From positions 1-35,313 of the forward strand of contig JAISYG010000041.1 in NCBI GenBank assembly GCA_031270075.1: DNA of 35,313 nt, written 5' to 3'. The DNA is from Dysgonamonadaceae bacterium (GTDB taxonomy: Bacteria > Bacteroidota > Bacteroidia > Bacteroidales > Azobacteroidaceae). The notes beneath the pieces are model-generated. The model did not search any database, had not been told where the DNA came from, and was given only the letters and a program-made list of their open reading frames with translations. The first letter of the stretch is position 1. Every line of letters starts with the position of its first letter. Shown here piece by piece: positions 1 through 35,313 of the stretch. The position numbers and the translations under genes are program-made.

Positions 1-2
1 TG

Positions 3-1682
3 CCCGAAGGAAATTATTCGCTACGCGCCTACACGACTGCAATGTACGGACTTTCACACGATTTCTTTTTCAAAAAAGATATTTTTATTGCCTCGCCCGT
101 AAAAGCGGAAAACAAAGCGTACAAACATTCCGTAGCACAGCGCTTTCGCAGTAATGACGAGGTTTTACCGCCGCTTTCGGCAGAATGGAAAAACGACACG
201 TTGCGCGTTACCCGCAACAGCCGCGATACGTTGCCGCAGTATTTACTTATCCACACACGAGGCATTGTGCAGTATCTCGAAGAGTGGAAATGGGACACAA
301 AGACACTGCTTTTTCCGAAACAGAATTTTTCTTCGGGTGTTTTGCAGGTTGTTTTGCTGGATAACAATTACAGTCCTTTGGGTCAGAAAATGCTTCCCTG
401 CGTAAACGATGACCACGCGCATTTGAACTTTTTGGTTGAAAATAAAGACAATTTACTTCAAATCAAATTTATATTAACCGACAATCATAATAAAAACATT
501 TCCGGTAATTTTTCGGTTTCCGTTACCGACGACAACCTGACCCTGATTGACACAACGAAGAACATACGGGATTATTTGCTGTTTCACTCCGATTTTGTTA
601 CGGACGAAACATGGAAACGCTACAATATTCCGCAAATAATCAAAGGAAAAATGGACAAGTTGCCCGGTTTTATCGAATGGGGACAGGCGGTTTCGGGAAA
701 AGTAAAAAATATCGGGAACAAAAAAGCCGTTCCCGATGCGCAGGTAAATATTCTGTCGCTGCAAACAATGTACGCCACCTCCACAACAACCGACAAGAAC
801 GGAATTTTTTCTTTTAATGGAATGGACTTCCCCGACAAAACGGAGTTTGTGGTACAGGCATACAAAGCCAAAGGCAAAAACAACGTCGCGCTGACAATTG
901 ACGAGGATAATTTTCCCACTGTCGATTCCATTGATTGGCCTGTTCGGATTGATTCGACAATTATTGAGCAAGCGAAGCAATACAACCGTATGTACGACAA
1001 CATCAAAACCATTCAACTTGCTGAAGTGGTTATTAAAGGCAAAAAAACAAAAAAGCCGGCCAATCCCTATGCTGCAATGGCAGATATTTCTTTCGACAGC
1101 GAAAAAATAAGCAACCTGAATGCCACCTGCGTGCACGAACTTTTGCGGCGAATTGCCGGCTTGCAAGTGATAGGCGATAATGTGATAATCAGAGGTGCAT
1201 CCAGTATTTATGGCAAATCATTCGCAGCCATTGCCGTGGATGGCGTTATTTTGGAATCAATGAACGAAGACGGCACGGCAACGTCCCAATTCGACCTTGA
1301 TGTAATCGATTTGTTTAATGTGGAACGGGTTGATATTTTCAAAAGCGGCAACAGCGTGATTTGGGGCGCACGCGGCGGAAACGGCGTCATTTCATTTACT
1401 ACCAAAAAAGGAAATTTCGATTACTCAAAAATTGAAGAAGTACGCTATAATACAAAGGTAATCAAACCGTTGGGATATGTCCTTCCGGCAAAATTCAGTC
1501 AGCAGGCGCATAGCCCCCTGATTTATTGGAATCCGAATGTGAATACCGACGAAACAGGCGAAACTTCCATTGCGTTTTCAATACCCGCAACAAAAGGATA
1601 TTATTCTGTTATTGTTCAGGGTGTTACAAATGACGGCTTAATTATTTACAAAGCCGGAGAAATCGTTTGTAAGGATTTGTAG
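3..1682 (+). CDS. TonB plug / carboxypeptidase-regulatory domain protein (5' partial)
   Basis: The reading frame is open from base 3, upstream of the first ATG at 42, and the added residues (PEGNYSLRAYT) are typical of this family, so the gene enters the window already in progress. Order of parts: an MG2-like beta region; a carboxypeptidase-regulatory-like beta sandwich around residues 220-290 of the visible part (SGKVKN...VPDAQVNI...DKNGIFSF); a TonB-receptor plug-like domain around 360-465 (LQVIGDNVIIRG, GARGGNGVISF); and a C-terminal beta domain (PLIYWNPNVNTDETGETS). No outer-membrane barrel follows the plug; the frame ends at TAG 1680. Such barrel-less plug proteins are common in Bacteroidota and are presumably periplasmic or surface associated, but their substrate is unknown. 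Family assignment is firm, function is not. Confidence 0.85.
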   Translation, partial: PEGNYSLRAYTTAMYGLSHDFFFKKDIFIASPVKAENKAYKHSVAQRFRSNDEVLPPLSAEWKNDTLRVTRNSRDTLPQYLLIHTRGIVQYLEEWKWDTKTLLFPKQNFSSGVLQVVLLDNNYSPLGQKMLPCVNDDHAHLNFLVENKDNLLQIKFILTDNHNKNISGNFSVSVTDDNLTLIDTTKNIRDYLLFHSDFVTDETWKRYNIPQIIKGKMDKLPGFIEWGQAVSGKVKNIGNKKAVPDAQVNILSLQTMYATSTTTDKNGIFSFNGMDFPDKTEFVVQAYKAKGKNNVALTIDEDNFPTVDSIDWPVRIDSTIIEQAKQYNRMYDNIKTIQLAEVVIKGKKTKKPANPYAAMADISFDSEKISNLNATCVHELLRRIAGLQVIGDNVIIRGASSIYGKSFAAIAVDGVILESMNEDGTATSQFDLDVIDLFNVERVDIFKSGNSVIWGARGGNGVISFTTKKGNFDYSKIEEVRYNTKVIKPLGYVLPAKFSQQAHSPLIYWNPNVNTDETGETSIAFSIPATKGYYSVIVQGVTNDGLIIYKAGEIVCKDL

Positions 1683-1734
1683 AACTAAGGCATTAAAATG
1701 AGAAGATTGCAAAACAGGAAAAAATTGCTCAGCT

Positions 1735-1771
1735 CCCGCTCGACGAAGGCTGGAGCCTTCGCCGAGCGAGG
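1735..1771. repeat. Hairpin-forming inverted repeat
   Basis: CCCGCTCG-a-CGAAGGC, loop TGGA, then GCCTTCG-c-CGAGCG-a-GG. One mismatch and one bulge interrupt about 15 paired positions. No T-run follows on either side, so it is a weak fit to an intrinsic terminator. It may still end the upstream transcript, or it may be a REP-like intergenic palindrome. Confidence 0.6.
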
Positions 1772-1849
1772 GTGGGTATAACCATCCAACACAGCGTATG
1801 CAAAAAAATCATCGCACCTCAAAAAAAGAATTAACCACCTTTTTATCCG

Positions 1850-1881
1850 TTTGTGTGTAATTGAATTTAATGCTAACTTTG
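1850..1881 (+). promoter_or_regulatory. Bacteroidota-type promoter of pheS-nth
   Basis: TTTG at 1850-1853, 20-bp spacer, TAACTTTG at 1874-1881, a full match to TTTG-N(19-21)-TAnnTTTG. It places the transcript start about 20 nt before the ATG at 1907. Confidence 0.8.
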
Positions 1882-1906
1882 CCCTCTGAAAATAAAATAC
1901 AGTCAT

Positions 1907-2926
1907 ATGATTCAAAAAATCGACGCCCTTTTAGCGGAAATCGAACAGTTAAAGGCCAACAGCAGCGAAGATCTGGATGCTTTACGCATTAAATACCTGA
2001 GTAAAAAAGGCGAAATCTCGTCCCTGATGAATGATTTTCGCGAAGTAGCCGCCGAACAAAAACGGGAAATCGGTCAGAAATTGAACATCCTGAAAACGCA
2101 GGCGCAAGAAAAAATCAACACCCTGAAAGAGTTGTTGGAAAACCGGAATACTCCGGACGAAGCAATGGATTTAACCCGCACTTCTTATCCCTATCATCTG
2201 GGAACCCGGCATCCGCTATCCATTGTCAGGAAGGAAATCTGCGATATTTTCGCCCGTTTGGGATTTTCCATTGCCGAAGGTCCGGAAATAGAGGACGACT
2301 GGCACGTGTTTTCTTCCCTCAATTTTGCGCCCGACCATCCGGCGCGTGATATGCAGGATACGTTTTTTGTGATGCATGGCGCCGATATTCTGTTGCGTAC
2401 GCATACTTCGTCGGTTCAGACGCGGGTGATGGAAAAGACGCAACCGCCCATCCGCATCATTTGCCCCGGCAGGGTGTACCGCAACGAAGCCATCTCGTAT
2501 CGCGCCCATTGCTTTTTCCATCAGGTGGAAGCGTTGTATATCAATCAAAATGTTTCTTTCGCCGATTTGAAGCAAGTACTGTTGTTTTTTGCCAAGGAAA
2601 TGTTTGGCCCGGAAACCAACATCCGCTTGCGACCGTCGTTTTTCCCGTTTACGGAGCCCAGCGCCGAAATGGACATCAGTTGTAATCTGTGCGGGGGAAA
2701 AGGTTGTCCGTTCTGTAAACATACCGGCTGGGTGGAAATTCTGGGCTGCGGCATGGTCGACCCGAATGTACTGGAAAACTGCGGCATCGATTCCAACGTT
2801 TATTCCGGTTATGCCCTCGGAATGGGTATCGAACGCATTACCAACCTGAAATACCAGGTCAAAGATTTGAGGCTCTTTTCCGAAAACGATGTGCGTTTTC
2901 TGCGGCAATTTGAATACGCTACCTGA
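1907..2926 (+). CDS. pheS: Phenylalanine--tRNA ligase alpha subunit
   Basis: Charges tRNA-Phe as part of the alpha2-beta2 synthetase; this is the catalytic class II subunit (339 aa, normal length). The N-terminal ~95 residues are helical and charged, fitting the tRNA-binding coiled coil. Class II motif 2 is visible around residue 189 (RVYRNEAISYRAHCFFHQVE), FTEPSAEMD lies after it, and motif 3 is near residue 305 (GMGIERI). A cysteine-rich insertion (CNLCGGKGCPFC) precedes the GWVEILGCGMV active-site strand, as I recall from Bacteroidetes PheS. The ATG lies just behind a consensus promoter. The beta subunit gene is not adjacent. nth follows 7 bp downstream and is probably cotranscribed. Confidence 0.97.
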   Translation: MIQKIDALLAEIEQLKANSSEDLDALRIKYLSKKGEISSLMNDFREVAAEQKREIGQKLNILKTQAQEKINTLKELLENRNTPDEAMDLTRTSYPYHLGTRHPLSIVRKEICDIFARLGFSIAEGPEIEDDWHVFSSLNFAPDHPARDMQDTFFVMHGADILLRTHTSSVQTRVMEKTQPPIRIICPGRVYRNEAISYRAHCFFHQVEALYINQNVSFADLKQVLLFFAKEMFGPETNIRLRPSFFPFTEPSAEMDISCNLCGGKGCPFCKHTGWVEILGCGMVDPNVLENCGIDSNVYSGYALGMGIERITNLKYQVKDLRLFSENDVRFLRQFEYAT

Positions 2927-2933
2927 CGATGCG

Positions 2934-3569
2934 ATGAATCAAAAGGAAAGATACAACAACGTACTTGCCTGGTTTGAACGGAATATGCCGGAAGCCGGAA
3001 CGGAATTGCATTATACAGATCCCTTCCAACTGTTGATCTCCGTCATCCTGGCCGCTCAATGTACAGACAAGCGGGTGAATATGATTACGCCCGCCTTGTT
3101 CGAGGCTTTTCCCACGCCGGAAGTGCTCGCCGCATCCAATCAGGAAGCGGTGTATGAATATATTAAAAGTGTTTCTTATCCCAATAACAAAGCCCGTCAT
3201 TTGGTGGCAATGGCCCGGATGCTGATAACGGACTATCGGGGAAAGGTGCCGTCGACCATCGACGACTTGATGCGTTTGCCGGGTGTAGGCAAGAAAACCG
3301 CCAATGTCATTGCATCGGTCGCTTTCGATGTACCCGCCCTGGCGGTAGATACACATGTTTTCCGTGTGGCCAATCGGATTGGGTTGACCAATCATTCCAA
3401 AACGCCTTTGGAAACCGAAAAGGAATTAACCCGGCATATTCCCCGGCGACTGTGGTCGATTGCCCATCACTGGCTTATCCTGCATGGGCGTTATGTTTGC
3501 ATCGCCCGTAAACCGAAGTGCGAAACCTGCGGAATCCAGACTTGGTGCCACTCTTTCGCCGGCGTTTGA
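2934..3569 (+). CDS. nth: Endonuclease III
   Basis: Bifunctional DNA glycosylase/AP lyase that removes oxidised pyrimidines. 211 aa from the chosen ATG at 2934, seven bases after the pheS stop. The frame is also open from an ATG at 2889, but that lies inside pheS and adds residues absent from the family. The helix-hairpin-helix LPGVGKKTAN starts at residue 115; Lys121 corresponds to the catalytic lysine and Asp139 (in AVDTHV) to the catalytic aspartate. The [4Fe-4S] loop is intact: Cys189-x6-Cys196-x2-Cys199-x5-Cys205. It ends 15 bp from the convergent rlmH. Confidence 0.97.
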   Translation: MNQKERYNNVLAWFERNMPEAGTELHYTDPFQLLISVILAAQCTDKRVNMITPALFEAFPTPEVLAASNQEAVYEYIKSVSYPNNKARHLVAMARMLITDYRGKVPSTIDDLMRLPGVGKKTANVIASVAFDVPALAVDTHVFRVANRIGLTNHSKTPLETEKELTRHIPRRLWSIAHHWLILHGRYVCIARKPKCETCGIQTWCHSFAGV

Positions 3570-3584
3570 CAGTTGGACGGCTTT

Positions 3585-4058
3585 TCATTCATGATGGTAA
3601 GGCTCGTGGTTCAATATCGTCAAGGCCCGGTAAAGTTGTTCGGCAAAAACCAACCGGACTAACTGGTGCGAGAAGGTCATTAGTGAGAGGGCTATTTTTT
3701 CTTGCGCCGCTTCCTGCACTTTTTGCGAAAATCCGTAAGGGCCTCCGATAATAAAAACCAGGGATTTGGGAACGATGTGCATTTTCCGTTCCAGATACTC
3801 CGAAAATTGAAAAGAAGTAAATTCCCGGCCGTGTTCGTCTAATAAAACAAGGTAATCCCCCGGCTGGATGAGTTTCAGAATGCCTTCGCCTTCCTTTTCT
3901 TTGACTTGTCCGGGCGAAAGGTTTTTCGTGTTTTTGATGTCGGGAATCACTTGCATTTCAAACGGAAGATAATGTTTGATCCGTTCGCAGAATGCGGTCA
4001 GGCCTCGGTCTACAAAGTCCTGCGCAGTTTTCCCGACTACCCATAATTGTAATTTCAT
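3585..4058 (-). CDS. rlmH: 23S rRNA (pseudouridine1915-N3)-methyltransferase RlmH
   Basis: SPOUT-class enzyme that methylates pseudouridine 1915 in helix 69 of 23S rRNA. 157 aa, full length. The knotted C-terminal half carries the SAM-binding signature (FIIGGPYGFS) and the closing LTILNHEPYHHE typical of RlmH/YbeA. Convergent with nth (15 bp apart). In the 242-bp divergent spacer with the MscS gene, a minus-strand TATATTTG (4208-4201) could serve as its -7 element, giving a leader of about 135 nt, but no good -33 box accompanies it. Confidence 0.96.
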   Translation of the reverse strand: MKLQLWVVGKTAQDFVDRGLTAFCERIKHYLPFEMQVIPDIKNTKNLSPGQVKEKEGEGILKLIQPGDYLVLLDEHGREFTSFQFSEYLERKMHIVPKSLVFIIGGPYGFSQKVQEAAQEKIALSLMTFSHQLVRLVFAEQLYRALTILNHEPYHHE

Positions 4059-4270
4059 TATCTGACTATCTGCATAATATCTAAATACATTGCTCTTGTG
4101 GTGTCATTTTTATCATCGGACGAGTTGGCAGTATCCTGTTGCCATCTTTCTTTATTTTTATACAATTATTATTTGGAATACAAAGGAACAAAGACTTTTT
4201 CAAATATACAAATGGCGGTTCCCTGAGGAGTGATGCGGGAACAGGCTGTTTATTTTCAAATTATTTGTTG

Positions 4271-4278
4271 TACATTTG
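4271..4278 (+). promoter_or_regulatory. Promoter -7 element of the MscS gene
   Basis: TACATTTG fits TAnnTTTG and ends 22 bp before the ATG at 4301. The upstream box is degenerate (TTTA at 4249-4252, 18-bp spacing). Confidence 0.55.
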
Positions 4279-4300
4279 CAGTTATATAAAATAAAACATT

Positions 4301-5518
4301 ATGAACATAAATCAGTTATGGGATTCAATCATCCAAGCGTTAGGTATCGAACCTACGCATACGGATACTTATGAGTTTGTCAAACACATTCTTTGGTTTG
4401 CAGGGATCATCTTACTGCAAGCGCTGTTTATCTGGCTTACCAAATTCGGTTTCCGGAAATTGAAACTTAAAGTGAAGACGGTTATCAATCGGTATCTTCA
4501 ACCGGTATTCATCCGGCAATATGAATTCCTCAGTATAGATAAGCAGGAAAAAGTGGTTTTCTTTATCCTGAAGATCTTGCAATGGGTGGTCATTATTTTT
4601 CAGTTGCTGATATCCATACCCATCCTGTTCAGTATTTTCCCGCAGACGGAAAACATGGCCATGCAAATCATTTCGTATATCCTGACCCCGCTGAAAAACA
4701 TCTTTTGGGTCATTATAGGTTATATTCCCAATGTATTTATCATTGTTGTTATATGGTATATTATACACTATGTTATCAGGGGATTGGCCTATATCTCGAA
4801 TGAAATTGAGAACGAACGACTGAAAATCAGGGGATTTTATCCCGACTGGGCGCAACCGACTTACAGCATCATCCGGTTTTTGCTATATGCTTTTATGCTG
4901 GTTTTGATTTGGCCGTATTTGCCCCAGTCGGATTCCGGTGTTTTTCAGGGTATATCCATTTTTATTGGGGTGCTGGTTTCTTTCGGTTCGAGTTCCGCTA
5001 TCGGTAATCTGATTGCCGGAATTATCATTACCTATATGCGGCCTTTTCAAATCGGCGATCGAATCCGGCTCAATGATATCATCGGCAATGTATTGGAAAA
5101 AACGCCGGTGGTTACCCGCATACGAACATTGAAAAATGAAATTATTACGATTCCCAATGCCACGATTATGAATACACAGACCATCAATCTGAGCGAAGCA
5201 GCCCGAACTACCGGATTGATTATTCATTTCCCTGTAACGGTGGGATATAATGTGCCTTGGCGGCAAGTACATCAATTGCTTATTGAAGCGGCACAAAAGA
5301 CACCGGATGTAGTGTCCCATCCGGAACCGTTTGTTCTCGAAACCGCTTTCAATGATTTTCATGTATCCTACGAAATCAATGCATCTATCAACGACGCCGA
5401 TAAATTAAGTGCAGTTACATCCGATTTACGGCAAAACATTCAAGATCAATTTCAAAATGCCGGCATTAGTATTTTATCACCGCATTTTTATTCGGTAAAA
5501 TCACCAAACGGAGAATAA
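4301..5518 (+). CDS. MscS-family mechanosensitive ion channel
   Basis: Inner-membrane channel expected to open under membrane tension and release solutes on hypo-osmotic shock. 405 aa. Five hydrophobic segments precede the conserved part: about residues 28-50, 85-112, 125-165, 190-210 and 215-245. The last is the pore-lining TM3 (VSFGSSSAIGNLIAG), followed by the beta domain (FQIGDRIRLNDIIGNV), ITIPNATIMN, and an alpha/beta C-terminal vestibule. The extra N-terminal helices make it longer than E. coli MscS, as in many multi-TM relatives. It ends three bases from the convergent mlaD-like gene, with no obvious terminator between them. Confidence 0.93.
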   Translation: MNINQLWDSIIQALGIEPTHTDTYEFVKHILWFAGIILLQALFIWLTKFGFRKLKLKVKTVINRYLQPVFIRQYEFLSIDKQEKVVFFILKILQWVVIIFQLLISIPILFSIFPQTENMAMQIISYILTPLKNIFWVIIGYIPNVFIIVVIWYIIHYVIRGLAYISNEIENERLKIRGFYPDWAQPTYSIIRFLLYAFMLVLIWPYLPQSDSGVFQGISIFIGVLVSFGSSSAIGNLIAGIIITYMRPFQIGDRIRLNDIIGNVLEKTPVVTRIRTLKNEIITIPNATIMNTQTINLSEAARTTGLIIHFPVTVGYNVPWRQVHQLLIEAAQKTPDVVSHPEPFVLETAFNDFHVSYEINASINDADKLSAVTSDLRQNIQDQFQNAGISILSPHFYSVKSPNGE

Positions 5519-5521
5519 AGC

Positions 5522-6403
5522 TTAAAAAATAGAGAAATGAACATATCTCTTCGGGTTTTGCTTCAAATCCAGCAACAAATCGGAAGCGTTCCGCGCCGCA
5601 CTGTCCAAGTGTTGATACAACGAACGGTCGTTGAGCAAAAGCCCCAACGAATGGGTCGAATCGTTTAGCTGTTGCGTGATTTTATGGATATTCCCGATAG
5701 TCTGGTCGAGTGTTGTAACCATTCCCTGAATATCTGCCTTTCTCAGGTTTCCGCTTATGGTCGAAAAGTCGGACGATACTTGATTCAGATTCGACAATAC
5801 CACCGGAACATCTTTTGCCAATAGCGCATTCAGTTGTTCCGACGACTTTTGCAGATGGATGGTCGTAGCTTCGATATGCTCAAAGGATTGGTTTAAGGCC
5901 GGATGATGAACCAACACTTGTATTCCCAATAAAATGGAATCCAAACGAGGCAATAGTTTTTCAACCTGCGGTAATACGGATGAAAGTTGATTCATAAATC
6001 CCTCTTGCGATTGTCCGGCAAGGGTATCGCCTATGGCCAAATACGTGCTGACGTAAGTATTCAGTTTCAAACTGAGGTAAGCGCCCGAAGTTAAACCCGA
6101 TTTCAATTCGGCATAACTTCCTACCGGCACTTTCATGTTTTTATCCAGATTCATCTGTACTAAAATAGCTCCCGGATGGTTGTAATCGAATAAAATAGCA
6201 TTAACGATACCTACTTTAAACCCATCTACATACACCGGACTGGAAACCTGCAACTCCGATACATCGGGCATGGATACATAATAATGATTGGCCGGCTTAA
6301 ATACATTGATGCCTTTTAAATGATTTAAGCCCGCATATAAAACAATCAAACTAATCAGGGTGATAACGGCTATTCGAACTTCTTTTGTAAATAATTTCTT
6401 CAT
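5522..6403 (-). CDS. MlaD/MCE-domain protein
   Basis: Substrate-binding component of a lipid ABC transport system; MlaD proteins form a ring in the periplasm that carries phospholipid between the membranes. 293 aa. A single N-terminal anchor (IAVITLISLIVLYAGLNHL) is followed by the MCE domain, about residues 38-115 (VSSPVYVDGFKVGIVNAI, LKSGLTSGAYLSL), then a long helical C-terminal region with heptad-like leucines. It lies 4 bp downstream of the amidase gene in the same direction, so the two are probably one operon. The ATPase and permease genes are not in the window. Confidence 0.92.
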   Translation of the reverse strand: MKKLFTKEVRIAVITLISLIVLYAGLNHLKGINVFKPANHYYVSMPDVSELQVSSPVYVDGFKVGIVNAILFDYNHPGAILVQMNLDKNMKVPVGSYAELKSGLTSGAYLSLKLNTYVSTYLAIGDTLAGQSQEGFMNQLSSVLPQVEKLLPRLDSILLGIQVLVHHPALNQSFEHIEATTIHLQKSSEQLNALLAKDVPVVLSNLNQVSSDFSTISGNLRKADIQGMVTTLDQTIGNIHKITQQLNDSTHSLGLLLNDRSLYQHLDSAARNASDLLLDLKQNPKRYVHFSIF

Positions 6404-6407
6404 GACT

Positions 6408-7532
6408 TTACTTCATTTGCACTTTTACCCCGTTTTCAAAAGCGACGATAAAAGCATCTTTGAAATCTTTTGATAAGGATGTACGGATTCGGGATATTTC
6501 TTCCAAACTTTCCGATTCTCCATAAGTGTATTTATATAATTTATTCTCTCTGTAATAATTCGCTTTATAGCCTTTCAAGTGAGGAGAGTTAGCCGGTAAG
6601 GGCTGGGGTAATGCCATAAGCTGCACTTTATACACCCGCCGGACATGGGCGTGACCGTTTTTCTCACTGTCTTTTGTTACTGGGGTTGTATTCGGTTTAT
6701 TCGTATTTTCGGATGCTTTTTCTTTTTGAGCAATCGGTTTCGTGGACTTGATCTTATTTTTCCGGTCGTAAACGGCTTTATATTTTCCGAAAGCATTGCA
6801 AATCGCCTGTGCATATTTCTTTTGACCGGCTTCGCTCATCATTAATTTTTCTGCTTCGATATTGGAAATAAAATCCAATTCGATCAATATCCGTGGCATA
6901 CTGACTTCACGCAAGACCAAAAATACGTCTTGTTTCACGCCACGATTGTTCCACTTGGCGCAGGATTTGAGTTCGTTGAGTGTGATGGCAGCAAATTCGA
7001 GGCTTTGCTCCACATATTTATTCTGCATAAATTCGAAGATAATATACGATTCGGCGGAGTTCGGATCAAAACCTTCGTATTTTTCTTTATAATTATCTTC
7101 CAGGTAAATAACAGAATTTTCCCGTTTCACAACCTCCAGGTTCTCCGCCGACCGGAAAACGCCGAAGGCAAACACTTCCAATCCTTTCGGTGAAGATGAT
7201 TCTGACGAATTGGTATGAATGGAAATAAACAGATCGGCATGGGTTTTATTGGCAAAGTCGGCCCGTTCGTGCAGTTTCACAAACATATCGCGCTTACGGG
7301 TATAAAGCACTTTCACGTCGGGATACTGTTCGGATATGTATTTCCCCGTCAATAAGGTTACGGCCAGGGTAATATCTTTTTCTTTGGCTTTCCGGCCAAT
7401 CGAACCGGGATCCTTTCCACCGTGTCCTGCGTCCAATACCAAAACAAACGAATCGGATGTGGGGGAAGCCGACAACCGGTTGGATGTAAACAAAAAGAGA
7501 AACAATAGTAATATAGAGAATGCCTGTTTCAA
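6408..7532 (-). CDS. N-acetylmuramoyl-L-alanine amidase (AmiC/Amidase_3 type)
   Basis: Zinc amidase that cuts the bond between N-acetylmuramic acid and the stem peptide during cell separation. Visible: LDAGHGGKDPGS with the first Zn-binding His, a Glu in the following KEKDITLAV, SIHTNSS with a second His, and LDFISN near the end of the fold. The last ~80 residues (RRVYKVQL...FKDAFIVAF) look like a SPOR peptidoglycan-binding domain. I start it at the TTG at 7532, giving a clean signal peptide (LKQAFSILLLFLFLF...LSA). The frame runs on to an ATG at 7619, but a near-perfect promoter (7591-7560) lies inside that extension. Upstream partner of the mlaD-like gene. Confidence 0.93.
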   Translation of the reverse strand: MKQAFSILLLFLFLFTSNRLSASPTSDSFVLVLDAGHGGKDPGSIGRKAKEKDITLAVTLLTGKYISEQYPDVKVLYTRKRDMFVKLHERADFANKTHADLFISIHTNSSESSSPKGLEVFAFGVFRSAENLEVVKRENSVIYLEDNYKEKYEGFDPNSAESYIIFEFMQNKYVEQSLEFAAITLNELKSCAKWNNRGVKQDVFLVLREVSMPRILIELDFISNIEAEKLMMSEAGQKKYAQAICNAFGKYKAVYDRKNKIKSTKPIAQKEKASENTNKPNTTPVTKDSEKNGHAHVRRVYKVQLMALPQPLPANSPHLKGYKANYYRENKLYKYTYGESESLEEISRIRTSLSKDFKDAFIVAFENGVKVQMK

Positions 7533-7559
7533 AGTTGTTTGAATTTGTTTTTGCGGGAG

Positions 7560-7591
7560 CAAATATAGCGACTTATTTTGAGGTGAGCAAA
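7560..7591 (-). promoter_or_regulatory. Promoter of the amidase-mlaD operon
   Basis: On the minus strand TTTG (7591-7588), 20-bp spacer, TATATTTG (7567-7560), fully matching the Bacteroidota consensus. The 12-mer GAGCAAATATAG occurs twice on the plus strand here (7557-7568 and 7585-7596). The promoter sits inside the longest possible ORF and argues for a start downstream of about 7553. Confidence 0.75.
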
Positions 7592-7675
7592 TATAGTGGT
7601 CTTTTTGCACCGAAGGCACTTGGGGCGAAAATCAATGCAATAAGATTTTTCTTAAAAAAGCAATCACCCAAACCC

Positions 7676-7706
7676 ATTGTTAATTCAAAATAAAGTTGTA
7701 TTTTTG
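7676..7706 (+). promoter_or_regulatory. Promoter of the AbiF leader/gene
   Basis: ATTG at 7676-7679 (three of four matches to TTTG), 19-bp spacer, TATTTTTG at 7699-7706. It predicts a transcript starting near 7713, leaving about 100 nt of leader before the ATG at 7811. Confidence 0.6.
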
Positions 7707-7810
7707 TCGCTGTAATAATTGCAAACAATGGGCTTCGCCCCGCGTTAAAGATAACAACACCCGTTGCGCTTCCCGTAAGAACAGCCAGCGGGTTATTTTT
7801 TTTCTAAAAA
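7707..7810 (+). ncRNA. Candidate structured leader RNA upstream of the AbiF gene
   Basis: Between the promoter and the ATG lie several small self-complementary elements: ATTG/CAAT (7718-7729), GGGC-TTC-GCCC (7730-7740) and CAAC-ACCC-GTTG (7755-7766). A larger pairing joins CCCG near 7760-7763 and ATAA at 7751-7754 with CGGGTTAT (7789-7796). It runs directly into a U-run (7796-7803), a terminator-like end seven bases before the start codon. Abi_2/AbiF HEPN proteins are reported to be accompanied by non-coding RNAs that act as antitoxins, so an independent RNA is plausible. The fold is drawn by eye and its boundaries are uncertain. Confidence 0.4.
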
Positions 7811-8710
7811 ATGCCTGTAAATCAAGATTCAAGAACAATCGCAGAACAAATCGCCCTGCTCAAGTCGAGAGGAATGTTGCTGAAAGACGAACAAAAGGCG
7901 GCTTTTTACTTGAATCATATCAGTTATTTCCGCCTCAAAAGTTATTGGCGCGATATGCAACCCGACTGCACAAATCACATTTTTGCGCCAAACTCTTGCT
8001 TTGAAGATGTTATCGCTCGTTACAATTTTGACCGTCAGTTGCGCTTAATCCTCTTTGATGCAATAGAATTTATCGAAATTGCCCTGCGTACCAAACTCAT
8101 TTATCATTTGTCGCAGTCGTATGGCGGGCTTTGGTATTTAAACGATAACCTTGTGATAGACAATGAAAAATACGCAGAACTATTAGCCGATTTGCAAAAC
8201 GAGTTTGCCCGCAGTGGTGAAGATTTTGCAAAAGATTTTCGGCGCAAACATCCCACCGATACGCCCGATGTTTGGTTGATTTTAGAAGTTGCTACTTTTG
8301 GAACGCTCTCAAAAATATACAACAATCTGCAACACCAACTCCCTGCCAAGTCAGCAATAGCCAACGAGTTCGGGTTAAATTCCGTCAATGATTTGATAAG
8401 TTGGTTAGCCGCCATTTCTTACATGCGCAATGTTATTGCCCACCATTCACGTATCTTTGGGCGCGACATTTTGAAACGCCCCATTATGCCTCGCAGTCCA
8501 CGCAATCAGTGGTTGCAGTACAAAGTAACGCCTGTGCAGGAAAAGAAACCCTTTGTCGTAATTTCCACTATGGTTTATCTTTGCAACGCCATAAATCCCG
8601 ACAACGAAATTAAAAACAAGTTGCTTGCACTGTTCGCCGCCTACCCCGAAATACCGATTTATAAAATGGGCTTTTTCAATAATTGGCAACACGAGCCGCT
8701 TTGGAAATAA
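7811..8710 (+). CDS. AbiF/AbiD-type abortive-infection HEPN protein (Abi_2 family)
   Basis: 299 aa matching the Abi_2 family throughout. The N-terminus (LLKSRGMLLKDEQKAAFYL, HISYFRLKSYW) and FDRQLRLILFDAIEFIEIAL are hallmark segments. Near the C-terminus SYMRNVIAHH contains an R-x4-H motif (Arg206, His211), the catalytic signature of HEPN ribonucleases. The family causes abortive infection of phages, presumably by RNA cleavage, and is regarded as related to the ancestors of Cas13. The gene stands alone with its own promoter, is flanked by minus-strand genes, and its stop abuts a decayed frame, which suggests acquisition as a defence cassette. Family is sure; the RNA target and control are inferred. 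Confidence 0.92.
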   Translation: MPVNQDSRTIAEQIALLKSRGMLLKDEQKAAFYLNHISYFRLKSYWRDMQPDCTNHIFAPNSCFEDVIARYNFDRQLRLILFDAIEFIEIALRTKLIYHLSQSYGGLWYLNDNLVIDNEKYAELLADLQNEFARSGEDFAKDFRRKHPTDTPDVWLILEVATFGTLSKIYNNLQHQLPAKSAIANEFGLNSVNDLISWLAAISYMRNVIAHHSRIFGRDILKRPIMPRSPRNQWLQYKVTPVQEKKPFVVISTMVYLCNAINPDNEIKNKLLALFAAYPEIPIYKMGFFNNWQHEPLWK

Positions 8711-9052
8711 TTTTTTCAAATTAACGAATGTGCCTACATAACCGCCACTTCCGGCAATGCTCAGATCTACACCCGAATTGGTTACATTTCCTTTTACTAT
8801 GCCCACTTTGACGGTTTCTCCCTATTCAAATTTATCTTTATCCATATTGTAACTTGCATCGAATGACCCAGAACCACCTGTTCCCTTTATTTCAATGTTA
8901 AACCGCAAAAACAGTTCTGCACCCACAGTGGTTCTGCTTTTGTCTGTTTGGAATTGCAGTGATTGGTTTTCCGAAGAATATACAAGCACAGGCACTCCGA
9001 CACTTTCTCTGTCATAGATGGTAGCGCCTAATTTATACCATTGTTCAATTCG
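8711..9052 (-). pseudogene. Decayed ORF fragment downstream of the lipase gene
   Basis: On the minus strand one frame reads from 9052 to 8711 as protein-like sequence (IEQWYKLGATIYDRES, then VGAELFLRFNIEIKG), broken only by a TAG at 8824-8822. It continues after the stop (GETVKVGIVKGNV, LSIAGSGGYVG) to the end of the AbiF gene. There is no start codon: in this frame a stop lies within the lipase 3' end and no ATG follows. It is probably a remnant of the fourth gene of the lipase operon, truncated when the AbiF cassette arrived. I do not recognise the family. This fills the otherwise gene-free 344 bp. Confidence 0.5.
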
Positions 9053-9054
9053 CT

Positions 9055-11016
9055 TTATTTTGTATTGATAAGCAAATTAGAATATGTATTATTATTTCTC
9101 AACACCAATTGAACATTATTGTAGCCTTCCCATCTTACCTGACTTTCGCCATATATGGAACGAAGATGCTGTTCCGTGTGCGGCATACGGTGTCCGTCAA
9201 GCATGGCAACCAAAGGAATACCCTTATTTATTACTGTTGCTGCTTTTGCTGTAAATTCGGAGTACGGAACTCCAAAAATAGCTGCCACATCCGCAGTTTT
9301 GGAAATAACGGACAAAGTCTTACTTTCTTCTGTTGGAGCCACGCTTCCTGTTTTGATTTTTTGTCCCAGCGGAATAAGCGTATTATAATCGCGAGTTTCA
9401 TTTTGTAATGTGGTAAGAATTTCGCCATCAGTGTAATAGGCTGTAATATTGTCAGATTTGCTTACATCTAATTTATACTTGTCCACTGTTCCCTGACTTA
9501 TGTCTGCCTGATTGTATGTATAAGTCGGGAAACCTGTTTTAAGTCCGGCAACCGTAGCCAGTCCGCCGCCCAGCGAATGCCCGACAATATTTATTTTTTC
9601 TTTACAATCACTTAACATTTGACCGATTATAGCTGCATTTGCATATTGTGGGTTTAATATGGAAAATCCTTGCATAGCATTATTTACCCAATCATTAATA
9701 TCTGATAGATTATTCAGATTGCTACCTCTAAAAGCAAGCGTATATTCCCCCGTCAGTTCATTTTTATACATTTGTGCATAAAATCCGCTGCCGTCTTCAT
9801 TAAACCTGTTTATTGCGTCTATCGTCTGCGCAATCGTTTTATCCTCTATTCCCCACGAAGATGTAAGCGGATGCCAGTCTGTATCTTTTAATCCTTTTGA
9901 ACCCGGTTCATAAATATCATTTGCCATAATTGCATTATCTATCAGTCTTTTTTCAGGATTGGGATTTTTCTTTGCTTCGTTTGCCTGATAATCTAGTTCA
10001 ATCGCCATTTGTTTTACAAAATGATTGTAATCTTCTGCAATTTCACGTTCTTCATCTGTTAAGTTTTTCCTGTTTCGCAAATCTTCAATATCAAAACCCG
10101 TTCGTTCCCTGTATAAATCGCGCAACAGTTGCGGAATACTGCTTGTTCTGTTTTCCAAAAATGCCTGAATGGAGATGGCAACTTCATTTCTGAATCTCAG
10201 GTCGATAGCAATTTCTTTTTTAATGGCGTCGAATTTATTTATCGTATAGTCTGATTCTTCTATTTCAACTGGCGTTTGCCAGTCCGATTTCCAGTTTGGA
10301 TTTCCGACGCGAATACCGCTGCCCGTGTATGCGCCGATATTGTCAAAATTTACACTCACCTCCTGTGTTGCATCTGTGTTTGTCCGAATTGAAGTGCGGG
10401 CGGAAGGCGCATCAAAGATATTCTCGTACTGTGTTTGCGGGTTATCGGCAAAGAGCGAATTTGATGGGCTGTCTTTATCGGTTTCGCCAACTGCCGGCGT
10501 GAATAAATCACCATAGCCTGAATCGCCGGACTTTGCATTGGAAGTGTAATGGGGGTTATTTTCACTCCGGCACGCACATTGATGTTCTACCGACGCGAGT
10601 AATTCCTGCCTGTTTTTAGCGTCAGTTTCAGCCTTTTTTGTTCTAGTTTTGGCGTCGGCTTCGGCCTTTTTTCTAAGTAATACATTTTCAAGGTGATCTC
10701 TGCCTTTTGTCGCCGGTTGTTTCATTTCGTCGCTATTGGAAGAGGGAAGCATTTGACTTACAATGTTTTTTAACTGTTGTTTTTCGTTTTCACATTCGCT
10801 GCTACTGAGAAATGTCGCCACTTTTGCACCGCGCAAATACAATACATGTACAGTCCGGTTTTGCGGTGCGGTTGCATTACGTGTAGCCGTGTTCCAAGCA
10901 TTGCTGCGTTGCGATTTCACCTGTGTTTCCCATTTTTGCAGAAAGGCATTGTTTTGCGCCGATGATCCGACAGCGCAAAACAAACTGCCTGCAAGTAACA
11001 CTATTTTCGTTTGCAT
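9055..11016 (-). CDS. Secreted class-3-type lipase / alpha-beta hydrolase
   Basis: 653 aa. Signal peptide at residues 1-20 (LLAGSLFCAVGSSAQ). Residues 20-340 are low in recognisable domains, with a charged helical repeat at 110-140 (KKAEADAKTRTKKAETDAK). The C-terminal half is a lipase fold: LAFRGSN near 430 (oxyanion-side strand), the nucleophile elbow GHSLGGG with Ser481, a likely acid in YYTDGEI (Asp530), and His609 or His613 in DGHRMPH. Substrate is probably a lipid ester, but this is inferred from the fold only. It is the last intact gene of a three-gene minus-strand operon, 4 bp after the TPR gene. The long N-terminal extension makes it much larger than a simple lipase. Confidence 0.8.
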   Translation of the reverse strand: MQTKIVLLAGSLFCAVGSSAQNNAFLQKWETQVKSQRSNAWNTATRNATAPQNRTVHVLYLRGAKVATFLSSSECENEKQQLKNIVSQMLPSSNSDEMKQPATKGRDHLENVLLRKKAEADAKTRTKKAETDAKNRQELLASVEHQCACRSENNPHYTSNAKSGDSGYGDLFTPAVGETDKDSPSNSLFADNPQTQYENIFDAPSARTSIRTNTDATQEVSVNFDNIGAYTGSGIRVGNPNWKSDWQTPVEIEESDYTINKFDAIKKEIAIDLRFRNEVAISIQAFLENRTSSIPQLLRDLYRERTGFDIEDLRNRKNLTDEEREIAEDYNHFVKQMAIELDYQANEAKKNPNPEKRLIDNAIMANDIYEPGSKGLKDTDWHPLTSSWGIEDKTIAQTIDAINRFNEDGSGFYAQMYKNELTGEYTLAFRGSNLNNLSDINDWVNNAMQGFSILNPQYANAAIIGQMLSDCKEKINIVGHSLGGGLATVAGLKTGFPTYTYNQADISQGTVDKYKLDVSKSDNITAYYTDGEILTTLQNETRDYNTLIPLGQKIKTGSVAPTEESKTLSVISKTADVAAIFGVPYSEFTAKAATVINKGIPLVAMLDGHRMPHTEQHLRSIYGESQVRWEGYNNVQLVLRNNNTYSNLLINTK

Positions 11017-11020
11017 ATCG

Positions 11021-12433
11021 CTAAAAATTCAACGTTAATCCCAAACCGCCCGAAGCAGTTACACCCAAACGGAGTTCTGCAGTTGGCTTTTGTTTATGTT
11101 GCTGCGTAATTTGCTCGTTATACTGCTTGACAAGATGACCTTTTTTTGATGTAGCAGATATTCCTACACTAAGACTAATAATTTCAATGGCCAATGAACT
11201 AAAAAACATTGTTTTCCCCGTGGTTATCAACTGTGGATTATCTTCGTTCAATCCCCACAATAATATACCTGTCGCCATAACAGGTATTGAAGCAATACTC
11301 ATTACGATTGCTGCGGTTTCCGTATTTTTAGTTTTGTAATATTCTTTCCCCAGTTGCGGATTAAAGGAATACAATCTTTTGGCAATTTCCTTGTCGGACA
11401 ACTTATTTCCCCATTTGTCTTTCCTCGTATTCGTATTTATTACTTCGGGTTTGTCGTCAAGCGTAGCGCGGAGCAATTCTCTTAATTTATCGTCTTTTTT
11501 CACAAAAGTTATTTTATAGACTTCGTTTGCTGTGGTTTGCTGCCGCGTGGGATCGGCAAATTTACCTACAATATTTACCGAACCGACTAATTTTCCTTTG
11601 TCGTATTTAAGCGCAAAGGCATAAGCGGTTTGCGTATTGCTCGGCAGATCGCTTTCCTGCATAGTGCTGATTGCAATGTCCGACAATTCACCTAACCAAT
11701 CGGCGCCGGTTGTTGAGCCAAGTATACGCCCTAAGAATCTTCCCGTATTATATCCTCCCGATTTTGGCGTATGTACGACGGCGTCGGCAAAGGTAAAGGT
11801 AAAGGAATTGTTTTTGGCAGGAACGATATTTATCTTTTTTTCAATCAAGTTGGCACTGTAATACCTGTTGCCGGGTTCAAGCATTTCGATCTGGAATTTT
11901 CCTGTTTTTTGTTCTCCGGCACTTGACGTTTCGGTAATCTTAAAAACGAAATCGGAAAAGAACCCTATCCTTCCATCATCCTCGATTTTAGATACTTCTA
12001 TGTTATCTATCGCCACCCATTCTCCGCTCAAATCATCTAAGATAATATCCTGTTCTCTTTGTTTTTTAATTATATACTCAAGGTCGTAGATTTTATCCTT
12101 CATTTGGCGAACATCCGGAGCATCCGGAGCAAGTTCGATATAACGATTATAGCTCGTAATGGCAGATTCAAGGTGGGCAGTAGTGGCAAGTTTTTCATAC
12201 ACAGCACCTATTGCCTTATAGAGTTCAGGGTACTGCGGGGCAAGTTTTAACGCCTCGTTGTATTCATCGAGTGCGTCTTGATATTCGCCGCTATTGTAAG
12301 CGGTTTGTGCATAACGGATATGGCGGCGCAGTTCTTCGTCATTGTTCTTTTGTTGCGCAAAAATGGACGCTATGCCTGTAACCCACACGAATGCGGCGAG
12401 GCAAATGATTGATTTGAAATATTTAGTTTGCAT
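11021..12433 (-). CDS. TPR-repeat envelope protein with C-terminal membrane segments
   Basis: 470 aa; signal peptide to about residue 26 (VTGIASIFAQ). Residues 33-110 form two to three tetratricopeptide repeats (AQTAYNSGEYQDALDEYNEALKL ending in AP, then ITSYNRYIELAP), which usually bind partner proteins. A beta-rich middle section (about 130-310) matches nothing I know. Two hydrophobic segments follow (AAIVMSIASIPVMATGILL and GKTMFFSSLAIEIISLSVG), then a basic/polar tail ending in a beta-like LGVTASGGLGLTLNF. It sits 26 bp after the barrel gene and 4 bp before the lipase, so it may scaffold or export the lipase; this is inference from context only. Confidence 0.75.
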   Translation of the reverse strand: MQTKYFKSIICLAAFVWVTGIASIFAQQKNNDEELRRHIRYAQTAYNSGEYQDALDEYNEALKLAPQYPELYKAIGAVYEKLATTAHLESAITSYNRYIELAPDAPDVRQMKDKIYDLEYIIKKQREQDIILDDLSGEWVAIDNIEVSKIEDDGRIGFFSDFVFKITETSSAGEQKTGKFQIEMLEPGNRYYSANLIEKKINIVPAKNNSFTFTFADAVVHTPKSGGYNTGRFLGRILGSTTGADWLGELSDIAISTMQESDLPSNTQTAYAFALKYDKGKLVGSVNIVGKFADPTRQQTTANEVYKITFVKKDDKLRELLRATLDDKPEVINTNTRKDKWGNKLSDKEIAKRLYSFNPQLGKEYYKTKNTETAAIVMSIASIPVMATGILLWGLNEDNPQLITTGKTMFFSSLAIEIISLSVGISATSKKGHLVKQYNEQITQQHKQKPTAELRLGVTASGGLGLTLNF

Positions 12434-12459
12434 AATGATATTTTTAAATAGTTACTTTA

Positions 12460-13407
12460 TTAGAATTTTACTTCGAGATAAATATTAATATTGGAATTTT
12501 TCATGAAATAATTGCTTTCTGCCATTACTGGGACAACATTTGTCATACCCTTAGCGTAGCTTGCGCCGATGACAACTCCAAACGGCATTTGATATTCTGC
12601 CATAAAACTCAACCCGTAATCGAAAGACTCGAATTTATTTTCACCTTCCAGCAAATTGCTATAATAAGAGTAATACAGGTCGCCGTGGTCGCCTCTGTAT
12701 TTATCCAAATTGTACTTATCGTAATAATCGCTGTTTTCTTTGTACGGATTGTCACTGTATCTGGGAATGATATTATAAAAAGCGTTTGATTTGTGAGTTA
12801 CAATATAATCTTTGTCAACTCGGTGTCCGTCCTGGTACAACTCCTCGTATTCTTTACCACCCGACATCAAAGCCGCATAAACTCCCGCGCCGAAATTGAA
12901 GCCGACAGGAGTTTTAATAATTAGATATACAGGTACTTCAATATACAGCTGGTTATAACTGTATCTTGTAATCAACGGCTCGTCCGAAGTTTCTATCAGA
13001 GGCGCAATCCATGAAAGATCGGAAATTACTCCCTGGTTTTCAAGGTTAAAACCTTTGGGTGAAAAAATAATTTCAGGTTGAAAGGAGAGCCATTTTGTCG
13101 CTCTAAATTCAAAAGTAAATCCTGCACTGTAATTCAATTTGTTAAGAAGCTTGTAATCTACATCTGTATTGATATTGGAGATATTAAGTCCCTGTTTAAC
13201 GCCGAAATGAAAGGATTTGTAGATTAAATCTCTTTTCCGGGGAAGTTCGTTTGTTTTTGTTTCCTGTGCATGTATTTGCGCTGTACATGCCATCAACATC
13301 CACAATACAAGGAAACGCTTTCCATTCAAACGAACTCCGTTTTTTTGAATGGTTTCTGACTCCATTACTCTCGTCTGCTGCTGCATCTGTTTTGAGTACT
13401 TTTTCAT
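12460..13407 (-). CDS. Outer-membrane beta-barrel protein (PorT-like family)
   Basis: 315 aa in the longest form. The signal peptide actually begins well inside (FLVLWMLMACTAQIHAQ), so the ATG at 13365 (MESETIQ) is an equally good start. The mature part has alternating beta strands typical of the Bacteroidota outer-membrane barrel family: FHFGVKQGLNISNI, SAGFTFEFRATKWLSFQPEI and a closing NINIYLEVKF. It carries a long polar loop rich in Tyr/Asp/Asn (SDYYDKYNLDKYRGD), probably surface exposed. It is the first gene of the operon with the TPR protein and the lipase. No clear promoter is seen close by; a poor candidate (TATGATTTG, minus strand, near 13680) would put a 131-bp palindrome in the 5' leader. 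Confidence 0.8.
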   Translation of the reverse strand: MKKYSKQMQQQTRVMESETIQKNGVRLNGKRFLVLWMLMACTAQIHAQETKTNELPRKRDLIYKSFHFGVKQGLNISNINTDVDYKLLNKLNYSAGFTFEFRATKWLSFQPEIIFSPKGFNLENQGVISDLSWIAPLIETSDEPLITRYSYNQLYIEVPVYLIIKTPVGFNFGAGVYAALMSGGKEYEELYQDGHRVDKDYIVTHKSNAFYNIIPRYSDNPYKENSDYYDKYNLDKYRGDHGDLYYSYYSNLLEGENKFESFDYGLSFMAEYQMPFGVVIGASYAKGMTNVVPVMAESNYFMKNSNINIYLEVKF

Positions 13408-13700
13408 CTTTTCCTTTATTTAAATGATTACTACTAAAAAAAGTTAATTGAAAAATTATTCTTTTATGCAACCACACGAAAAAAGCGTGATACTGTTCGT
13501 TGATTGCTTATTCTTACATCTGGGCTCTGGTAAACCTTTCACCTAATAAGCACGAACAGTTCACGCCCTTCGACGTGAACTTTCGCTTACTTATTCTCAG
13601 GTGAAATTTACCAGATTTCAGATGTAAGGAGAATAAGAGCGTTAGCTCAATTTTTATTTCATTTTATATCAAATCATATTACACATCATTATCTAATTTT
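13408..13700. other. Gene-free region carrying a long palindrome
   Basis: No coding frame is convincing in this 293-bp AT-rich stretch between the barrel gene and the HU terminator. It is dominated by the palindrome annotated separately at 13507-13637. A small GAGC-gtta-GCTC hairpin (13637-13648) follows it. Confidence 0.7.
13507..13637. repeat. 131-bp near-palindrome (possible MITE or RNA hairpin)
   Basis: Successive complementary blocks: CTTATTCTTACATCTG (13507) with CAGATGTAAG..AGAATAAG (13619-13637); CTGGTAAA (13527) with TTTACCAG (13607); TTTCACCT (13537) with AGGTGAAA (13599); AATAAG (13545) with CTTATT (13590); CGAA (13553) with TTCG (13582); GTTCACG (13559) with CGTGAAC (13574). Only short unpaired bulges separate them, so the whole unit can fold as one hairpin. 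A competing pairing joins ACTGTTCGT (13492-13500) and GCTTATT (13506-13512) with 13545-13560. Confidence 0.85.
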
Positions 13701-13836
13701 GTTTTACTGCTTTGCTTTCCCCCAAAAGCCCGCCGCCTTTTACTCAAAAGCCCGCCTGCTTTTTTAAATTGCAGGCGGGCTTTTAAAAATTACTCAGTAA
13801 GCGTTTTTGAAAAGCCCGCCGCCTTTTACTTTACCT
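13701..13836. repeat. Direct repeat, copy 1 (HU 3' flank)
   Basis: From GTTTTACTGC at 13701 through the HU stop codon this segment recurs at 35200-35313, nearly identical. Copy 1 has an extra 22 bp after 13734, because the 21-bp block at 13724-13744 is repeated exactly at 13810-13830, where it overlaps the end of the HU gene. Confidence 0.85.
13746..13784 (-). terminator. Intrinsic terminator of the HU gene
   Basis: AAAAGCCCGCCTGC (13746-13759), 11-nt loop, GCAGGCGGGCTTTT (13771-13784). A perfect 14-bp stem with T-rich ends on both strands, so it could act bidirectionally. It lies about 40 bp past the HU stop. Confidence 0.85.
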
Positions 13837-14212
13837 TTTCGTATTTAAGTGTTGCAAGCATTTCCTTCAAATCCACACCGGGACGGAACGCTACTTTCGA
13901 ACTCTTAATGAGCGACTGGTGGAACTTCTCTTCCGTTTCGGCGCCTCCGCTACTTATTGCGATCTGAAACGTGCCGAAATCGCCAAAACGGACAATCTCA
14001 CCTTTGTCCAAATGGCGTTTCAGTATTTTGGTCAGATCGTTCAACACTGCCAGCACATCGGTATCGCTCACGGTCGTACTGCCTTCGGCGATTTCCTTAC
14101 TTAATTTCTTCAATGTCAGTTCGCCGCTGCTTTTAGCGTGAGCGTAAAACTTCTTCGGCGCGTTCGGGTCAGCCGGATTACCCTTGGGTACAACTACATA
14201 ATTTACTGCCAT
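13826..14212 (-). CDS. HU-family histone-like DNA-binding protein
   Basis: 128 aa from MAVNYVVVPKGNP. Architecture of the Bacteroidetes HU-related family: N-terminal strand, APKKFYAHAKSSGELTLKKL, the HU helix pair (DVLAVLNDLTKILKRHL), and the signature IVRFGDFGTFQIAI followed by KVAFRPG. It bends and packages DNA. The frame extends upstream to a GTG at 14242, but the promoter -7 box (14249-14242) overlaps that codon, so the ATG at 14212 is chosen. A strong terminator follows. The last bases and the downstream flank are duplicated at the right edge of the window, where a second HU-like gene probably ends. Confidence 0.9.
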   Translation of the reverse strand: MAVNYVVVPKGNPADPNAPKKFYAHAKSSGELTLKKLSKEIAEGSTTVSDTDVLAVLNDLTKILKRHLDKGEIVRFGDFGTFQIAISSGGAETEEKFHQSLIKSSKVAFRPGVDLKEMLATLKYEKVK

Positions 14213-14241
14213 ATTCTTCTGTTTTTTAATGAAACATGGCA

Positions 14242-14249
14242 CAAATATA
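14242..14249 (-). promoter_or_regulatory. Promoter -7 element of the HU gene
   Basis: TATATTTG on the minus strand, about 30 bp before the ATG at 14212. No clear TTTG at -33. Confidence 0.5.
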
Positions 14250-14366
14250 CAAAAAAATTCACTATTAACCGATTACGCTGTTGTTCTTTTTTTATATTGT
14301 TGATATTTAATTAATTAAAATTAAAAAAACAATTTAAAATAAGTTACCCTCCTTTTTTTCCTGCAT

Positions 14367-14404
14367 AGCCGTTAACGAACATCGGAAGAGGGCGGGTCTT
14401 CGCT
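14367..14404. repeat. Dispersed repeat, copy 1
   Basis: Contains ATCGGAA and GGCGGGTCTTCGCT in the same order and spacing as a copy at 31006-31043; roughly 32 of 38 positions agree by eye. It lies in the 182-bp spacer between mutB and the HU gene, which holds no gene. Confidence 0.55.
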
Positions 14405-14424
14405 ACGTGTCCTGACAAGGAAAC

Positions 14425-16560
14425 TTACTCCGCCAACAACAGTTCCAGAATCGTAACCGCCGCATTCGTCACCGGCGAGCCCGGCCCAAATATCGCCGCC
14501 ACTCCTGCCTGGTACAGGAAATCGTAGTCCTGTGCCGGAATAACGCCGCCGGCTACCACCAAAATGTCTTCGCGACCCAGTTTCTTGAGTTCGGCGATGA
14601 CTTGCGGAACCAGGGTCTTGTGTCCCGCCGCCAGCGACGAAACGCCCAGTACATGCACGTCGTTTTCCACTGCCTGACGGGCGGCTTCTTCCGGTGTTTG
14701 GAACAACGGCCCCATGTCTACGTCGAAGCCGCAATCGGCATAACCGGTCGCTACTACTTTGGCGCCGCGGTCGTGTCCGTCCTGACCCATTTTGGCTACC
14801 ATGATACGCGGTTGACGGCCTTCTTTTTTCGCAAATTGTTCGGCTAATTGCTGCGCTTTCCGGAAAGCGGCATCGCCTTTTGTTTCTGATGAATACACTC
14901 CTGATATCGTTCTAATGATTGCTTTATATCTTCCACACACTTTTTCGCAGGCGTCGGAAATTTCGCCCAAAGTGGCGCGAACGCGGGCGGCTTCAACGGC
15001 TAATTCCAGCAAATTGCCTTTGCCTGTTTGGGCACATTCGGTAATCGCATCCAAGGCTTTTTGTACAACGGCATTGTCGCGACCGGCTTTCAGTTTGTCT
15101 AAGCGTTCGATTTGTTGCAGGCGAACGGCCGTATTGTCGATTTCCAGAATATCGATCGGATCTTCTTTTTCCAGACGGTACTTGTTGATGCCGATAATGG
15201 TTTGATTGCCCGAATCGATGCGAGCCTGTGCACGTGCGGCAGCTTCTTCGATACGCATTTTCGGAATACCGGTTTCGATGGCTTTGGCCATGCCGCCGAG
15301 TTCCTGCACTTCCTGAATCAAATCCCATGCCTTTTCGGCCAGTTCCCGGGTGAGCGATTCCACATAATACGAACCGGCCCAGGGGTCGATTTCCTTCGTG
15401 ATATACGTTTCTTCCTGGATATAGATTTGCGTATTACGGGCGATGCGCGCCGAGAAATCGGTCGGCAAAGCGATGGCTTCGTCCAAAGCGTTGGTGTGCA
15501 GCGATTGGGTGTGTCCCAGCGCGGCCGACATGGCTTCGATGCAGGTACGTCCCACGTTGTTGAACGGATCCTGTTCGGTAAGCGACCAGCCGGAAGTCTG
15601 ACAGTGTGTACGCAAAGCCAACGATTTCGGGTTTTTGGCACCGAAACTTTTCAATATTTTCGCCCACAGCAGGCGGGCGGCGCGCATTTTGGCGATTTCC
15701 ATAAAATGATTCATCCCGATACCCCAAAAGAAGGATAAACGGGGAGCAAAAGCATCGACATCAATACCCGCTTCTATACCGGCTTTCAGGTACTCCATCC
15801 CGTCGGCCAGTGTGTAAGCCAGTTCGATGTCGGCGGTAGCGCCGGCTTCCTGCATGTGATAGCCCGAAATGGATATCGAATTGAATTTCGGCATTTTTTG
15901 CGAAGTATATTCAAAAATGTCGGCAATAATACGCATCGAAAATTCAGGCGGATAAATATAGGTGTTGCGCACCATAAATTCTTTCAGAATATCGTTTTGA
16001 ATGGTTCCCGCCAATTCTTCTAATTGGGCGCCCTGTTCCAGTCCGGCATTGATATAAAAAGCCAGGATAGGCAGTACAGCGCCATTCATGGTCATCGAAA
16101 CCGACATGTCTTTCAAGGGAATACCGTCGAACAACACTTTCATATCTTCGAGCGAGCAAATGGAAACGCCTGCTTTTCCCACATCGCCCACTACGCGCGG
16201 ATGGTCGGCGTCATAGCCGCGGTGCGTGGCCAAGTCAAAAGCGACGGAAAGTCCTTTTTGTCCGGATGCCAGGTTCCGGCGATAGAATGCGTTGGATTCT
16301 TCGGCGGTAGAAAAACCGGCGTATTGCCGGATAGTCCAGGGACGCATGGCGTACATGCCGCTGTACGGGCCTCGCAAGAAGGGCGGAATACCGGAGGCAT
16401 AATTCAGATGCTCCATTCCTTCAAGGTCGGCTTGGGTGTAAACCGGTTTTACTTCAATGTGTTCGGGAGTTTTCCACGTTTCTTGTGCCTCTCCTTGAGC
16501 AGGATGATTGGTTGAAAATCCCGCATTCTTAATATCTATCTTTTTAAAATCTATTTTCAT
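14425..16560 (-). CDS. mutB: Methylmalonyl-CoA mutase large (alpha) subunit
   Basis: Adenosylcobalamin enzyme that interconverts succinyl-CoA and (R)-methylmalonyl-CoA, the key step of propionate formation in Bacteroidales. 711 aa, full length. N-terminal TIM-barrel with the CoA-binding stretch ([20 protein letters not shown]), then [14 protein letters not shown] and the central [15 protein letters not shown]. The C-terminal cobalamin domain has the DxHxxG motif (GQDGHDRG, axial-ligand His596) with GVSSLAAGH and VVAGGVIP. It overlaps the mutA stop by ATGA (16560-16557), so translation is coupled. Confidence 0.97.
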
Positions 16561-18452
16561 TGGATACCTAATTGAATGTTTAATCCTTGCAATGTTTCCA
16601 ACACATTACTCCGTACATTGATGTAATGGGTAATGCCCTGAGCTTTCAATTCCTCCATGCAGGCGGGGGCGCCGGCAATGATGAGGATTTCTTTGTCTTT
16701 AGTAAGTTGATGCGCTTCGGGAGCGTAAACGGCGTATTCGTCGTCGCTCGAACAAAGGACGATGATGTCGGCTCCGGCTTTTCGGGCGGCAGCAACACCC
16801 TGTTCGACGGTTTCAAAGCCGAGGTTGTCGATGACTTTGTAACCGGCGCAAGCTAAGAAATTCGAGGAGAATTGCGAACGCGCCAAACGCATGGCCAAAT
16901 GACCGATTGTCAGCATAAAGGCTTTTATTTCTTTGCCTGATTGTTCGGTGCTCAGCCGTAGGGTTTCAAACGCTTCGCCCAACCGTTTGGTGCTGAGCGT
17001 TTCGATGCCCACCGGTTTAGGATGCCCGGTGCACGAGCCGGATGGAACGTTTGCTTGCACCGCAGATCCCATCTTCTCTGTGAAATTCGGGAATTGATTG
17101 GTTCCCAGCAGCACTTCGCGGCGTTGCGCCAACGCTTTGAAGCGTTTACCGGCGGAAGCGTGGATAGTGTTTTGAATTTCGCCCGCCAAAACCAAGTCGT
17201 AAAACCCTTTTTCTTCGGTTTCGAGGAAAATGTTCCAGGCTTCTTTGGCAAGGGTATCGGTCAGGGTTTCGATATAATACGATCCGGCGGATGCGTCCAC
17301 CACTTTATCGAAATGACATTCTTCTTTCAACAACAACTGCTGGTTGCGTGCGATGCGTTCCGAAAAGTCGTCCGGCGTTTTATATGTTTCGTCGAAAGTT
17401 TTAACCAGCAAAGAATTGACACCGGCAATACCGGCCGACATCGCTTCGGTTTGTGTACGAAGCAGATTCACATAAGCATCGAATACCGTTTGATTGAAGG
17501 TTGAAGTCTGTGCACAAATATTCATTTTAGCGGCGCAACGGCATTCGTCATCCGGGCCTTCGTTCGGGCAATCGGTGTTGCAGGCCGGTTGATATGCTTT
17601 GACAATTTCGGCCCACAACCAACGGGCGGCGCGGAACTTGGCGATTTCCATAAAATAATTGGAACCGATACCGAAATTGAATTTGATTTTCTTGGCAGCC
17701 AGGGTAGGGTCGACGCCGGCTTCCGTCAGACGGTGCAGCAGTTCGTTTCCCCAAGCCAGGGCATAACCTAATTCCTGGGTGATGAACGAGCCGGCATTGT
17801 TCAATAAACAGGCATTAACAGCCAGCACTTTCAACCGGGTAAGTTCGGAAGCGGCGGCGATAGCGTCCGTCATCACCTGCAACCATTCTTCTTTCACATG
17901 TCCTTTGCGCAGGACCATGCCGATAAAGTCGATATGGACGGAGCCTTGTATTTTCTTTAAATCGTACCGGTTTTCCTTGAAATATTCGACCAGCAACCGA
18001 ATCAGTTTCACCGATTGCAGATTGCAGGTGGTGAAGTTCAGTTCGATGTGTTCCGGCAAAATACCGTTCAACAGCACGGCAATATTTTCTTTACTGACGC
18101 CGTCGGGAGGAATGTGAAATCCCAGCGAAGTAATCCCCCGGTTGAGGATGTCCAGCGCCTTTTGATTGGCTCCGACAAAATCCGTAACTGCAATGTCCTG
18201 GCGCACATACCAGTCATTGTCTTTTTTTACACCGCGCACGTAGGGAAATTCGCCCGGAAGCGAACCGGTCGTTTTCAGGCCGGCCAGATCTTCTTCCCTG
18301 TAAAATGGCCTGACATTAAATCCTTCGTTTGTTTTCCAAACGAGTTTTTTCTCAAAATCGGCTCCTTTCAGGTCTGCCGTGATTTTTCCCATCCACTGTT
18401 CGGTGGAAACGGCAGGAAATTCCGAGAAAAGTTTTTCTTTCGAACTGCTCAT
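16557..18452 (-). CDS. mutA: Methylmalonyl-CoA mutase small (beta) subunit
   Basis: Non-catalytic partner of MutB. 631 aa from the ATG at 18452 ([20 protein letters not shown]), which matches the family start; the frame is open to an ATG at 18491 that adds 13 hydrophobic residues not seen in relatives. It has the barrel domain ([20 protein letters not shown]) and a degenerate cobalamin-like C-terminal domain in which the DxHxxG ligand motif is missing, as expected for this subunit. A cysteine-rich insertion (CNTDCP...DECRCAAK) sits mid-protein. First gene of the mutAB operon; a possible -7 box TAATTTTG (minus, 18527-18520) precedes it. Confidence 0.96.
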
Positions 18453-18519
18453 ACTTAACTTAATAATAAAAATTGAAACTTGTGTCAACAAATCATGCCG
18501 CTTTTTTGAATTGGCGGTG

Positions 18520-18527
18520 CAAAATTA
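18520..18527 (-). promoter_or_regulatory. Possible promoter -7 element of mutAB
   Basis: TAATTTTG on the minus strand fits TAnnTTTG, about 70 bp before the preferred mutA start. No convincing -33 box. Confidence 0.35.
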
Positions 18528-18629
18528 CAATAAATTGTTCAGTTGGAAGGGATATTTTGTATAGTTTTTTTACCGTATCCGGTGAATTCTTTTTTTGCGG
18601 TACTATTGAAAAAAAAGTGGCGACAATGC

Positions 18630-18661
18630 TTTGATTATGTAATAAATATATGTTACCTTTG
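18630..18661 (+). promoter_or_regulatory. Promoter of the peptide transporter operon
   Basis: TTTG (18630-18633), 20-bp spacer, TACCTTTG (18654-18661): full consensus. It leaves a ~45-nt leader before the ATG at 18714. Confidence 0.8.
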
Positions 18662-18713
18662 CGAAAATTAGTTAATTTCAATATCATTAATATCACTAAA
18701 ATAAAGTACAGTT

Positions 18714-20381
18714 ATGTTCAAAAATCAACCCAAAGGCTTGTATGCCTTGGCACTTTCAAACACGGGCGAGCGTTTTGGCTATTACACCATGCTTGCCATT
18801 TTTGTTTTATTTCTGCAAGCGAAATTTGGTTTCGATGCTAAACAGGCAGGTGATGTTTATTCCACATTTCTTGCCTTTGTTTATTTTATGCCGTTTATAG
18901 GCGGTATCCTGGCCGACAAGTTCGGTTACGGAAAAATGGTTACCGCGGGCATAATCGTTATGTTTTTCGGTTATCTGTGTCTTGCCATGCCTGTTCAAAA
19001 CAATTCGTGGGCTTTGTGGACGATGTATGCGGCGCTGGCGCTGGTGGCTATCGGAACCGGTTTGTTTAAAGGGAACTTGCAGGTGCTGGTGGGTAACTTA
19101 TACGATGCACCGGAACATAAATCCAAACGCGACAGTGCATTCAGTTTGTTTTATATGGCCATTAACCTGGGTGCGATGTATGCTCCTTCGGCGGCCACAG
19201 CGGTTACTAATTTTTTCCTGAAAAAGCAAAGCCTGTTTTACGATGCCAATATCCCGGCATTAGCGCATCAATATCTGAATGGCTCTATCTCAGCCGGGAA
19301 TGCCGAAAAGTTGACACAATTAGCCGGCGCCCAAGGGATGTCGAACATGGATTTGAGCGCCTTTTCCAACTATTATATCGAAGCGCTTTCCGGCGCCTAC
19401 AATTACGGTTTCGGCGTTGCATGCATTTCGCTGATCGTTTCAATATTGATATACAAACTGTTCCGTAATACCTATAAACATGCGGATGTAACGGCGAAGA
19501 AAGCCAATAAAAATTCGGCGGTTTCTACCGAAGAACTTACTCCGGCTCAAACCCGTTCGCGCGTTATCGCCCTGAGTTTAGTGTTTTTTGTCGTTATCTT
19601 TTTCTGGATGTCGTTCCATCAAAACGGATTGACCATGACTTTCTTTGCGCGGGATTATACGGCTAAAATCGCTTCGGGATTCAACCGTTTCGGTTTTGAT
19701 ATCCTGAATATGTCGTTAGCGTGGATTGCCGTTTATGTCGGTATCAATATATTCCAGGCCGGTACACGACGGGGAAAACTCATTTCGGGAGGTCTGTTTG
19801 CCGCATTGCTGGCAGGGATGATTGTCCGATATACGAATATGCCTGCAACCATTGGGATTGAGCCGCAGATTTTCCAACAGTTCAATCCGTTCTTTGTTGT
19901 CATTCTCACTCCGGTATCTATCGGATTGTTCAGCGCCCTGGCCAAAGCCAAACGGGAACCTTCCACTCCGCGTAAAATCGGATTGGGGATGTTGATTGCC
20001 GCTTGCGGCTTCCTGATTCTGGCTATCGGCTCCATCGGTTTGGCCAATCCTGCTGCATTGAATGGCGCCGTCAGCGATGCGCTGGTTTCGCCTAACTATC
20101 TGATAAGCACCTACCTGATCCTGACTTTCGCCGAATTGTTGTTAAGCCCGATGGGTATTTCCTTTGTTACCAAAGTAGCGCCTCCCAAATTAAAAGGGAT
20201 GATGATGGGCGGTTGGTTTGCTGCCACAGCCATCGGTAATTATCTGTGTAAAACCATTTCCCATATCTGGGGATCGGGAATGGAGTTGTGGCAGATATGG
20301 GCGGTACTGATTACGGTATGTTTAATTTCCGCCGTATTTATCTTTGCCATTATGAAACGCCTGGAAAATGCAACGAAATAA
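18714..20381 (+). CDS. POT-family proton-dependent oligopeptide transporter
   Basis: Imports di- and tripeptides with protons across the inner membrane. 555 aa with about 14 hydrophobic segments. Family signatures: ERFGYY at residues 19-24, IGGILADKFGYGK after TM2, and the PTR2 motif FSLFYMAINLGA. The usual ExxER motif is altered: Asn16 stands where the first Glu is expected while Glu19-Arg20 remain, which could change proton coupling. A soluble linker (KHADVTAKKANKNS) divides the two six-helix bundles. Followed 18 bp later by the OPT transporter, so the two probably share a transcript. Confidence 0.95.
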   Translation: MFKNQPKGLYALALSNTGERFGYYTMLAIFVLFLQAKFGFDAKQAGDVYSTFLAFVYFMPFIGGILADKFGYGKMVTAGIIVMFFGYLCLAMPVQNNSWALWTMYAALALVAIGTGLFKGNLQVLVGNLYDAPEHKSKRDSAFSLFYMAINLGAMYAPSAATAVTNFFLKKQSLFYDANIPALAHQYLNGSISAGNAEKLTQLAGAQGMSNMDLSAFSNYYIEALSGAYNYGFGVACISLIVSILIYKLFRNTYKHADVTAKKANKNSAVSTEELTPAQTRSRVIALSLVFFVVIFFWMSFHQNGLTMTFFARDYTAKIASGFNRFGFDILNMSLAWIAVYVGINIFQAGTRRGKLISGGLFAALLAGMIVRYTNMPATIGIEPQIFQQFNPFFVVILTPVSIGLFSALAKAKREPSTPRKIGLGMLIAACGFLILAIGSIGLANPAALNGAVSDALVSPNYLISTYLILTFAELLLSPMGISFVTKVAPPKLKGMMMGGWFAATAIGNYLCKTISHIWGSGMELWQIWAVLITVCLISAVFIFAIMKRLENATK

Positions 20382-20399
20382 CTTATAACAATACATCCT

Positions 20400-22427
20400 A
20401 TGTCGGAAGATAAAAAATTTATCCCTTTTGTTTCGTCGGATACGAACATGAAAGAGTTCACCGTTCGCGCTCTGCTCGTCGGTTTGGTATTGGCAGTCGT
20501 TTTAGGCGCAGCCAATGCCTATTTGGGATTGAAAGCCGGAATGACGATTGCCGCCACCTATCCGGCGGCAGTGATTGGGATGGCTGTTTTGCGTTTCTTC
20601 AAAGGAAGCATCCTCGAAGAAAACTTTACCCGTACGGTGGGATCCATCGGCGAATCGGTAGCGGCCGGCGCTATTTTTACCTTGCCTGCGTTTTATATTG
20701 CAGGAATCTGGAGTGGTGAAGAATTCAGTTCGCTCAGCAGTTACCTTACCGCTTCTTTGATTCTGGTAACTGGTGGCACATTGGGCGTACTGTTTGTCGC
20801 CTTGCTTCGTCGGGTAATGGTGGAAGACAAGGAACTTCCCTTTCCCGAAAGCGTGGCGGCGGCCGAAATTCATAAAACAGGACAAAGCGGTGCAGGCGGG
20901 TCGAAATACCTTTTTTCGGCGATGATTGTCGGTGCTGTGGTAAAGATTGCCGGCGACCTGCGCTTGTTCGCTACCGAATGGACGCACTTCTTCAAAGCCG
21001 GAACCGCTTCGTTTGCCAAAGGCAAGGCGACTCTGGAAGGTGGTTTTCTGGCCGGCGGCCCTTCCATTAGTCCGGCCTATCTGGGTGTCGGTTACATTAT
21101 CGGCCCCCGGTTGTCGGCACTCAATTTCAGCGGCTCGGTAATGGCTTGGGGCTTGATGGTGCCCATGCTGTTGATGATGCTGGGCAGTTCGTTCGTGGCT
21201 TCCCTGCCGGTAAACGAGGGAATGGATGTTTCCACTTCCGTCCTGGCCTGGGAAAATGCGGCGAATGTTGTTTGGCGCGAGATTGTCCGTATTATTGCCA
21301 TCGGCGGAATGCTGGTGGCAGCCTGTTTCACCTTATACCGGATGCGTAGCAGTTTGGGTACCGGATTAAAACGTTCGGTAAAAGATCTGAAACGTGCGGC
21401 GCAAGGCACGAGCGAAAGTATCGAACGCACAGAAAAAGACCTGAAATCGTCCTGGATACTGATTGGCATTTGCATGGCTGCTGTGCTGACCTTTATCATT
21501 ACCTATTTTCTGTTTCACACTTCGATTCTGGTAGCCATTGTCGCTTCCACCGTGATGATTATCCTGGCTTTCTTCTTTGCCGCCGTATCCGGCTACTTAG
21601 TCGGCATTATCGGTTCGAGCAACAATCCCATCAGCGGTTTAACGCTAACGGCTTTGGTAGTAACAGCTCTTATTCTGGTCGCTTGCGGCGTGAAAGGCTC
21701 TACAAGCGGCGTAGCGGCAGTGCTGGGCATTGCGGCTATTGTGTGTGTAGCGGCGGCCGTCGGCGGAGAAATGTTCCAGGACTTGAAAGCGGGACATCTT
21801 TTAGGCGGTACACCCTGGCGGATGCAGGTAGGCGATATTATCGGCGTTATTATTTCCGGCTTTGTGATGTTCGGCGTGTTGATTGTCCTGAACCAGGGCG
21901 ATATCAACATGGGAATCCAACAAGGCTACGAAGGCGGTTTCGGCAGCAAAAACCTTTCGGCGCCGCAAGCCGGATTGATGGCTACATTGTCGCAAGGCAT
22001 TGTCGGCGGACAGATGGCCTGGTCGCTCATTATCGCTGGCATGGTGTTGGGCGTAGCCTTTATTTTGATGGGAATTAAAAGCCCGATGCTCATTTTCGTC
22101 GGAATGTATTTACCGTTCAGCACGGTATTTGCCATTTTCGCCGGCGGTTTAATCAAAGGCATTCTGGATTTGTATGTAGCTCGTCGGAAATACAACGAAG
22201 GTCAGTTGGCGACGGTAGAAAACACAGGCGTCCTGCTGGCTTCGGGCATGATTGCCGGCGAAGCCCTGATGGGATTGGTGGTAGCTGTTTTCGCGATGTT
22301 CAATATTTTCTTCTCCGATATGTTGCCGGTTTCCCATCCGCTGTATGGTGTCGGCTTGGCTATTGTTATCGTGATTGCTTATTTCTTCGTAAAAATTCCA
22401 CTGAAAAAAGCGGATTCCTTGAAGTGA
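20400..22427 (+). CDS. OPT-family oligopeptide transporter
   Basis: Integral membrane transporter of the OPT/YSL superfamily, which takes up oligopeptides or metal chelates. 675 aa with many hydrophobic segments. The N-terminus (FTVRALLVGLVLAVVLGAAN, AYLGLKAGMTIAATYPAAV) is diagnostic for the bacterial branch; EENFTRTVGSIGESVAAG and SAPQAGLMATLSQGIVGGQ follow. A charged cytoplasmic stretch (LKRSVKDLKRAAQGTSESIE) divides the two halves. Its stop overlaps the PqqD-like gene by GTGA. Confidence 0.94.
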   Translation: MSEDKKFIPFVSSDTNMKEFTVRALLVGLVLAVVLGAANAYLGLKAGMTIAATYPAAVIGMAVLRFFKGSILEENFTRTVGSIGESVAAGAIFTLPAFYIAGIWSGEEFSSLSSYLTASLILVTGGTLGVLFVALLRRVMVEDKELPFPESVAAAEIHKTGQSGAGGSKYLFSAMIVGAVVKIAGDLRLFATEWTHFFKAGTASFAKGKATLEGGFLAGGPSISPAYLGVGYIIGPRLSALNFSGSVMAWGLMVPMLLMMLGSSFVASLPVNEGMDVSTSVLAWENAANVVWREIVRIIAIGGMLVAACFTLYRMRSSLGTGLKRSVKDLKRAAQGTSESIERTEKDLKSSWILIGICMAAVLTFIITYFLFHTSILVAIVASTVMIILAFFFAAVSGYLVGIIGSSNNPISGLTLTALVVTALILVACGVKGSTSGVAAVLGIAAIVCVAAAVGGEMFQDLKAGHLLGGTPWRMQVGDIIGVIISGFVMFGVLIVLNQGDINMGIQQGYEGGFGSKNLSAPQAGLMATLSQGIVGGQMAWSLIIAGMVLGVAFILMGIKSPMLIFVGMYLPFSTVFAIFAGGLIKGILDLYVARRKYNEGQLATVENTGVLLASGMIAGEALMGLVVAVFAMFNIFFSDMLPVSHPLYGVGLAIVIVIAYFFVKIPLKKADSLK

Positions 22428-22759
22428 AAAAAGCAAAAACCAACCTGTTCGATTTAGTTCCTGTCATCAGCGAACACATTACAACTGAAAAAGAGGGAGA
22501 GCTATCGGTGATAGCTTTCCCCCGTTTCAGAAGTTTATTCATGCAAAAATACTTAGTGCCTAAAAACAAACCGGGCATCATTCGTGTCCGCTTGGAAGAG
22601 CACGGTACAGCCGTATGGAACCTGATCGACGGCCGGCGCACGGTTCGTGAAATCGGCGGCGTCCTGTCGGAACATTTCAATCACGAACCCAACTACGAGT
22701 ACCGGATTGCCATTTACCTGAAACAACTGCACAAACAGGGTTTTATTACTTTCGCTTGA
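22424..22759 (+). CDS. PqqD-family protein
   Basis: 111 aa, starting at a GTG that overlaps the OPT stop by four bases, so translation is probably coupled. The core matches the PqqD fold: GTAVWNLIDGRRTVREIGGV, then a helix and IAIYLKQLHKQGFITF. PqqD proteins bind precursor peptides and hand them to radical-SAM enzymes, but many stand-alone homologues exist and no radical-SAM gene is present here. The preceding basic segment (FPRFRSLFMQKYLVPK) is seen in Bacteroidetes versions. Role unknown; context links it to peptide uptake. Confidence 0.85.
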   Translation: MKKAKTNLFDLVPVISEHITTEKEGELSVIAFPRFRSLFMQKYLVPKNKPGIIRVRLEEHGTAVWNLIDGRRTVREIGGVLSEHFNHEPNYEYRIAIYLKQLHKQGFITFA

Positions 22760-22763
22760 AAAC

Positions 22764-23270
22764 ATGGACGGTATCCAACTCAGAAAAGCCCGGATGGAAG
22801 ACGTGGACCGTATCTGGCAAATCATCCTTCAAGCCAAAGAACAAATGCGTTTACGGAACAGCCTGCAATGGCAGGACGGTTATCCGTCGCCGGAAAACAT
22901 CGCCCATGACAGGGAGTGCGGCTACGGCCATGTCTTGTGCCTCAACGATACGGTGATTGCCTACGCCGCCGTTATTTTCGACGGAGAGCCGGCTTACGAA
23001 AACATCCGGGGCCAATGGCTGAGCGACCGGCCTTACGTCGTTGTTCACCGCTTAGCTGTTGCGGACGAGATGAAACGGCAGGGCGTCGCCACACGCTATA
23101 TGCAGAAGATAGAAGCGTTGAGCCGGGAAAAAGGCATCCGCAATTTCCGGGTAGATACCAATTTTGATAATCTGTACATGCAACGGATCTTTGCCAAATT
23201 GGGATTTACTTATTGCGGTGAAGTGCAGTACAATCAAAACCGGCGGATGGCTTATGAGAAAGTATTGTAA
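22764..23270 (+). CDS. GNAT-family N-acetyltransferase
   Basis: 168 aa. Begins with the standard GNAT opening (IQLRKARMEDVDRIWQII) and carries acetyl-CoA-binding motif A (VVVHRLAVADEMKRQGVATR). A terminal IFAKLGFTYCGEV motif B follows. Substrate not predictable: amino-group of a small molecule or of a protein. Four bases after the PqqD-like gene, last of the apparent four-gene operon. Confidence 0.92.
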   Translation: MDGIQLRKARMEDVDRIWQIILQAKEQMRLRNSLQWQDGYPSPENIAHDRECGYGHVLCLNDTVIAYAAVIFDGEPAYENIRGQWLSDRPYVVVHRLAVADEMKRQGVATRYMQKIEALSREKGIRNFRVDTNFDNLYMQRIFAKLGFTYCGEVQYNQNRRMAYEKVL

Positions 23271-23290
23271 TACATTTATTTGGTACTAAA

Positions 23291-23322
23291 TTTGACAGAA
23301 TAAAAAAAAAGATTTATCTTTG
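23291..23322 (+). promoter_or_regulatory. Promoter of the small-protein/FISUMP locus
   Basis: TTTG (23291-23294), 20-bp spacer, TATCTTTG (23315-23322): full consensus. No other promoter-like sequence lies between it and the 86-aa gene at 23691. Confidence 0.8.
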
Positions 23323-23387
23323 ACCCTTACAATTGATAGAAGACAGCGAAATATATAAAATACAAAGAAAACATAAGAAGGGAATGT

Positions 23388-23507
23388 ATGGAAGCGCAGA
23401 AAATAGATATACCGGCAAGGGGGTTCACTCCCCTGGTCATCGTGCTCAATAACAAAATGAAGGTGCCGAAATCCCCCCCCCTCGGCGGATTAACTGTAAA
23501 TCAATAA
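23388..23507 (+). CDS. 39-residue ORF with a C9 homopolymer
   Basis: ATG at 23388 (another out-of-frame ATG at 23384) starting MEAQKIDIPARGFTPL and ending GGLTVNQ at TAA 23505. It resembles no family I know. The run of nine C (23473-23481) lies in its 3' third. One extra C would leave the frame open to a TAA near 23673, and one fewer would stop it almost at once. It may be a leader peptide or just an open stretch in a structured RNA. Confidence 0.35.
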   Translation: MEAQKIDIPARGFTPLVIVLNNKMKVPKSPPLGGLTVNQ

Positions 23508-23567
23508 GTTACATAGTGTTATCTCTGCTTCAAACGCTTGAAGCAAAGGAAGGAATAACAACCAGTT

Positions 23568-23613
23568 CGTCCGGTTTTTTTCCTGTTTGGAAGAAAGCCG
23601 GACGGGCTTTTTT
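23568..23613 (+). terminator. Intrinsic terminator before the 86-aa gene
   Basis: CGTCCGG (23568-23574) pairs with CCGGACG (23598-23604); the intervening T-rich and A-rich arms extend the stem. Six T follow at 23608-23613. It lies downstream of the only visible promoter and 78 bp before the next start codon, so it may act as an attenuator. Confidence 0.8.
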
Positions 23614-23690
23614 ATTAACAATTGAACCCTTAAACAGTATGCCGATTGTATTTAACAAAAATGAATATCTAATTTAATTTTTTAATAAAG

Positions 23691-23951
23691 ATGGCCTATT
23701 TGCAAAAAAAGAATACGGAGGCCCTCCCTCAGAAAAGCGTAACGCTCTCCGGCATGTCCGGTGCAGGTGTTGCGCCTGTCGGGAAGCATGAACCGAAACT
23801 GCCCTATGTGGCTCCCTCTTTCACGACAATCGGTGTGGACATCGAGCCGTTCTGTGGGCAGGCTTCCATTAGGATGAGTTCCTACTATCCTGTGATTGAG
23901 GACGAGATATACGAGGATCCCATTTACGACATAGAGATTTTCGGGCTATGA
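23691..23951 (+). CDS. Small conserved-type protein (86 aa), function unknown
   Basis: Acidic C-terminal half, no signal peptide. The pattern PYVAPSFTTIGVDIEPFCGQ (Tyr-x-x-Pro followed by a beta strand and a single Cys) is like small unnamed Bacteroidales proteins encoded beside fimbrillin-type lipoproteins. The tail alternates acidic and tyrosine residues (DEIYEDPIYDIEIFGL). It lies 70 bp before the FISUMP lipoprotein in the same direction and probably shares its transcript. It could be a precursor peptide or a chaperone-like partner; nothing in the sequence decides. Confidence 0.65.
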   Translation: MAYLQKKNTEALPQKSVTLSGMSGAGVAPVGKHEPKLPYVAPSFTTIGVDIEPFCGQASIRMSSYYPVIEDEIYEDPIYDIEIFGL

Positions 23952-24021
23952 CAGGAATCGCTTATAGCTAACAACTAATGACTTAAAAAAGAATTTTATC
24001 ATCATTAAACAGTAAACGGAT

Positions 24022-25995
24022 ATGACTACACAATCATTATCATTTGTTTTTACCGCTTTTCTATCGGTGGTAGTCTTTTCTTTCTCCTCCTGCTCGGAGG
24101 ACGAAGGGGGCGTTTCCGCTTCCGGCAAGGCTTCGCTTCGTATCAGCGTCGCGGGGATTTCCGCCGGGGGCGAGCAATCGCTGACGCGTGCAGCCCTCGA
24201 ACCCGAAACGGTGGTGCTGACTGCCGACGACGGCACAGCCGTGGAGTTCACCCTTTCGATTGACCCTGCTTCCGTGACGCGCAGTACCACCCCGATGGCC
24301 GAGAACACTAAGTACCGCGTGATCGTCTACAAGGCCGACGGCACCTACGTGACGAAAGCCGAGTTCATGGCGGGCGCCGGTGGCAATATCACGGGACTGG
24401 AACAGGACACACCCTACAAGCTGGTTGCCATCTCGTACAATACGACAACCACCTCGCCCGATGTTAATTCGGGGACTACGACCATCACGGTCGACCCGTC
24501 GATCGACCTGTTGCACTGGGTGGGCGACGTCACGATAGCCTCCGGCTCACCCTCGCCGACGGTGGAGATCACGTTCAAGCACCGGTTTCCGAAACTGATG
24601 GTGAGTATCGATACTTCGCTGACGGGTGAAAACATAACGGGGCTGACTTCCGCCACGCTCACTCCGGGTTACATGGGCGTGCTGACCCTGCTGATAGACG
24701 ATGTGCCCGACGAGGGAGCCTCCATTTTGACGCAGACTTTCACGACGTGGACTGCATTCGGCGCGCAATCGGTGTCGAGCTATTCGCGCTATGTTTTCAC
24801 GGGCGACGACAACCCCTTGACGGTGGCTTTTTCCGGCCTGACATTGCACGGTACCCAGTATAATCCCACGTCGAAGTTCAACTCGGCCTTGCTGTCGGGT
24901 CACTCCTACACGCTGACGGCGCGCGTGGCGGCGAGCAGGGGCAACTATTATGCCGGCAAAACGGGTTCCAATTACGAGGTGACTATTCCTCTGGGTTCCG
25001 GTGGCGCCTATTCTTACACAGACAAGAACGGAGTTGACAAGACCGTCGGAGAGCTGACTTTCTTGCGTTACAACCTCGGCGCCGACCCGGACTTGGATCC
25101 TAAGCAACAGATGGCTTATTCGCACACCGACGACAAGAATATCCGGGTGTATGGCGGTTTTTTCCAATGGGGACGGAAGGACGTTTACCATATTTTGCGT
25201 GACGAAAAAACCGATGCTACGAGTTCGTCGTTCACTACCACTCAATATACCCTTGCCACGTACGATCCTGATTCCTCTGACCAGCAGTTTGTGTGGGCAC
25301 AGTCGTCTCCCTGGTGGTGGCTCTCCGATGACGCTCCTTATTCGAACCTTTGGGGTAACGGTGGCAGCTTAGGCAATCAGACTAACTTCCAGTACAATAG
25401 TGCCACCCCGCTTTCCCCTGCCCACTCTTACAACCCCTGCCCCACGGGTTATCGTGTTCCCACTCAGCATGAATGGGCTTTGATACTGAACGAGGCAGGT
25501 AATTCTTCTGAGAATGTTGGCGACTATTTTAGACTCGAGGATGGCGGGACTAATACTGCTTATTACGGTACTACCTGGTATGTTCCAGCTAATAACCAGA
25601 ATCTTGTTTGGGTGCGCGTGTCTGACGGGAAGCCTTCCATAGCATGGCCTTCTTCTAATAACAATATGAACGGTTTTGCCTTCTATAGCCTTTCTTCTTT
25701 GAATATTTCTGTGTCGAATATTTCTGAGTTGAATACTACATTTGCCGTTACCGTCAACCTTACGGCCGAAGACGCTCCTGAGCCTCTTATGTTCCTGCCT
25801 GCCGCGGGCTACCGGCAAAGCGTTAATACTGAATTGTACCTTCCGGGTGAGCGCATCTACTACTGGAGCAGTACGGTTGTTGTCGGCGCCATGTACACCT
25901 CGTCCACCTTGGGCAGCCACTATAACTACGTGTTCGCGGACAATAGCAGCACTCGCGCGTCCGGGCTGTCGATACGCTGCATTAAAGAACTTTGA
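24022..25995 (+). CDS. Fimbrillin-like lipoprotein with C-terminal FISUMP domain
   Basis: 657 aa. Lipoprotein signal peptide (FLSVVVFSFSSC), so lipid-anchored, probably exported to the surface. Residues about 30-340 are beta-rich and resemble fimbrillin-family stalk domains (TKYRVIVYKADGTYVTKAEF, TPYKLVAISY). From about 345 on it is a FISUMP/C-type-lectin-like domain: ELTFLRYNLGAD, YGGFFQWGRKD, CPTGYRVPTQHEW (Cys at 473) and a closing YYWSS...GLSIRCIKEL. Such domains serve as variable adhesin tips in this phylum. Base composition is mosaic: 62% G+C in 24241-24300, 30% in 25681-25740, 60% in 25861-25920 (counted by hand), unlike flanking genes. Confidence 0.85.
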   Translation: MTTQSLSFVFTAFLSVVVFSFSSCSEDEGGVSASGKASLRISVAGISAGGEQSLTRAALEPETVVLTADDGTAVEFTLSIDPASVTRSTTPMAENTKYRVIVYKADGTYVTKAEFMAGAGGNITGLEQDTPYKLVAISYNTTTTSPDVNSGTTTITVDPSIDLLHWVGDVTIASGSPSPTVEITFKHRFPKLMVSIDTSLTGENITGLTSATLTPGYMGVLTLLIDDVPDEGASILTQTFTTWTAFGAQSVSSYSRYVFTGDDNPLTVAFSGLTLHGTQYNPTSKFNSALLSGHSYTLTARVAASRGNYYAGKTGSNYEVTIPLGSGGAYSYTDKNGVDKTVGELTFLRYNLGADPDLDPKQQMAYSHTDDKNIRVYGGFFQWGRKDVYHILRDEKTDATSSSFTTTQYTLATYDPDSSDQQFVWAQSSPWWWLSDDAPYSNLWGNGGSLGNQTNFQYNSATPLSPAHSYNPCPTGYRVPTQHEWALILNEAGNSSENVGDYFRLEDGGTNTAYYGTTWYVPANNQNLVWVRVSDGKPSIAWPSSNNNMNGFAFYSLSSLNISVSNISELNTTFAVTVNLTAEDAPEPLMFLPAAGYRQSVNTELYLPGERIYYWSSTVVVGAMYTSSTLGSHYNYVFADNSSTRASGLSIRCIKEL

Positions 25996-26018
25996 CTATT
26001 CTGACTATTCCCATTTTC

Positions 26019-26057
26019 CGTTCGTTTTCCCTTGCCCTCAGGCGGGGAAAACGAGCG
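26019..26057. repeat. Hairpin after the FISUMP gene
   Basis: CG-T-TCGTTTTCCC..GCC pairs with GGC.GGGGAAAACGA-G-CG around a CTCA loop. It is probably the transcription end for the locus even though no T-run follows. The 237-bp spacer to the next gene shows no other feature until its promoter. Confidence 0.55.
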
Positions 26058-26235
26058 GGAAATTGTCGGAGAAAATTAAAAAAATGAGAACGTCGCGTTG
26101 CGGGAACATATAAAAAACAAACGAATACCCGAACTGCGGGCTACACTCTCGTCCGACCAGTAAAGAACAGCGGAAACTGAAAAACACAAAGTAGGGGAAA
26201 CCGGCAACACTGCTTTTGACGGTAAGCGGTAAATG

Positions 26236-26266
26236 TTTCAAAGAACAAAAAAATGTATTACTTTTG
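26236..26266 (+). promoter_or_regulatory. Promoter of the TPR-barrel operon
   Basis: TTTC (26236-26239, three of four matches), 19-bp spacer, TACTTTTG (26259-26266). It lies inside the longest possible ORF of the next gene, which therefore must start later. Confidence 0.65.
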
Positions 26267-26289
26267 CAAACAGTAAATACGGAAAACAA

Positions 26290-29088
26290 ATGTATATGAA
26301 AAAAATAATCCTCCTAGCCGGATGGTTGACAGTTATTCAACTCACTTATGCCCAACGTTCGCCGGAATTTATATCTTCCGACCGGCTTCTGTCGGAAGGC
26401 CGGGCGATGTTCACGGATGGAAATTATGCCGGTTGTATCGATAAAATTATCGAATACAAGAAGCAAACCCATGCATCGTACAAACCGGATGAGCCGGATT
26501 ATCTGTTGGTCGCTTCCGCTTTCCATCAGGGACAGGGCGATGCCGGCCAACTCTTGCGCGCATTTTTAGATAATTATCCCGAAACCGCTTACCGGAACGA
26601 AATCTGCTTTATGCTCGGCTCCGTCGCTTTCGCTCAACACGACTATACGATGGCGGAATACTGGTTTCAGCCATGCGATATGGATGCTTTGTCCGAAAAC
26701 TTTCAAGCCGATTATGCTTACCGCCGGGGGGTGATTCACCTGCAAAACAATAACGACAAGGAGGCCGGTCGCTTATTCGCTCTACTGAATCAATACAGTC
26801 CGAAATACCGGGACGCCGCCGAATATTATCTGGCTTACATTTCCTATAAATCCAATGATTACGACCGCGCTTTGAGCCAATTTATCCGCATCAGGAATCA
26901 CGCGGCTTTTCAACCGGATCTGCCGTATTATATTACACAAATCTATTTCGCACAGAAAAAATACGCACAGGTTATCCAGGAAGGGCAATCGCTGCTGAAA
27001 GCCTACCCCAATCACCCATACGGTTCCGAAATGAAGCGAATGACCGGTATTTCCTGGTATCAGCAAGCCGGTTACACTCAAGCCATCCAATACCTGCAAC
27101 CGTTGGCCGGGCAAAAACCGCTCCCGGCGGAATGGGAGGCGCAGGATTTTTATGTGTTGGGAGCATCGTATTATCATCTGCAAGATTACGCCAACGCTAT
27201 TCTCTACCTGAGTCAAAGCAATCCCGGCAACGACGAACCGGGACAAAGTGCCTATCTTTACCTCGGACAATCGTATTTGCAGTTACATGACCAAACGAAT
27301 GCGTTGCGGGCCTTTGAGTCGGCTGCCCGTATGGATGCCGATGCATCGGCCGGTGAGGCTGCCTCGTATAATTATGCGATGCTGTTGCACCAAACCGCTG
27401 CTGCCGGATTCGGGGAAGCGGTAACGGCGCTGGAAGATTTTATCAACACCTATCCCCGCTCTCTGTATGCCGACCGTGTGAACGATGCGCTGGTGGATGT
27501 GTATCTGACCACAAAAAATTACGATACGGCGCTGGCTTCCATCGCCAAAATCAAAAATCCCGGAAAGAAAATCCTGGAAGCGAAGCAAAAAATTTATTAT
27601 TACTTAGGCACCCTCGATTTTACCAACGGACAATACGACGCGGCGATTAACCGTTTTACCCAAGCGATTGCTACCGGCAATTATGCCGTTCCCGAAAAAC
27701 AACAAGCCGTTTACTGGCGAGGCGAATCGTATTACCGAAAAGGCGATTATGCGCAGGCAGCCCAGGATTACCGGGCGTTTCTGAATACCGGCTTTACCGG
27801 CGGCGATTGGGAAGCTTCGGCCTGTTACAATCTGGGGTATTGCGCTTTCAAACAAAGCGACTATACACAAGCGGAAACGTATTTCCGGACCTTTATAGAC
27901 AAGGAAAAAACCAATACAAACGCTTTAGCCGATGGTTATGCCCGTTTGGGAGATTGTTATTTCCATAACCGCCGGTTCAAGGAAGCGGAAAATGCATACG
28001 ACCGGGCAGTAACTGCAGGACCTGCTACCGGCGATTACGCCTTGTTTCAAAAGGGCTATGTCATGGGTTTGCAGAAAAATTATCCGGGAAAAATTATTCA
28101 AATGGAGCAATTGATACGGGAATATCCGCAATCGCCTTACGTGCCGGACGCCATGTACGAAAAGGGACGGGCGCATGTGTTATCCAATCATTTTCCTCCA
28201 GCCATCGAAACCTTCCGACAATTGCAAAAAGACTATCCGGAAAGCCCGTGGGCGCGCAATGCCGGTCTGCAAATCGGATTATTGTACTACAACACCAATC
28301 GCTTGCCGGAAGCCGCATCGGCCTATAAGGAAGTGATAGCCCGGTATCCGGGTAGCGAAGAGGCCCAAGTGGCGTTGCAAGATTTGAAATCGGTGTATTT
28401 CGACCAAAATGATTTGACCGGTTATGTAGACTATGTCAAGTCGTTGGGAGATGAATCCTTGGAAACCGAAAGCATCCGGTATTCGGAAGAAGCGGTGGGA
28501 CGGAAAGCGGAAACATTGTACAATAATAAACAATATGCCGAAGCCTTGCAATCGTACGAACAGCTGCAAACGATAGCCACCAATAAGACCAATCGCATTA
28601 CCGGCGCTTTGGGTGTCTTGCGTTCGGCCATTCATCTCGAACAATATCAAGCGATTATTAACGCTGCCAATCCCTTGCTGGCAGACGAAACATTGAATCC
28701 CGAATGGACAATCGAAGCCCGCTACGCCCGCGCGAAAGCCTACCTGAGTTTGGGAGAAAAGCAACAGGCCGAATCCGATTTGGAAATCTTGGCGCGCGAT
28801 ACGCGAACCGCTCAGGGCGCCGAAGCCCGCTATCTTTTGGCGCAATATTATTTCGACTCAGGCAAGCCCCTGGAAGCCAAAATAGTGATTCAGGATTATA
28901 TCCAACAGGGTACGCCTCATGCCTATTGGTTGGCTAAGAGTTTTATCCTCTTGTCGGATATTTACGCCGCGGAAGGCGACCGCTTACAAGCCCGCCAATA
29001 TCTGGAAAGCCTGCAAACCAATTACAAAAATACGAAAGACGATATTCACAGCCGTATTAAAGAACGATTAAACAAATTAAAATCATGA
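26290..29088 (+). CDS. Large TPR-repeat protein, exported
   Basis: 932 aa from the ATG at 26290 (a second ATG at 26296 gives MKKIILLAGWLTVIQLTYAQ, an ideal signal peptide). The frame is open from 26233 but the promoter lies in that extension. Nearly the whole protein is TPR-like helical repeats, e.g. AQHDYTMAEYWFQ, YRKGDYAQAAQDYRAFL, AYCAFKQSDY-type and FPPAIETFRQLQKDYPESPWA, of the YbgF/outer-membrane-assembly style. Probably periplasmic or outer-membrane-associated, holding partner proteins. Its stop overlaps the next ATG (ATGA 29085-29088), implying a complex with the barrel protein encoded there. Specific role not known to me. Confidence 0.9.
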   Translation: MYMKKIILLAGWLTVIQLTYAQRSPEFISSDRLLSEGRAMFTDGNYAGCIDKIIEYKKQTHASYKPDEPDYLLVASAFHQGQGDAGQLLRAFLDNYPETAYRNEICFMLGSVAFAQHDYTMAEYWFQPCDMDALSENFQADYAYRRGVIHLQNNNDKEAGRLFALLNQYSPKYRDAAEYYLAYISYKSNDYDRALSQFIRIRNHAAFQPDLPYYITQIYFAQKKYAQVIQEGQSLLKAYPNHPYGSEMKRMTGISWYQQAGYTQAIQYLQPLAGQKPLPAEWEAQDFYVLGASYYHLQDYANAILYLSQSNPGNDEPGQSAYLYLGQSYLQLHDQTNALRAFESAARMDADASAGEAASYNYAMLLHQTAAAGFGEAVTALEDFINTYPRSLYADRVNDALVDVYLTTKNYDTALASIAKIKNPGKKILEAKQKIYYYLGTLDFTNGQYDAAINRFTQAIATGNYAVPEKQQAVYWRGESYYRKGDYAQAAQDYRAFLNTGFTGGDWEASACYNLGYCAFKQSDYTQAETYFRTFIDKEKTNTNALADGYARLGDCYFHNRRFKEAENAYDRAVTAGPATGDYALFQKGYVMGLQKNYPGKIIQMEQLIREYPQSPYVPDAMYEKGRAHVLSNHFPPAIETFRQLQKDYPESPWARNAGLQIGLLYYNTNRLPEAASAYKEVIARYPGSEEAQVALQDLKSVYFDQNDLTGYVDYVKSLGDESLETESIRYSEEAVGRKAETLYNNKQYAEALQSYEQLQTIATNKTNRITGALGVLRSAIHLEQYQAIINAANPLLADETLNPEWTIEARYARAKAYLSLGEKQQAESDLEILARDTRTAQGAEARYLLAQYYFDSGKPLEAKIVIQDYIQQGTPHAYWLAKSFILLSDIYAAEGDRLQARQYLESLQTNYKNTKDDIHSRIKERLNKLKS

Positions 29089-30914
29089 TACAATTGCATT
29101 CGAATCATTATGTTATGGCAGGCCTGTTTTGGGTTGTTACGGCATTTGTATTTTCCATACAGGCGCAGGATAAAAATCCGGACTTGCAACGCGAATTAAC
29201 CCTCGAAAAGGAATACAGTCCCAATCTGCGCGACGCCAACAAACTCAACCGTCTGCCGGATACCAAAGAACCGGAAGCTCCGAAAACCCAGGTGGAATTT
29301 TCGAATTATACCTTAGATCCCGTCATCCCTCCCTATTTTCAAAAATTAGGAGCCATCAATTATTTTCCCGGTTTTGCCGATAGCAACCAACGGGGATACC
29401 TGACTGCCGGGTTCGGTACGCTGCTGAATATCGACATCGACGCCGGTTACCAAATCCTCCAATCGGAAACCGACCGCTTCAGTATTTTTGCCTCGCACCG
29501 ATTGAGCAACGGACAGGTATCTTATTTGCAGCGCGATTCCATCAAAGGTAAAATGAAAATCAACGATAATGGAATCGGTATGGATTTCAGCCATCGTTTC
29601 GGAAAAGCCATCCTGTCGGCCGATGCACAATATACTTATTCGGCTTTCAATTATTACGGATTTCCGCCGGAGTGGCAACTCTTCATGTATTTTGAAGACG
29701 AAGATGCTCCGCTTCCGGAATACAATTTTTCTACTAACCAAGTGAATAATCTGCTGAAAACACATCTCGGACTAACATCCATAGAAACTCAAGATCTGAA
29801 TTACCGGATGAATCTCACGTATACTTTGTTGAAACACCAATCGTCCGATGTGGTCGAAGTGGCTGGAAAAACCGAAAACCGGATGATCCTGGATGGCAAT
29901 CTCAATACGCATATCAACGCTACTACCGGTATCGGAACGGATGCTGCCATCAAAACGTATTTTTACCGCATGCCCGACGACCTGCGTTATGACAAATCTT
30001 TTTTGAAATTTCGGGGAAATACCAATTATGTAACATTCACGGTCAATCCCTACCTAACCTTTGACGGGGACGTTTGGGATGTGCGCTTGGGCGTGAAAGG
30101 AGATATTCAATTGGGCGGCAAAAATAAATTTGTCCCCTCGCCGGATATCCGTTTCCGTTGGCGACCGTCCGACCCTGTATTACTCTATTTGACAGCTGAA
30201 GGAGGTATTCAAGACAATAGCGCTTACAATAGCTATTACGAAAACCGTTACGTAAATCCGCTTTACCGGATAACCGATTCGAGAAGTCCGTTGGATGCCA
30301 CGCTGGGTATTACTTTCTCGCCAATCAACGCATGGGGGGTCGATTTATTTTCCGGTTACCGGTGGGTAAAAGACGAGCATTTTTATTCCAATGACTGGTG
30401 TTATTACTTTCCGGCGAAAGAAGTAACCCAATTATCCAAAGTGGGACAAAAAATACTTCCACTGTATGCCGACGCCCAAGTATTCCAATTAGGCGGTTCG
30501 ATGAAATATCAATACCAGGATAAATTCGATTTCAGTCTGAAACTCATTTACAATGATTGGAATATAACAGAAAATCCGAAAGATGCCAACGGCAGTCCCA
30601 TCTCGGAACGCATAGCCCCGAACCAACCGGTTTTTACCGGCGATTGGAATATGGGATATAAAATTTCTACCCTTCCCCTGCGCATCAACCTGAATTATCA
30701 TCTGGAAACCGGACGGAAAGCCGTGGAAATGGGTTCCACCGTTATCCGAATGAAAGATATTCACGATGTGAACGCAGCAGCCCTCTGGACATTCAACGAA
30801 AATCTGTCGGTTTTTGTCAGAATCAACAATCTTTTATTCCAAAAGTACGACCTGTGGTATAGTCATCCCGCACAGGGTTTCAACGGAATGATCGGAGTGA
30901 ATCTAAAATTCTAA
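29085..30914 (+). CDS. Outer-membrane beta-barrel protein (TonB-receptor-like)
   Basis: 609 aa; signal peptide to about residue 28 (GLFWVVTAFVFSIQAQ). A conserved opening follows (LQRELTLEKEYSPNLRDANK, then LPDTKEPEAPKTQVEFS) known from Bacteroidetes barrel proteins encoded with TPR partners. The rest is amphipathic beta strands (GYLTAGFGTLLNIDIDAGYQ, FRGNTNYVTFTVNPYLTFD) with a terminal Phe (GMIGVNLKF), typical of an outer-membrane barrel. No plug domain is evident. Translationally coupled to the TPR gene. Transport substrate unknown. Confidence 0.85.
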   Translation: MIQLHSNHYVMAGLFWVVTAFVFSIQAQDKNPDLQRELTLEKEYSPNLRDANKLNRLPDTKEPEAPKTQVEFSNYTLDPVIPPYFQKLGAINYFPGFADSNQRGYLTAGFGTLLNIDIDAGYQILQSETDRFSIFASHRLSNGQVSYLQRDSIKGKMKINDNGIGMDFSHRFGKAILSADAQYTYSAFNYYGFPPEWQLFMYFEDEDAPLPEYNFSTNQVNNLLKTHLGLTSIETQDLNYRMNLTYTLLKHQSSDVVEVAGKTENRMILDGNLNTHINATTGIGTDAAIKTYFYRMPDDLRYDKSFLKFRGNTNYVTFTVNPYLTFDGDVWDVRLGVKGDIQLGGKNKFVPSPDIRFRWRPSDPVLLYLTAEGGIQDNSAYNSYYENRYVNPLYRITDSRSPLDATLGITFSPINAWGVDLFSGYRWVKDEHFYSNDWCYYFPAKEVTQLSKVGQKILPLYADAQVFQLGGSMKYQYQDKFDFSLKLIYNDWNITENPKDANGSPISERIAPNQPVFTGDWNMGYKISTLPLRINLNYHLETGRKAVEMGSTVIRMKDIHDVNAAALWTFNENLSVFVRINNLLFQKYDLWYSHPAQGFNGMIGVNLKF

Positions 30915-31005
30915 GAACGCTAAGAACGAAAAAGGAGGCTCACGGGTTTCCTTCGTGTTTGAAATCCCCTAATTCAAGGCGGGTTTGACCCGTTATTCCC
31001 TGAAC

Positions 31006-31043
31006 AGCCATTAATCAATATCGGAAAATGGCGGGTCTTCGCT
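31006..31043. repeat. Dispersed repeat, copy 2
   Basis: AGCCATTAATCAATATCGG followed by an A-rich step and GGCGGGTCTTCGCT; aligns with 14367-14404. GACCCG at 30988 can pair with CGGGTC at 31032, so it may be a degenerate hairpin element. Confidence 0.55.
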
Positions 31044-31179
31044 TTGCTACATCCATCCTAATAGGGAAATCGACTATACGGTTTCTTTTTTTTGAATAAT
31101 AATTAATGAAAGTAAAAATAGTTAAATCAATTAATTATGATTTTTATTTTATATTTTTTTAAATAAAATGACATTAATA

Positions 31180-31211
31180 TTTGCATAATTAAAACAAAAT
31201 GCTTTACTTTG
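31180..31211 (+). promoter_or_regulatory. Possible promoter of the small OMP gene
   Basis: TTTG (31180-31183), 21-bp spacer, TACTTTG (31205-31211), one base short of the TAnnTTTG consensus. Leader of about 40 nt. Confidence 0.4.
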
Positions 31212-31255
31212 CCGATGTTTTAGGCATTAGTTTTATTCATTAAAAAAGAAAAGGT

Positions 31256-31912
31256 ATGAAAAAGATTGTTTTAACAATGAGTGTATGGCTGTGTGCAATG
31301 GGAATAACAGCACAAGAGTTTTCGGTAGGCGCCGATGTGGTAAGTTCGTATGTGTGGCGGGGCGCCTACCAGGGCGGCGGGGCAAGTATCCAACCCTCAC
31401 TTACATTTTCAAGTGGTGGGTTTTCTATCGGAGCGTGGGGAAGCAGTAATTTTTCCGGGGGTAATAAGGAAGTGGATTTCTCACTGGCTTATGCCGTAGG
31501 AGGTGTTTCGCTGGCCATTACAGACTATTGGTGGGAAGGAGAAAACGCGCTGAATTATTTCAACTATCACAACGCCCATCATTTGGAGGCCGGCCTCTCC
31601 TACACCTTACCGGAATCATTTCCGTTGCGCCTTGCATGGAATACGATGTTCATCGAACCGGACAGCCAGTTTTCGACTTACATAGAGGCTGCTTATCCCT
31701 TTGAGGTAAAAGGGGTGAATTTGGAAGCAACGCTTGGAATCACTCCATGGGAAGGAATATACGCCGACCGTTTGGCCATTTCCAACATCAGTTTGAAAGC
31801 ATCCAAGGAAATTAAAATTACCGATAGTTTTTCTTTGCCCGTTTTCAGTCAAATCATTCTGAACCCGGATACAGAAGATATTTTCCTGGTATTTGGGATT
31901 TCTTTGAAATAA
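31256..31912 (+). CDS. Small outer-membrane beta-barrel protein
   Basis: 218 aa with a signal peptide (VLTMSVWLCAMGITAQ). The mature part is a short barrel: FSVGADVVSSYVWRGAYQGG, IQPSLTFSSGGFSIGAWGSS and so on to a closing IFLVFGISLK. The SSYVWRG and SIGAWGS segments resemble the TIGR02001/Gcw_chp-type outer-membrane family. It lies 124 bp before glnN in the same direction, though glnN has its own promoter, so a link to nitrogen nutrition is possible but only suggested by position. Confidence 0.75.
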   Translation: MKKIVLTMSVWLCAMGITAQEFSVGADVVSSYVWRGAYQGGGASIQPSLTFSSGGFSIGAWGSSNFSGGNKEVDFSLAYAVGGVSLAITDYWWEGENALNYFNYHNAHHLEAGLSYTLPESFPLRLAWNTMFIEPDSQFSTYIEAAYPFEVKGVNLEATLGITPWEGIYADRLAISNISLKASKEIKITDSFSLPVFSQIILNPDTEDIFLVFGISLK

Positions 31913-31957
31913 GTATTCTACAAATATCCAATTGTTTTTTAATTCCGAAAATAGTCG

Positions 31958-31965
31958 TATATTTG
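31958..31965 (+). promoter_or_regulatory. Promoter -7 element of glnN
   Basis: TATATTTG fits the consensus; the upstream box is weak (ATTG at 31931-31934, 23-bp spacing). Leader of about 65 nt, no known riboswitch seen in it. Confidence 0.55.
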
Positions 31966-32036
31966 CAAAATATTTCTGAAAATAGACATTAAAAAACAAT
32001 ATAACGTAAAAACAACCATAAAACAAGCAAAAATAA

Positions 32037-34232
32037 ATGTCAAACTTAAGATTTAAAGCAGTAGAAGAAGCTTTTAAGAAAAAAGCAGTAGTTGTGTCGG
32101 CTCCCGTACCCCTCACTTCCGATTATTACGGAGAGTTAGTATTCGACAAAAAGCAATGGACCAAGTATTTACCAAAGGATACGGTAAAATCGTTAACCGG
32201 TGTCATTGAAAAAGGGGAAACACTTGATAGCACTTTGGCCGACAGTGTGGCAACCGGTATGAAAACATGGGCCATCGAAAAAGGCGCTACACACTACACT
32301 CACTGGTTCCAACCGTTGACGGAAGGAACCGCCCAAAAGCATGACTCTTTCATCGAGTATGAAAGTGCACCCGGAAGTCAGGTCATTGAGGAATTTTCCG
32401 GAAAATTGTTGGCGCAACAGGAACCCGATGCTTCCTCTTTTCCCAGCGGAGGAATTCGTAACACTTTTGAAGCGCGCGGATATACCGCATGGGATCCTTC
32501 TTCGCCGGCGTTTGTGGTGGACGATACCCTTTGTATTCCAACGGTTTTTATTTCTTACACCGGCGAAGCCTTGGATTACAAAACACCCTTGCTGAAAGCT
32601 TTAAATGCAGTTGACAAAGCGGCTTCCGAAGTTTGTCGTTATTTCGATCCTTCAGTCAAGAAAGTATTTTCTTTCTTGGGTTGGGAACAGGAATATTTTT
32701 TGGTAGACGAAGGTTTGTTTGCCACCCGTCCCGACTTGGCATTGACCGGCCGTACGCTGATGGGGCACGAATCGGCGAAAAACCAGCAGTTGGAAGATCA
32801 CTATTTCGGAGCTATTCCCACACGGGTACAAGCCTATATGAAAGACTTGGAATACGAAGGGTATAAATATGCTATTCCTCTCAAAACCCGCCACAATGAG
32901 GTGGCGCCCAATCAATTTGAATTGGCTCCGATTTTCGGCGAAACGAACTTGGCTGTCGATCAAAACTTGCTGATTATGGCCATCATGAAGAAAGTCGCTC
33001 GCCGCCACGGTTTCCGTTTATTGTTGCACGAAAAACCGTTCGCCGGCGTCAACGGTTCGGGGAAACACAACAACTGGTCGTTGGGAACCGATACCGGTAT
33101 CGGATTGTTAACTCCTGGCAAAACGCCGGAAGAAAACCAGCAATTCGTTACCTTCATAGTGAATATCCTGCTAGCGATTTATAAGAATAACGCTCTGCTG
33201 AAAGCTTCGATTATGACGGCTCAAAATGCACACCGTTTAGGTGCGAACGAAGCGCCTCCCGCTATCATATCGGTTTTCCTGGGTTCACAAATTTCGGCCG
33301 TATTAGACAAATTGGAAAATAGCACCAGTGATCAGGCCATTGTGATGGATCCTAAAAAAGGGATGAAACTGGGGATTGCCAAGATTCCCGAAGTGTTGTT
33401 GGACAATACCGACCGCAACCGTACTTCGCCTTTTGCCTTTACGGGTAACCGTTTTGAATTCAGGGCAGTAGGCTCTTCTGCCAACTGTTCGTCCGCCATG
33501 ATTGCGCTAAACTCGATTGTGGCTGCCCAATTACTGGAATTCAAACAAACGGTGGATGCGAAAATTGCCGGAGGCGCCACCAAGGAACAAGCCATTTTTG
33601 AGGTATTGAAAAAATACATCAAAGAATCGAAACCCATCCGTTTCGACGGTAATGGTTATAGCGACGAATGGAAAGCCGAAGCAAAGAAACGCGGTTTGGA
33701 CGATGAAACCAGCGTTCCGGTAATCTACGACGCTTATACAACTTCCGAATCCATCCAGTTATTTGAAAGCATTAAGGTGTTTTCTGAAAGAGAATTACAT
33801 GCACGAAATGAAGTGAAATGGGAAACCTACACTAAAAAGCTGCAAATCGAAGCCCGCGTTTTGGGCGATTTGGTGATGAACCACATTATTCCGGTGGCTA
33901 CGAAATACCAATCGGCGCTGTTGGATAATGTCTATAAAATTCATCAGGTATACGCTAAAGACAAAGCGGCCCAATTATCGGCGCACAATACGGCAATCAT
34001 CGAAGATATTTCCGAACGCATCGGGTGTATCAAATTGAAAACCGAAAAAATGATCGAAGCCCGCAAAGTAGCCAACAAGGTGGATGACGAACGGGCGAAA
34101 GCGGTGGCCTATCACGATAAAGTAGCTCCCTATTTCGACGAAATTCGTTACCACATCGATAAATTGGAATTGACGGTGGACGATGAGTTGTGGACATTGC
34201 CGAAATATCGGGAACTGTTGTTTGTGAGGTAG
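32037..34232 (+). CDS. glnN: Glutamine synthetase type III
   Basis: ATP-dependent amidation of glutamate, the main ammonia-assimilating reaction. 731 aa, the expected size for the GSIII dodecamer and much longer than GSI/GSII. Opening (LRFKAVEEAFKKKAV) and THYTHWFQPLTEGTAQKHD are GSIII signatures. The catalytic barrel follows: FSFLGWEQEYFLVD (metal-binding Glu), RHNEVAPNQFELAPIF, and the ATP loop GVNGSGKHNNWSLGT. FTGNRFEFRAVGSS follows, then a C-terminal helical extension (EARKVANKVDDERAKAVAYH). Single gene, stop at 34232. Confidence 0.98.
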   Translation: MSNLRFKAVEEAFKKKAVVVSAPVPLTSDYYGELVFDKKQWTKYLPKDTVKSLTGVIEKGETLDSTLADSVATGMKTWAIEKGATHYTHWFQPLTEGTAQKHDSFIEYESAPGSQVIEEFSGKLLAQQEPDASSFPSGGIRNTFEARGYTAWDPSSPAFVVDDTLCIPTVFISYTGEALDYKTPLLKALNAVDKAASEVCRYFDPSVKKVFSFLGWEQEYFLVDEGLFATRPDLALTGRTLMGHESAKNQQLEDHYFGAIPTRVQAYMKDLEYEGYKYAIPLKTRHNEVAPNQFELAPIFGETNLAVDQNLLIMAIMKKVARRHGFRLLLHEKPFAGVNGSGKHNNWSLGTDTGIGLLTPGKTPEENQQFVTFIVNILLAIYKNNALLKASIMTAQNAHRLGANEAPPAIISVFLGSQISAVLDKLENSTSDQAIVMDPKKGMKLGIAKIPEVLLDNTDRNRTSPFAFTGNRFEFRAVGSSANCSSAMIALNSIVAAQLLEFKQTVDAKIAGGATKEQAIFEVLKKYIKESKPIRFDGNGYSDEWKAEAKKRGLDDETSVPVIYDAYTTSESIQLFESIKVFSERELHARNEVKWETYTKKLQIEARVLGDLVMNHIIPVATKYQSALLDNVYKIHQVYAKDKAAQLSAHNTAIIEDISERIGCIKLKTEKMIEARKVANKVDDERAKAVAYHDKVAPYFDEIRYHIDKLELTVDDELWTLPKYRELLFVR

Positions 34233-34560
34233 TTTAGCTTGACATCTGCCTTCATCCTTTTTTGATACAGCCTCATCGGCGTGCAGGACGAAAGGTATTC
34301 CTGAAAAACCGAATCAAACGGCACTTTTCGGAAGAGAAATTGGATTTTATTCCTTAAAGGCAAAAATATGGTCTGTCTTTGAAACGGCAAAAGGACTGAA
34401 AGGATAGGGAAAAGGCAATAGAAAGAACACATTACGTGTCCCTTTTCAATTCATTTGGATAGTTCGCTTTTCTACTTTAATATTGATTCAATCTGGTAAA
34501 AACACTCGTCTATGGATGCATCATTGATGGTAGGTAACCAATCCGCCGAAAAACGTAAGG
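34233..34560. other. Gene-free spacer after glnN
   Basis: 328 bp. A minus-strand frame overlapping the end of glnN exists here but lacks signal, domain or start context. No other feature seen. Confidence 0.5.
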
Positions 34561-34657
34561 AGAGAAATAAATTTCTCTACGTGAAAAATAAATTTCTCTA
34601 TAGTGAGAAATAAATATCTCTGCGTAGAGAAATAAATTTCTCTACGGTGAGAAATGA
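34561..34657. repeat. Tandem near-palindromic repeats, about 22-bp period
   Basis: Four units and a fragment: AGAGAAATAAATTTCTCT (34561-34578), GAAAAATAAATTTCTCT (34583-34599), GAGAAATAAATATCTCT (34605-34621), AGAGAAATAAATTTCTCT (34626-34643) and the start of a fifth at 34649. Each unit is an inverted repeat around AA; linkers of 4-5 nt read ACGT, ATAGT, GCGT, ACGGT. Confidence 0.85.
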
Positions 34658-34686
34658 ACCTATGTGCATTGTCTGAAAGACAACAT

Positions 34687-34723
34687 TTTCATAACCGCAG
34701 GTCGCTGACCTGCGGTTATGAAA
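34687..34723. repeat. Perfect 17-bp inverted repeat
   Basis: TTTCATAACCGCAGGTC, spacer GCT, then its exact complement (34707-34723). A REP-like element or strong hairpin. Confidence 0.85.
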
Positions 34724-34809
34724 GTCCTGCCTTTGGCTTCGCCGATTTTCAATTCAGGCAGTGGTTGGTGTGTCGTGCTTGTGTCGCAGGTCGCTTTTTT
34801 GCTTGGATT

Positions 34810-34848
34810 ACCCCGTTTTGGGCCGCTAAACCGTTTTTTCGGGGTTTT
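34810..34848. terminator. Terminator-like hairpin
   Basis: ACCCCG (34810-34815) pairs with CGGGGT (34840-34845), followed by TTT. No gene upstream on the plus strand within 500 bp, so its use is unclear. Confidence 0.4.
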
Positions 34849-34864
34849 CCATAAAGATACGAAA

Positions 34865-34904
34865 ATCCCAACTATTTTACATGCAAACAGTTGGGATAAT
34901 TTTT
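34865..34904 (+). terminator. Terminator-like hairpin
   Basis: ATCCCAACT (34865-34873) pairs with AGTTGGGAT (34889-34897), followed by AATTTTT. Likely transcription stop or the end of a lost element. Confidence 0.5.
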
Positions 34905-34988
34905 CTAATTAACGAACGTGCCTGGGGATTTTTCTTTTCTCTCGAATATATCGCTTAGTCGCGGCTACCTTTTGCCCCCTGAAACCCC

Positions 34989-35129
34989 AACGAGGTTTTA
35001 ACCGCTGCAAGCGACGATAAATACATGCTGATTGTCGCCGCAATGTCCGCCGTCGAAACCGGCAGAAACGCCGATATTGCACAAGTTCAGGCAGGTTGTA
35101 ATCTACAATCTACAATCCAATTGCAATGA
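34989..35129 (+). pseudogene. Truncated ORF fragment
   Basis: A protein-like frame (NEVLTAASDDKYMLIVAAMS, then VETGRNADIAQVQAG) runs from just after a TGA to a TGA at 35127-35129, with no proper start. Its stop overlaps the ATG of the next fragment (ATGA), the layout of a coupled gene pair. Probably the 3' end of a gene whose front has been lost. Family not recognised. Confidence 0.4.
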
Positions 35130-35263
35130 AAAAGAAAATCATTTTAACAACTGCAGGAATAGCAACTTCGTTGTATTCCTGCCAATCAATACCGATTGTG
35201 TTTTACTGCTTTGCTTTCCCCCAAAAGCCCGCCTGCTTTTTTAAATTGCAGGCGGGCTTTTAA
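35126..35263 (+). pseudogene. Truncated lipoprotein gene running into a repeat
   Basis: MKKKIILTTAGIATSLYSC is a good lipoprotein signal peptide with lipobox Cys19, but after about 26 residues the frame enters the repeat (from 35200), picks up the terminator stem as codons and ends at TAA 35261. So only the 5' end of the gene survives, cut by the repeat boundary. Confidence 0.45.
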
Positions 35264-35313
35264 AAATTACTCAGTAAGCGTTTTTGAAAAGCCCGCAGCC
35301 TTTTACTTTACCT
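35200..35313. repeat. Direct repeat, copy 2 (cut by window end)
   Basis: Matches 13701-13836 except for a missing 22-bp unit and one base change (GCCCGCAGCC for GCCCGCCGCC). It includes the terminator stem (35223-35236 with 35248-35261). By analogy with copy 1, TTA at 35303-35305 would be the minus-strand stop of another HU-like gene ending ...VK just outside the window. Confidence 0.85.

What the first reader, a model, noticed from the sequence alone, without database searches (positions are those of the whole stretch)
7676..8710. AbiF-type HEPN nuclease behind its own promoter, a structured leader and a U-run
The Abi_2 protein keeps its R-x4-H HEPN motif (Arg206/His211). Upstream lie, in order, a promoter, about 100 nt with several self-complementary segments, and a hairpin leading into eight T just before the ATG. 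That is the order expected of an RNA antitoxin followed by a leaky terminator and its toxin, and AbiF-like HEPN proteins with accompanying RNAs are thought to be close to the origin of Cas13. This copy has no nearby phage or transposase genes.
Basis: partly seen in the sequence, partly recalled or inferred. Interest (0 to 1): 0.72.

Follow-up and report, generated by a model that had tools for sequence, protein, structure and literature searches.

The report
AbiF toxin with its RNA antitoxin
A bacterial self-poisoning enzyme is preceded by a small folded RNA that most likely keeps it switched off, and look-alike RNAs without the enzyme turn up in phage genomes, as if phages carried the antidote.

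Summary
ORF 7811-8710 is an Abi_2/AbiF HEPN protein (Arg206/His211 invariant in 49 of 49 aligned sequences; its model matches PbAbiF-ncRNA 8vz6, TM 0.92). Upstream are a Bacteroidetes-type promoter (7677-7706), a 5' hairpin, and a covarying hairpin (7759-7793) running into U8. A covariance model built without the window's clade finds this hairpin at 7749-7803, and one upstream of the (intact or broken) Abi_2 gene in all 34 other held-out loci.

The system is a known kind (AbiF/AbiFr; C. difficile RCd22). The RNA is a variant: no 3' bulge, unmatched by Rfam RF03085, confined to one toxin clade.

The most novel lead lies outside the window: viral contigs and cultivated phages carry solitary AbiF-type RNAs, some bulge-less, with no Abi_2 gene in 49 of 50 chosen contigs (many are fragments) and 5 of 5 named phage genomes. 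I read them as phage mimics of the antitoxin, like Racr anti-CRISPRs and pseudo-ToxI; this is untested.

The parts
7677..7706 (+). promoter: TTG (7677-7679), 19-nt spacer, TATTTTTG (7699-7706)
   Evidence: sequence; TAnnTTTG upstream of the hairpin in 36 of 61 loci against 85 of 1220 random windows, 29 of 61 with TTG 17-23 nt further up; of the 12 window-clade loci 9 have it 47-54 nt from the stem, 2 have it 10 nt away, 1 lacks it
7711..7803 (+). predicted RNA antitoxin, about 93 nt (start inferred from the promoter, end from the U-run)
   Evidence: inference; no transcript data
7730..7740 (+). 5' hairpin GGGC-UUC-GCCC, found in window, L002-L008 and, with unrelated sequence, L039; no room for it in L040 and L042; L041 unclear
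   Evidence: covariation is weak (1 pair changed on both sides, in 3 of 8 sequences)
7759..7793 (+). core AbiF-type hairpin: outer 8 bp (7759-7766/7786-7793), 1-nt 5' bulge (7767), inner 3 bp (7768-7770/7783-7785), loop 7771-7782, no 3' bulge; doubles as terminator stem
7796..7803 (+). run of eight T after the hairpin
7811..8710 (+). abiF toxin gene, Abi_2 family HEPN RNase, 299 aa
8426..8443 (+). codons of the HEPN motif R206-N-V-I-A-H211

Best explanation
A chromosomal AbiF toxin with a cis-encoded RNA antitoxin. From one promoter RNA polymerase makes a roughly 93-nt RNA: a 5' hairpin, a short linker and a core hairpin that is both antitoxin fold and intrinsic terminator. Most transcripts stop at U8 and yield free antitoxin; a minority read through and give toxin mRNA. 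The AbiF dimer binds the core hairpin and its R-x4-H RNase site is held off; when antitoxin supply falls (for example when a phage disturbs transcription) free AbiF cuts RNA and stops growth. Shown here: gene, motif, fold, conserved covarying hairpin, promoter, U-run, shared inheritance of RNA type and toxin clade. Inferred from studied relatives: RNA length and abundance, dimer, binding, neutralisation, RNase toxicity, phage defence.
For: Abi_2; model pLDDT 95 against 8vz6 'PbAbiF dimer bound to ncRNA', TM 0.92. Covariation: general class, 25 distinct RNAs, 7 of 11 pairs changed on both sides, score 0.463 against 0.219 shuffled (0 of 500); bulge-less class, 12 RNAs, 5 of 11, 0.343 against 0.153 (0 of 500). 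R1, built without the window clade, hits 35 of 35 held-out sources at E <= 0.0021, window 35.6 bits. Of 49 R1 hits of at least 40 bits in 393 genomes, 34 have an Abi_2 hit within 700 nt downstream on the same strand (two of the 34, L017 and L035, were in R1's training set). RNA type follows toxin clade: one change on the tree, clade support 100/99. In C. difficile RCd22 terminates before abiF, binds AbiF and neutralises it in cis and trans (PMC12373285).
Against: No transcript, binding or toxicity data for this copy. Fold of the window RNA alone is weakly better than shuffles. No Rfam abiF match, even at E <= 10 on 301 bases. 15 of the 49 strong RNA hits lack a toxin hit downstream, so RNA and toxin are not inseparable. 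L002 (an inner pair) and L008 (outer stem) have broken pairs.
Confidence: 0.9

Rival explanations
1. The leader is only a cis attenuator/terminator that sets toxin expression and does not act as an RNA antitoxin on the protein.
For: The hairpin ends in U8 directly before the ATG; in C. difficile the cis effect is strong (PMC12373285).
Against: The loop (mostly CCCRUAAGAAC in the window clade) and the inner stem are conserved across distant homologues, which a terminator does not need. Copies with the same loop occur with no toxin behind. A relative acts in trans (PMC12373285).
Confidence: 0.07
2. A structured leader sensing a ligand or stress (riboswitch-like) that controls a house-keeping HEPN RNase.
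For: The C. difficile authors speculate on stimulus-driven readthrough (PMC12373285, Discussion).
Against: Patchy presence argues against house-keeping: 16 of 45 genomes of the family have any match, many of them distant or partial, and 58 of 393 of the order. Partner genes were not examined systematically.
Confidence: 0.02
3. Decaying remnant: the pair no longer works.
For: Close relatives are broken (L008, L140, L141).
Against: In the window the frame is full length, the motif intact and the RNA pairs complete.
Confidence: 0.03

Closest known systems
PbAbiF-AbiFr (Prevotellaceae; PDB 8vz6; Zilberzwige-Tal et al. 2025, known here only through PMC12373285 and PMC12737573)
   Same: Protein family and fold (TM 0.92), HEPN motif, ncRNA partner
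   Different: 31% identity in the structural alignment. PbAbiF is 88% identical to L063, whose RNA is RF03085 with a 6-nt 3' bulge. The review places the inhibitory nucleotides C32 and U38 in a single-stranded bulge; by my count on L063, with an assumed transcript start, they lie in or next to the 3' bulge, which the window RNA lacks (inference)
AbiF-Cd / RCd22 of C. difficile phi027
   Same: Promoter, RNA of about 100 nt, terminator, toxin; HEPN R202/H207
   Different: RCd22 has two abiF motifs and a separate terminator; the window RNA has one core hairpin that is itself the terminator, plus an unrelated 5' hairpin; not in a prophage as far as scanned
Rfam RF03085 abiF RNA
   Same: Outer stem, inner 3-bp stem, loop, upstream of Abi_2
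   Different: Different loop sequence, no 3' bulge; RF03085 at its gathering score marks the toxin-adjacent RNA in only 5 of 60 loci scanned
Racr anti-CRISPR RNAs (PMC10651486) and pseudo-ToxI of phage PhiTE (PMC3475682); abstracts and outlines seen
   Same: Phage-borne copies of an RNA that a host defence protein binds
   Different: Target would be AbiF; function of the phage AbiF-type RNAs not tested

Membership tests
Abi_2 / AbiF HEPN toxins | Abi_2 domain above Pfam cut-off | tested here: met
   180.5 bits, cut-off 25.6
Abi_2 / AbiF HEPN toxins | R-x4-H HEPN motif | tested here: met
   R206/H211, invariant in 49 of 49 aligned sequences
Abi_2 / AbiF HEPN toxins | AbiF fold | tested here: met
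   8vz6_A TM 0.92, E 1.7e-20
Abi_2 / AbiF HEPN toxins | RNase toxicity, homodimer | not testable with these tools
   needs the bench; no dimer was modelled
Type III toxin-antitoxin (AbiF kind) | RNA gene with own promoter and terminator directly upstream of toxin | tested here: met
   (sequence level only)
Type III toxin-antitoxin (AbiF kind) | RNA binds and neutralises the toxin protein | not testable with these tools
   shown for a relative (PMC12373285), not here
Type III toxin-antitoxin (AbiF kind) | repetitive antitoxin RNA (as stated for type III systems in a PMC12804078 passage) | tested here: not met
   one core hairpin in the window. PMC12737573 nevertheless files AbiF as type III, with one AbiFr per PbAbiF monomer
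Rfam RF03085 abiF RNA | match to the family model | tested here: not met
   no match at gathering nor at E <= 10 on 7600-7900
Rfam RF03085 abiF RNA | 3' bulge of about 6 nt between inner and outer stem | tested here: not met
   0 nt in the window clade; flanking pairs covary
AbiF-type RNA superfamily as modelled in R1 | match to a model built without the window clade | tested here: met
   35.6 bits, E 8e-7; only hit in own genome at E <= 0.01
Cas13 | two HEPN domains in one protein | tested here: not met
   299 aa, one Abi_2 domain
Cas13 | CRISPR array beside the gene | not tested
   no repeat search of the window was run

The most novel reading that the evidence does not exclude
Phages of several kinds carry solitary copies of the AbiF antitoxin RNA, including the window's bulge-less form, as RNA decoys that silence host AbiF: an RNA-based counter-defence running parallel to Racr anti-CRISPRs. 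Toxin-less chromosomal copies may likewise immunise against incoming AbiF. Within this, the bulge-less RNA would be a second, bulge-independent way of inhibiting AbiF.
Probability: 0.55. Interest if true: 0.8.

Novelty: new variant of a known kind. Interest (0 to 1): 0.58.

Why it matters
AbiF-RNA pairs are proposed ancestors of Cas13. A clade whose antitoxin lacks the bulge in which inhibitory nucleotides appear to lie in PbAbiFr asks how AbiF is really held off, and gives a natural comparison. Rfam's model misses the toxin-adjacent RNA in 55 of 60 loci scanned here, so these systems are under-annotated. The solitary phage copies make the function of AbiF as phage defence directly testable: if phages keep an antidote, the toxin must matter to them.

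Tried and rejected
RNAalifold on the whole upstream block paired the promoter with the linker: rejected, since the promoter is not transcribed. A generic promoter/terminator scan was uninformative. A first descriptor scan of 64 upstream regions found nothing in 6 and misplaced 4; its score is not very sharp: 46 of 64 regions reach 18 (two of them misplaced), against 40 of 1142 other windows and 4 of 630 shuffles. Cores of L010, L025, L057, L002, L004, L005 and L008 were placed by hand. L037 has no upstream sequence. L043 and L058 were left out of the core list but found later by R1.

An empty site was looked for with the neighbouring amidase: amidase-MlaD order is seen in 13 of 15 relatives (L073 is cut by its contig), and what lies beyond the amidase varies among the nine listed; none of the 15 holds abiF or the next window genes within the at most 1.5 kb flanks fetched. 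The insertion ends were not defined. Viral contigs gave no protein relative of the query. One protein and three RNA blast searches for bulge-less and general-class RNAs in named phages gave no convincing RNA hit; only RF03085-type RNAs were found there. That every hit of the loose 18-nt viral pattern is real was rejected: on the order of 150 chance matches are expected (my estimate, assuming 15 kb per contig), although 118 of 126 sites form the third inner pair, where chance gives about 6 in 16, which suggests most are real.

Full report
What is in the window. ORF 7811-8710 (+, 299 aa) is an Abi_2 protein (PF07751, E 5e-53; PADLOC AbiD). Its nearest solved relative is PbAbiF, 8vz6 (phmmer 5e-50). 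An AlphaFold2 model from an alignment of 49 sequences (window and 48 homologues) has mean pLDDT 95, and Foldseek puts 8vz6_A first, TM 0.92, the only hit with E below 0.001. R206, N207, H211 and H212 are invariant in the 49. The assembly (84.7% complete) shows one Abi_2 gene.

The upstream RNA. Seven homologues of 68-93% identity (best segment), from Bacteroidales, Prevotellaceae and Bacteroidetes metagenome bins (I recall such bin names from termite-gut studies), share a block before the ATG: a TAnnTTTG box (8 of 8 with the window; TTG upstream in 7 of 8), a 5' hairpin, the linker UUAAAGAUAAC, a hairpin ACCCG...CGGGU and a T-rich run. Homologues turn up in 48 of 395 genomes of the phylum, 58 of 393 of the order and 16 of 45 of the family, all three counts including partial matches. 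Every homologue fetched with upstream sequence, 72 in all (63 with the window, 9), has a hairpin of one architecture there: outer stem of 7-8 bp as a rule, 1-nt 5' bulge, inner 3 bp with GC/GC, a loop usually of 11-14 nt, and outside the window's clade a 3' bulge of 5-7 nt. Matches not fetched were not looked at.

Tests. Model R1 was built from 25 distinct RNAs (28 loci), so without the window's clade. On 35 held-out sources (window, L002-L008, L039-L065) it hits upstream of Abi_2, intact or broken, in 35 of 35 at E <= 0.0021; the window scores 35.6 bits at 7749-7803. In the window's own genome it is the only hit at E <= 0.01, as is R2's at E <= 1. Covariation scores exceed 500 of 500 shuffles and every slid register: 0.463 against 0.219 for the 25 general RNAs, 0.343 against 0.153 for 12 window-clade RNAs, 0.352 against 0.131 for 19 (of the added seven some were found and the rest located with R2, so they lean towards its structure). 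For the 19, 25.5-41.3% of cells pair in slid registers against 96.2%. The other measures are less clear on the 12 (9 and 14 of 500 shuffles reach the numbers of pairs and types). The 5' hairpin is weakly supported: one pair changed on both sides, in 3 of 8, though L039 has an unrelated sequence that folds likewise.

How this RNA differs. In the window clade the 3' bulge is absent, and the pairs that close the gap covary (columns 16-18 with 38-40). On a tree of 50 proteins the nine rows with bulge-less RNA form one clade (100/99) and need one change (L007, L008 and L041 were not in the tree): RNA type and toxin are inherited together. L048 joins the RF03085-like loop to the general class's inner stem and bulge and is itself an RF03085 match, so I read all as one continuum. 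RF03085 at its gathering score marks the toxin-adjacent RNA in 5 of 60 loci scanned (L016, L035, L048, L062, L063), none of them window-clade; L002 has an RF03085 match further upstream besides its window-type RNA (L037, L058 and L065 not scanned). PbAbiF is 88% identical to L063, which has the RF03085 RNA. The review PMC12737573 (AbiF passages seen) says C32 and U38 in a single-stranded bulge inhibit PbAbiF; counting on L063, with an assumed transcript start, puts these in or next to the 3' bulge. If so, the window RNA must inhibit differently. That step is inference.

Mechanism. PMC12373285 (Results and the first part of the Discussion read) shows for C. difficile that RCd22, about 100 nt, ends before abiF, is co-transcribed by read-through, binds AbiF, and neutralises it in cis and trans, and that R202/H207 are needed for toxicity. 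The window has the same order of parts, with the antitoxin hairpin acting as the terminator. I take the same mechanism as most likely.

RNAs without toxin. Of 49 R1 hits of at least 40 bits in 393 genomes, 34 have an Abi_2 hit within 700 nt downstream on the same strand. I looked at the other 15: an HMM finds toxin remnants in L084, L104, L114 and L115; by eye also in L094 and L111; L118 faces an Abi_2 gene tail to tail; L109 precedes HEPN and nucleotidyltransferase genes; in seven (L093, L099, L108, L113, L116, L117, L119) no remnant was found within the stretch fetched. In the window's own family L140 and L141 keep the bulge-less RNA (71.0 bits each) with 33 and 30 residues of toxin.

Phage copies. 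At E <= 0.001 R2 matches 13 of 84 loci given and R1 16 of 32. Register control on all 126 sites of the first pattern: at least 7 of 8 outer pairs at 21 sites in the bulge-less register, 0-1 when slid by -3 to +5; the 23 at +6 are the general class's register; with no 5' bulge the same stems show up at neighbouring offsets. Fourteen distinct viral bulge-less cores vary widely in stem letters while still pairing (covariation score 0.649 against 0.229, or 0.522 against 0.188 for the 11 left after dropping three that look like coding matches, where the number of pair types does not exceed shuffles, 357 of 500); but these cores were chosen for at least 6 of 8 outer pairs, so this is description, and the register control is the test. 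Of 223 sites in 223 of the 230 viral loci, 88 have a weak outer stem and 19 too little sequence downstream; of the remaining 116, 114 show no Abi_2 and 2 have it downstream (the stem rule is lenient, 16% of random sites pass, and the HMM was trained on the homologues above). A Pfam search of 50 whole viral records, chosen from these candidates and two added for R2 matches (L201, L212), finds Abi_2 in one, L198; many records are fragments, 24 being at least 30 kb (L198 among them), and absence from a fragment proves little. RNAs sit right after a major head protein gene (L186, L211, L262) or within or beside tRNA genes (L212, L272, L266). Firmer are five named phages with an RF03085 match at gathering score and no Abi_2 anywhere in the record: Acj61, Thibault, PZL-Ah8, CGphi29 and S-SZBM1; L358 has Acj61's length and may be the same genome. 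Blastn with E up to 10 lists 75 phage records, 53 of them Mycobacterium phages, duplicates included. Of 12 viral RF03085-loop contigs scanned, Rfam confirms 10; three bulge-less viral contigs give no RF03085 match.

Reading of the phage copies. Phage RNAs that copy what a defence protein binds are known: Racrs (PMC10651486, abstract) and pseudo-ToxI (PMC3475682, abstract). An abiF sRNA in cyanophage S-CREM1 was reported by Rfam match (PMC9964418, passages); the passages I saw propose no counter-defence. My ten paper searches listed no paper whose title or shown abstract states it; most listed papers were not opened, the primary AbiF report of Zilberzwige-Tal et al. was not among the listings, and subscription papers are mostly not held. 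A terminator-only role is possible, yet the loop would not then need conserving; the pattern searches themselves select for the loop, so only the free stem letters are independent evidence. No phage RNA of the bulge-less class was found in a named phage.

Verdict. Observation confirmed, interpretation supported; a new variant of a known kind, with an unexpected and testable lead in phages.

Noticed in passing
L180, L186, L197, L201, L211, L216, L239, L262 (bulge-less); L266, L269, L276, L278 (general); L374-L378 (RF03085): Solitary AbiF-type RNAs in viral contigs and named phages with no Abi_2 gene found in the record; candidate RNA counter-defence.
   Followed up: partly
L084, L093, L094, L099, L104, L108, L111, L113-L117, L119, L140, L141: Chromosomal AbiF-type RNAs, most with a TAnnTTTG box by eye, but with no intact toxin gene behind.
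   Followed up: partly
L109, RNA 1501-1561 (-), genes 1030-1422 and 755-1051 (-): An AbiF-type RNA directly upstream of HEPN and nucleotidyltransferase genes (PF05168, PF01909), resembling a HEPN/MNT pair; chance neighbourhood or shared control is open.
   Followed up: no
L137 515-638; L002 2647-2704 and 2941-2994; L057 1159-1227 and 1404-1472: Two AbiF-type RNAs in a row, in L137 and L002 of different classes.
   Followed up: no
L008 about 3090; L140 about 1465; L141 about 1381: Three broken toxins of the window clade all lose sequence near codons 29-33 while the RNA stays; deletion hot spot or chance.
   Followed up: no
window 7620-9055: The abiF segment lies beside an amidase-MlaD pair seen in 13 of 15 family relatives; none of the 15 has abiF within the flanks fetched.
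   Followed up: partly
window 9055-11016 (-): 653-aa protein with a weak, below cut-off match to the SA1320 family and no Pfam match.
   Followed up: no
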